64,000 nt of DNA from the NCBI GenBank assembly GCA_950295325.1, contig OX485806.1, positions 24,178,001 to 24,242,000 on the forward strand, in the 5' to 3' direction. The stretch comes from Polytrichum commune. Lineage: Eukaryota; Streptophyta; Polytrichopsida; Polytrichales; Polytrichaceae. Positions 1 through 64,000 of the stretch are shown piece by piece; positions within the stretch are counted from its first letter, which is position 1; every line of letters begins with the position of its first letter. The notes beneath the pieces were generated by a model. It was not told the DNA's origin, ran no database searches, and worked only from the letters and a program-made list of their open reading frames with translations. A program made the position numbers and the translations under genes.

Positions 1-936
1 AATCTGCTTGGGATGAAACCGAACTAATAATTCCTGAACTGCATCACTAGGGAATCTCATGATGATTGGCAGCACTGAATTCGGAGAAGACGCATAATTT
101 TTAGTTGTTTTCAATTGTTTTAGAAATAGAGTGGACTGCACACTGTAGTACCTAACTAAAGACAAGTTGGTGTTGTATGTTGTTGTTGTAGATTTGCATT
201 CCGAGGTTTATGATTTTAGTATACTAGGCTCACGCTTAAGGTATCTGGCCATAGCCAAGTGTGGGCACCTCCAACTCCCACGTACGTTTTGGGCCGCTGG
301 ATCGCATCACGAATTGACTCATCTAGTCAGCCATCCCAGATCATGGAGACTGTCATTTGAAGCTTTGGGAATTATAAGAGTTCACATGCATAGGTTATAA
401 GTGGTCAAAGCGAAATATGCTCTTCAAACGATCCCTCTTTCTCTCACACGTAATATTCTCAATTATGCTAATTGTTTGAACCTAGGAAGGAAGATAGGTG
501 TTTGCGTTTGGGAGCACAATGTCCGTTCTTAAGTCCGGGCCGTGTCATATACCACTCCAAATATAGGTGGCCAATTGAGAAGCGTATCGGCGTAAAAAGC
601 CCACATACCTTAAGACATCCGAGTCATGCTAAGTCTAGTCATCTACGTGGATATTCGCGTAGCCACATCACGCTCGTGAGTCTCTCCTTTTTGTGGGTAT
701 ATTTTTATTTAATAAACTACATAATAAGCAAGCTTCTAGTTCCCCATGCATGCAATTGTCGGGCTCGTCTCAATGGGCGGAAGGGGGGAAAAATCGGTCG
801 CCTAACAAGTGATAGGTGTAGGAGGGAGCTTTGCAAAGCACGAGGACACTCGTATCTTTGTCCTCTTTGAGCTTTGGATGAGAAGCAAGTAGCACAATTA
901 TGTCATTAGAGACACCAAGCACAAGAGACGCATCAA

Positions 937-970
<34 letters not shown>

Positions 971-2507
971 ATGAATTCGGTCAAATGTGGCCCTATATTT
1001 GGTACTATCCAAGACCAACCGGCTAAGCATTGTATATCTCGGGTTTTGGTTGATGGGTGTGGGTGTATTTGTGAATATTCTCTTAAAATGGTCGGATATG
1101 ATTCTAAAGTGTTGAGAATGAGTTCATCCTTAAAGGTCTAATCGGCCAAAATCGTACGTGGAAGCCACTTGTTTTTAGACCCTAAAAAGGTATTTTGCGT
1201 CGAGTTTTCAAAATTGAGCTGATTTGATCCCTCAAGTGATTGGATGCATCTATTATGTTGAGTCTCGAGTTCATCCCTTTTAGTGTACCTCTCAAGAGGT
1301 AATGACAATGCACAACCTTGTGGGATTTTCGTCTATACTTTCTTATGTTTTGGTTTAGTATAATTCCAACCATGTCCCTCATGCTACAACATGGTCCGCC
1401 ATGTTAAGCATTTGGATAACGGGTTCACATTCATGCCGGTACAATGTACGGGCGTAATTTTTCCTTTTCCTAATTCCAATCATGTGCAGTGGTTTGAAAA
1501 TAAACCTTCAAAAATAAAAATAATTTATGTGTACTCTAGATTATGACTTCGGGCCACATTTTAACAATCAAATTGTTCAATATTTATCCTCCCATCCTTT
1601 AGGGGGTTGAATAGATAACCCGAATTGAAGGGTAAGAGCCCTATGAATATCAAGAAATTAAATTGGAACAAATAATGGTTATAGATAGAAGAAGGGACCA
1701 GAAGACCCCTAGGAGGTAAATGATGTTGGGGATTGGACTCAAAGGTTGAGTTCAACTAATACTTTAATTTGATGTCATTTGCTCATGGCCTTAAATTGGC
1801 AGTAAATATACCTCATGGGCACTGCTTGATACATGTATAACATTTCATGTGCTAACTACATTGATCGCACCTAGATTATCGTGGTATAGAATTCAGTTGG
1901 CTATAAAATATGGTGGCCCGTTGTATTCTAGTGTCATTTTGGAGATTGGCATGGCTTATAAATTGCAAGCATGTCAATGTCAACATATAAAATGATAAGT
2001 GGTAACAAAATATAATGATGTTTTGGTATTTTATCGATGCTATATTCTTCAACCCACAATACTCAATTCTTCAGTGTAAGAACATTGATTTTTTATTCGT
2101 AATTTTGAACATGTGATATTGTGGACTCAAAATGGCGTAGGCCAAGAAAACCATCGTTGACTAAAATTCTAGTGAGCCACATTAACTTAGATGCTAAAGC
2201 CGTAGTAGTTCCGTGTTGTTTTATACTCTTTGGCCTAACATTGCTCTTCCCTTGGTTGCATTCCATGGGACAAGGCAAGCAAGATCCTCCTTTAATTCCT
2301 TATGGGGAGCACTTAGGCTATGTGCTATAGAATTTTCGACAAACAACTCCATTTTATTATAGTTTTCAGTCACGATCTATTTATTTGGAAACATACCATC
2401 ATCTAACTTCTTAAAAATGTTATGGGTTACTTCATCGCCTCCCAAATGTTTATACTTTCTCTAAAGAACATATAATCATAATCTTGGAACTCAGTAGAGC
2501 TTCAATG

Positions 2508-2510
<3 letters not shown>
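1..2510. other. Intergenic repeat debris, no gene
   Basis: No open frame here resembles a protein I recognise. It holds a fragment of the dispersed 'GGCACYTCCAACTCC' repeat near 262-280, also seen near 10237, 44217 (reverse) and 62845. A 'TACCACTCCAAATATAGGTG' piece near 549 is a fragment of the R1 repeat found at 5.1, 8.0, 13.1, 25.1 and 35.7 kb. A GA tract lies at 941-967. Confidence 0.6.
941..967. repeat. GA dinucleotide microsatellite
   Basis: Perfect (GA)n run of about 27 bp followed by GGGG. Confidence 0.9.

Positions 2511-2541
<31 letters not shown>
2511..2541. repeat. AG dinucleotide microsatellite
   Basis: Perfect (AG)15 run ending 6 bp before the left end of the 158-bp TIR element at 2548. 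Confidence 0.9.
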
Positions 2542-2543
<2 letters not shown>

Positions 2544-2547
2544 CTTA

Positions 2548-2705
2548 TAGCCCACCCACACTTACTGATGTGGGCCACCAATGAACGGTGAGTACCAACA
2601 AGGGCCACTTTTAGAGTTGGTCTAGCTAGTGAGGGCCATTGGATGTAACCAGTGCTAGTACTCACCGTTCACTGGTGGCATGCACCAGTAAGTGTGGGTG
2701 GACTA
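2548..2705. mobile_element. 158-bp MITE, copy 1 (family A)
   Basis: The element has terminal inverted repeats of about 48 bp: 'TAGCCCACCCACACTTACTG' at the left, and a right end 'AGTGTGGGTGGACTA' that is its near-exact reverse complement. Flanking 'TTA' on both sides (2545-2547 and 2706-2708) looks like a 3-bp target duplication, which fits PIF/Harbinger (Tourist-like) elements. A second copy of identical length is at 47889-48046. There is no coding capacity, so this would be non-autonomous. Seen: the TIRs, the flanks and the paired copy. Inferred: the superfamily. Confidence 0.8.
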
Positions 2706-2708
2706 TTA

Positions 2709-4923
2709 ATGAAACACAAACTAAAATTTCTCTCTTCTAGTTTTGTTTGTGACCATTTTTGTTGATACCAACAAATACACGTGCTTGTATACTTCATTCA
2801 CCCATTATCTTCAAATTTTGCAAATGTATGGATCTAGACTAGAAAAGTCCTAGGCTCCTTACAACAACCTCATCCGATGGTTCTCAAAATCTCTCAATCA
2901 AAGACTGTTAGAAAATATTTCCATATCCTAGTTTTCATCCATTCATTAGTTCTTGCCAAATAAGATATTCTTGGCTTCAAATTGGATACAATCTCTCATC
3001 ATTTGGCGAACTGTGGTAAGCCTCTAAAGTCAGTTGTCCTAAGCAAAATGATATGCTAAGTTGTCTCACATAAACACCTATGACTTCTTAGAAGAAGAAG
3101 AAGAAAATATTAAAGACTATGAAATTGCTTAAGTTAGAAAGTTGATTTCAAGACCTATCTTATGATATACATTTTGTAGAAAATTGACGTCTTGACAAAC
3201 TGTGACGAGCCTCTGAAATGGAACGAGAGTTCTTTAGCATATCAAGAGCTACAAATTACTCAACAATAATGTAAGACTATTTATCAATTTCTATCAACCT
3301 AAAAGTAATATAATTTTCAAAGATCATACATGAATTAATTATCATCTATCAACTAAAGAAGATAGGTCATATTATGAACCAATTTTGAAATATCAAAATA
3401 GAAAATGAACATGAAGAAACAAAATTATACTTAAAGAATTAAAACTTCATCATCAAATTTTATAATATATAAAATTTCACTTATAATTTTCAAATCGTAT
3501 TATATTTTAAATCATTAGGAAAAAAAACAACTAATATTGCCACATTTCACTAGAGATAATTAATCATATATCATTCACTTAAAGTTAAGAGGTCATTGGA
3601 GGTAAGGTGAGAGTTGATAGAAGGGAGAAGATGCAAATACTAGCCTTTGAAAGTCTAACTCTTTTGAAGATGGAAGTCAAAATTTTGAGAGATGTCGAGG
3701 TGAAGTCAAGGCACCTTTTAAAGGGTCGCATTAAGCAGTCGGGGGTGAGTGTCTTTATAGATTTGGGGCTTATCAATTCCCAATTGACTTGGTGTAGTCT
3801 CACCCACAGTCAATTTTGTTTCTAATACCTACTTCAAAGACTTCGTTCCAAATGATTTTCATCTAAACGATGATGATTCATCCATGATTAACTTTGTAGT
3901 GTCAAAAGACCTTTGCCAAATAGACTTTTACATTGTTGAAATAATTTTCATTGAGTCAAAAGATAGTTCTAACAACACTTAGTGAAGTCGATTTGTCTCC
4001 ACTTAAGGTGTCTAGTACTTGATATAATTTGGTGGACATGAACCCGAGCTTATATTTGTGACCATTGAACCTAATTCTAAAAACCAACTGGTATAAAAAA
4101 AACCTTGTCAATTTTTTTTAAGTCCTGCTTTGAAAAGAAAAGAAAAAACTTGAGCACAAGTTTAATGACAATTTATTTTTATTTTGAAACATGTATGTAA
4201 TTCAATTCACGCTTACTCTTGAGAAACTCACTCAAGCTTCAAATCCTCTCATGTTATGGTGTTTTAGATTAAGTTGGTATTCGAACTAGCCTTCAAAGAC
4301 TTGAAATTGGTAAGCACCTTTACGATACTTCATTCACAAACCTCTAGAAGCCATATATCATTAACATGGGTTAACGAGAGATATGCGTGTATTCCACAAT
4401 CTCCTCTCGTTGTGAAGGACATTTTGTTATATGGATCTTCACAATTACATTGTCATGGAAAACCTTGCATGACTTTGCAAAGGGTTCTGAAAAGAAAGAG
4501 CTTTCTTTCAAGGACGTTTTGCATTGAAGTCTTCAAGATACAGCGCAAATCCCACCTATAACCAACACCCTAAAATATTGCACAATACATGTATATTGCT
4601 TTTGGAAAGTGTCCACCATCTCCATAACATTAGGCCTACTATCAATAAAGCTTTGAACCCTCATAGCTTTCAAATAAGACCCACTTTGGTGTGTTGAGGT
4701 CTCCTTTCATTTGCCAATAACAATCATTTAAGTCATTTATAGTCTAAAAAACAATATAGAGTATAAATACATATGTTTATTGGCTAAAGTGACAGTTTCA
4801 GCTCCATGTACCAAGTTAGGGTTCCGTTCTAGACTTCCACGACTCTCACATTAACTTATCTGCAGTTGCGTCTCTAAGTGTCTTATTACTAAGAAGAGGA
4901 AGAGTCCCCTCTCACTTGGATTT
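2709..4923. other. AT-rich intergenic sequence, no gene supported
   Basis: Mostly AT-rich DNA. Short frames at 3607-3825 and 4274-4561 match nothing I know and have no supporting splice sites. No clear repeat unit was seen apart from A/T-rich low complexity near 3400-3500. Confidence 0.5.
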
Positions 4924-5006
4924 GGGCGAACCAACCCACACACTCGTTCCTTGTTAGATGCCTAAACTCTTGCCTCCAAGGAACCAGTGTATTGGTTGGT
5001 TCGCCC
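4924..5006. repeat. 83-bp palindromic hairpin, copy 1 (family H)
   Basis: The arms at 4924-4953 and 4977-5006 pair at about 27 of 30 positions ('GGGCGAACCAACC...' against '...GGTTGGTTCGCCC') around a loop of about 23 nt. Related hairpins are at 41551-41633 (same length, opposite orientation judged by the loop) and 53346-53437. The element is very small and non-coding: either a miniature fold-back transposon or a small-RNA precursor-like hairpin. Confidence 0.8.
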
Positions 5007-5085
5007 CAGCCCTCTCACTTGGCTATATGGGTTCCTATTGATGGACCCTCATGAAGGCCCTATCACGTTACCTGGGACTAAGGTG

Positions 5086-5475
5086 CGTGTGTGGGTCTTA
5101 GATGGTTACTTTTTCCTACCAGCCCACTTCTCCTAGGATATCAAATACGAGATTAGTATGAGATGGTTAGAAAATCCAATCCAAATCAAGGCCGTAGCCA
5201 TTTTCCTCGTTTTTTTGGGAGGTCATGTGCAAATCACACTCATTATCAATGTGAATATACTTGTGTTTGTTAACTGGTCATATAGGTTTTCCCAATTACA
5301 TTGATTGTTAAGTCTAGAATGGTTGTTTTATTTTGAGCGTGTAGTTTAGTCTCCTTCCAACACATGTCTCTCTGATATCGTTCTTGGAGCCACACATTAC
5401 CACGTACCACTCAACTATAGGTGTCCGATCAAGATAAGTAAGGTACCGAATTAGGCACGTCTACTTTGAGGTATG
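5086..5475 (+). repeat. R1 dispersed repeat, plus-oriented copy
   Basis: About 390 bp that aligns by eye with 8045-8430, sharing 'GTGGGTCTTA...', 'CAAATCAAGGCC.TAGCC' and 'ACTCAA.TATAGGTGTCC'. It aligns in reverse with 13080-13362 and 25100-25445. The two ends resemble each other as inverted repeats ('GTGTGTGGGYCTTAKRTGG'), suggesting an old non-autonomous TIR element. No protein. Confidence 0.7.
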
Positions 5476-7227
5476 TGAGGTGAATGTGGACTTATTTTTT
5501 GTATCCAAAACTTATAGTTGAAGTCTAGAACATTATTCACCCGGTTCCATTTTGGTTTAAAGGAAGCTTGTCATTTCTTTGAACTTACCTCCCAATGACC
5601 CAATCTCTCCTCCATATGAAGTGAGTTCACCATTTGAATTGAAGCATGGAGAAGGAAGTGCCATCCTCAGTATGAAGATATGGATCTACATAATCAATAT
5701 ATATTTATCGTTACTTTTTATGTGGTGGTGTTTCGCCTCTGAAGGGCCCCACCTCCCCTTGTGGTGGGCACATTTTCTTGGTTCTTAATGCATTTGGCAT
5801 TGGCCTTGATGGTCTTCTGTCTCAAAGGACGTCAGTGCCAAGGCTCCAACATGGAGTGATGATAATTTGTGGAATGATTTGCCTCTAGGGGTAGCGATGG
5901 GAAAAACCCTTCTTCTCGAAACCTTCTTCTCTAGGGGTGGCGAAGGAAAGAAACGTTTCCGAAGAGCGAGCCGTAGGCGAAGCAACAAACGGGGAAGACA
6001 GAAAATGATGGCAATTCGAAGATACTAGGATTGGTAGATTTACGACGTTTTCAAGGTTTCGAATTGGCGACGTGGCCTCACGAGAGGCAAGAACCCTGGT
6101 TCGCCTCCCATAGACTTCTTCTCGAAAAGAAAAAGTTTATCGTAGGATGTTAAAGACTATTATCCCCTAAAACATATGAGTCGTACAAATTAACATAACA
6201 AATTTTGGCTAGCGTTCCTAAGTAGAGATGGAAGGTGGGCCCCCCTAAATGAAGAAAAAGGCAGAGTTATCTGTGTTGGCAAAGGTAACACAAACATTCT
6301 CTTTTCCAGTCCAAACTTGTCCATTCCAACCATGGTTGTCAATTGAAGGATTATGTTTGTCAATTTGTTTTCCAAATCCGTTGTTAAACCTCTAGTTGGC
6401 AAACATAATGATTTATTCTTGGATTTTCTCATCATTAGTTGCAATGGACAAGTTGCAACAAATGGTTGGAATGGACAAGATTTTCCCTGTTGATTTTTGT
6501 CATTTGAATCTTTGAAATAGCAACAACTCTTTACCCACTTTTTCAACAAACAAGCCCATAGTTTTGGTAAATTTCAATTACCTTCCCAGTTTTGGATATG
6601 ATGCACTCACCGTGAGGCCGTGGAGCTGATCTTGCAAAACCCACATTCTCAAACTAGGTCACTCTGAATCGACGAGAATGGAATTTTGCACATGAGCCCA
6701 CCCCTCATCCTTCCATGGTAAAAACATGTCCCTTTATAGATTGAAGGTTAATTGATTTCCATTTGTGTTCCACTAGATTTAAGTTGAGATCTTTAGGCTA
6801 TTTTTGGTATCAAATCCATTGGAAAAAAGTAACCCACATTCTACTCCACTAAATTATGATATTTAGTGTCATATGGAATTTAATGTCACTATGGTAACTT
6901 TTTGAATGACACTTCTTATGAATACGTTTGCAAACATTGTCATGGATGATGGATGAGTTCATCCATTGGCCAAAGCCATGCCTTCTCTTGTCAACAACTT
7001 GTGATGAAACATTGTCACGGATGATTGAAATTTGGATGAAAACTCACTTGGTAAGTGACGGTAATTGCAACAGTGCAAATCTATAATGTCGGTGACACTA
7101 CACTATGGTTTACAATTAGTGTCCAGCAAAACAGTTAGAATCAGTGACACTAAATACCATCTTTAGTGTACTCTTTCAAGATGTTCCATTGAGTGAACGA
7201 GAAGTACCTACTGTAGTCAACCATCAA
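5476..7227. other. Intergenic, with a decayed coding-like fragment near 6.0-6.15 kb
   Basis: Short plus-strand frames near 6030-6140 ('GACGTGGCCTCACGAGAGGC' ... 'CATAGACTTCTTCTCGAA') have a diverged counterpart near 37355-37415 ('AACGTGGCCTCACCAGAAGC' ... 'CATAGACTCCTTCTCGAA'). In one frame both read like '..TWPH......HRLLLE..', so this may be a shared fragment of a transposon protein, which I cannot name. The rest shows no gene. Confidence 0.4.
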
Positions 7228-7485
7228 GAGGGAATTCATTACAAATGACCATACTTCTTCTTATTCATCCCGCATGAAAACTCTTGAAATAGTGTGCATC
7301 CCAAACGTTGTTTTAAAATGTTCTATTTTACATTAGAATTTTTTTTAAAGACCTTCATTTAATATGGTGTGAATCATTTAAGATAATTCGGCCACAAACC
7401 CATAAGAAAATTTTCAACCAAATTAGGTTGGATGGATGAGAGGTATGCTTGTGTGTGATATTTCCTTATCACCCCCTACGGTCAT
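7228..7485. mobile_element. TIR MITE, family B copy (about 258 bp)
   Basis: The left end 'GAGGGAATTCATTACAAATG' and the right end around 'GGATGGATGAGAGGTATGCT' are imperfect inverted repeats. The interior contains 'GAAATAGTGTGCATCCCAAA', shared exactly with the better-preserved copy at 41098-41325. No coding capacity. Confidence 0.65.
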
Positions 7486-8044
7486 GTGCAACAACTCCCT
7501 TTCGCCCTCCAAAGCAAGATCATCATGACGATCTTTACCGATATTTGACCCGAATGATGAGCCCCATCCTCTTGAGATTTGCAAGTTGCATGAGTGCTTT
7601 GCCACAACAACCCCCCTCTCGACTACAAATCCGTTTCCTTTTCTACACCCACCTTGCAAAGGTGGTAAGATTAGGTTAGGTTAGGTTAGGCGAAGTTATG
7701 CTCCAAGTGTGCCTCCAAACACCAAACGTTACCGCAATCGACAACCTCGGGGGCCATCCCGAGCAATAGCCCCACACGGGACGGCTTTGTAACTCACCCA
7801 CATGTGAATCAAGAAGAAGGAGAAGAAGGAGAAGAAGGAGGAGAAGAAGAAGTGGTGGCTTCCCGGGTAGCTAGGCCGATTAATGATGATAAAACATTTG
7901 GTCCCACACGAAGTGCTTTCCGGGGTGGTGGGACTTTAGCCTCCCGGCCTCCACAAAAGGACCACGCCCGGGTCCACCATAGTAAAATTTGGGAAAATTT
8001 GAGCCCACATCATTTTCGTGCTCCGGGTGCACCTCACTTCAACG
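7486..8044. other. Intergenic, low-complexity purine tract
   Basis: Contains four perfect TTAGG repeats at 7671-7690 and a GAA/GGA-rich stretch at 7808-7852 that generates a Glu/Gly-rich chance frame. No gene is supported. Confidence 0.5.
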
Positions 8045-8430
8045 ATTAAGGTGGATGGGTCTTAAATGCTTGCTTTTTCCAACTAGCTCATTTCCCCTAC
8101 GATATGAAACACGCTATTAGTACGAGACGGTTCTATAGCAAGTCCAAATCAAGGCCATAGCCACTTTCCTCGTAATATTTGGAGCTCGTCTAAATATATT
8201 ACTCATTACCAAAAGCAAAGACAATCGTGTTCATTAAATGGTTATACAGCCCCCCCTCCAATTTTGTTGACCATTGAGCCTAGAATGGTTATCATACTTT
8301 GGGCACACAATCCAATCTTTTTTAAAAGATATGTCTTCTTGGTGTCTGTTCTTGGAGCCGCAACAAACCACATACCACTCAAATATAGGTGTCCGCATTA
8401 GAGCGGTAATTGAATTAAGCGTGCATCTAC
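8045..8430 (+). repeat. R1 dispersed repeat, plus-oriented copy
   Basis: Aligns along its length with 5086-5475. It keeps the uninterrupted 'CACGCTATTAGTACGAGACG' segment, which in the 13.1-14.3 kb copy is split by an inserted TIR element, so it serves as an empty-site comparison. Confidence 0.7.
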
Positions 8431-9708
8431 TTTAATTGATTTTGCATGTTCTAAAGGTTCACCATGTTGTTTTGGACACCTTGATAAAACAATTATCAAG
8501 TATGCAGGTGTTATTTGGTTCACTTTCCATGTTGTCCAATCTTCTACCAATTAGATTCACACAACAAATCTTCCATTGTATTCACAAATCTAAGATGAAG
8601 CATGTGTGTGTGTGTGTGTGTGGGGGGGGGGGGGATAGAAAATAAGGCCTTTGCTAAATACATAAGTCCTTCTAATTGTGTTCAATATTGAGAGTGGAGT
8701 AATTTGTAAAAGTTTGAGACATGGTTCAATCTCTTTTAAGCATGTGTCTTTACGGTTTATTTTCTTCAATCCCTTGCATACCACACACCAGTCAAATGTT
8801 GGTGTTCACTTAAGAAAAGTAGCCAAATAAGGTGCATGCCTTTTTGGAGGTTGAATGGCCAAAAACCATGGGGCGAGGTACTTGACCCTTATAAGCTAGA
8901 TTTTGTTTCCCAACTCATGCGTGTGTGGTAAATACTTCCTCCTTATAGGTTTATTATTAATTCATCTTAAATTAACTTCAATAAATTAATTTGGGGGCTG
9001 AAAATCCCAACCAAGTGTTAACATATGTAAACATAATAACATGTGCTCTACATAATTATCAACGTTTCCCCAAAGGTTAGTGTTGTGAACATTTACCTTT
9101 ACAAGTATGAAATGTGTCTATATGGGACTCTCTCTCTATATATATATGTATATATATTAAGGGATGATATTACATTAAAATTTAGCAAAACCTATCAAAA
9201 AGAAGAAGTAAATACAAAATCATATGTGACAACTTCAATATATACACATGGTAAATATTGTGGTGTAGGTCATTTAGATGAGCTCAACATAACAATACTT
9301 CAACATTAGGCTTTTGTACGATGTGACCAAGAATAAAACGGCCATAATGGCCCTTTTATCTTGTTGCTCTCTTCCAATATGAGCAATGTTCAACCTAAGT
9401 ATTGTTCATTTGACATAATGAACCAGCCAATGGGAATTTTCAAGCTTACCATGTTGACTTTCGGAAGGTAATTTATGATGAGGTTAGTTTTGACACTTTA
9501 AGCTAGAAACACCAAGATTATTTTTTACCCCTCATGTGACATAGTATTCTAGATAGCTTTGGTTGATATGATGTGTAAAAAACAATTGACAAGTGGTTGT
9601 AGGAAGGGTCTCTTAGTTAGGTGAAGAGGGGTAGTGGTCCAACTTTGACGGTTTAAAGTTGTGTTTCCTTGCGTCATAGTCATGAAACTAGCCCTATGTG
9701 GTTATATT
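8431..9708. other. Intergenic; TG/G microsatellite and R1 fragment
   Basis: A (TG)n run followed by 12 G occupies 8603-8634. A partial R1 copy lies near 8770-8830. A TA-rich stretch lies near 9132-9158. No gene was seen. Confidence 0.5.
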
Positions 9709-10041
9709 CACTAGTAGAAAACTATGCCCCAAAAAATTGCAGCTGAAATTGAGTGCAGTTCATTTGACCAGTGTGATCTGCAGTCGCTAAACGACTACAT
9801 ACTTTTATTTTTATTTTTTGTGACTGCAATATTGCAACATTTTGGGGCATGTAATATACCGTTGGAGAGGTATATTCAAGACCTTTCCAATGGTATGTTA
9901 CACCTCCAAATTCCTAAAATTTCAGTAGATAAACCCAAAGAAAACAAATCGGTAGTTGTTTAGCGACTGCAAATCAGGCTGGTCAAAAGAACCGCATCTA
10001 ATTTTAGCTGCGGTTTTTTTGGGCATAGTTCTGTACTAGCG
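9709..10041. mobile_element. CACTA-like MITE, 333 bp, with 3-bp target duplication
   Basis: The left terminus begins 'CACTAGTAGAAAACTATGCC'. The right terminus is its inverted counterpart ('GGGCATAGTTCTGTACTAGCG'-type end, with CACTA decayed to CGCTA by one transition). The inverted repeats extend about 85 bp, including 'TGCAGTCGCTAA' and its complement 'TTAGCGACTGCA'. Flanking ATT at 9706-9708 and 10042-10044 is a 3-bp direct repeat, as expected for the CACTA (En/Spm) superfamily. There is no transposase inside, so it is a miniature derivative. A fragment of the same end appears at 51788. Confidence 0.85.
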
Positions 10042-10964
10042 ATTCTACTCTTCTTAGGATTGAATATATTTCATTTCGTACCAAAAAAATGAAAAGATGA
10101 AAGAAAAAAAGAAAAAGATTTGATGTCGCGCGTGGATTGCTTAAGTTTAGTGATCAATAATGTGTTCCTTTTTTCCTCTTTCCAATACTTACTCTATCTC
10201 GTATACATGTGCGGAGCTATTTTATGTGTGCATAATGTGGGCACTTCCAACTCCACAAAGCCATATGGCTGTTGGATTAGAGTCTGAAATGGCTAGAAAA
10301 TGAGATGTTGCCCCTGCTTCAATAATGAATTGATCCCAAAGTGGTTCCGTTGACAAAAGAAGTGGACGTATGTGCGGAGGTTATGCAACCGTACTTAGAG
10401 TGAGAGGGTCACTTCTAATACACACATGGTCCAAATTTGACCAATTCATGTGTGCTCTAAGTTTGAATCAAATCCCAAACGAGCTAGTCACAAATGATAA
10501 GTGACTATGTAAGGGACACATGTCTTGGAATGGGTTTACACTAGGGTCCAAGATCAAAGAAACATCAAAATTGACCAACCCTATCAGTCAACAACAAATT
10601 ATGAACCTCAGGAGTTTACACAAGGGGTTATGTCCAGGGTATGAAAAGATGAAGTGGCACTGATGTGGCATCAATTTCCCGTCAAATATTTGAATGTTCG
10701 TAATCAAGGAAACACTTCTAGTTTGAGAAACCAACCCTCAAAGATGGGTCCAATCTAGGGTTCTAAAATCAAATATCCACTAAGTAATATTCCAAGTTTC
10801 TTAGACCCGGACCCTGATGAGATGTAAAAAGATCAATTTTAGGGTTTTAGAAAGCCAAAAGGCTCATGGGACAAAAACTACATCAAGTTGGTGTTAGACG
10901 GGCTAGTTCCCTAGAGTGGCAAAGTGTAATAGCCTCCATAGATATAGGCTAATATCGGCTTAAT
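10042..10964. other. Intergenic, no gene
   Basis: Holds another fragment of the 'GTGGGCACTTCCAACTCC' dispersed repeat near 10230. No coding sequence or structured repeat was recognised. Confidence 0.5.
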
Positions 10965-11449
10965 GGTCTGATTGGAAGAAAGACTTGAGACTCCTTGATG
11001 CTACAATAACAAAATGTGATTGAAACTTATCCCTAATGGAGTTACATAAGGGACACATTAACACAAAGTGTGTGTTAGTTTCAATTACGTTATGGGAGCA
11101 AACATGGCATAATCTATATTCTCTAGACATAAGAATAGTTAATCACCGTCCGAATTCAATGGCAAGTCAATGATTCGAGGTGCGGTAGGTGACAATGATC
11201 TTGCGTTGTGATGATGCCAATAGTTGCTTTAAACACAATCGACATTCTGTATTTGGGAAAATCCTTGAGGTGGAGGTAATTTGGTTTCCTCCCTGGAGAG
11301 ATGGAAAGAATCCCGTTCTTTAGCAAGAAAGAACTCCTTGAAATCAACAAAAGCTGATTTTTGATGATGTTGGAGTGTCCTAAGTTCCCCCATGACATAG
11401 ACCCCATGATGCCTTCCACATGGTTGTCAATTGTGCCAGGTGTAAGCAC
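10965..11449 (-). pseudogene. LINE (non-LTR retrotransposon) ORF2 C-terminal remnant
   Basis: Read on the minus strand, 10965-11079 gives 'THFVLMCPLCNSIRDKF'. This matches in pattern the His/Cys-containing C-terminal zinc-binding region that follows reverse transcriptase in plant LINEs. The same block occurs at 22997-23206 (EHFVLEYLIYNSTRDK). A second readable stretch (11156-11449) lies upstream in another frame, so the copy is broken by frameshifts and stops. It probably extends towards 12 kb, but I cannot define the limit. No promoter, poly-A tail or target duplication was found. Confidence 0.6.
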
Positions 11450-13079
11450 CCCCGTTGTTTTCTAGCCCCCCGCATTTTCGTATTCCCTTTTTCTTTTATT
11501 CCTCCGACATATTCTTGGATGAGTGCTCAAGTGCCAAATCCACCCGTGAGATCGGGAAAGAAAGCCTTTGGATTTCCCCATAATGCCCGGGCAAGGCAAG
11601 GTGGCCTATAAACCTAATCGAGAGGAATCTCGCTAGTGTAGTGATGGGTCGAGGCTCTCGAATGTGTAAGGCTGCCAGCATCTCTTGCGATGCTTTTTCG
11701 TGCGCCACAAGAATCAATTGTCTCGTGTCAATTGGAGCTCGGGGACGAAAAATCTTTTGTTTGCAGTTGGTTTTCCATTTCACTCGACTCCATTGCAACA
11801 ATAAAACCAAAGTGGATAATATCCGACAAGTCGACAAGTTGCCACACAAAGTTGAGTGTCACCAAAGTGGGAGCAATGTGTTGGCGCCATTAGTTTTGGA
11901 ATTGCATCATGATGTGGGATGACTTTCGGTCCCAAACCTCAAGGGTTCATAAGGCCCCTCAAACCCAAGGGGGATTAGGATGGCATTCGCGACATTGTGA
12001 AGCAAGGAGAATTTAGAAGAGCGTAGGTCTCCTTTCTTGGGAGTAATCGAGGTTGGCCATATTTGATCGTAGAATTCATATGTGCAATGTAAAACCTTTA
12101 TTCAATTTCAATGTGATTTTGTAAAGTGGATGAAAGAGAGGCAAGAGGTTTCACTGAGTTTAGAAGGAGAACGTGTTTTGTATATTGAGTGATGTTGTGT
12201 TTATTATTTTGAGTTGTTTTTGTTCTCTTGTAACTAATGGCGGCAAAGCCGTTGCATTGACAAAGGAGAAAGCACACCACCTTGGGTACCACCTTCATGT
12301 AGAATCGATAAATTAATTTGTCTAATGAAAGAGACACATCGATGCCAAATCACTCCGTGATATATCGTCTTATGTTTGCCTCATTTATCATAACAACGTT
12401 GATGTGTTTGAGAACTCACATCTTTTTGAGTGGAGGCATGCATGGAGTAAAATTGGCATGAATGAGTTGCGTTTCTAAAAACAAGCGTTAACTCAATGAG
12501 GAATGACCCATTATTGTTGGGAATGAGGCACATAAGGGGGTCCCTCTCAAAGGAGCTTCCCAAAGTTATAATTATGAAAATCCATGCACAGTGAACATTT
12601 ATATTGAATGGTCAATTTTTTTCTCACTCCAATGCACCATCTTATGTGGTTACAAACCAAGTTGTTCATGCACGTCCACAAAGGTCCACATGCAAGTCCT
12701 CAAGGACCACATTTGATCGAGTTGCATAATGGTGGAGTTACATGGAGTTTGGATTTGAGAAACTTTGGGGGTTCAAAAGACCCCTTCATGAATCTTACTT
12801 TTCAACTCGGAATTGGACCCAACTTGAAGTTTGGTTATCCAATTAGGCAAAGTATTTTCCTGAGTTGGGACCACCAAGATTTGCTTGGAAAGTGGCACCA
12901 AGCTAGCAACACTTTGTTTTTGCCATACTTCGGACTCAAACCCTAGTGTAAACTTTTTGGAATCCAAAATTTTGATACCGACCAATAGGATTGCTCAATT
13001 TCAACACTTCTTTGGTCTTGTTCTAATGTGAACCCACCCTAAGGTGAATTTGGAGCAAGGTCGACCGCACAAGGTAGAC
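11450..13079. other. Probable LINE-derived and intergenic sequence
   Basis: The minus frame at 11496-11849 and the plus frames at 11641-11922 overlap each other. At most one reflects decayed retrotransposon coding, and I cannot assign a domain. 12608-12946 is a 112-codon frame without recognisable features. Confidence 0.35.
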
Positions 13080-13362
13080 GCACCTAAATCCAACACAACA
13101 ATATTCGAGTGGTATATAGTTGGCTGTGGATCTCAAAATGAACACAAAAATTACACATGCTCAAAAGAGATTGGACTACATGCTCAAAGTATGCTAACCA
13201 ATCCTGGCGTTTTAAGCAACATAATTGGGAAAATCTATATGACCACGTAATGAGCACAGACACCCTCACATTGACAATGAATAGGATATTCATATGAGCT
13301 CAAGAATTTATGAGGTAAATAACTACATGCATACTTTGAATTTGTTGATCATCTCACGCTAA
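13080..13362 (-). repeat. R1 repeat, minus-oriented, left half (interrupted)
   Basis: Matches 25100-25380 along its length ('GAGTGGTATRTR...GGTGTGGATCT', 'CATRTGAGCTC.AGAA'). It is cut after 'CTCACGCTAA' by the element at 13363. The remainder of the same R1 copy resumes at about 14167-14290 ('GTTTCACATCCTACGAGAAG', 'GGGTGCAAAGAG'). Confidence 0.75.
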
Positions 13363-13740
13363 GGGCATGCTTATACGAAAGTCATTTGGCCATGGCTCTT
13401 AAGAATCCTTGAATTCTTATTGGTTGAAAGTGTCACAAGCCCCCACTTTAGGTTTACATGAGGGTAGTTTTGGACCACATTCCATGACATCTTCCGTGGA
13501 TGAAAAATCTACATGGAATCCCACATGACAAGTATGGATAATGTTGGCCGGAATTGTAGGGATTTTTTCAAAATGACTCTTGAAGGTACGCCTGAGAGAA
13601 TGTGGGTTTACACTAAGGGCTTGTGGCCTCCAAAAGACTTTGGACTATAGTCCATGGACTTCTCTGTGCTCTTGTCCAAAAAGTGAGATACCATGGTCAT
13701 TTAAGAGCCATGGCCTAATGCCTTTGGTGTAAGCATGCCC
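13363..13740. mobile_element. TIR element (378 bp) inserted in an R1 repeat
   Basis: The left end 'GGGCATGCTTAT' continues into 'GGCCATGGCTCTTAA'. The right end mirrors it ('TTAAGAGCCATGGCC' ... 'TAAGCATGCCC'), giving inverted repeats of about 45 bp. Flanking 'GCTAA' appears on both sides (one extra A on the right), so a short target duplication of about 5 bp, or a nested TAA, is likely. Uninterrupted R1 copies at 8.1 kb and 25.37 kb act as empty sites. No coding capacity. Confidence 0.75.
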
Positions 13741-14199
13741 AGCTAAGTGTTTGTTTCACATCCTATGAGAAGTCATTTTTTTAAAATGACTCTTGAAGGT
13801 ACGCATGAGAGAATTTGAGTTTACACTAAGGGCTTGTAGCCTCCAAAAGACTCTGGACTATAGTCCATGGACTTCTTTGTGCTCTCGTCCAAAAAGCGAG
13901 ATACCACGGTCATTTAAGAGCCATGGCCTAATGCCTCTGGTGTAAGCATGCCCAACTAAGTGTTTGTTTCACATCCTACGAGAAGTCATTTTTTCAAAAT
14001 GATTCTTGAAGGTATGCCTGAGAGAATTTGAGTTCACACTAAGGGCTTGTGGCCTCCAAAAGACTTTGGACTATAGTCCATGAACTTCTCTGTGCTCTCA
14101 TCCAAAAAGCGGGGTACCACCGTCATTTAAGAACCATGGCCTAATGCCTTTGGTGTAAGCATGCCCAGCTAAGTGCTTGTTTCACATCCTACGAGAAGT
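13570..14199 (+). repeat. Three tandem copies of a 213-bp unit spanning a transposon/host junction
   Basis: 'AAAATGA.TCTTGAAGGTA' recurs at 13570, 13783 and 13996, exactly 213 bp apart. Each unit contains the right part of the 13363 element plus about 35 bp of flanking R1 sequence ('AGCTAAGTG.TTGTTTCACA'). The triplication must therefore post-date the insertion. Confidence 0.9.
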
Positions 14200-14289
14200 G
14201 GGTGCAAAGAGAAAAAGTATCCAAATAACACACGTCTACCTTGCACACGCTGTGAGTCAGTTTGTGATATTTGGAAGCTCAAGCTTGGA

Positions 14290-15279
14290 AGCGCACGCAA
14301 AGTCACAGCCATAAAGACAACATAATCCATACATAAAATCCTGGCTTCTTCCAAAAGCCCCAATTAAGAGCACATTGGGAGCCATCACATTTCCTTTGAA
14401 TGTCTAATCTTTCTCCGGAAAATATGCCTTGTGAGCACGAATCAAACATGCAATCTCGAATGTTGAACTTTTGACCGAAAGTAGCTTACTTTTGCAACAT
14501 ATGCTAGTAGTGTATAATGAGAAATTCACACAATTTTTTATACCAGTATACTATGAATAGTTGACCGTATTTTTGTTTTCAATAGCATTCATGTTTATAT
14601 ACCATGCAAGATCCTTCATACCTAGGCAAAATTTGGGCCTATATACCATGTGAGCAGTGATCCATAAGCAATAACATGTGAGCTACGAGGGTTAAATAAT
14701 GTGAAACAATAGGCATGGGAACTCTATAACCATGGAAATTGAACTTACATTATGTCTTCCCAAATGAAATGACATGCTGAATGTTTTGTAAATATCATTA
14801 GAAAATGTGCAAAACTTGCAGTTTCAAAAACCTCGCATTGAAGCATGCCAAGCATGTGAAGGGCTTTTACTAACAATTAGAAATCAAATATAATTTAGAT
14901 GTCATTGTGCTCAACTTTTGTCTCAAGTGTAAGTGTAAATTATTGGTGATGTCTCACAACCCGCATCATAACTAGGGGCATTGTTCTCTACCTTCCTTTG
15001 TTGAGCTAAGTCTATATACATTAATTTATATGACAATCATTAACTTAGATCGTACTAGATGATAAAGACTGAGCATTGGCCATTTTGCAAGCTACAAACT
15101 CTATGTAGCATGGGAGTGTCATGGGTCTTGCAAGAGAAATAACAAACTCCATCATTTTGCACATGGATTGTATTTCTTAAACAAACCTTAATTATTAACT
15201 ATATTCAACTCATTGCAAACAAATGCATAATAACGAGAATACAAACTTACACACTCAAATGGTTTTGCTTCCAGATCGG
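14290..15279. other. AT-rich intergenic sequence downstream of the methyltransferase-like remnant
   Basis: No gene, repeat array or element end was recognised. It may contain the 3' part of the 15.3-19.4 kb composite element. Confidence 0.4.
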
Positions 15280-16911
15280 TTATAGTGCTAGTCCATTATC
15301 ATCCATTTGAACATAACATGATCCATTTTGTTCCATCAACATAGTTTTCTCCGTCAAGTTTTCAAACAGTGCTAACACTGCCTTAAAATGGTTGAGATGG
15401 CCTCCAAAGCCATAACATGCCAATATGAGCTCGATAGGCATGTATGGAGGCACCTAAAAGTGAAAACACGTATCATTCTTAGATGCAAAGCCATGTGCCA
15501 TAAATTAATGTCAATTTTACTTGACGTGTAAGAACATGCACTTTGTAGATGTGTTGACATCAAATACCATATCTCCAGGCTTTGTTAATGACTCAATTTA
15601 TATTAGCATCAATGTTGTGTCTTTTTCTTCGAGCTCCTCGTCGTGGAAGTGATCCATTCACGAGTTGGGAACTCTTCGTGATGTAATTCGGAATATGTCA
15701 TCTTCACAAGATTGCAACTCAATGTTAATAACCTAATGCTTCATGTAAGGAGCAAATTGTGATGGATTTTGGGAGCGTATTATGAGCAAGGTGTGAAATT
15801 GAGTCAGTCTAAGGGGGAAAACAACCAAGTTAATATCCATTTATGCAAAAATATTTATGCCAATACCTTTTGTTAGAACCATAAAAAAAATGCTTGATAG
15901 TTACAAACATCATTACCGTTCTTTTGGAATGGAAGGACATGCTAGGTGAAGCTCGTTCACACCCCACCATTTCATGAGTATCATGAGTTCATAACTCATC
16001 ACATAAGTCCGCACATCATTTTTTGCTTTGGCGCTCTCAAAAACAATAAGCAAAACATCTTCATCTTCATCATCATCATCCTATAGGATAGCATTGCCAA
16101 ACTCAAATATGGCCTCCACATATGTGCATATTGTGTTTGTTTCTACTATTGGAATAGAATGGGGTGGGCTTGTTAGATGTGGTACAGAATAACCCTCTAG
16201 AAGATCGACAATGATCAAATCCAATCCCCCATGATTGCAAATATACGATGAAACCTTTGTGTTGTATTTATTTGCTGCCTAGACAATGGGACAAAATGTT
16301 ATAAATTTAAAAGAAAAAATAACAATTCCTTAAACAAAATGCAAGACCGATGATTTAACCAATAAAGTACCTTATTCACGAAAACCATGGTCTCCAACAA
16401 GAATGGTTGACCTTTCTTCATTGTTGACAATGTGCTCGTATTCCCAATCACAACATGCATGTTGGTAGTAGAAGTTGAGGAATTGCTAACGCCATGCTCT
16501 TGCATGGGTCTTGTTGCACCAATGTGGAAAGATTGCGATTTTTGTGCAAGTTGGGAAGGCATATGGGAACGAGAGATTCAACATAAGAGGGCGGTGGTGA
16601 ATGAGCAACAATACTAGGTTGTGTGACCGGGACCGGGTCCAACTTCAAAACTTTTTTACGGTTGCCCTTTCGCAGTGTACCAACATGCACTGCACTTTGT
16701 GGAGCATCCAAAGAGTCATGCACAACAAAGTCTACAAGTACCCCTAATGAATTTGGTTTGCATTTTTGTCGCTCTTCATGCAAATATTATCTCCAATGCC
16801 CAAATGATTCTATGTGATTATGCCATATGCAACATGGGTTATTGCAAGTACATCGAGTGGGTTGGTATCAACCGCTTGCCATTCATTGTAGGCTTTGTGC
16901 CACCCAAGTAC
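15280..16911 (-). pseudogene. Decayed, spliced beta-class DNA amino-methyltransferase-like gene
   Basis: I assembled four blocks on the minus strand. (1) 16911-16747, 55 codons (YNEWQAVDTNPLDVLAITHV), one stop; then 16760-16371 in two shifted frames. (2) 16278-15917, after a 92-bp GT-AG intron (16370-16279): 120 codons, one TAG at 16083, with 'GGLDLIIVDLLEGYSVP' where a motif IV (DPPY) would sit. (3) 15808-15521, after a 108-bp intron: 'LLIIRSQNPSQF', then 'EEKDTTLM', then 'SLTKPGDMVFDV' (15582-15556), the usual 'QKP..L(M)..fs.pGD.VlDpF' layout. It carries TAG, TGA and TAA stops. (4) From 15453, after a 67-bp intron: 'VMALEA', then a shifted frame ending at 15280. The block order IV, target recognition, X/I fits the beta class of N4-cytosine/N6-adenine methyltransferases. 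Stops, frameshifts and lost catalytic residues (DLLE; no FxGxG) make it a pseudogene. The family call is my pattern recognition, not a search result. Confidence 0.6.
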
Positions 16912-18484
16912 TCAAAATTTTAGTGTAAGGTATGCCTTACCCCTCCATTATTCCTTGCTACCTTTGATGCTAGGATTATATACATCCATTTTGCATCATT
17001 GATTTGTCTTTTGTTTGTGTACACCTGGGTGTTTATGATCACCATATGTTTAATGGGGTGTGTTGAGAGTCCATAGATTCCGCATATAGATTTGTGACAA
17101 ACAATGTTAGAAAAACCCCAAATGTGAAAAACTTTGTGATGATCATGGCAACAAATAAATAATTTCTAACATATTGCCTACTTAGAATGCCTATTCCTAG
17201 AGGGAAAAAATCCTTCAAGGATCTTCATGGGTGGTTGTCATGGTAAGAAATTCGACCCTTTCCTCCAAAAGTTGCAAGAACTTTGTGGCAAAATCAAAGC
17301 AATTTATTCGTAGTGAAATGGGTACAATGGAGAGTGTCATGGCTTTGAAAGACCACTCACGATCCAAGTATGTCCAGAACACTAGGTCACTTGGTCAATT
17401 AGAGGATAAGGTGTTTGTGTTCAAGGTGTGCGTTGATCTTCCAAGTAGTGGGGTGAATCTACGAAGTGAGTACAATCTAGGGGTGACATGGGCAATGCAT
17501 GGGTTAAGTAAAATTGTAAAATTGTAGAGTCACAAAGTGAAGACAATTCACACAAGAGAATGCGGAAAGTAGCACAAACATGAGTTGGAGGACAAAGGCA
17601 ATTGAGAGCCATGGGAGGAAGACACAATTCACTTCATGGGGAACCAACAAAGCCTTGGGAACCACTCAAAAGGCTTGGAAATGGCACCGGAGGCTAGGGA
17701 ACCGAGAACAAGGTTTGGAGAATGTACGTTGTGAGAACTCAAGCAATAGGGAATTTAGGGAGCTTGAGAGCTTTAATGATTCATTTATAATGAATTATAA
17801 ATGAGGTTAAGCATATGAGAAACCAACTCTTTAGATGACAATCTCTTGGATGGACATAACTACCTTAACCATTTTTGGGATGAATGCCGTGAATGGAAGT
17901 TCATGAGATAAACATTAGATCAATGTATGCGCATAAAATGAGTTTTATATACCTCATAGACACATGAAAACTCAAATAAGCTAAATTTCTTTAAATATAT
18001 CTACATAGACAAAATTAGAAAATATTAATATACAAACTGAAGAATAGGCAATTTGAACATTTAGTAATAGGGGAAGGAAGTGTAACTGCCAAACCCAATA
18101 ATTCATTAATTTTGAAGACTATATAAAGGAACCACATTGAGCATCTACGGGACCTCAATAACATCAAACATATCACATGAGTGTCTCAAAGATTATCGGA
18201 AACGCATTGATAAAGACCCTTCAAAGACTATTGGGAGTGCATTTGTGAAGACCCTTCAAGCTTGAAAAAGTGTGAAGACTTTTCCGGGAGCATAAGATCT
18301 TAACACAAGGATTGTGCACTTGAAGGATCCAAATTGTTTGCTTCAACAAAGAGGAAATTAGACATGCTGCCAGGGTCCAAGCACAAATCTCATTGCCTAG
18401 ACAATTAAACTACTCAATTACTTGCCCAAACACAAGATCCATGAGGGCTCACATCAAGGGGTGATTGAAGTTCTATAAAATATT
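16912..18484. other. Spacer between two divergent decayed genes
   Basis: About 1.6 kb between the minus-strand methyltransferase-like remnant and the plus-strand SWIM remnant. Plus frames at 17231-17527 and 17580-17804 may be decayed coding sequence, but no domain is recognisable. If the two genes belong to one element, this would hold the shared divergent promoter region and the missing N-terminal parts. Confidence 0.35.
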
Positions 18485-19350
18485 ATGGTGGCTAATATTA
18501 GCAATGTCTTGGAGTCAAAATGCCATGCATCCCAATGGCATATTGCTTGGTTGTCATGTCCATCCAAGCAAGAATGTCAAGCTTTGTAGGCCAATACATG
18601 ACATGCATACAAGGCCAAAGTCACAAAGGGAGTTTACGGCAATCTTGCTCAAACTTGCACATGCATAAAGAAGGAATACCAATTCAACAACCACAAGCCA
18701 TTTGATTTTGGATTTACACCAACGACATTGATTGTTGAATGAAGGAGAGAAAAAGAAAAAGATTTTGGATTGGCCTTCTTTTCCAAACACATGGACAATG
18801 AAGATGGGGACAAAGCTTTCTTGAGAGGATTTTTTTTGCATTGGAGGACACTTGATTCTAGTTTCAACACATGGAGGTATTGTTAGCACAACGTTGACTA
18901 CATTGTATGCCCAACCTCCCCATACCTAGGGCACATTTTTGTGTGCCTTTGAACCCAAATGCACACCCCAACAACAAATTCTATAAGATCGCACAACACA
19001 ACCATGCAAGCCCCTCTACCGGAGCAACACAATAAGTGGGAGAGTGCCTCACACATGAACGAGCATTATGTGATAGTTCTTGTGGCCATCCCGTACCCTG
19101 GATACAACAACATTATCACCATTGCCTCCAATGAGTAGAAGACATACCTTGTCTCAATTATTGATATTTGCCTCGATTTCACAAAATGTCATATGTATCA
19201 TTGGGGAAGAGAGGTCAATGGGTTTCATGCAAACACTTGTATTACATGTTTAGATATATATGCAAAGTTGACTATGCCAATGAGAAATTCATACACAAGC
19301 TCATTCACCTTCTTGAGCTCGTTGGTGTGGCGGAGCAGTCTTGGTGTTGA
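18485..19350 (+). pseudogene. Decayed SWIM zinc-finger protein, transposon-like
   Basis: One plus frame is readable from 18485 to about 18955 with several stops (blocks 'CHASQWHIAWLSCPSKQEC', 'FFLHWRTLDSSFNTW'). It continues to 19137 ('YPGYNNIITIASNE'), then shifts by one base into 19168-19350: 'PRFHKMSYVSLGKRGQWVSC' followed by 'KHLYYMFRYICKVDY'. The C-x-H of a SWIM finger (CxCxnCxH) is intact at 19228-19236. The first CxC is spoiled by the frameshift just before PRF. SWIM fingers are typical of MULE/FAR1-like and other transposon-derived proteins. Its position, divergent from the methyltransferase-like remnant 1.6 kb away, suggests one mobile element. No transposase catalytic triad could be located. 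Confidence 0.6.
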
Positions 19351-20485
19351 TTTTTGGATGCAAATGTGACATAATATGTCTAAATAATAATTTATGTTTG
19401 ACCATCTTTTTTCTTGGTCCGTAAGTATGTTTGGCTTCATCCACCTCCCCCCCCCCCCAAAAAAAAGGAAAAAAAGGAAGAAAAAAAAAAGTCACACTTA
19501 AATAAGGAGCACATAACCATAGCATAATAGAATGCATGAATTGTATGGTAATAGACCTCCATTCCTTTGAATAGATTTTTACAGTGTACAACATTTATAG
19601 CCAAATTTGTCTAGTTTCACATTAAATTGTCTAAATATGGCAATTGTATCATATTTTGCATGCTCATTGCTCACATGCTCACTTCTCACATGCTAGCTTC
19701 CCTCATGAATGAGAGACACACCTCACCCTTGTTCATAACCACAAGTTGTAAACCTAAGATGTGAGAAATCAACTTAGACTTGATAGTGTTATTCTCAAAT
19801 TATTCATAATTGGAGTTAGCTTCATTATTGTATTTTACTATTTTGGACATGTGCCTTTCTAGTCCAGTGCATTTGTGCATGTGAATTATGAACTAGTAAA
19901 ATGTGGCCCCCAGTGGTCCAAGCATGCCACCTCACCATTTTCATCCATTGTTCTCAAAATTGTTGGGAAAGGTTGCACAAGATCCTCACACCGCCACATT
20001 GTCCGTTATATAGTAGATTGCAAAGGAGAAAACTTTATTGGGTGTTAAAGCATTTGATCGGGGAAGATGTTGTCGGCACAATGAGAGTACATAGACAATT
20101 AATATGAGTATTTTTGTCCATTGTGTTATTTCTATGGATTCTTATTGTTTCCAACAATAATAGAATCAACCTAGTTGCCGATCGCCCATAAATTTTGGGC
20201 CGGTACCTACTTTGATTTGTTTATTCATGAAATGTTGAGGGTTCACCTAGGACAATTTGCAATAGACAGTTGCAATGGACAAGATTTATCCTAGTGATCA
20301 TGGGTGGAGAGCCATGCATTTTGGGCATACAAAACTTCATTTTTAGAATTATTCTGAGACAATCAAAAAATATTACTACAATGCCAAAAACCATACGTAA
20401 TTAGCAAGGACTTGTGACAAAGAGCATGGCAAGCTCTCTTGGGTGCACTCGGTGAAACCAAAACAAGCCCTAACTTGTAAATACA
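19351..20485. other. Intergenic, no gene
   Basis: Poly-C/poly-A low complexity at about 19447-19492. The remaining short frames have no support. Confidence 0.5.
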
Positions 20486-21111
20486 CTATACATGGTTAAC
20501 TAAGTCCACATCCAACGCTCTAATATTCCAATGTATGGTTCTAGTGTTGTCCCTATGATAGAGAAGGTCTTGTCCTCCCCACATGTTATTGTAGTCCCCA
20601 AGCACATCCATACAAATTGCCCCTTTCTCCGCCTCTTTCCGGGCGATCTTGACGTACTCAAGAATATCTTGCCATATCATTTGTTTGATCTTCTTAACAT
20701 CCCACCTATTCTTGTCGAAGGTGAGGCCGTTCCTTTCCACCCACATGGTCCACATTGCGATTCCCCTGAGTAAAAGCCAAATTTTAGAGCATTTTCTAAG
20801 CGAGGACGGGATTTTCTTGCCAAAAATCCCGTGTTATCAATCCAAAGGTTTCCATGGTCCCTTTTGTCAGGGCCTTGCTTTCATGGTATTAATAATACCA
20901 AATGAGAAGTTCCAAGCCCTTAGGCCACTCTACAATCCCGAAATTTATGTGCTATGGTTTCCGGGATATCTGCCATGCACATTTGGCATTTGTTATCAAC
21001 ATTGGTAATTAATCTTGCACTCCAAGTATCAACCGCAACTGTTCTATGCCAAATTGACAAGATAAATGCACCTTCCTTCCTACTGCAGATTATGTTCCAA
21101 ACATTTCTCCA
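20486..21111 (-). pseudogene. LINE ORF2 C-terminal remnant (zf-RVT type)
   Basis: On the minus strand, 21111-20923 reads as 63 open codons with the zf-RVT pattern: 'AFILSIWHRTVAVDTW', 'CQMC', then 'ETIAHKFRDC'. A TAA follows at 20922-20920. After a frame change, 20755-20486 gives 'MWTMWVERNGLTFDKNRWD', the W..W.ERN block that closes many plant LINE ORF2 proteins. The CxxC...H...C spacing supports zf-RVT. Upstream reverse transcriptase and endonuclease domains are absent, so it is 5'-truncated. No poly-A tail was recognised. Confidence 0.75.
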
Positions 21112-22996
21112 TTTTTGTTTAAGGCTATGAAACTAACATTGTAAAATCTTTAAGACTCTCAAGAGCATTCATCATAGACACAAGAGTCATTTTTTTGCGA
21201 GCGGTTGTAATATCCACATGATTGAAGGCCTTGTTCACAATTAAGCTCTCCAACTTTACAAGAACAATATATCACTCAAATTACAAAATATCACTTACCA
21301 TGGCAAGTTTGGCAATAGCTCATCAAAGTGTTATCATGTCTCTTCAAATACATTTTGAGTTATTTATAATATCTAATAACATATTTGCATAAGTACATGT
21401 AATGGCATATTGTAAATAACTAAACTTGTGCCAAACTTGCTTATGTACTATAGGTACACAAATTTTGCAACTTTTGAGAAGGTGCTAACCTTGTTATTCA
21501 TGCTAGCGCACATTTACAAATTTAAATGCAACAACATTGACATATAATTAATGAATGGGTGCGTTTATTTTGCTATTAATCTCTCAAGTTTACAAACAAA
21601 CCCAAGTCTATGCCCAAGGGTGAAGCAATTCTTGTAAGTGTGCTAATAGCAAGAGATGTTAGCCAACATTGTGAGATTATTAAGATTAAAAATTTAATCA
21701 TGAGTGCGATGTTTACTCAAGGGACTTAGAAAAGAATTCACTTGGACATAATGGTTGCCCATTGACAATTGCAAAATGTGCGTCAATTGAGACCCCCCCC
21801 CCCCCCCGGCGTGCGCACACACATAAGCATCTCATTCTTAATATTCTCTTTGTGGAAAGTATTGTTCAAGGTGTAACTTATCTAGAGATTGTAGTTCATG
21901 ACACTTACAATAGTAGTGTCACGAGTAGTGTGATTGAAATTGGCCCTCCCAAGATTATTGTTATCTCATTCCACTCCAATCTCAATAGACTAGACCGGGG
22001 TCTCCAATGTTCATATAGGAGTCAAGTCAACTACAAATAGTAATACCCGCTCTATAGAATGTTTCAACCTCCTCTGTCAACCGTTCCATTCTAATAATAT
22101 CAATGATAGTGCTTCACCCAAGTTTATCATGCTAAATTTGCTTTGCTGAGAGAATAACCATGGTATAGTTCATGAATATTATATGACAAATTCCCGGGCC
22201 CACCCACCCTCTATACTCAACTGCATAATGTTACAACGGGTTTCGAAAACATTATGAGCAAATTCAAAGTCACCAATAATGCCAAGTCAAGCTAGCAAGC
22301 CATCATTCATGATGGTAGGATTGCTAATCATTGTGATGTATCCCTTCAGAGTGCATGTTAATGTACTTGGATTGTCAAAAACATCTAAGAATCAAACGTA
22401 AGTAGACTTTAATTAATTTTATGCCAGTTGAAATTGAAGTTGAAATATATTATAAAGTTTGGGAAGCCAAATGCTCATAACATTAGTAAGCAACTAGATG
22501 ATGGTCTCTTTCCAAAGCAAGAGGTTGTGCTTTGTAAACTCTCATAAATTATAGGTGCTTGTCGAAAACTATATAGTACACATCATGAATGCTCCCCCAT
22601 AAACATGGAATTATGGAATTAAGGATGAATTATGCTCACCCGATAGATGGCCCCACATAATGTTGTCAAGGAGCTGAGGAATGTTATGCTTATGGGATTT
22701 AGAAGAGTACATCAAGATAGTGTAAATGGCCCTTCCAAGGCCCCTCATACCATGCTATCAAAATGGATCACCTCCAACCAAAGGTAATAGCACATATACC
22801 ACAATCATGCTCTATAAAACCTCTTTGAATGCACATATGAGTTTTCAGTTTTGCTCAAGGTGAAGCATATCTCATTCAAATAGTGACAAAAGAAGTTACC
22901 TCTCTACAATAACGAAGTTCTTGTGGTCCTTGTGAGATAAAGGCTATTATCAATATGGTGGGCTATTTTGAAAAGAAAAGAAAAGAAAAGAAAAAA
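21112..22996. other. Intergenic, no gene; poly-C run
   Basis: A run of 15 C at 21793-21807 and an (AAAAG)n run ending near 22994. No protein or defined repeat was recognised. Confidence 0.5.
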
Positions 22997-23206
22997 CTAT
23001 ACTTGAGACCGCCCAATGTTACATTTTGAAATAGGAAAGGAAACCTTATCTCTAGTGGAATTGTAGATGAGATACTCCAACACAAAATGTTCTTTGTTTT
23101 CAACTACATTGCAAGAGCCAGAATGGCATAATTTCTTATTTGTTAGTTGATCACCAACCAAATTAATGGGAAGTCTATGATTTAAGGTGGACCACGAGAA
23201 TTGCAT
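22997..23206 (-). pseudogene. LINE C-terminal fragment
   Basis: A 69-codon minus frame with 'LNHRLPINL', 'LCHSGSCNVVENKEHFVLEY' and 'YNSTRDK', a zf-RVT-like Cys/His arrangement matching the remnant at 10965-11449. One expected Cys after the His is replaced by Tyr. It is truncated on both sides and is the same LINE lineage as the 11-kb remnant, different from the one at 20.5 kb. Confidence 0.6.
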
Positions 23207-25099
23207 AGAGGATAGAGTAGAGGTGCCTATTCCCGATCAAGACCCCATTGGGAACCTATAGCGCTGGGACTTAATTTTGATCATGTTGGGATTGGATTTC
23301 AATCAAGCCGGAACCAACTAATGCCATGACACATGTCCCTAGTGTTAAAGTGAAGAGGAATGAGTGGTTAAAACGAGTGGTTATGGTAGACTCTAGACAT
23401 TGATAATATGTTCAGGCCAAGTTTTGGCTTCACAAATTCACAATAATTTCACTTTAAAGAATAAATTACCCAAAATAAATGCAATCCTCGTAGTTTCTTT
23501 CTTCCTACACATGTAATAATTGCATCACCTTCTACTTCTCCAGATCGGGCGTAGACTCTCTTAAGTGATCGGTTATGGATGTCTCTACTCTACATTTGAA
23601 GAGGTTTCTAAGATGTTGATGTAGTCAGGGTGTTGTTTTCCGATTGCTTGCAGAGCAAAAGGAAGGCCAACATGAACCACGAATCACACTTGTACTTTGA
23701 CTAAAAAATAAAATAAAAAGCGGGTCATAGGCATTGTCAGAAAGAAATTCAATGCAAAACTAAGTTGAACATGCTCAAAACACATTGAATTAGGTTGTTT
23801 AGCCACAAATTTGTGAGGTGTCGGTTCCCCCCATAGGTACAAGTGCATCTCACAATTCACTAAATTTGCGAAGTTAGGTTGTGGGTCTTATGTGGTCACT
23901 CTTCCTAAACAAATACCTATATGGGAGTGCTATGTGGAAAGCTCGTATATTTGAATGGATGTTGAAAAAACATATACGACAATGAGATAAGACTATGTGT
24001 TCATGATATGTTAACTACTTTAGGTTCAATAATCAAGTTAATTAAAAAATCCTAAATGTTCACTTAAACATAAAGATGACCGGCTTTTGTCGTTCTAAGA
24101 TTCACCTGCAAAAGATTACACTTTTGTAGGTGAAACGCCATAATCTTCACTTTGACTTAATTAAGGCCAATGACTCATCAAATTATCCCCACTTATTATA
24201 GGCGTTGTCTGATGTTCCAAGTTGGATACATGTTAGAGATAATTACCATGGCGGAAGCTTCCATGCTAGATATGGCATCACCAACTCACTCATTGCCAAA
24301 TTGTGAACGCCTTTCCACGAGCGGCAATGCATGTGCGTTACCCTATCGACCATGGTAAAATTCTAAGATCATTGTTAGTAAGGACTTATGTTTAAAGATG
24401 CATATTACTACAATATCCGGCACAAACATTGAAAGACACAAGGGGGCTTCGGGAGGCTTGGGAGACCCACAAACAAGGTCACGACACATCCCAATCGGGT
24501 TGGTGTTCTAATACGTGTAGGTTGATTGCTAAAGGGCGAGTTTCCATGTATTGTGCTTGCCCACCAAACTATAAAGACAAATCCGTCCAAAATGTAAAGG
24601 GAATATGGTGGGGCAGGGTTTGTATATGCCAACTAGCTATTCCCATCTTCTCAAATTTGAGTTCACCTACCAACCTCCTCTTCCCCGTTACCAAGCATGG
24701 GGTTTTAGATTAGCATTGGTTCTCTTGAGCTTTCAACTGATTTCAATCCTTCAGCGACCGGCTTTTGTAGGTTTAAGATTCTTCAGTGTGCGCATGGAAG
24801 TCTAGTGCCCCTTCACATTTTAACGGACCGCCATAATGTGGTTGGGTGGTGGCTTGTGCTTAACTACATGTGAACACCTCTGACCCATCATTATCTAGAA
24901 TGTAGTGGGGCGAGCGGCCTACATGAAAACTCACCCTAACTCATCCCGATTTGGACTCACTAGACTAACGTGAAATCTTTGACCCGATTTAAAGCAAAAG
25001 GTTAGGCTTTGCAATAGATTTCATCACTTTTGCCCTCCCCTTAGTACGTGTTGTGAACATCCACCGAATCACAACATAAGATAGACATGCTATATTAAA
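23207..25099. other. Intergenic, R1 fragment and small hairpin
   Basis: A partial R1 end lies near 23875-23935. A short hairpin at 24101-24134 pairs 'TTCACCTGCAAAAG' with 'CTTTTGTAGGTGAA' across a 6-nt loop with one mismatch. No gene is supported. Confidence 0.5.
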
Positions 25100-25445
25100 C
25101 ATACCAATAATTTGGACACCTATATTTGAGTGGTATGTGACTAGGTGTGGATCTAAGAATGGATACAAAAAATACATGCTTTCAAAAGGGACTATACGTG
25201 CAAATTATGCTACCCATTCTAGGCTCAATAGTCAATGTGATTGGGGAGACATACATGACCACTTAATGAGCAGGAGAATCTTCGCTTTGATAATGAACAA
25301 GGTGTTCATGTGAGCTCCAGAACTTACGATGCAAATGACTACGGCTAATTTGGATTTTGCTAATCATCGCACACTAGTTTTGTGTTTCATATCCTACAAG
25401 AAAGGGGTGCATGGAGAAAACTATTTGAATAACACATGTCTACCA
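25100..25445 (-). repeat. R1 repeat, minus-oriented, uninterrupted
   Basis: Aligns with 13080-13362 and continues without a break across 'CGCACACTAGTTTTGTGTTT' (about 25369-25388) into the sequence found at 14167-14250. This is the empty-site paralogue of the nested insertion at 13363. Confidence 0.75.
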
Positions 25446-26139
25446 TACAACACAGTGAATGGGGAGAATTGACCCATTACTTGTAGATGAACATGTTGAG
25501 TTTGAGAAATAACCGATTGAAGTTCAAGAGTTTTCAAGAAAATTACTGATCATTTAACGGAACCTACATCATATACCTCGAATCAATAAAGAAAAAACTG
25601 AAAGGTGTCAACATGTAACCTAGGCTCTCGACCGATTATGTTCAAAACTCTTTGAGGACACTGTAACAGCAAATCCTCAATTCCCAACCTAGTAAAAATG
25701 TGACAATAAATGGAGGGGAGGGACGATAATTAACATGAAGTTGTGAGTTGGGATTCTGACGTTGAATTCGGTCACTGAGTCCACATGCCTACTTAATAGG
25801 GTGACTGGAAGAGACTTTGCCTACGATTAGGGAGGTTGGCCAATAACTCCTTGTGCTTGACCACAAATGTAGGCTGTCCTTGAAGGTTGTCCCTAATATA
25901 TTGGGCACAAGCGGGCCCAATTAGGTGCCCTACTACTACTATTTCTAATAATGGCATGCTCAATAAATCTCTTTCCTCACTAATAGCCAATCGCACATAG
26001 CTGAGTTATGACGATTCAGTTGTTTCGAGCTTTACGAATTGCCACCTCATCAAGGGGTGGGGGCACACGTTTTCGTGACCAATGAATGTCACTACCAACA
26101 ACAACAACGGGTATGTGCGATATGTTCCATACGTATATC
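25446..26139. other. Intergenic; diverged repeat shared with 31.1 and 45.2 kb
   Basis: 'GAGTTTGAGAAATAA..G.TTGAAGTTCAAGA' near 25500 recurs near 31090. The sequence that follows recurs near 31325-31410 and 45240-45320. No gene. Confidence 0.5.
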
Positions 26140-28265
26140 CCTAATGTGTCTTCACTTTTCTACATGGTCTCAATCTAAAGCCCAAGTAGATTTTGAAAGC
26201 ATGGAGTGAGAGGGAGTAGGGAGGGATTTGGGTAGTGTGTCCGAACGTACTAACTTCTCCATCTATATATCCTCGGCCGGAGTTGCAAAGGTTCACTTTA
26301 GTGGAAGAAAGGGGAAGGAATGCAAAGTCATGTGACATGTCCTAACCCCCAAGTGTCCCGAGTGTCATGTCCCATTTCTCCCCAAAATGTCCCCTCTTCC
26401 TACATCATCCATGTATCTAAAGCGTGGGTAGAGTTTGAAAGTATGAAGCGAGGGGGACGGTAGGGACAGTTTTGGGTGGTGTGTGCCACTTCCTTACATG
26501 ACCCCAAATCTAAGGACCACGTAGATGTGCTAAGCAGTACTCACTTCTTTCTTGGCCCTACTTGCAAAGTTGAGTGGAAGAAATCAAGGTGAAGTCTTAT
26601 CGTGGGCGTCCTGAGTGTCATGCCCATACTCATTTGAGTGCGTTGGTCAAATTAGGCATAAACACACCTCTAAAGTGTTGCATGTCACCTTGTGAATGGT
26701 TGGAATTCCCTTTGAAATGACATGAAGATAAATGGTAGGAATTTGCCCAATCGGATCTAATTGTACAATACGTCCCTAAAATGCCCCCCATTCCCCACAT
26801 GGTAAACCAAATCTAAGGACCACATAGATTCCGCATGAATTGAGTGGGGACACTTTCCGGTAGCGTGTCACTATGTAATAATGGCTATTTTGGCTCAAGT
26901 TGCAAAGTGTGGTATCATGATGAACTTAACGAATGAAGGAAAAATCAAGCCATGAGTGTTCCGAACATGTCTCCACTCCCCACATGGTCCCAAATGTAAG
27001 GCTCATGTAGATTTTGGGTGCATGAATTGGGTGGGGAGAGTTTTAGGTTGTGTGTCCCAATGTAATAATTGCTATAGCGGCCCGAGCTGCAAAGTGTAAT
27101 ATCAAGATTGCCTTAAGGAAGGAAGGCAAAGTCATACCCCGAGTGTCCCAAATACTTCCCCACTCCCCACATAATCCCAAATATAAGGTTCACACAAATT
27201 TCAGGTGCACGAATTGAGTGGAGACACTTCTGGATAGTGTGTCATGATGTAGTAACTACTATATCTGTTGGAGTTGCAAAGTTTAGTTTTAGAAGGAAGG
27301 ATGGAAGGAAGGCGAAATTGTGTTTGGAACACATCCCACGTTCCACGTGGGTGGTGCCAAATTCAAGGTTCACATAGACTATACTTCCCACATGGTGTCA
27401 AATCTCAGGCAGGTCCACATAAATTATGGGAGAATGAATCAAGTGGGGACATCATGTCCCAAATGTCACATCATGTCATGTCCCAACCAGAGTGATCAAG
27501 ATCGTCTTACAAAGGAAGGCAAAATCATGCCTTGAGTGTCCCAAATACTTCCCCACTCCCCACGTGGTCCCAATCCCTAAGGTTCACACAAGAATACTTA
27601 GGTGCACGAGTTGAGTGGAGACACGTTCGAACAATGTATCTTGATGTAGTAACTACTATCTCCGCTCGAGTTGCAAAGTTTACTATCAAAAGGAAGGATG
27701 GAAGAAAGGAAGGAAAATGAAACTGTGTCCAGAACACTTCCCACGTGGGCGGTGCCAAATTTAAGGCTCGTGTAGACTATACTTCCCACATGGCGTCAAA
27801 TCTAAGGCCTACGTAGATTATTGGAGAATGGATTGAGTGGGGACGTCATGTCCCAACCAGAGTGATCAAGATCGCCTTAAGGAAGGAAGGCAAAGTCATG
27901 CCGTGAGTGTCTCAAATACTTCCCCACTCCCCACATGGTCCCAAACCCTAAGGTTCACACAAAGATGCTCAGGTGCACGAGTTGAGCGGAGACACATTCG
28001 AACAGTGTATCTTGATGTAGTAACTACTATCTCCGCTCGAGTTGCAAAGTTTAGTATCATAAGGAAGGATGAAAGAAAGGAAGGAAGGCGGAACTGTGTC
28101 CGGAACACGTCCCACTTCCCACGTGGGCGGTGCCAAAATTCAAGGTTCACATCGACTATACTTCCCACATGGTGTCAAATCTAAGGCGCACATAGATTGT
28201 GGGAGAATGAAGGGGAAGTGGGGGACGTCATGTCCCGAGAGCGTCATGTCATGTCCTAACCAGAG
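26140..28265 (+). repeat. Satellite-like tandem array with about 370-bp higher-order units
   Basis: The three best units start at 27133, 27526 and 27897 (393, 371 and about 369 bp), each beginning with a 'CATRCC..GAGTGTC' phrase. Each unit holds two related half-units: 'CCACTCCCCACATGGTCCCA' followed by a GGAAGG-rich spacer, then 'CTTCCCACATGG.GTCAAAT'. More diverged single half-units of about 180 bp extend the array upstream to about 26140. The array is non-coding; open frames across it are by-products of the repetition. Confidence 0.85.
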
Positions 28266-30424
28266 TGAGCGAGCGAGGGAGCTGGTCGGTCGGTCAGTCA
28301 GTCGGTCACCTGCATGCAACAGCGCACTTGTATCTAGAAACAGAATTTCGTGCAAGCTGAAGCGCCTGCAAGGAATTCATTGCCATCGAAGGCCCCACAA
28401 CTGGGGTCGCTACTAGCGAGCGGTGCATTAAATTGGAGCCTTTCCGATCAATTCCATGGGCATGAAAGAAGGTAGGCCATGCATGCTCGAGAAAAGGCCG
28501 GTTCCGAGACACAGATCAGAGGCAGTGTCTGGGGGAGAGAGATATTAGGGCATAATTGGGGTGAGAACCGAGTGTTTTCCAAGATCAACTGGTTCCATGT
28601 TGACATCGTTTTGGTTTTCCTTTATTCGATCGCGGAGTTTTGGTAGAAACCCCATTCAATGGATTGGTAACTTTGTTGGAGTTTTGGATTTTCAACCGGT
28701 GATTCTTCAAACTCCACTGGTTCATCTCTAACTAGTGGTCGGTTCTCTCCGTTCGTTCATAACAGGCCATGGTTAAAGATTTTGACCTTGACATGTGATG
28801 AGCATTGGGGAGCTTGGTTTCAAGGTTGGTCCCTCCTCTTCTTTTTGTGATTGAAACCATTTTATATTTTTTTTACAACTATGGTTGGAAATGGAAGTTT
28901 CTAGGGCCTTACATGATTGCCATCTTGGATTGGAGTTGAAAATAAATGTGTGAATCCAAAAAAAGAGGGACCGACCTTGAATCCTAGATCCCCAATGTTA
29001 TGCCACATGTCAAGGTCGAAATTGTGTTACCTTGGCCCACCGATCTCCATTTCAAATCCAACATTCTCAAGTATGTGTGGACCCCACACGAGGCTCACAA
29101 AAATGCCAACTCATATCACGATTGAGAATGGGTAGTTTTGCCCACAAAAAAAGGACTAACCTTGAAACCAAACTCCATAATGTGAGACACACGTCAATGT
29201 CAAAAGTCGTTTACATTGACTTACCGAACTTTGTTTCGAAATTGGTTGTTATCAAACACGTATGACCTCCACATGAGTTCGAATGCGACAATATTGCAGC
29301 CAACATGTATGAGAAGAAAACACCATCAATAGAAAGAAGTTGCCTAGTTGCAACCCTATCACATCTAGATCAATTTTGTAAACAATCAACTAGCAAAGAG
29401 GGTTATTCCAAAGCCACTCCATAACGAGGATGTTTGGTTGTAATGTGGTGGTGGTCCTCCCCAATACTTGTTTATGGTGTGTTACTTTGTTGTGGTACCC
29501 ATTGACTATATTGGCGTCATACTTGTGACCATCCCTATTGTGTATTTGGTTGTTGGTACTTTTAAATCACTTGTGTCACATTCCTTGGTCACTCCTTTAT
29601 ATTTGTTTTCCACTTCACATGTTCATGGTGTTCACCCCCTTAAGTCCGGCTTGAGGTAATTGGGTGTCAATGTTGCACTTTGCCGCACAATGCAACATAT
29701 GTCTATTTGACATAAGGAAGAAATAAATAAATCAATAAATCAAGCAATGTCCAAACTTTGGTTGAAGTGGAGATCAATGTCCAAACTTTGATTGAAGTGG
29801 AGGTCAATGTCCACAAGAAACAAGTACATATAGCATTGGCTTTTTGTGAAAAACAAAATCCCAAAATGATTTTTTTGGTCCTAATCTTTTTAAAATAATT
29901 GTGTTCATCAAGTTCTTAAATCAAACACTTTCGACACAAAAGTGTTGAAAGTGATGTAAGGGCACGACATCTAAGTAAGAAACAACAATGTGCATTACTA
30001 AAAAATTCTATGCAAAGATCATAACATTGTTAAGCTACATATAGAACCACCCCGAGGTGTGGAATTAAAATGCACTACGACAAAAAGTAGGATGGATTGA
30101 TTCCATAAGCATTTAGGTTGAATCTAGCTTACTCAAGTTTTTGCTTTACCCTAAATGTACTAGATTGTCTAGGTTGTACCCTAATGCTTTTCAGATCATG
30201 GCACCTACCATTACCCCCCCCCCCCCAAAGGAGAAAAGTTTGTTCTCGATTCATGACAATTGGATCTTGACTCCTATTACACTAATTTGAGGTCTCTAAC
30301 CATGATATGGGGGTCAGGTTGGAACTTTGACTAGCTATTCTTTGGCTATACAATGGTTTATGTGTTTTCATGCTCCCCCATGTTACAAAACTTTGTCCTT
30401 GCACGAGTCAAAACAATACGAAGA
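28266..30424. other. Intergenic, no gene
   Basis: Short direct repeats at 29744-29812 (two-plus copies of a roughly 31-bp 'TCAATGTCCAAACTTTG' unit) and a C13 run at 30214-30226. Plus frames at 28917-29265 and 29468-29659 match nothing recognisable. Confidence 0.5.
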
Positions 30425-30665
30425 GAGTGTAATATTGCACATGACCATCCCTCTCATTCATCCAACATAATAGCCTCGAAGCACTATGCAACCTAGAGGT
30501 TGTTAAGTTTAGTAAATTTGACACTGGGATTAGTATGAAAGACCCCAAATTAGTTTAGTTCAAGTCATTGGAGATGATATGGCCACAAACCCATAGGAGG
30601 TCAAGGTTACATGTGAGACAAATGAGAAATATGCTCGTGTGTAGTAATTCATTTTCTCCCAACGA
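30425..30665. mobile_element. TIR MITE, family B copy (about 240 bp)
   Basis: The left end 'CCCTCTCATTCATCCAACAT' and the right inverted end ('GAGAAATATGCTCGTGTGTA') frame an interior with 'GAAAGACCCCAAATTAG' and 'CACAAACCCATAGGAGGTC', both found in the 7228 and 41098 copies. Confidence 0.65.
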
Positions 30666-30671
30666 GAGGAG

Positions 30672-31075
30672 AGCGGCTCGTCATCCACCTACTCAATTTG
30701 ATTATTGATCGTAACCAATCACCTCACTGACATGATTTGAGAATTATGGATGGCATTGTGTCCCATGGATGAAAATTTGCATCGATTCTAAGAACCCTTG
30801 TGCTATTGGACGGAAAATCATTTACGAGGGATTGAGTTCAAGGCAATGAACCCGATGAATCGGTTGTTAGGAGAGTGGCCTGTCATCCACCTATTCGATT
30901 TGATTATTGATCGTAACCAATCACCTCACCGACATAATTTAGGAATTATGGATGACATGGTGTCCCATGGATGAAAGTTTGCATTGATTGTAAGAGCCCT
31001 TGCGCTACTGGATGAGAAATCGGTTATGAGACATAGAGTTCAAGGCAATGAACCCATAGAACCGGCTGCTTAGTT
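30672..31075 (+). repeat. Two tandem 202-bp units
   Basis: 'GTCATCCACCTA' recurs at 30680 and 30882, offset 202 bp, with the following sequence conserved throughout ('GATTATTGATCGTAACCAAT'). The unit is a diverged relative of a segment in the 34.1-35.1 kb array ('GGCTAGTCATCTATTTACTC'). Confidence 0.85.
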
Positions 31076-31174
31076 CTAGATAAACTGGTCGAGTTTGAGA
31101 AATAAGTGGTTGAAGTTCAAGACTTCAGAAAATCACACATTGGTTTAGAGGAATCTACCAAATGTGGCCCAACT

Positions 31175-31318
31175 TTACATTATTCAGATCCATAACATTG
31201 TACCATGTGGGATTGACAAAATTATACATAACATTCCCACAGTCATATTGAATGTAGGAAATATTCCACAAAATATTGTCAGTCCCACAAAACATTGCTA
31301 TGGATCTGAATAATGTTA
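31175..31318. mobile_element. 144-bp TIR MITE nested in a dispersed repeat
   Basis: The left arm 'TTACATTATTCAGATCCATA' mirrors the right arm 'TATGGATCTGAATAATGTTA'. Inverted repeats total about 42 bp including 'GTGGGA.TGACA'. The surrounding repeat (about 31085-31410) has a related copy at 25495-25660 without the insert, so the insert is younger. Confidence 0.75.
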
Positions 31319-32194
31319 TGAATCTAATAAAGCAAAACCGACAGACGTCCACACATGTAAACCCGGTTGGACTTGGAAACACTTAAGTTATGCCCAAAAC
31401 TCTCCTTGAACACTGGTTCAACTTGGGCATGACTTATGTACTCACCTTTTAAAGTCCAGGTGGCGTGCTCCCGCCCCGCCTGCCAACCAAGGAGAGTACA
31501 TAGAATACTAATCATGAAAGAAGAAAAAAAGAGGAAAAAAAGAGGAAAAAAAAAAAAACCCATCATGTGAAGGGTCATACTGTAGAATGGCCTTGGGTTG
31601 CAACCCATGCTTGGTTCCCTATGGGCACCTGAGCAATGTGGCTGCCCAATCATGGCCCATGTGAATGTACGGGGACCCCACTCCACTACTACCACTTACA
31701 CTCACGCTTGATCATTGATCTACGAGACCTAAGTGACTAAACAAACAAACAAACAAATAAACAAACAAAGAGTCGACCACCGCAAACCCCACTCCTCTCA
31801 AGAGTCCCCGCCCGCATGCCCGCCCACCTGCCCGCTTGCCAGCCCGCCTGCCCGTACAAGCCTAGCTAGTGAGGCTACCACCCATAGGCTCCTTGTACCC
31901 TCTGCTAAATTTCCCTTTGCCACCAAGTTAGGCGATCTCACTTCGCCTACGATCCGGTGATAACTCGGGCGCGGCATTGGTGGTCGAGGCGAGGGCCAAA
32001 ACACTAAACTACTTGCAAAAAAAACACACACAATGAGGGGATCTCGAAGGTAGGGCCCGACACTATTTTGACTAGTACATGGTTGGTTGGGTTTTGGGGT
32101 TAAGTGGGGCCCGCCCTCCCCTCCCCTCCCCCACAACTTCGCCACCTCCTCAACTTCCGGATTTGCTTCAAGCAAATAGTAGTAGGTCGTGACA
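31319..32194. other. Intergenic; (AAAC)n and CCCG-rich low complexity
   Basis: An AACAAACAAAC-type run at 31739-31769 and a CCCGCCTGCC-like tract at 31808-31855. The 212-codon minus frame at 31798-32436 runs across low complexity and repeat units, so I reject it as a gene. Confidence 0.6.
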
Positions 32195-32957
32195 CACGGA
32201 TCCCACCACTCTCCCACCAAACACGTGGAATCTTGGACGGAGAAGGAGAAGGAGGAGAAGAAGAAGAAAGCCCATATCCACCCACTTTGTCGACCGCGTT
32301 CCCAACTTTTGTTGTTCGCACTCCAAGTTCCCCCGTTCACAAGCCCCACCCACCCCACCATGCAGTGAGGTGCAAGGGAATTGTTGCATACATTTAATGC
32401 GTGACCTACGTCCCTCATCCTTCCCATGTTAAACAAACCTAACTAGTGTAGGCTAACGGTTGAGCCGTCACGAGGTTACTTCGGGGTCTTTGAAGTTGAT
32501 CTGAAGACATGTGGGATCGTGGATGGGGAAGAATGGAGCCCATTAACCACCCACTTTGTCGATCCCGTTCCCAACCTTTTTAATTGCACTCCAAGTTCCC
32601 CCGTTCACAAGCCCACCCAACCACCCTCTAGCGGGGTAAGGGGGGATGGTTGCATACAAGCGTAGCCTAAACCCCTCGTCTGTCCATGCTAAACGAACAT
32701 AACTAGTGTAGGCTAACGGTTAAGCCTTCACTAGGTTACTTTGGGGTCTTTGAAGTTAATTTGAAGACATGTGGGATCATGGATGGGGAGAATGAGCCCA
32801 TTAACCACCCGCTTTGTCAACTCTGTTCCCAACTTTTTTAAATTGCACTCCAAGTTCCCCCGTTCACAAACCCACCCACCCACCATGCAGTGAGGTAAGG
32901 GGGGATGGTTGCATACAAGCGTAACATGAACCCCTCTTCCTTCCATGTTAAACAAAC
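32195..32957 (+). repeat. Three tandem units of about 260 bp
   Basis: 'AACTAGTGTAGGCTAACGGT' occurs at 32441 and again at 32701 (offset 260). A more decayed version is near 32955. 'CCAAGTTCCCCCGTTCACAA' occurs once in each of three consecutive units. Non-coding. Confidence 0.85.
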
Positions 32958-33382
32958 TTAGCCATTGTAGGTGAATGATTAATTCATCTCAAATGTGCTT
33001 TGCCATATTACTTTTGAGTCTTGGAGATTGGTTACAATGTCAAGTCAAGTCCAATCAACTTCAAAAGACGAGTAACCTCGACAATGCATATTGTTCTCAT
33101 GAACTTTTTGTTGGATGAATGAGAGGTACACTCGTATGCAACGATTTCCTCTCCCACTTGGCCGCATATGCTTGAACAATTCTAGCACCATCTTATTCCA
33201 CATGGTAAGCTGCACTTATTGAGGCAAATGGTGGTATTTTCACCACGGTGGTCCGATTCCGGTACTTGACTTCAAGTTCCTTGAAACCTCAAATGTTGGG
33301 GGCTTAGGGCCCCGGCATTGCGACGACGACAAAGTGTAAAAGGTCACCTGGGTTGAAAACAAATGGATGAAATCCTTAAATA
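32958..33382. other. Intergenic; solo end of family B MITE
   Basis: 'TTGGATGAATGAGAGGTACA' near 33111 is an isolated family B right end. No gene. Confidence 0.5.
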
Positions 33383-33671
33383 CTCCCTCCGTCCCAAAAC
33401 GATTGTCCGTGTTCCTAACTTTGGTGAGGTTAAGGCATGTTGACCATTGACAGAGTAATTGTAAGTATGACTCTTAAAATAGAAAGAACACCAACAACTA
33501 CTCCAAAACGCCCCCCAAAGTTGCGGTGTTGAAAGACTTCTTGATGGTGAAACTTTGGCACGTAAATAATTGACTTTGAGCCTCAAATTTCTAGCCGGAC
33601 ATATAAACCGGACAATCATTTCAGGACCAAAAAAGTCGGGAGGTAAGACAATCATGTTGGGACGAAGGGAG
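33383..33671. mobile_element. Stowaway-type (Tc1/mariner) MITE, 289 bp
   Basis: The left end 'CTCCCTCCGTCCCAAAACGA' and the right end 'GTTGGGACGAAGGGAG' are inverted repeats of the classic plant Stowaway type. The element is flanked by TA on both sides (33381-33382, 33672-33673), as expected for Tc1/mariner. It carries no transposase. The minus frame across it (33344-33655) is a by-product. Confidence 0.93.
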
Positions 33672-33929
33672 TAGTGAGTTTAAAGCCGACTCTCATGGTT
33701 TTTGACATTTACAGATTTTATAAGAGGAAAATGACCCATTAAACGGGCCCGTGCTTTATAAGTGCACGCATCATTTCCTCCTAACTTACTTACTTTGAAT
33801 AGCCTCCGCAAAATACTAGTTGCGTCATAAGTTAGTGCTGGGAATTGAAGCCTTGCGAGCCCCAAGTGCCCGGGGGAGGTTGAAACTTCGGGAGGAGAAG
33901 CAGCAGCAACTATATAATTTGTCCCCAAA

Positions 33930-35454
33930 AAGGGGCCCATAATACATGGGAAATGGAGGGTTTCATGAATCCACGTGTTTGAAGAAGCCATTTCATAGCT
34001 TTTTGAGTAAAGTCAACATGAAGTTGTTGTCACCCTTTTTGCTCATTAAACGAGAGCTTGGAGATTCAGTCCTGATGCAAGCTGCAATTTTCAAACCGCT
34101 CCATGATATCATGTAATAAAGTAAGCGCAGTTTTTAGGAACTTGCTACAAATGTCACCACGTGCTTTCTAAGTGAGAGACCATCGGCTAGTCATCTATTT
34201 ACTCGAGTTGGTTATCAGTCATAATCGATCAACTCACGAACAAAATTTGAAAATCATAAACGATATCATGTCTTCATGGATGAATAATGTGATGAGTTTC
34301 GATAAGCTTTCAGCTTTTCACTTAGTGATCGGTTATTTCGGAGTTTGTGAGGGGTTCAATCATGCATGTGTTTGAACATAGAAACTTCCTCAAATTTTGG
34401 GGTTCATGCTAGTTGAAGTTGTAGCCACCTTTTTGTTCCAAACACACAAAACCTCGGAGAAATAATGTTAAACTGCAACATGAAGCCGCACGATGATAAC
34501 ATAGAAATAGTTGGTAGGAGAGGTTTTCCACAACTTTGTGCACGGTTGCCATGCCACGCCAGGAGCTTTCTAAGCAAGAGTTCAAATTCATGGAAAAATA
34601 GAGGGTTTCATCAAATACACATGTTTGAAGAAGCGTCTTCTCAACTTTTTTAAGTTTCATGCCAAGTAATGGAAGTTGTTATTGACCTTTTGTTCAACAA
34701 AGAACATGTCGGGGAAACGGTCTTGGACTGCAATTTCTTGAACCCGCACAAAGGTTATAATCATGTAATTAAATCGTGTAAAATAATATAATAAATCGCT
34801 ACAAAGGTCACCACGTGCTTTCTAAGTGAGAGACCATCGGCTAGTCATCTATTTACTCAAGTTGGTTATTAGTCACAATCGATTAGCTCATGAACAAAAT
34901 TTGAAAATCATAAATGATATCATGTCTTCATGGATGAATAATGTGACGAGTTTCGATAAGCATTATGCTTTTCATTGAGTGATCGGTTATTTCGGAGTTT
35001 GTGAGGGGTTCAATCGTGCATGTGTTTGAACATAGAAACTTCCTCAAATTTTGGGGTTCATGCTAGTTGAAGTTGTAGCCACCTTTTTGTTCCAAACACA
35101 CAAAACCTCGGAGAAATAATGTTAAACTGCAACATGAAGCCGCACGATGATAACATAGAAATAGTTGGTAGGAGAGGTTTTCCACAACTTGGTGCAAGTT
35201 TGCCATGCCACGCCATGAGCTTTCTAAGCAAGAGTCCAAGTTCATGGAAAAATGCAAGGTTTCATCAAATACACATGTTTGAAGAAGAGTCTTCTCAACT
35301 TTTTTAAGTTCCATGCCAAGTAATGGAAGTTGTTATCGACCTTTTGTTCAACAAAGAACATGTCGGGGAAACGGTCTTGGACTGCAATTTCTTGAACCCG
35401 CACGATAATAAATCGTGTAATGGTAATACTAGTATAACAAAATATAAAATATGC
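33930..35454 (+). repeat. Nested tandem duplication, 654-bp unit
   Basis: 'GTCACCACGTGCTTTCTAAG' is at 34153 and 34807, offset 654, with high identity through to about 35400. Each unit is itself two diverged halves of about 330 bp ('GTTGAAGTTGTAGCCACCTT' against 'GGAAGTTGTTATTGACCTT'). A third, more decayed half-unit precedes the array at about 33940-34090. Identical 83-codon minus frames in each copy reflect duplication, not selection. Confidence 0.9.
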
Positions 35455-35734
35455 TTGGTACTAGTACACGGTGGCCATGCAATGAGCTTTATTATTCTAA
35501 GTGAGAGCGTGCACGGACCGAGTTACCTAGTGTCCCATCAGTCAGGGGACGGTGCACCCTAAAGTGGTAGTCAAGTCTTTGTCTACTTACATCACTTTCC
35601 TTTTCGTGAGGCTTAGGACCTTACAAGGAACCGAGATCGCTTCCCCAGATTTGATTGTGCTACAAGCGTTTTGTTGACGAACATTGCAACAAGGACTTGC
35701 CCCCTTCAGTCCCAACTCTCTTCCATCCCCGAAT

Positions 35735-35960
35735 TAATTGTAAGGTTAAGTATGGGTATGTGGGCCTTATGGGGTCACTCTTCTTTATTGGACACCCATA
35801 TTTTGAGTGGTAGATACATGGCAATGCGTGTACATAATAGGAAGGGACATCACAAAGACATGTGTGACAATAGGATTGAATTGTGTGTACAAAATATAGA
35901 CCACCTCACTCCAGGCTCAACAATGAACATAATTGAGATGGTCTATGGTGGTTGTTTGAA
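35735..35960 (-). repeat. R1 repeat, partial minus-oriented copy
   Basis: Shares 'GTGGGCCTTATG.GGTCACT' and 'GGACACC.ATATTTTGAGTGG' with other R1 copies, then diverges. An end fragment of the same type is at about 38170-38230. Confidence 0.6.
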
Positions 35961-37708
35961 GAGAAAGAGAGTCTATGGTTAGCTAATGTTATTTTACTCC
36001 AAGGAAAAAAATGGAGTAATTCTCCCCTTTCTCTCAAGTGGATGTCCGTATGTATGGACTTGTTGCAATATAGTTACTATTTCATCTACGAAAATGAGTG
36101 TGTGTGACATAGCATGAAGCATGTAAAACCGTCAATAGGCACGTAGCATTGCATAACCCACACTCAAGCATAAAGCTAGAATATATGATGACATGGTCTT
36201 TGAGCACACTATGAATGTTCAAAGATTGGGTAATTAGAGAATCAACATCTAGCTTTTGAGTGTTAGAGGCTTAACATGCTCATGTGTGCCATACTAGCAT
36301 GGTAGTCTATGTTCAAGGAAGGTGTGTGAGTTGTACGGTACATCATGGAAATTGACATTTCCATGCAAAGGTTTAGGAGAAAACAAAGTCTTGCTATAAT
36401 ATTCATGAAGACCGCATTAACATGAGTGACTATGGAATCTAAGACCATTCTTCAAGCGCACTTCACACGTTTACATGTAGACCATGCAAAATCACCATGA
36501 AAATTATGTGGTACTCTGCTTTGTTGGATGTGACCAAGGGAGACGAGGGCCCATGACACAAACTGCGTTGGTACTTTGGTTTGCTTAAGTGTGAACCTAA
36601 TTGAGACCACGGGTGGGGTACGTATACATCTGTTTGTTTTGTTTGACAGCGCGGGACCACACAATCACCAATATAAGTTGAATATATAATTGTGTGATTT
36701 AAGGTGTCGTGCTCTCTTGCATTTTTGTTAGGCTTACCTCCAAGACCTGAGAATAATTACATGCTTCTAGAAAGCATGAAGACATCATCTACTTTGGCCA
36801 TGGTTGATCCCAAGTAGACTTTTCATCACAAAGAATATTGTGAGGTGCTTCTTTGGTTGGCTTTTGATTATTCAAATGATTGGGATGTCGGATTTTAATA
36901 AACTCTAAGAAATGAGTGTTGGATTTTGCAAAGGTTAAAACCTCCCCACCTCTATGTAAGAAAACGAGGACATAATACTAGACTACCTACTCATCAATCC
37001 CGATGTAAGATGCCCAAATTCACATATATGAAAAGTTGTGTAGGGACCCATTGGACCTTTATGGATTAAGAATCCTAATGCTCGCGTCGCATGGTCTAAA
37101 TCATACTTTAGTCGAGGGTTAATTCAATCGAGTAAACACAACCAAGAAATACAGTAGCTTTGATGACACGACCGTTGCCAATATTGGAGCCATTTATTGG
37201 GACCCAAATTTTTTTGATCGAGTTTTATAGTTTGGTCATGCACCAAAGACTTCAAGGTAGAGTAAAAGAATACATTTGATGCTAAGCAATGGACAGAGGA
37301 GATTAGGGGAGGAGGGTTACATTGGTCAAATCTGACGGTTGAGAAAGCACGGGCAACGTGGCCTCACCAGAAGCCATAAGTTGCTTTCATCGCCCATAGA
37401 CTCCTTCTCGAACAGATGTCATTTGATGCTAAACAAATATCATTTGCCATGAACTAATACACATGCTTTACACGATGAGCAAGGTGTTTTTTTAATTTAA
37501 GAAACTTATGGATAGCAATTGACCATGAACATTCCCATAAAGTCATCAATTATTTTGGTTTTTCTTTTTCTTATACCTTTTTTCAACTTTGATATGCATT
37601 CAAACATGTACAAATTCGTGTTTAAGTATTTATGTAGATACACATAGTATATTCATATACTACATGAAGACAAAGTCCATGTACACGAGGTAAGGTGCAA
37701 GGCAACTT
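35961..37708. other. Intergenic, no confident gene
   Basis: Contains the second copy of the 6.0-kb coding-like fragment at about 37355-37415. The rest is AT-rich with no recognised structure. Confidence 0.45.
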
Positions 37709-38023
37709 TCACACCCCAATACGTGACACTTGATGATTGACATTTCTATTGTGGAATGTCAATAAGAGTTGCATGGCATGTTCATATGCAATTCGTCCAT
37801 CTTGGAAGTGTCATGGAAGACTACTAGGAAGCGGTTGTCGTGAGATTAGAGTCAACCCCGGGAGCTTCCAAACCAATGGACTTTCTTTCCAACCATCACA
37901 CTTGGTCACCATGTCCACGATTTGCATCATAGTCTCCATGTTAGAACTTTTTCCTGTAAAAATTACAAGTTGCTTTGCACACATACTAGCTAGCTTCACG
38001 GTCATCTTAGCACCGGACAAATT
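37709..38023 (-). pseudogene. Possible second methyltransferase-like fragment
   Basis: A single minus frame of 104 codons with one internal TGA, ending in TGA at 37709. It reads '...QLVIFTGKSSNMETMMQI...', then 'DGWKESPLVWKLPGLTLISR', then 'YEHAMQLLLTFHNRN'. A strand-like 'LVIF.G' block, a 'W....LVWK.PG' block and a 'Y...MQLLL.FHNR' block resemble the target-recognition section of beta-class DNA methyltransferases ('..lvW.K...', '..EyilvahR'). It may come from the same element family as 15280-16911. The catalytic motifs are not present in the fragment, so the assignment is weak. Confidence 0.4.
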
Positions 38024-39935
38024 CTAGTTTGTGTTGGATGGTCTCATATATATATATATATATGTATATATATTTCCACCAACATACTAGACTAGGTCGT
38101 CACTCACTTGTACTATTGCACATAAAGTGAATTGTCACTCGTACAACTTTTGGGCTTCGTTTTCCGTATGAGGTGTGTGGGCCTTATGTGGTCACTCTTC
38201 CTAACTGGGACACCTATATGTGGCAAGGTTCGTTAGTTTAGGGCCATTTTACACACGTGACTGAGGGTTGTGCGGGAAAAATGATTTAGGATTTTTTTTG
38301 TAGTTATGGTTGGTGGTCCGGAGACCATGACCAAGAGAAACCCATATCGTTTTCAAAAAGCCTTGGTCATGGGGCATGGTGTAAAGAAAATTCAGACCAA
38401 GACGTTATTTGTTTTTTTTTTCATGAAAAGTATAAAAAAAAATTACTACTAATTACTACTAATGTATTTCATGACATGGTCGCCTTCATTTTCGAATTAG
38501 ACAACCTATTTGGGGTTCTCTAGCCATAAAATTATGGTGACCACCACATATTGTCTATTTTTGGACATGTAAGATTCTATGTGGCTTTCTCATCCATTTT
38601 TGGACATGCTCACCCTTGTTCGTGGTGACCTTGAGTAATTCGAAGTGGGACCACCACACATTTCTCAACCAATTAGAGAATTCAGAAAGCGGTGGTCATA
38701 ATCACAAGTCATCAGTGTATTGGAACCCTTCGGGAAAGAGGAAATTATTGCATACAAGTCTATCTCTCATCCATCCAACATAGAAACTTGATCCCATCTA
38801 GATGTGTGGATGATTTATCTCAAATGACTTGGACTAGAATATTTCGGGGTTCTAAAAGTTGAGTATGAGCCCCAAATGAGTGCTCATATTTGTTTTATGT
38901 TTAGAATTTCTTTAGAATTGCAATTGGAGTGTTATTAAAACAATCAAAAGTATAAAAAGAGTGAGGCTTGGTGTGGATTTAGGTTGAGGCCTTAAGCCTA
39001 TTTTTGTGTGGGTAAGTAGAAGCTTAGTGACATCACGGGTAGGTCACTCTAAGGCATTTTTGTGCACCACGTGCGGCTGGGTTTTTTTTTGTTTTGGGGC
39101 TATTTACCTTCAAGGGTTGAATTAAAGCCTCCCTATAATTACTTAAATTTCAAAAATGGCCCATTTGTTTGCACCCTTCCATTACTTATATTGTCCAAGT
39201 CACTGCAATTTTTTGTACTCTATATTCCTTTTAAGTAATAAAAGCTAATCTACTTCCTAACGCATTGACGAGTGTTAAGGGAAACCATGGAAACAAAGAA
39301 GGGTGCAAACAGTAATATCATTGCAAACAAAGTTATGAAGAAAACACATAGGAGACCATAGCAAACATACTAAACATACCTTCTAGGATCCTTATCTTCA
39401 ACCCCTATATTAATTTTACAAAAAAACAATGGCCCACATTTTATGTCCATCTAACTTACTTATAATTAATGGGATTGTCTACATTTAATGGCCCCTTCAT
39501 TATTTGGAATTCCTTTATAATTTTTATTTCAAATGATTTTAATCCTCTCTATATTATGCCGCACGTCTTTTTAAAATGCACTAAGTGACCTACCCGTGAG
39601 TGACATTAGGGAGTGTTTTGGTTAATTGAGTAGTGTTTGAGGAAGCAAGGGGAAGGGTCTTAGATTTAAATGTTTGAATTAGAACATGTTCTTGTTGATT
39701 TAAAGGGTGAGGATTTAGTGGATAGGATAAGGTCCTACTAAGTAGGAGAAGGTTAAGGGGGTTGTGGTTTTGGGTGCCCTCTCTTCCTTCCTTCTTCCTC
39801 CTCTCATTCTCTCTCTCTCTCTTGGTGTGTGTAGGTGTGTGTGTGTGTGTATTATGGTAGAGAGTAGAATTGGTTAGAGGGAGCGTAGAAGAGTAGAATG
39901 GGTAGAGGGAGCGTAGAGGGTAGAATAGTTTAGCG
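38024..39935. other. Intergenic; TA microsatellite and family B solo end
   Basis: A TA-rich run at 38046-38073. A family B left end ('CATACAAGTCTATCTCTCAT') near 38751. A CT/GT-rich tract at 39790-39850. No gene. Confidence 0.55.
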
Positions 39936-40540
39936 GCAGTTGGTTGTTGCAAAGGTTGTAGGCAGCTAGGCTGCGGCCAGAATTTGGAGGCAATGGGCTG
40001 CGGACAGAAGGTTGTAGGCAACTGGGCTGCGGCCATAATTTGGAGGCAATGGGCCACGGCCAGAATCTGGAGGCAATGGACTGCGGCCAGAATTTAGAGG
40101 CAATGGGCTGCGGCAGAAGTTTGTGTAGGCAGTTGGTTGTAGCAAGGGTTGTAGGTAGCTGGGCTACGGCCAGAATTTAGAGGCAATGGGCTACGGCCAT
40201 AATTTAGAAACAGTGGGCTGCGGCCAGAATTTAGAGGCAACGGGTTGCGGCAGAAGTTTGTAGGCAGCGGCTGCGGCCAGAATTTGGAGGCAATGGGCCA
40301 CGGCCAGAATCTGGAGGCAATGGGCTACGGCCAGAATTTAGAGGCAGGGGGCTGCGGCCAAAATTTGGAGGCAATGGTTGTAGCAAATGTTTAGAGGCAA
40401 TGGGCCACGGCCAGAATCTGGAGGCAATGGGCTACGGCCAGAATTTAGAGGCAGGGGGCTGCGGCCAAAATTTGGAGGCAATGGTTGTAGCAAATGTTTA
40501 GAGGCAGCTAGGCTGCGGCACGAGTTTCGAGGCAAGCTCG
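39936..40540. repeat. 27-bp minisatellite with a 107-bp higher-order repeat
   Basis: The basic unit is 'CAATGGGCTGCGGCCAGAAT' plus 'TTGGAGG' (27 bp), with interspersed 'GTTGTAGGCAGCTGGGCTG' variants. About 20 units are present. A block of about four units is duplicated 107 bp apart (40294 and 40401). Because the unit is a multiple of three, the minus strand shows repeated 9-residue frames. Nothing indicates that they are translated. Confidence 0.9.
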
Positions 40541-41097
40541 ACGGTAGCTGGGTTAGGGGGAGCTTAGAATGATAGCTAATTATATCTAGTGCCCTAAGTT
40601 GAGGAAGATGGGTTGGCTAGATAATTAGCTATTCATGTAAGTGGTTTGGCAATTGTGTGGGGAGTTGATAGAGGGTGTTAAGAGAGCACTAATAGGAAAA
40701 GCGTTTATCAACGCTTGTACTCATGATATGGAATAAATTGGTGTGACCAAAAGTATGTGTGATGTAATGGGGTGAATGATGGAGGAACAATTAAACTAGG
40801 ACGAATGTGAATGTGATCACCATGCCCTCACCCGGACTAGGACGCTTAAGGGTGGGTGGTTTGGCCTCACATTAAGTCAAGTGTCAAATTAACTAAAGAA
40901 ACACTTTGGGTTGCATACTACGTGTTGGATGAATGTGAAGTACGTTTGTATGAGATTATGCCCTCTTGCTATAATTTAGAATGCAAACTAAAAAGACATG
41001 TCTCTACAATAAGATTGGAGCATGAGCTTGAAATGCATCATCCACTCTACATTCAATGGTAATTACAATTGGAAAGGCCTACATGATTGTGACATGA
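40541..41097. other. Intergenic; family B solo end
   Basis: 'GTTGGATGAATGTGAAGTAC' near 40924 is a decayed family B end. No gene. Confidence 0.5.
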
Positions 41098-41325
41098 CAG
41101 AGGGAATTGTTTGCATACGAGCGTACCTCTCATTCATTAAACATTGAACATGAAATAGTGTGCATCCCAAATGCCACTACATTTAGTTGACATGACACTG
41201 GAATTAACTTTGAAGACCCCAAATGAGTCATTTGAAATGAATCAAGCACAAACCTATAGGGGGTCGAGTTGTAATGTTGGATGGATGAGAGGTACACTCA
41301 TATGCAATGATACTCTCCCTCCACC
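41098..41325. mobile_element. TIR MITE, family B, best-preserved copy (about 228 bp)
   Basis: The left end 'GAGGGAATTGTTTGCATACG' with 'CCTCTCATTCATTAAACAT' is mirrored by the right end 'ATGTTGGATGGATGAGAGGT' with 'TATGCAATGATACTCTCCC', giving TIRs of about 45 bp. The interior shares 'GAAATAGTGTGCATCCCAAA' with 7228-7485. Other members are at 30425-30665 and 62110-62255, with solo ends near 33111, 38751, 40924 and 48455. Confidence 0.8.
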
Positions 41326-41550
41326 GTACAAAAAAGGGGGAGGGGGGGGGGGGGGGAGTCTTCACTTTAAAAACTCCAAATGATAGTCGTCGTGACTTAC
41401 AATTGCTAACCAAGTAAAGCAACTCCACAACCAATCCCAACAACCTTAATTCTTGATGGAGTTGGAAGAACATGTAATAGGATCACACACCTTATGACAC
41501 ATTTCCATGGAGAAGTGAAAATGGAACATGGATGTGATCAACAATAGCTT
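41326..41550. repeat. Poly-G tract and flank
   Basis: A long G run (about 41336-41356). The remainder is unannotated. Confidence 0.7.
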
Positions 41551-41633
41551 GGGCAAACCAACATGTACATTGGTTCCTTGAAGGCAATGGTTTAGGTAGC
41601 CAACAACGAACGAGTGTATGTGTTGGTTCGCCC
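41551..41633. repeat. 83-bp palindromic hairpin, copy 2 (family H)
   Basis: Arms 'GGGCAAACCAACATGTACAT' and '...TGTGTTGGTTCGCCC' pair imperfectly. Same length as the 4924 copy, with the loop in the opposite orientation. Confidence 0.75.
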
Positions 41634-41939
41634 AAATCATCAACAATCCAGGGCATGTCCCTTGCGCCATGAATCTATTTTATTTTTATTTTCAATATTT
41701 TTTTAACAACACTATCCACCCCGTCCACCTTCTCAAACCGACTTTGTAATGTGGACAAATGAAAGTGGTAATGTAGTTAGTTTTTTGCTATGGCTGAACA
41801 AACAAAACCCAGGGTACAAACTCTCAATGAAGGCTTTACTAGTGTATGTTACAGGCATTTGTCACATTATAGTTCATTAACCATACATTAGGGATGCCAT
41901 CTTCACTCTAAAACATGACTGGTATGTCTTTTACTCTCC

Positions 41940-43880
41940 TTTTCTCTCTAGGTTTCCCTCCTAATCTTTCTCAGTCAGTAGGGTATGTGTGTCAGTAAGT
42001 TGTAGTTTCCATCTCGCCATGAGATTGTATAACAATAGTCTTTCGAGAACAATAGTCTTTGAGTATCACAATTGTCTTTGGTAGCCATTGGCCAATGCAT
42101 CTTCAATTCAAAACAACTCCTTCATTATTTGGTCAATGTTAATTCCAATACAAGACAATTGTTTATTTATTAATTCCATATTCAATCATTACTCACAACT
42201 TATGCAACTAACAAGGTCAACAGTCAGCTATAGCCTCGGTCGCCCTGCACAACCTGCTACAACAACAACCAGGGCAACACACAAGACAATAGTTGATTGG
42301 GTTAGCTTGTCCTTTTATGCTCAAAGATCGGGTCTCTAGACTAAATTCCAATTCACCACTTAATTAATACTAGAATAACTTATGCCTAGGTATCATTTAT
42401 AATCCAAAGTCATTCTATCTTATGTTCGTTTAATCCCTCTCACAATCCTCACTTCTTACTCTAATCAACTAATCAGAAGCGATTTCTCATCACTTCAGTT
42501 GGTTGAGATCCTCTCTTAAATTCCATTCTTCCCAATTACAAACCTATCAACCTAAATTCAAGATTCAACTATGAACTCGGTTGGTTGAACTATCAGCTCC
42601 TCTATGCTCTGCCTCTCACATGCTTCAACAATAATCATGCCAATTAATGGTCTGGCCTCTGGCTTTACAATTCCCTCTTAGTGCCCATCTCAAGCCTTAA
42701 CAATTGTCCATAGTTTAACTCTCGGCCTAACAATTGGCCCTTTGCCTTACTCTCTCAGCCTATAGTAGGTAGCACTATAGCCCATGGTTTCACTCTCACC
42801 TAACTCTCGGCCTTACGGATTCCCCCCTCTCTCAGGGTTGGTTCTGTTGTCGCTCAACAATGTTCTTCATTCAACAATTATCTCACCAGACAATGATTCT
42901 ATTCTCTCCCTTACTGTCGCTCAGGATAACTCCTCTTAAGGCGTTGACATGAGAGAATTCCACTACAATCCTTTCGTGCGTGGAGGTTGTTATATTACTT
43001 GTTGCGTCAATGACTTTTATCTCTTTGTTTCGGCTACCTCTCTCTGTATCTACTTCTCTCATACTCGGAACTTGGAGAGGTTCCTATTCCATAGACGATA
43101 GTTTCACCAAACTCAATCTCCTTCTGACTATAGTCTATGTCCTTCCAATTAACTCTCAGATTCTTTATACATTCTTGATCGCTCGACTCTCATACATTTC
43201 CACATCTCTTACTCCTCTTTTAGGCTCACAACTCTCTCAATTTGAGGTAAATCGATTCACTCTCTCTCTCAATATCACATTACTCTCCGCACGTAGAACT
43301 TGCTTGATTCCATTCATAGTTTAGGCTTAAATCAATTGCAATTACAATACTGACAATAGTTTATCACTTCTCATTCACTCGACCGCTTCATATGCACACT
43401 CTGACTTGCTCAACTATGCTCTCAATCTCTCGCTTAATCAATGGCAACTTCGATAATAGACAATAGTTCACAATCCACATCAATTCTTTGAAACCAAACA
43501 ATAGTTCGACCCACTCCGGTCATACGATAACTCAAAATCCAAATAACAATAAGCTTCAATAGAAAACAGTGTCCCGCAATCACTGCGGCGATCACTAAGT
43601 TTACTTAGAAGATAGTTTAACAATTTCCGGGAGACAAGCCTATGGTTTAACTTTTCGCTCAACTATAATCAGAGAATGCCTGGCTTCCTCCTCATCGCCA
43701 ACCCTCTTAGCTCGGCGGGGAAGAAGACGATAGTTACAATAACTACCTAAGGGCACCTAAGCCCGTCCTATGGTTATAACTAACTTCATCCATTTGGATG
43801 CTCTTTCATCCATATATTAACTATTTGTCCATAGTTTCACTAATTGACCAAAAATTTGGCTCACAGGTCCCAACAACCAA
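41940..43880 (+). repeat. Pyrimidine-rich tract with reiterated ATAGT word
   Basis: This stretch differs from its surroundings: C/T-rich with many CTCTC runs, and the word ACAATAGTY, CATAGTTT or GATAGTTY about 15 times at irregular spacing (for example 42029, 42051, 42287, 43097, 43355, 43459, 43500, 43611, 43730, 43829). A 114-codon plus frame (42980-43324) exists but is Leu/Ser-rich and unrecognised. I cannot name the source; an unclassified transposon interior is one possibility. Confidence 0.45.
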
Positions 43881-45689
43881 AGTGACATTGCCACATATGT
43901 TCGGAAGAGTGCATTTGATTGGTATAAGGCTTCTAGTTAGCTAAAAAAAACACCAAACAAACGCGTGCCATGATGACATTGGAGTAAAACGCACACAAAA
44001 TTTAGACATCCCCTAGGTTCAATAGTTAACGTAATTGGGAAGGCCAATATGATGAAGAAAAACTAACTTTTCACTTTGACCTCCTATGATCTCTCATCTC
44101 ATCTCATCTCATTGCATCTCCGGTCCTAAAACTTGACATACCAACTGTACAAGTCGCAATTGTGGACATGGTGACACGTTTCACAACGAAATCCAATGGC
44201 CGAGATTGGTTTGGGGAGTTGGAAGTGCCCACAATAGGGCCACATGCCCTTTATTCGCCTCAAACGTGGCCCACCAACAAAACGCATTGTCCATGGGTTT
44301 CGCCAATGATGATGCAAGCATGTAAATATTTATATATGTGTCTATTTATGCAACTCGCTTGAGCTCCTCTCTTCAATAGCCCGCTCCGAGAGTCCAATGT
44401 GCGTGCGAGCCACCTCACCGGGGGAGGGGGGGGGACCCTTGATTCGGGGACGGGCGGCCGGGGGGGGGGGGGGGTAATTGGCCGTCTATATATCCAAAAA
44501 GAGAAAGGGGAAAAAAAAGGGGGGCAGGTGCCGGAAATTTGCATAGAGAGGTGCAAGGACGTACAAGTCTTGCTTATAGATTGAGATCCGCGTTGAGGGG
44601 GCTCTTTTTGGGAGAGGCCAAGATCACAGGCCATGTGTCCCCTGTGAGCATTGAATATTGATTAGCCCACTGAACCCAAACCCAAGCCTCAGATAGACTA
44701 ATAAGGGCCACTTCGCACACGAGACTGAGAGCCCGTGACCATTACACTTCAAGCACTCTCATTGGTGGAAAAGGCGGAGCCGGTCCAAGTTCGCTTCTTC
44801 ACACTATGCTTGAGGGACCAACGGAGTATATAAGTGAATGCAAGATGGACGCAAAGTTTGCATGGAGTCCTACATGGCATTGAATGGATCGTGTTCATGG
44901 TCACTTGGACTACTTTCAAAAACCACCCCTTGGAGGTAGGTCTAACACAAAACCGGGAGACCATGGCACTATGAACGCTCACAACCGTTGGTTCATTCTA
45001 TTTACTCATGCACGAGGACCCGCATGAATAGAAATTCATCGAAATAGCATTCGGTTGAGGGCCCGGTCACATACGGCTTCACACTACACTCGAGGGTCCG
45101 CGACCACTTGCATGATGTTGGAGGTGTGTTGGGACGGCCTTTGGACACTTTTCTTTTGGGCTCTCACAATTTCATGGTCACGGCTCTTCGCTCATGTGTG
45201 AAGTGGCCCTTCCATCGATGAAGAAGAACCGAAATATCACAACATGCAACCGGTTGGAGTTGGACTTGGGAAACACTCCTCGGCCGGCTTCGGACCAATT
45301 GTGCCCAAAAAGCTTCCCGGACAAGTGCCCCACCAAAGGGTGGGTCGATTTGAACAAGACATGTCTACCTTAAGTTAGTAGGGGTGACAGGGCGAGGGAG
45401 CCATTCCCCCCTTGGCCCTTGAACTTAAAGGCCCAGGAGGAGCACCACTATAATTTGTGCATGAGATCACCATCATGCAAAGGGGGAAAGAGGGAAGGAG
45501 GGAGGGGGGGGATTTAATACGACAAGTGGGACCCAGAACATGGGCCCCACTTGCACCCAACCCCCAACTTGACCTCTCGCTCATCCTCGACTCGCTCCCA
45601 AGCCATTCATTCATCATAACATGGGGAGGGGGGGGGGGGTTGATCGCGGGCCCACACCGGGGCAAGGCAAAGCAAAGCGACTCGGGAAG
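43881..45689. other. Intergenic; G-runs and dispersed repeat fragment
   Basis: A reversed 'GGGGAGTTGGAAGTGCCC' repeat near 44213. Poly-G runs near 44460-44474 and 45621. A (TCTCA)n run near 44093. Frames here are low-complexity by-products. Confidence 0.5.
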
Positions 45690-46225
45690 GGTCATTATGT
45701 TATGCATACCACACCATTCTTGTCTACACGTGTAACATAATATGCCCCACATGGAGTAGCGAGGATTGCCCTTGTGGAAGATGTCCACACAAAATTATGT
45801 ATGTAGCGGGTACAACGATTGCTATCATATTTTATCCTAGGGCTCGGGTTCAATTGAGTCGAGTCAAGTGCCGACCATGGTTGATTTCGATTAGGTATCC
45901 CCACCGTAGTTTACTATACTAGAGTTGTAGTGTAGGTGGGTACTTGGCAACTTATTTGATCTAGAGAGCCCACATTGACCGTGAGGTGGGCCCAAATGCT
46001 TTGGTGCAAAGCCACTCGCAATAGGTCATTGTGTATTTATACCACCGAACATTGTTGTGTACACGTGTCAACATAACATGGCCCACATGGAGAGAGGATT
46101 GCCATTGTGGAAGATGTCCGCGTGTATGATAATGCTATGGTGGTGGTGGGGGGACAACAATTGCTATCATATGTTATTTTTTCAATCTTAGGGTTTAGTC
46201 CCGTCGTGGTTGATTTGATTGATAC
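45690..46225 (+). repeat. Diverged tandem duplication, about 340-bp spacing
   Basis: 'ACACGTGT' followed by 'AACATAA.ATG.CCCACATGG' and 'GTGGAAGATGTCC' occur near 45725 and 46065. The downstream 'ATTGCTATCATAT' and 'GGTTGATTT' also recur in order. Confidence 0.7.
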
Positions 46226-46846
46226 CTGAAGTATAGGGTCATGTTACAACTCATTTCTATTGCCATATTGATCAATTGGTGTGCCATCATACCCATTTGG
46301 CGTACGAGGCCATGTTCCGTTATTGGGGAAGAGGATGACATCCATGTTGTAGGATACTCGGTAGGATACCTAATCCTCGTCCTCCCCTGCCTGCATGTTG
46401 AGTCCTTGATGCCCATGATCGGAGTACCCAGATAGGAGGACACCAAAATGGTCATGTCCAACAACCCCACTCGGGCCTCCCGGCCCTCAAAAATGATTAA
46501 ATCCATTGTAAAGTATAATTATGATTATTCTCTACTCCTTAATCTTCGATATTTCTCATTTAAATACACATGTTTGCATCATAAGCTGCAACATTGATAT
46601 GTGCAATTAGATCGCCTTCATAACGACATTGCCTCTTTACCCATTCAAATCACCTTGGGTTAAAATCAAGTTACATAAACTCGTAACTTTGTTTATTCAT
46701 CCATATCTCATCAACGATAATTTTTTTTAGAGTGTTGTTAATATGTGGTAATGCGATTCCCAGTGTCGCAAAATATCAATAAATTAAGTGTATTAACCTA
46801 ATTGCACATATCAATGTAGAAACTAAGAACTTTGTTGCTCTTGGGT
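46226..46846. other. Intergenic, no gene
   Basis: Nothing recognisable. Confidence 0.4.
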
Positions 46847-47059
46847 TTACACTTTTTTGTCTAATTAGTGTGGGTTACCATATGGAGTTACACATTGCTA
46901 TAACACTCTAATTTTTTTACCCAAACAACATAAGTGATTAGCATGCACACAGAAGAATATAATATAACTTGGACGGTAAAAAACATAGTGTTGGGAGGAA
47001 GTCATAGCAACACGTAACTCTAAATGGTAACCCACACTAGTTAGACAATTTGGTGTAGT
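46847..47059. mobile_element. TIR MITE, about 213 bp
   Basis: The left arm 'TGTCTAATTAGTGTGGGTTA' with 'GTTACACATTGCTATAAC' is mirrored by the right arm ('GTTATGACTTCC'-side complement; 'TAACCCACACTAGTTAGACA'), giving inverted repeats of about 48 bp. No coding sequence. The ends are uncertain by a few bases and no target duplication is clear. Confidence 0.7.
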
Positions 47060-47888
47060 ACCAAATGGAATTGGATGGACCTTTAGAATACACTTGTAGC
47101 CCGGTCTCGAATAAGTTTCAAACAATCACTATACTCTACTTTTTGTTGTATTGTATATATAAAAAAATTGGTTCATTTTGGGACACTCCAGAGTGCACCC
47201 CCCACTGAAGCTCGGAGGGTATAACATAAGATGTGCTCGAATTGATAGTTCCAAGGTGAGTCGGTTATGATTTGTTCTTTAAAAACAACATTGTTATGTC
47301 TTGCGTTGTTCTCTATTGTCAATTAAAAAACTCCATTTCCTAGAATCTAATATCATCTTATAATATGGGACGTACACTTTTGTATGTTATGAAGTATGAC
47401 CTCGGTCCAACCTTCGACTTGATGTGATCGAATAATCCGGCTAAGGACATGAACAAACTTGGAATGAGACACGGGGTGGCTACACACTTGTGAGCTATCA
47501 TTATGTCGTGGCTTTCTATTCTAAAAGTTTCCTCCAAAATAATTTTGTATATTGAGGTCCGGCAAGTTCATCCCAAACAAACTAATCATAATTCTAACAA
47601 TGTTGTACTTCTTTATTGTAACTCGACTACTTTCGCTAGTGCCACTCGTATGGAACACAAAGAGTAACAAGTTGTTGACATCGTTTTCATTCTCCCCTTG
47701 GAGAAATAAAGAAATAAGGAGAGAGAGAGAGAAAGAAAGATTAGTAGTACCAAGTACGAAGATACAAAAATTATTTTCAATGATCTACCCAACTGTGATA
47801 TTATGGGGATAATTGAGTTTATGACGATAGTTTTGAATTGCACACAATTTATCAAAAGCATTTTTCTTTGCCAAAAAAAATTCACATA
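47060..47888. other. Intergenic, no gene
   Basis: A GA-rich stretch near 47718-47740. Nothing else was recognised. Confidence 0.4.
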
Positions 47889-48046
47889 TAGCCCACCCAC
47901 ACTTACTGGTGTGGGCCACCAGTGAACGGTTCCTACCAGTAGGAGCCACTTTTAGAGTTGGTTTAGCTGGTGAGAGCCATTGGATGTAACAAGTGTTGGT
48001 ACTCGCTGTTCATTGGTGGCTTGCACCAATAAGTGTGGGTGAGCTA
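47889..48046. mobile_element. 158-bp MITE, copy 2 (family A)
   Basis: Same length and same TIRs as 2548-2705 ('TAGCCCACCCACACTTACTG' at the left). The flanks are ATA and TTA, so any 3-bp target duplication is imperfect here. Confidence 0.8.
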
Positions 48047-50477
48047 TTAGTCTCAACCATGTCGAGTTTGCATGATAAACTATTGGAGACCATTGGAGAC
48101 ATGTTTGTCAACAAAGACGAACCCTATTTCATCTTATTTCTAATTTGGTTTTTGTTGATATGCCATCCATAGATTTGCAAACGCAATACAAATTTTGAGA
48201 CGTGAATTTGGATCATTAAAAGATGGAGGACAAAGAAGCACTCATTGAACACCATCCGTACACCTTCACAATGGCCACACAACCCGTTTGCCGATGTGTT
48301 AAACCCCACTACTTCTTTCCCATTTGTTGGCATTCTACACAATGTTTTCTAGATGGGATCCTAGTATCCAACCTCGAGGTGGAACAACCATGACGACTCG
48401 ACAAAAAATGGATGTGCGTGAAAGAAACGATTGGGTGGGGCAAAGGAAATCATTGCTCACAAACATACAAGCCTCTCCTTCATCCACAAACATGTCCCAT
48501 ATATATGGTTGTTTCATCACCACTACATGGTTGTCACATGTGACGAAAACGGGGCATAATGGTTGTTGAATGACGTAAATAAATCAATATATACATATTC
48601 TTCTTTTCAAAACAAATAACTTGACTAGTCGTTTTTGACAAATCATGTCAACCTACACAAGTCAACTTTCATAATTAACATTCTATGGGCACACCGGTAG
48701 GGCAATGAGTACTATTGATAATTCAAGTTGACATTGAGTAGCTTGATTATACTTTGTGATTGGCCGATACGAAACCCCGAGTTGCTTTGACTAGTCGCAT
48801 GGACAAATTGGGGTCCACTTAACTTGTCTATTTTATTTTATATGATTTTGCTCTAGTTTTGTTTCTCTTTTGGAGGGGGGGGGGGTTGATAGCTCGATTG
48901 GTCTACTAACGTAATTGGTCAATTTGTTTTTCCATCCAATGTCGGGCCATGACGAACCCCACCTAACCCTACCCCACTCAAGAAATAACACCCAAAAGCA
49001 ACACTAATTACACACATGTACGTGTTGTTGGGGTTTTTTAAATGTTTGACAATGATTACATAGTGTTGAATTTAGGTCACGTGTTGTTTGGAAGGCATGC
49101 ATGCCTACATTAGTTTGGAGAGGTTTGAAGTTAATCGCCTTTGGTGTCAAATAAACTTTTAGAAAGATACATAGCTAGCATGCTTAAAGTCGTGGAAAAC
49201 CACCAAGTTGTACATTGTTGATATCACGACTCTTCTCTCTTTATATGTATAGAGAGAGTTCGTTCGTTGGCTAGCTAGGATCTAATGTTGACCCACCATT
49301 GCATGCCAATGTACAATACTAACACATAGTGTCGGTTTTGAGTTTTCCGCCAAGTTTTACAATGTTAAAGCCAACGACTCTACAACATGCACATCGTAGT
49401 CTTTGGCTAGTACCACCTAATACAAAGCAAAGGATTGATCGACTCAACATATTGCAGGATTTAGATCGATTTGAAGCACTCAAAGCATATGTATTATGGT
49501 GTCAAATCAATTCCAAAAAAGAGATACGTGTAATGTGCTTAAAAAACATGAAGAAAACGCCAAGTCGTACATTGTTGATGTTACAACACTACAAATCGAC
49601 ACACACACATATATATATGGGGTACTTTCGTACCAAGCGTGAGGTGGGAAATTGAGCGAACCCGTTATATATATATATATATATTCATGCAACATTGGCA
49701 TGGCATGGCAAGGCAAGAGTGGTATATTTATGCTCTCTTACCCGAAAGAAGGTGAGGAGTACGGCAAGTGTCCCTCCATCTTTGTTCTTCCCGTTACTTA
49801 CATATGCCCACAGTTGTAAAGCCACCGGCTTTTCCCACTCCAGTCAAAAGAGCTCATGCTTCATCATCACCCCGTAATGCACGTATGCTCGGATGGGGAC
49901 ACCAACCATAAGGTCGAGGCATCCATAGTCGACCGAGTCCATTTACCCGCTCACTACAACAATCATGTAATGTCGACATAGATGAAATCTTTGTGTCCAA
50001 AAGAAAGAAAGAAAGAAACGTGGATGAGGTTTGTAATTTCTAGGCTGACAAAGTCGAGGTTTAGGTGGTGGCGGCTTGTGATTGGTTGTCTTCATAAGAG
50101 TTTCGACATTTGTCGTAGCCAAGCATTAGGTTTTAGACGAGCGGTTATGAGTTAATCTAAAGATTGACTATGTGTTACCCTATTTCCTCCACCGCTTCAA
50201 AAATTGTAGCCATTCCCATGTTCATGAAAAAGATTACTTTTTTTTTGGCATTCTCCTTAGAATTTGTTTATCTTCACAAGAAGAGGAATTGCATGCTATT
50301 GTGCCTCCTAAACATACACAAGCTCGCCTATTTTATTGGTTAGAGATGCCTTAACCTAAGAGGATATGTACGCTACATCACTATGCATTGCTGAGTGTTT
50401 TGGGAAACTTTGCTTGGAATAGCTTAAAACACAAAACGAAACGGTTCAAGCAACGAAATTGAAAACTACCTAACCTA
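48047..50477. other. Intergenic; old duplication at 49.1-49.6 kb
   Basis: 'CCAAGT.GTACATTGTTGAT' occurs near 49202 and 49561, with loosely matching sequence around each, indicating an old tandem duplication of about 360 bp. A TA run is at 49665-49684, a family B-like end near 48455 and a G-run near 48876. No gene. Confidence 0.55.
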
Positions 50478-50943
50478 GGGCCGGTTCACATGGGGTCCCG
50501 AGTCCCACTCATGTTAGCAAGTCCTAGCTTTTCAACCTACTCCAGAAACCATTAAACCATGGTTACTTATCATCAAAGTAGGATCTTGATCATGTTCATG
50601 CCAAACTATTCATGCTCCGTGTGTTGAGAGTTGGGTCTAGCTTTTTGCTCGACCCAGCTCTCAACACAAGTCCCGGGCCTCACTTCCAAAAAGTATTGCC
50701 ATGTGGACATTCATGTCGTACTTGGGACCTGGGACTTGGGACCCAATGTGAAGTGGCAAGTCCCAACTTCCATGCTCTCAAGGGCTATGGGTTGCACGGA
50801 TTGACCTCAAGTGATTGGGACTTGGGACTGGGGACCCCGTGTGAAGTGGCAAGTCCTAACTTCCATGCTCTCAAGGGCTACGATCACACGGATTGACCTC
50901 AAGTGACTTGGGACTTGGGGCTTGGGACCCGTTGAACCGGCCC
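50478..50943. mobile_element. 466-bp TIR element with internal 93-bp direct repeats
   Basis: The ends are 'GGGCCGGTTCACATGGGGTC' and '...GGGACCCGTTGAACCGGCCC'. Inside, 'GAAGTGGCAAGTCC' recurs at 50750 and 50843 (offset 93) in a near-identical block. A separate internal hairpin pairs 'GTGTTGAGAGTTGGGTC' (about 50620) with 'GACCCAGCTCTCAACAC'. It is non-coding. The superfamily is unclear; hAT-like ends are possible but no 8-bp target duplication was found. Confidence 0.7.
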
Positions 50944-51787
50944 TTACTTAAGTGAAGGGGGGAGCCTTGGGCACATGGGAGTGTTTGTGGTGTTTTTTTT
51001 ATGTGTATTCTATTGCACTATTGGGCTTGTGCGGGCTAGGGGAGGGATGGAGGGAAGAATTTATGATTCCGCATGATCCGGATTCCATTCCGTGACTTTT
51101 GTGTTGGAGGGACGGGAGGGAAAGGGAAGGGAAGGGGAGGTGGCAGAAAGGTGTGAGGGAATGGAATGTTTTGTAGGCGAATTGGTACTTGTTGTTGGTC
51201 TTTGATGGAGGTGAGAAAGAAGGGCTATATAAAGGAAGGAGGGAGGGAGGGGGGGGGGGTGGTTGAAGGTCAAAGAATATGCATTTCACATAAATATGTT
51301 TTCCCGTTAGTCCCTCACAAAAAGAGTTCAAAATAAATAAACAACACGTTGACATGCAATAGAACTTTTGAAGGCACGCTCATGAACGAATCCTTGCATA
51401 AAACATGACCATTTTCTTTTGGTATAGAACTCGTATTTAGGTAAATTTTCAGACCCTTGGCAAGTTAGGAAATAAGCAAGCATGTTTTGAACATACAAAT
51501 AGTTGTGTTTCAAGAGCGATTGTATATTTGTACTCGCCATATCGTCATTGCGTAGGTGATGGTGATTATATATAAAAAAGATAATGGATTTGATGTGTGG
51601 AGACATTTGACATCACAATGGAGACATTAAAGTGGGCATACAATGATAATTTAGTATGACATTGGCCGAAAAGTATGAAATTATTTAAATACTAGTACTA
51701 GATTTTTCAAGATGAAATAGGAAAAATTATGCTAATCGAGAAGGCCCACGTGTTTGCACAATGGTTTGTGTTGAAAACAATGTCTTT
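50944..51787. other. Intergenic; GGGAGG-rich tract
   Basis: A purine-rich low-complexity tract at 51106-51262. Minus-strand Pro/Ser-rich frames across it are rejected. Confidence 0.5.
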
Positions 51788-51815
51788 TTCAGTAGAAGAA
51801 ACTATGCCCCAATAT
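51788..51815 (+). mobile_element. Fragment of CACTA-like MITE end
   Basis: 'CAGTAGAAGAAACTATGCCC' closely matches the left terminus of the 9709 element. No matching right end was found nearby. Confidence 0.55.
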
Positions 51816-51880
51816 AATGATTTGCAAATGATGATTCCGATAAACATGCATGCCTTAAGCATTCAACCAATGGGACACTA

Positions 51881-52322
51881 AAACAAGAAAACGGTAGAAC
51901 CGTGAGGCTTTGTCATTTCTTGTGAAAGACTAAAACTATAACTGTCCACTTTGCTTATGCCAGTTCATGGTTATTTGCTATACCTATATCCAAACATTTC
52001 TTGGAATTTGTGCACCTTCTTCTCAAATGCGGGGTCAAGGATTGAAGCTACTCATTTATCACCCGAAAGTTTAAAAATAAATAATCAACAACTGCCAAAA
52101 TAACTATAGTAAACTAGGTTTTTTTCAATACATTTTTCGGAGCAACTACGGTTGACTAAATAAATAAATAAATAAATAACTATAGTTAACATCCACATTG
52201 AATAAATTGGACAAAAAATAACAGGAACAAGTAACGTTCAAGTGTGAATGCAAAGTGGTTAGGAAATTTGCTCTTGAAACAAAGAAGTTGATGCATAGTC
52301 TTTGTCCTACAGACAGAGCCAA
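51881..52322 (+). repeat. Long direct repeat D, upstream copy (442 bp)
   Basis: Aligns end to end with 62899-63328 in the same orientation ('CGGTAGAACCGTGAGGCT' near the start, 'TGTCCTACAGACAGAGCCAA' at the end). The pair brackets the TPP gene. No frame or LTR features (no TG...CA ends, no primer-binding site) were seen. Confidence 0.85.
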
Positions 52323-52615
52323 TAAATTTGAGTCCTTGTGTATGAGGCATGATGAGCTAAAACTGAGATAAATTTCTCAATATCTCCTCTACCTTAATTT
52401 AGGTCAAACTTGAATGCATGATGTGTGTAGAAGTTCATTTAGAACCAAGTATGCATTGAAGTACACCCTCTAATAGTGGACTTGTCAAGTCCATAAGGGG
52501 AAGTTTGTATTTCACCTAAACTCCAATCCATACATTTAAGAACTTTGTAATCTTGGGATATGAGATGGGGATGTAGAGTTGTTCTTGCAAAATTTCTTGA
52601 CGAAACACAACTTAC

Positions 52616-52676
52616 AGTTTAGTTTAGTTTAGTTTAGTTTTTTCTTTTTCTTTTTCTTTTTCTTTTTCTTTTTCTT
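52616..52676. repeat. TTTAG and TTTTTC microsatellites
   Basis: (TTTAG)n at about 52616-52637 runs directly into (TTTTTC)n at 52638-52676. Confidence 0.9.
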
Positions 52677-53345
52677 CCATTGATAGCCTTTGACCTACCG
52701 TGTGTGCCTACAATGTTCGACAATTACTAACTATTTTTTCAACCTTTTATGCCACACGTCATAGCCACATTGGGTGGAACTTCTAAGATTTTTGTGTGTC
52801 AACATAAGTCTTGTCATAGGGAATATTTACTGCAACCTCACCCTGTTGAAACTTTAGCACTACAAAGACTGTCATTTACACCGATTATGGTCACATGCAA
52901 AATAATGTCACTTACCCTGTATTCGAAGCGTATGCTAGGTTACATTGACGATTAACAACTTCACGATAACGTGTCGTCTTGTGACACTTGGCATTCAAGT
53001 GCCCTTATTAATATCTTGGCATGAGTATGTCCAATGATGTTATGAGGTGGATGTTTGTGTTCCACAAAGGTTTACAAGTTGAGTAAAGTGTACACAAGTG
53101 ACACTTGCCATTAGCATGTTCAAGAATATCTTCCTCTTGCATACTAAAATGTAAACGCATGGAACTCGTCATTAGCAAGCTCAAATATATTCCCCTTGCA
53201 TACTAGGACGCAAGATTATCATCTAACGCATCCCAACGTGCCACTCCAAATGTCATAATGAAGATACTTTTGTTTTCACCGGGGAAAAAACTTACCGATG
53301 TCGACGAACGGAATCACATTCATAATTAACGGGCGTTCTAGTTTA
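52677..53345. other. Intergenic, no gene
   Basis: Nothing recognisable. Confidence 0.4.
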
Positions 53346-53437
53346 GGGCTAAGACAACCCAACCGTACACTCGTTCCTTGGAGGCAAGGGTTCCTCTAGG
53401 CATCCAACAAGGAACGAGCATAGGGGTCAGTTCACCC
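53346..53437. repeat. Palindromic hairpin, copy 3 (family H)
   Basis: Arms around 'GTACACTCGTTCCTTGGAGG' and 'CCAACAAGGAACGAGCATAG' pair; the total is about 92 bp. It is related to 4924-5006 and 41551-41633. Confidence 0.7.
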
Positions 53438-53689
53438 AAATCTCTAGGTCACGTCCCTTTGCAAATTGTGTACAGGACACTAAATACCCTAAAACGGTGT
53501 ATATAGTGGCATCGTCGGAGTTACCTATATCGATACATCTCCCACTCAAGGAAAAGGGGGAGCAACCTTGGGGACAAAGCTCCCCGAGATGAGGCACATG
53601 TTGAGGTCCCCGGGCCGCCCAAAGAATTTTCCCTTGCCACCAAACGCTGCTTCTCAAAAGACCACACCCCCATTTTCACATAACCAACC

Positions 53690-54540
53690 CCACAAAACGA
53701 AGTGACTGTGTGTGACCCCCCCCCCCCCTCCTTTTCCCCTTTCCCCACAACCCTCGCCTCCCCTTCATGGGCGGCCGGTGCGCGGCGGGCCCCACCGGAC
53801 GCGAGAACTCCACTAGGGCAGCCAGCCAGCCAGGACCTGTGGCTTCTGGATTCACCAGCGGCCAGTAACTTAGGGCATGTCTCCCCACTGGGCCCCACCC
53901 GGCGTCACAGAGCGAGCGAGAGGGGGAGGGAATGTGGAGCGGCCGGGCCGGGTCGGATGAGTCACCAGCGGCGGCCGGGGGCGTGTGGGGCCCACCAAGG
54001 CCCCCCGGGGAGGAGAACAACGAGGAGAATGTAGGAAAAAGGAAAGGAAAGGAAAGGCAAGGGTAGGGTGGTGGCCCCCATGCAGCAAGGGGGGGGGGGG
54101 GCGTGCTCCGTCACGGGGCCTACGGGGCGCGCCCGGCGATGGCGTCAGGGGCGAGGCCCAGAAGAGGGAAACCATTGAGAGGTAAGTGTACTTTACTGGA
54201 GGTTACTGCTGCATCGAGGGGAGCGACGGACGGAGGAGGGAGACGGTAGGGAAAGGAGGGGAGGGGGTCAGGGGAAGAGGAGAGGAGGAGGCAGGGGGGG
54301 GGGGGTGGGTCAGGGGAAGTGGTGGCAGTTGATGAGGTGCCAGGCTGCTTCCCGGGGGGGGGGAAGGCGTTTGTCTGTATTCGAAGAGGAGCGTCGTCGG
54401 GAGAGGCTCTGACCGTGCGTGCTAGTCGAGGGTCTGACATGTCAGGGTCTCTTTCGGCTGAGATTGAGGGAGTATAGAAGGACCCGTGCCAGTGGCGTTT
54501 TTATAAATCGCTATATCGGCTCCGGAGTGACTCTCCAGTT
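53690..54540 (+). promoter_or_regulatory. GC-rich, promoter-like island with TATA box upstream of TPP
   Basis: From about 53.7 to 55.3 kb the sequence becomes GC- and CpG-rich, unlike the AT-rich surroundings. A TATAAA box lies at 54502-54507 in a good context, which would place transcription start near 54532-54540, just before a long GA tract (54559-54596; a second at 54632-54674). An alternative, stronger-looking donor (AG then GTAAGT) lies upstream at 54180-54187, so an upstream start is also possible. It is the only promoter-like region facing TPP. Assignment to TPP is inferred from position and orientation. Confidence 0.5.
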
Positions 54541-54565
54541 CGTTGGTGGTTACTAAGTGAGAGAG

Positions 54566-54604
<39 letters not shown>

Positions 54605-57600
54605 TTGTGCGCGTGTTGTGTTGTGTGTGTGGGGGAGGGAGAGAGGAGAGAAGAGAGAGAGAGAGAGAGAGACAGAGGGTGGCTGCTGGTGCGCGTGCTG
54701 CCGCCCTGCCCTGGTTATAGTTCGTTTCTGGTGTGGCGTGGTGCAGTGTGCTGCTGCTAAGCAGTCGTGGCTAGTAGTGCGTGAGGGGAGAAGGTTGCTT
54801 TGTTGTTTTCTGAGCGGTGGTGGTGGTGCGAGATTAACAAGATTGGCGAGATTTTCTGTGTAAGTGGTGATGTACATTTCTTGGCCTGCGGCTTTGTAGA
54901 GACGCGCAGCTTGCTGCACGGGAGTCAGAGAATTTTTTGGCGTGTGTGTGTGCCGCTTTTCTTTTTGATTTAGCGGAGGGAGAGGAGAGGGGAGGGGAGG
55001 GAGGGGGTCAGTTTGTTTTTTTTTTGTTTTTGGTGCGTAGTGCAGTGTGTGCCACCGTGACTGCGGGAAACAACAGGTGCAGTTGGCAATGTCCACCAGG
55101 TCGTGAGAGACGCGTGGCCGTCAATACCGAGGAGGAGGCGCAATTCCTCCCTGCTTTTTTCTCGCGTCTCGTCAGGAGCCGAGTCCCTCTCCTAGTGCAA
55201 CTTAGAGCGTAGCGTTAACGTAGCGGGCGGAGAGTCCCTCCCACGCCGCCGCCCTTTTCTTTATAATCTCTGCAGCGGATTTGTTGTTCCTCGAGAACTC
55301 TCTTCGCAGCGGTGGTGGTGAACTCACTGCTGTTTCATCTTGCTCGCGAACTCGCCGTTGTAAGTGACATTGCCGAGAGAGCTTGAGAGAAGGATGCCTA
55401 AACTTATGCATACCTCTTGTGATGATGACTTGGCAAACAAAGACGGAGCAATGCTAACTCTTCCTGTCCCCGCCCGCGCTTTGTAGTCAAATTTCTTACG
55501 AAGGAGAGAACCGTGATCTGAAACCAGCCACATGCTTCCCCGGGATCTGATTCATTTTACAGATATCTCCGTAGCAATCCAAGGGATATAACTACTAGTT
55601 TAAAATTGCCACCGTCGTATGAGTTTACTTCGTGTTTGATTGATTGTTGAAAGCTGTGGATACGAGTCCAGGAGCTACCTACGAGGTTACTTCACACCAG
55701 TTGCAAGTGCAAGACACTTTCTCCGGGGAACTTGGCACGCGACGTGCCAGAGAGAGGGAGAGAGAGAGAGAGAGCCACTCTTCCGTAAATTTACTACGAT
55801 TCACTTTTGACCTTCTACAGTCCCTCCGGACTGGAGAATATCATCCCGTAATATTCATCCAGGCTCTCGCTTGCGAACGCACCCCTTCGCCTTTCCTAAG
55901 GTCGCGGATTTTCCACAACAGTATGTGGTGTGAAATGCATCCTCGTTCATATGCTTGAATTTCATCTACACATTTACACACCCGGCGAATACGGATCAGT
56001 GATCAAGTTGCTTTGTGGTGCAGTCTTTTCAAAATCTTCTCGGGCATGCAATTCAACTCTTCGGCTTGACAAGTCGTGGAGTCTGCTACGCACGTCCACG
56101 GTGCGCTACATCAAATAGTGATCTCTTGTGTTCGGTTCTTCAAGCACGTGATTCAGGTGCGTGGTCGTTTGGAAGCTCTCTTTCTCTCTCTAAATCACCG
56201 TTGAAGACATTATGCTGAGGCTTTGCATCTGTGAAACCGCGTCGTACTGCCCATTGAGGTCGTTCAACCGCATTGCATGATTTACTGCAAGTTTCACAGC
56301 AATTCTGTGCGGTTGTCGATTGACTTTTTGGTTGTCCCGCGGTATTCCTCTCGTAGATTACGAAGTTTACGTCAAACCTCTGCACAATAAAGGGAAGTGT
56401 GTTTGTAAATATTACTCCACGCATTTATCCAACAGGCCTGCTTGATATCGAGGTGTGAGGTCCTTTGTTGTGTGTTTTAATCTTACTTACTCTCTCCATT
56501 TCTGTCTTAGACTGCTCTTGTTGATGTTAGCGCAGGTAGTTTGGTCTGGAAACCTACTAGAGAGATAGATGCCAATTCCTGGATCGATCCGTACCTTGTG
56601 CCAGAAGCTTAGCGCCTTTTCATAGACATGTCTTGCTGTAGATTGTTGCACTCCCATTGCTTCATCGGATAGATCACATGGTGTACTGTCCCTGTCTAAA
56701 TCCTGTCCTTCCAGCAAATCTACAGAGGTAGATCTGAATGTCCTTTCCTTTCCTTCGGAGGAGGTTTCGTGAATCAAAGCCTTCATAATAGAACTAAACC
56801 TAAATCATATGCCGTGGTGAACTAGTCGCTGGTGGCCTTAAAGCAGCGGGGGTGAATTACTCCACCTCAGCTGCGTCGTTAAGCTTATTATGCTAAAATA
56901 GTTCGTGGAGGACATGTACCCGGAACGTATTCCAGTTGGAAGTTTGCGGGTTTGTTGTTACCCAATTCTTACATGAACTTGAATAGGGAAAGGAGTCGGC
57001 AGTCAAGTTTGTCCTGAAAGAGAGTCTACCTGTGGACAATATCGTTGTATTTTGTGTTTATATTGAGAGAGTTCTGAATGCGAGTCGTCTGAGACAGAGG
57101 TGCTATTATTGCATGCCCCTGCCTTCAATTGAAAACGGAACTTGTATAGGGATGTAGATCTTTCTCCCGCATTCAGTGCAATAAGCTTCAACCTGTCGAG
57201 TGCATGCTAACGGCAACCTTCTTCTGTTATCTGCAGGAGTAACGCCAGTGGTCAATCTCTCTGAGTGAGATCGTAACGACTTGCGCAATGACCTGAAGCC
57301 TTTTCGTGCCAAAGCTTGCGTCCACGAAGTTCGATTTGCTGCAGCCACATTACGTTTACGATTGTTCTGCTTGCCGCAACCTGCAGTCTGCTCCAGCTCT
57401 GTTTTCCCTGCATACAATCACGTCTGCAGTTCCTTGGCTTCAGTGGCAATGGAGTGGAGTTGTTAATGACTATGCAAACAAATAGCGCTATGCAGAGCGG
57501 AGAAAGCTAGTATTTGCTTACTCTAGAGAACAGTTTTGTAGGAGTAGAGGAAATCTTGGATCTTTGGAAAAAATATATACCTATATAGGGGAGTGCATCG

Positions 57601-57663
57601 GGCGGATTCGCTAGGAAAGGACGCTTGTGGTATTCTTTTCACAGGGCAGGAAAGGCAGTTAGC
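54535..57663 (+). other. Probable TPP 5' leader with intron
   Basis: Candidate leader donors with perfect GTAAGT are at 54860 and 55360. A good acceptor ('TATTCTTTTCACAG', ending 57644) lies 19 nt before the TPP start codon. A leader exon from about 54535 to 54859 spliced over a 2.8-kb intron is the simplest model. The interval is free of recognised transposons and has mixed GC content, consistent with retained gene structure. Long Pro/Ser-rich minus frames over the GA tracts are rejected. RNA evidence is needed to fix the exons. Confidence 0.45.
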
Positions 57664-60600
57664 ATGATTTTCAAGGTGAGCGACGTTGATATTTGTTTCG
57701 GGGTGGGGGACAGTGAGCCAGAGAGTAAGCGGCTACATGCCAGCCTCTCCAGTTTAGGTGGTGAGGGGATGGTGGGTGGAATGGGATTGAGGACCAAGCG
57801 TGCATCAGTTTGTGAGCCTGCAGCCTCATCCGCTTCAACATTGTCTGTGTCTTCATTGTTGTCCACCTCTCCTGCAAAGCCAACAGTAACAAATGCGAAC
57901 TCTGTTTGTACAAAAAGTTTTTCCATCCTGCCGAGAAAAAACAACAATTACTCTGGCCACAAGGGTCATTTGATCACATGGATTGATGCGATGAGAGATC
58001 AGTCTCCACCCCGCTTCCACTCACTTCATGGGGATACAACAGAAGCTATGAAGGCAGCGGTGCATAATGCTTGGCTCGTAAGCATCTTTAATACCTGACT
58101 ATTTGGAAAAGCTGTTGAATCACTCAACCGCTCATCTCCTGGTGGTACTCCATTTCTGAAATTTTGCGTGTGAGCTGTGAATCTCACTAACTATGGACCC
58201 TTGATGGGTCCGAGTTTCCTCAGTTAATGTACTCGTTGGATAGTGGATGGGCATTTGTTATGGGTGGACTTATGAACTCATATTTCTGTAATCTGCAGGA
58301 CAAGCACCCATCGGCCCTGAGCTCAAACTCGCTTGATAGATTGCTGAAGCTAGCAAAATCGAAGCAGATTGTAATATTTCTAGACTACGATGGCACACTT
58401 TCGCCCATAGTAGACGATCCGGACAAGGCTTTCATGTCAGACGAGGTGAATATACTCTCAAGCATCATCTCCGTCAATTGCTCCTACAAATTGCTGCAAG
58501 ATCTTTCAAGCTGTACACTTGATTTTTTTTTTGAAACTTCAATCTTGCACAAATTTTTGATCAACTGAATAATACGACTGTGTGGAGGGTGCTATACTAT
58601 GTTTTGAGTATATGCAAGGTGGTGGTGAGGAGATCTTAATCTAATGTGTCATTAATTTGTTTGCACGCTTCTGCAGATGCGAGCTACTGTCAAGGAATTG
58701 GCCACTTGCTTTCCAACGGCAATTATCAGTGGAAGGGCACGACCGAAGGTATGGCCATCTAAGACTTACTTATAATCCGTCCATGATTCACGCCTGGTAC
58801 AAATTTTGTGATATATCTGGCTTAGCTTGAGCTCCTCCATCATCAGTTATGTTAACAAATTTGACGGCTCCTATAAAAAGTCTATTTCTTCCAAAGTACT
58901 GTTGTGTGACCCGCCCATCTCTTCGTTGTCTTGCAGGTGTACCAATTTGTACGACTAGCAGAATTGTATTATGCAGGAAGCCATGGCATGGATATCAGTG
59001 GTCCTGCGCAGGCATCCAACGGTTTTAGGGTGAATGGAAAAATTGTTAAAGACAAACATGTAAGCTCTATTCTATTTGCAGGATCTTCTTGTGCAAGGCT
59101 TTGAAGTATATGAGATGTTCGTAGAAATTTGTGCTGTAAACTGCATTCATACTAATCTTGCTCTTTAATGTGATTGCAGGGAAACGACATGGTTCAATTT
59201 CAGCCAGCCAGTGAATACTTGCCATTGATTGATGAGGTACCCCTTCTTTCTTTCTGGACTTCATTCCATTTAAGCCCTGAAGGTTGTGAATGTACTTGAT
59301 AAGTTTTTGTCCAAGTAGGCGTTGTTGTTGTCCTTAGTTGTTGAACGGATTCATGTCAAGTGGCAATTGCATATTAAAAGCGAGAATCTGTTTAAACTGG
59401 ATCCAGGTTTGCAAAATCCTGATTGAAAGTACAAAAGTCATCAAGGGAGCAAGGGTGGAGCACAACAAATTTTGCGTGACTGTGCATTTCCGACGTGTAA
59501 AAGAAGAGGTGACTTGAATACTCAGCCTGCCACTGCTTTCTTCCAGTGATTCCTACTTGTGCACATCAAGTCAGCGTTGATGATGATGTACTACTCACAT
59601 ACTAGTTGTACTTTGTTCACCTAGCATAAACCTTGTCAACCAATGTTGTGTTTATTTATGCCGTTTCTGCTCGAAATATGTTTCTTGGAAATTATACTGA
59701 CATTCATAACCTTCCTGACACAGCATTGGAAGGCGCTTGCAGAGAAGGTTGACAATGTCTTGAAGGATTTCCCAACGTTAAACCTGACTCATGGCCGGAA
59801 GGTACTGTTTTTTTACTCTGTTCCTTGTGTCCAACTATTTGCACATTCCCCAATATCTCCGTGGAAGTGTTATCGTTGCAGGCAGCAGCTCCTGGCAATG
59901 CTAGCAGTGAGAAGCTGTATATTCTAATTGTCTGCACCTATCTGTCCTTCCTTAACAGGTCTTGGAGATCCGTCCAGCCATTGCATGGGACAAGGGCAAA
60001 GCTGTAGACTTTCTTCTGAGTTCTCTTGGTAAGCTACATTTGCAGGACTATGTTTGCACCAGTGAAGGTTATTTTGCTCATGTTTGAGGAGTGTGTGGTT
60101 TTGTATCGTTACTTTATGAAGAGGTGAAGCCGTTAGAAAGACCCTCTGAATGTGGAACCTTGGTCCTGCAGGTTTTGCTGATTCCAATGACGTACTGCCT
60201 GTGTATATTGGAGATGACCGGACTGATGAGGATGCATTCAGAGTATGCCTCTTCTCCACTCTGACCTTCTGTTGTATGTTGTTTGAAGGAGGGAGCAAGT
60301 AGGTTAGAAGGTGTGGAGGCAGTCTGGTAGATGAGACTTTCTTTCATGTCCCAATGTATAATAAAGGATTCATGAGTTTGGAGAAGCACCAAGGTCAGAT
60401 GTGTGGCACCGATTTACATCTGAATGCTGTGGACTCATTGTTGGAAATCCTTTTTTTTTCTGGGTAATGGCCAGGTGTTGAACGACATGAAGCATGCCTG
60501 CAGCATTCTGGTGACTTCTGTTCCTAAAAATACAAAGGCAACTCTTTCCCTCCAGGAACCTGCAGAGGTACCTAGTCTTCCTACACACCATCTGTTAACA

Positions 60601-60833
60601 GTTATCACATCATACTTCTACACTATTTCATCGACTTTTTTTTTTGGGTAATCTGGTATGTAATGTCGTCTGAATTGGAGGCTGGGCAGTGATTATCAGA
60701 CATGCATGAGGTAATAACATGCTCTATTGCATTGTTACAGGTCATGGAGTTTTTGCGGCGGCTTGTACAATGGAAGAAAACTGGAATGGACAGATGTATA
60801 ACTGCTCAAAGTGGCCGGTTCCTCTACAACTAA
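57664..60833 (+). CDS. TPP: Trehalose-6-phosphate phosphatase (TPP), 11 coding exons
   Basis: The enzyme dephosphorylates trehalose-6-phosphate to trehalose and is a HAD-superfamily phosphatase important in plant sugar signalling. Coding exons: 57664-58077, 58299-58445, 58677-58748, 58937-59059, 59180-59236, 59407-59508, 59724-59801, 59959-60028, 60172-60242, 60475-60567, 60741-60833. All introns are GT-AG (120-232 bp) and all phase 0 except one phase 1 (60028/60172). The protein is 439 residues: an N-terminal Ser-rich variable region (about 1-110), '[13 protein letters not shown]' just before the domain, HAD motif [12 protein letters not shown] (166-176, nucleophile D167), motif II IISGR (203-207), [10 protein letters not shown] (222-231), THGRKVLEIRP (327-337) and motif [12 protein letters not shown] (368-377). 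The start is the first ATG after a strong acceptor. It is longer than typical plant TPPs (about 340-390) because of the N-terminus. The usual GFGILVS segment is altered to CSILVT. It looks functional. Confidence 0.95.
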
Positions 60834-61742
60834 ATGTGACATTACTACTGCCTGGGATTTCATGGCTACGCAACATGCTGCTGCTAGTCTTGCCCATTGT
60901 ACACAACCCCCTGACTGTTTTTCCAGTCACAGGTGACCTTGAGCCCTCTTTTGTCCTGGTCAAGTTCCGACTCCCTGTTGGTTGTCAGTTCCTCTTTGTC
61001 ACCACCTCACCCCTCAGCAGCCCCTCCAGTATATATATGTCTCCTGGCCGGCACGTGAAAGAAACGCGTTTTACATCTTCAAATGCATGGTAACGGGAGC
61101 ACTCAAAAGATGGTATATCAACATACCCATGGGAGAGTCCGTTCTCGGGGAGGGGTCGGTTGGGGTTTGACATTGCAGCGACGAGTACACTAAACTGCAC
61201 AAAAAAGAAGTTGGAGCTTGGAAGGCGATTTTGTACCATGTATTGGACCCCCACATCGGGCTCGGAAACAGCTCTGTTTCCGCACGCCCAGGGGCATCCT
61301 AGATAAAAAAAAAAACAGGAGAGAGAGAGCAACTTAGGTCCAGCTCAAATATTTTTTTGGAAGACATTTTTGTGGCAGAGCCTTTCGCATATTGTACCCT
61401 CCAATTTGGTTGCTCACATTGACAAAAGTAAATGTCACAAATGTGACTCCGGAAGTTACTGTAGCCCCACTTCACATTACACAACAAGTTTTGAGAGCCA
61501 CCTCCCCCCCCCCCTCTTTTTTGGCGCGCTTTTCTTTCTTTCTTTCTTTTCGAGGATTAGTAGTGGTACTAGTGTGTTTTATATGCGCAATGTATCAAAA
61601 AACATTCAAGTACAAATACATTCAGTTAGTGTAAATTCCTCCTTGATTTGATTCTGCCCATCCAATGTGTGTGCCTCATGTTGGTGTAATTGTGCTCCAT
61701 CTCCAAATGCTTTGTAGGACTCGATCTACTTGCCACTACTAG
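60834..61742. other. TPP 3' flank
   Basis: Probably includes the 3' untranslated region, but no clear AATAAA signal was seen. An A-run at about 61303-61313 and a C-run at 61506-61514 are low complexity. No further coding exon was recognised. Confidence 0.5.
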
Positions 61743-62005
61743 CATACGAGTCCTAGGCAATCGTCGATGAAAGAACAATGCAAATCTACCAGACAATTTA
61801 ATGACATAGGATAAAGTTTTATGGCGATGCACGTCAATTGTCTAGGACTCATATCCCTGTGATGTATACTAGCACGTGAGTCCTAGGCAATCGTCGTGTG
61901 TCGGTGACCAACAAATCTATCATTGTGGTAGATTTGCAGACCTTCTATTGATGTGGGACAGATGGTCAACTGACGTAGGACAATTGCCTAGGACGTGTGT
62001 ATATC
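61743..62005. repeat. Two adjacent related inverted-repeat elements
   Basis: Element 1 (61743-61853) has 'GAGTCCTAGGCAATCGTCGA' against 'CGTCAATTGTCTAGGACTC'. Element 2 (61861-62005) has 'GTGAGTCCTAGGCAATCGTC' against 'GACAATTGCCTAGGAC'. They share arm sequence and are separated by only a few bases, suggesting a duplicated or twice-inserted MITE. Confidence 0.75.
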
Positions 62006-62109
62006 ATTATAAGATATTGGCAACAATATGGGAAATTCGTCAATTTGTAAGTTGTGTTATCTCACACTTAGAACTTGTCTAATGTAGTGTACTAAGTATG
62101 GGAGCCAGT

Positions 62110-62255
62110 TATTTATCGTATATGGGCATACCACTCATTCATCCACCACAGGAGCCTTGATACATTGATTAGGCAACAAACATGTAGGGGGTTGAGTTTT
62201 TATGTTGGATGGATGAGAGGTACACTTATATATGATAATTCCTCGTACCTAATCA
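62110..62255. mobile_element. TIR MITE, family B, internally deleted copy (about 146 bp)
   Basis: The left end 'GGGCATACCACTCATTCATC' and the right end 'ATGTTGGATGGATGAGAGGT' match family B, with 'CAAACATGTAGGGGGT' in the interior. About 90 bp shorter than 41098-41325. Confidence 0.65.
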
Positions 62256-62391
62256 TGCTGGACGTATCATGCTAATAACTAAGCTAATGTTTTAAAAATA
62301 ATGAATAATAAGAATAGAAAGAAAAAGAAAATTGGTGTGCCATGCCAAATATAATGGTCTTCTTGAGTTATCATGTAGTACCAATTGTCAT

Positions 62392-62612
62392 GTAGGTCAA
62401 CCCAACACCAACACCAAAATTGTGACCACCCAAATGAATAGGCATGCTTCATTTTAGAACGTAGATTTAGGACATTCAAGGATCTCTCATTCATTGACAT
62501 CTTTGAATTGAGAGCGATCCTTGGAAGACCTAGATTTGTGTTCTAAAATGAAGCCTATCCGTTCACTTGGGTGGTCATAGGTTTGGTGTTGATATTAAGT
62601 TGAGCTACCTTG
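62392..62612. repeat. Long fold-back, arms about 95 bp
   Basis: The left arm (about 62392-62488, 'CTTCATTTTAGAAC', 'TGACCACCCAA') is the reverse complement of the right arm (about 62510-62612, 'GTTCTAAAATGAAG', 'TTGGGTGGTCA') with scattered mismatches, around a loop of about 21-25 nt. The arms diverge beyond the ends. Either a fold-back MITE or a small-RNA-producing hairpin. Confidence 0.85.
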
Positions 62613-62703
62613 CTCTCTCTAGGTGCCATAGCCTTCATGTAATACATAGAAGGCTGGATTTTGTGGTTAAATTGTATCACCTAGTCTATACTACCGCAAA
62701 ACT

Positions 62704-62760
62704 ATGTAGATATGGTGATATTGTTGCTCCTCAAACGTTTCAATATCACCATATCTACAT
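62704..62760. repeat. Perfect 20-bp hairpin with 17-nt loop
   Basis: 62704-62723 is the exact reverse complement of 62741-62760 (arm 'ATGTAGATATGGTGATATTG'). The pairing continues beyond with a small bulge (GCAAAAC against TTGCC). Confidence 0.9.
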
Positions 62761-62898
62761 TTGCCGTGTGGGAAAACAATTAAATGCAAAAATTGTGAGT
62801 ATAAAACGCATACATCACATACATATCAATATAAGGCATGTGACCCTATTGTAGGCACTTCCAACTCCCACCCCACCCCAGAACAAAACAAACAAACA

Positions 62899-63328
62899 AA
62901 AACAAGAAATCGGTAGAACCGTGAGGCTCTGTCCTTTGCTATGAAAGACTACAATTATGGTTGATTACTTTGCTCATGCCAATCCATGGCTATTCACTAT
63001 ACCAAACCTTTCTTGGATTTTGTGCACCTTCTTCTCAAATATGGGTCAAGGATTGAAGCTACTCATTTATCACCCAAATTTTTAAAAATAAATAATCAAG
63101 AACTGCCGAAATAACTATAGTTAACTAGATTTCTTTCAATGCATTTTAGGGAGTACTTATATATATATATATATATAAAAATAAAATATAGATAACATCC
63201 ACATTAAATATAGTGGACCAAAAATAACAAGAACAAGTAACATCCAAGTGTGAACACAAAGTAGTTAGGAAATTTGCTCTTGAAACGAAGAAGTTGATGC
63301 ATAGTCTTTGTCCTACAGACAGAGCCAA
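62899..63328 (+). repeat. Long direct repeat D, downstream copy (430 bp)
   Basis: Same orientation as 51881-52322. It differs by substitutions and by a TA microsatellite (63158-63177) where the other copy has an AAAT run. Confidence 0.85.
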
Positions 63329-64000
63329 CAAAAAACAAAAAAGTTCATTGAAACGGGTTGAGAATTGTCTCATGCAGTCAACAATCGTGACTCATGAAGA
63401 TTGTTATTTCAAGCTTTGGAATCGGAGTGGAGACTCCAATAATTTTTTATTTTTTGAAAGGAGTTCTCTAAGTGAAGATTCTCTTTCTCTACGAATGCTC
63501 ACATACATTCAGTAGTAGACCCTCCCAAATGTGGTGGTTAATAATTTTAGTACACATATTCCAATCTCATCGTAACACATGTCGTTTTGGTGACCGGCCT
63601 CATAAAAGTACAAGGCTTGCCATACACCAACACCGCGAGAACAAGTGTCCAATTAGGAAGAGCGAGCTCGTAAGGCCCACATGGCCTTAGGGACGTTTTG
63701 TCCATGGATGACGTGGGTTTGAGACTGACGTTCTCCTTATCTAAACAACAACAAAACAGCCTCCAGCCTAACTTACTCTTATTATAGCTCAAATCAACTT
63801 TTTCAAAACACTTTATGACACATCAGATGTGTACGACATGCACGTGCATGCATGGACTCATGCACGATATTGAACTTCGTGTGCTATATATCAACTAACC
63901 CAAAACGAGTGTGGCAAATTGGTTGGTTTACATGTGTGAATAGGGCTTTATTTTTATATATGTATATATAGATGTTTATGTATGTGTGTGTGTGTTGTAA
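63329..64000. other. Intergenic to window end, no gene
   Basis: No recognisable coding sequence. TA/TG-rich near the end (63955-63996). Confidence 0.5.

Follow-up and report, generated by a model that had tools for sequence, protein, structure and literature searches.

Introduction

Retrotransposons with DNA methyltransferase (MTase) genes include DIRS elements with a Dam-like MTase, SymbioLINE-Dnmt, SymbioDIRS-Dnmt3, and KnitGypsy-Dnmt3, and the portion of the source consulted gives a Ka/Ks below 0.2 for the last of them (PMC5890265). The plant element described here resembles these as a selfish element with a captured DNA-methyltransferase gene under selection. In that portion of the source, the MTases are Dam-like or C5-cytosine enzymes, whereas here the element is a DNA transposon, and its domain is beta-class-derived and lacks the catalytic motif. 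Likewise, a TET/JBP gene, from a DNA-modification family, accompanies the transposase in certain fungal DNA transposons; the enzyme covered by the consulted part of that report is a dioxygenase that acts on 5mC and not an MTase (PMC12730594). Bacterial-type amino-MTases in eukaryotes are represented by bdelloid N4CMT and by the Marchantia 4mC methyltransferase, the latter in a bryophyte (PMC8885841). N4CMT differs in its SPPY motif and its demonstrated activity, and the Marchantia enzyme is described as recruited for sperm 4mC; neither is described as a transposon gene in the consulted part of that source (PMC8885841).

Duplications of 9–10 bp, a C-terminal CxC..CxH, and an oppositely oriented second gene are among the features of Mutator-like elements (MULEs), according to the consulted part of a survey (PMC6446971). 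VANDAL elements with VANC and Phytophthora MULEs with SET, as far as covered there and in PMC5735166, share with the present element the 9–10 bp duplications, the CxC..CxH (SWIM-like), and the opposed second gene; in addition, its non-coding part has tandem repeats, as is the case for the targets of VANC. It differs from the MULEs of these partial sources in that no Pfam transposase domain was detected in its family and its accessory gene is MTase-like, whereas theirs is VANC, SET, or PMD. The word methyltransferase does not occur in the main text of the survey (PMC6446971).

Known transposon cargo comprises C5-MTases, Dam-like MTases, TET dioxygenases, SET domains, and VANC. In open-access full-text searches, no published transposon with an adenine or amino-MTase was recognised among the matches listed, by their titles and abstract beginnings. 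A beta-class-derived MTase domain in a many-copy plant DNA transposon would be a new kind of accessory gene.

Results

Structure of the window gene

The window, a stretch of 64,000 nucleotides (C4:24178001-24242000), comes from an assembly of 407.8 Mb in 64 contigs, with ~406 Mb in the seven large contigs C1–C7. In a sequence-only reading, an intron-bearing, decayed gene of the beta-class amino-MTase type had been noticed on its minus strand, with introns of 92, 108, and 67 bp. The first two introns are present as GT..AG and lie at the same places in the relatives L038 and L054. The third, for which a donor at 15520 had been given, was misplaced: in the relatives, the donor directly follows the motif I glycine (..STG or ..ATG), and its window counterpart at ~15541 is decayed. 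The continuation VPPYMPIEL.. had been read in the wrong frame. Exon b comprises 120 codons with one stop, and exon c 88 codons with three stops. In exon d, VMALEA does stand at the place of motif II, with the frame interrupted there by a frameshift. The coordinates of all features are collected in Table 1.

Table 1. Features of the decayed transposon copy in the window (positions are those of the window)
Feature	Position	Strand	Basis
Decayed compact transposon copy, two head-to-head genes	about 14635..19704		Terminal motifs, MTase remnant, and transposase remnant; limits inferred from terminal motifs
MTase-side terminal region, GCTCAC-type repeats, outward ..ATCACTGCTCACATGGTATATAGGCCC	14635..14700	-	Match to relatives' MTase-side end
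Exon d remnant: GASIHAYRAHI, then frameshifted VMALEAISTIL (motif I tail, motif II)	15340..15453	-	By-eye comparison with L038/L054 exon d
Exon c remnant, 3 stops: strand after target region, motif X-like EEKDTTLM, motif I start GDMVFDVNTST	15542..15808	-	Profile match 15804-15523, domain E 0.002
Intron 2, 108 bp, GT..AG	15809..15916	-	Position same as in relatives L038, L054 (by eye)
Exon b remnant, motif IV place DLIIVDLLEGYSVP, 1 stop	15917..16278	-	Profile match 16275-15922, domain E 6e-23
Intron 1, 92 bp, GT..AG	16279..16370	-	Position same as in relatives L038, L054 (by eye)
Exon a, end (TSTLSTMKKGQPFLLETMVFVNK)	16371..16451	-	By-eye likeness to L038 ISIQTLMENGGHEHPLMLKTFEFVTK
Transposase remnant, N-terminal/middle part	17061..17482	+	tblastn, two pieces, E 3e-31, vs C1 element transposase
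Transposase remnant, C-terminal part, degraded SWIM-like region	18244..19335	+	tblastn, three overlapping stretches: E 1e-27, 2.6e-20, 1e-6
Transposase-side terminus, GCTCAT/GCTCAC repeats then CATGCTAGCTTCCCTC	19659..19704	+	Match to relatives' outward end

The exon b remnant is 45% identical to L038 over 110 residues (E 1e-23), and motif IV of the window reads DLLEG. The window gene is dead through several lesions: it has acquired stop codons and a frameshift, and one splice donor has decayed. Some or all of introns 1 and 2 are missing from L041 and from the 567-aa copies described below. The longest open stretch in the window gene is 112 codons, and 3.6% of 500 base shuffles contained one as long; the open frame by itself speaks weakly against chance.

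Membership of the window gene in a repeated family

Since a Pfam search with the spliced translation of the window alone gave no match and the open frame was weak evidence, a profile was built from five same-genome relatives, with the window sequence left out, and searched in tiles against the six frames of the window. It matched the minus strand at 16275-15922 and then at 15804-15523, in order, with a whole-tile E of 3e-27; another piece of the same gene was matched in another frame at 15718-15617 (E 0.012). The best place in the window outside the gene had an E of 0.41, and the best match in the reversed-window control had an E of 1.1. The profile match is strong evidence that the window gene belongs to this family. 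A single comparison of the spliced translation with an intact genomic copy gave an E of 0.010.

The blocks picked out by the sequence-only reading are real: they are found in order by the relatives' profile and align to the family, with LDLIIVDLLEGYSVP corresponding to LIIADLPEGLPVP, EEKDTTLM to REKDSESM, and SLTKPGDMVFDVNTST to ALTTPASVVLDAYASTG. The lack of a profile match, which had been named as speaking against that reading, applies to the window translation on its own (none in Pfam) and not to its relatives.

Copies, ends, and transposase of the element

The window protein matched at least 143 stretches of the genome, on all seven large contigs and on C37, three of them being the window itself (141 of 808 candidates scored); these are exon-level rows, of which one copy may give two, and the 140 further stretches are a lower bound. 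The 567-aa protein gave 85 rows. A transposase-like gene stands head-to-head with the MTase-like gene in all five relatives that were fetched far enough on that side (C1, C4, C2, C6, and L056), as well as in the window. No transposase was present in the fetched stretches of L040, L041, L052–L055, and L057, which barely or never pass the gene start on that side. Weaker transposase pieces in the window continue down to 16725 (tblastn E 5e-8, 21% identity).

Termini are common to the four elements that were read end to end, all of which have target-site duplications of 9–10 bp. The C1 element (C1:9648778-9663944) is 15,167 bp long with a duplication of 10/10, the C2 element (C2:12291381-12303974) 12,594 bp with 10/10, and the C6 element (C6:27508165-27521021) 12,857 bp with 8/9, the last being weaker evidence since the tandem repeat of 139 bp in which it sits occurs on either side of the element; the duplication of the C4 element is 8/10. 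The relatives measure 12.6–15.2 kb (three measured). The window copy is ~5 kb long and, like L056, has none of the upstream domains; these two look like a compact variant of the element.

On the MTase side of the window copy, 14666-14635 is the second-best match in the window, both strands considered, to the 32-base end of the relatives (21/32), and this end is outside the eight best matches for the shorter 20-base end. On the transposase side, no other place on either strand of the window matches the outward 20-base end of two relatives as well as 19685-19704 (16/20 and 17/20); for the 32-base end, the terminus comes second (21/32) behind 45179 (22/32). The window copy has imperfect ends and no recognisable target-site duplication. 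It is itself an ordinary dead transposon.

Four aligned members of the transposase matched no Pfam family at E ≤ 10, the MULE transposase domain included. A SWIM match scored below the cut-off (E 0.039 and 0.0052; 16.7 bits vs. 19.6), and in the PDB the transposase profile had two matches, with E 0.4 and 0.57, neither of which is named a transposase. Read outward, each end of the element shows GCTCAC repeats and TAGC..CCC, which are imperfect as terminal inverted repeats. The duplications of the relatives (10/10, 10/10, 8/9, and 8/10) fall within the 8–11 bp of Mutator-like elements. The element can be called MULE-like in behaviour and is a candidate Mutator-like element.

The transposases of the C1 and C2 elements share 83% (TpA) and 86% (TpB) identity, as against 29% between the MTase core of the C2 element and the core of the C1/C4 type, for which the row from L004 (C4) was used. 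The accessory gene would thus diverge much faster than the transposase or be exchanged between elements.

Several other features were seen in and around the full-length elements. The two genes of the C2 and C6 elements are separated by arrays of tandem repeats with a unit of ~360 bp (L038 1-1825, L039 258-2125). The transposase side of the C4 element is interrupted by an insertion with gag-like ORFs, identified by eye (L042, E4 1374-6801), which has the look of a nested retrotransposon. A second transposase-like gene lies on the plus strand shortly past where the C6 element ends (L039 7893-9998), perhaps belonging to another copy. Upstream of the MTase gene, the C1 (L007) and C4 elements have LGRGSYG, HCDLSFTNII, and GDWG, which we take to be kinase-like motifs and which were undetected in C2 and C6; a protein-kinase-like reading of this region was rejected, with no kinase match in Pfam or the PDB. 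L038 (1924-2508) has a conserved upstream domain whose W[DE]GNHR..AW-like motif presumably resembles the ParB/Srx motif, and L040, L041, L052, L053, and L007 have equivalents. The ParB-like reading of this domain (WDGNHR..AW) had no support from the PDB profile or Pfam.

Relation to beta-class amino-methyltransferases

Searched with PF01555, the genome had matches at five places with E ≤ 0.001, three on the small contigs C10 and C12 and two on large contigs. The latter two are near-identical intact ORFs of 567 aa from one subfamily, with 35.3 and 32.5 bits against a cut-off of 26.7; a third near-identical 567-aa copy is on C5. Beyond contaminants and the transposon family, this whole-genome search found nothing at E ≤ 0.001, a search that an intron-cut host gene could escape.

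A six-row alignment of the core (A1) was composed of the five relatives and the window; because it includes the window row, the independent test of membership is the window-free profile. PF01555 was matched by five of the six members at E ≤ 1, a score being given for the first member alone, whose trimmed core reached 37.3 bits. Scanned at full length, L041 had no PF01555 match. Against two prokaryotic MTases from the small contigs of the assembly, A1 gave an E of 1.5e-10 in hhalign, over 57 columns around motifs X and I. In the PDB, it matched two entries of DpnA (4.6e-8 and 4.7e-8) and CcrM (8.1e-6, profile positions 69-249, with the motifs in order); the remaining ten of the 13 PDB sequences listed had E 0.05–0.8 and were MTases mixed with unrelated proteins. 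The permuted order of motif IV, target region, X, I, and II is present in A1 and in the CcrM match.

These profile comparisons show the C-terminal domain of the transposon gene to be a homologue of beta-class DNA amino-methyltransferases. The likeness to PF01555, CcrM, and DpnA lies in profile similarity and in the motif order IV - X - I - II. The catalytic DPPY of these enzymes is replaced in the transposon family, mostly by D[LIF]P[EDK]G. A QKP-type motif X is typical of beta-class MTases, whereas the transposon family has a REK-like motif at this place. Unlike theirs, the plant gene is transposon-encoded and in most subfamilies intron-bearing.

The small contigs C10 and C12 (47 and 61 kb; L001–L003) carry phage- or bacteria-like ORFs, with three places matching N6_N4 MTases, and are probable contamination of the plant assembly. 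In L003 (1-1848, C10), the MTase ORF is interrupted by ~300 residues ending in ..DGIVTHNC that look intein-like by eye. A viral source of the family was also considered and rejected: an A1 scan of viral contigs by a single peptide pattern matched nine stretches, none of which was confirmed.

Catalytic motifs and selection

The place of motif IV was read by a regular expression at 39 of the 43 loci scanned; L011, L022, L030, and L056 gave no reading. In this set, L020 and L040 are one place, and L012 and L013 gave identical motif and score. Of the 39 readable loci, 28 had the form D[LIF]P[EDK]G. The other 11 read DIPYG (L046), DLPED, YLPEG, NLPEG (two), DLLEG (three), NFLEG, and QFPDG (two, the L052/L053 subfamily). 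DPPY, SPPY, or NPPY was found at none of the 39, and none had the catalytic pattern [DNS]PP[YFW]. The intact copy L046 is alone in having DIPYG among close copies reading DIPDG.

The FxGxG pattern of motif I was absent as well: one subfamily has VGTG, and elsewhere mostly xSTG or xATG is found, with one glycine kept. Of the five aligned relatives, four have lost one glycine of this motif and kept one, and all five retain the motif II acidic residue together with the TG of motif I.

For the selection test, exon b was taken from 26 loci, and the 22 with an open frame and the expected motif were kept (L015, L019, L022, and L029 were dropped). Twelve pairs were compared over 96 codons. Seven between-subfamily pairs had dN/dS of 0.05–0.14, values that are rough, as dS was 1.5–2.7 and near saturation, and that are biased downwards by the choice of open-frame exons only. 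Four closer pairs had 0.11–0.26, and one pair gave no ratio as its dS was zero. Among the three near-identical 567-aa copies, dN/dS was 0.49–0.89 (577 codons). The codon comparisons show that the MTase-like domain is under purifying selection between subfamilies, and the altered motif IV was probably kept by selection while the subfamilies spread.

Discussion

The window gene is very probably a dead accessory gene of a two-gene plant DNA transposon, and a non-methylating, DNA-binding role forms part of the same reading. Descent of an intron-bearing, dead gene from beta-class amino-MTases, as had been claimed from the sequence alone, is supported by PF01555, DpnA, CcrM, and the relatives' profile. 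The further idea of a eukaryote-adapted host enzyme, with a relative depositing 4mC or 6mA, was not supported: the gene is an accessory of a DNA transposon present in many copies, and DPPY, SPPY, or NPPY occurs at none of the 39 readable loci.

As to function, we tentatively propose that the domain has ceased methylating amino groups and has taken on a DNA-binding role. The loss of amino methylation is suggested by motif IV, which is mostly D[LIF]P[EDK]G and not [DNS]PP[YFW]. The MTase-derived protein would act as a DNA-binding accessory on the element's own repeats and could promote transposition or work against silencing, in the manner of VANC in the VANDAL elements of Arabidopsis. Besides the motif change, this guess was guided by the contrast in divergence between transposase and MTase and by the ~360-bp repeat arrays. 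A DNA-binding, non-methylating protein of MTase origin with element-specific targets is in our opinion the likeliest mechanism, although we would give it less than an even chance of being correct. Its more specific form appears rather unlikely: a non-methylating, sequence-specific factor acting on the tandem and subterminal repeats of the element, which would have evolved independently of VANC as another anti-silencing system. Judging from the motifs and substitution patterns, a selected, probably non-methylating DNA-binding protein, perhaps with an anti-silencing function, fits better than a writer of 4mC or 6mA.

Under the main rival, the transposon protein would still methylate amino groups in spite of its odd motif IV and would mark its own DNA with 4mC or 6mA. 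Purifying selection on the domain speaks for this, the motif II acidic residue and the TG of motif I are kept in the five aligned relatives, and the intact copy L046 even reads DIPYG. However, this tyrosine looks derived, since DIPYG stands alone among DIPDG close copies; four of the five aligned relatives are short of one motif I glycine, and the complete lack of DPPY, SPPY, and NPPY at the readable loci further argues against activity. We consider an active enzyme improbable.

It is far less probable still that the window holds a host DNA methyltransferase gene, spliced and later lost, with the other copies being ordinary gene duplicates. Introns and a family profile would suit a gene of this kind, but the structure of the element already contradicts it: at least 140 further matching stretches are spread over the seven large contigs, the ends are shared, 9–10 bp duplications occur at all four sites read, and the transposase is a constant neighbour wherever it was fetched. 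Finally, a chance resemblance to motifs in a decayed stretch with no tie to methyltransferases, for which the missing Pfam match of the window translation and an at most mildly unusual open stretch could be quoted, is ruled out for practical purposes by the window-free profile (E 3e-27) and by the matches of the family to PF01555, DpnA, and CcrM.

Selection despite a rewritten catalytic motif would offer an experimentally accessible MTase homologue kept for a non-canonical purpose. PF01555-like matches in plant genomes need not signal 4mC or 6mA. The interest lies in the transposon family and not in the window copy.

Other features of the window

A trehalose-phosphatase-like ORF lies at 58191-58568 (PF02358, E 2.6e-5, below the cut-off), and the ORF preceding it at 57589 had no match (region 57589-58568). 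Three tandem copies of a 213-bp unit, 92–94% alike, lie at 13562-14200, close to the MTase-side end of the element but outside it.
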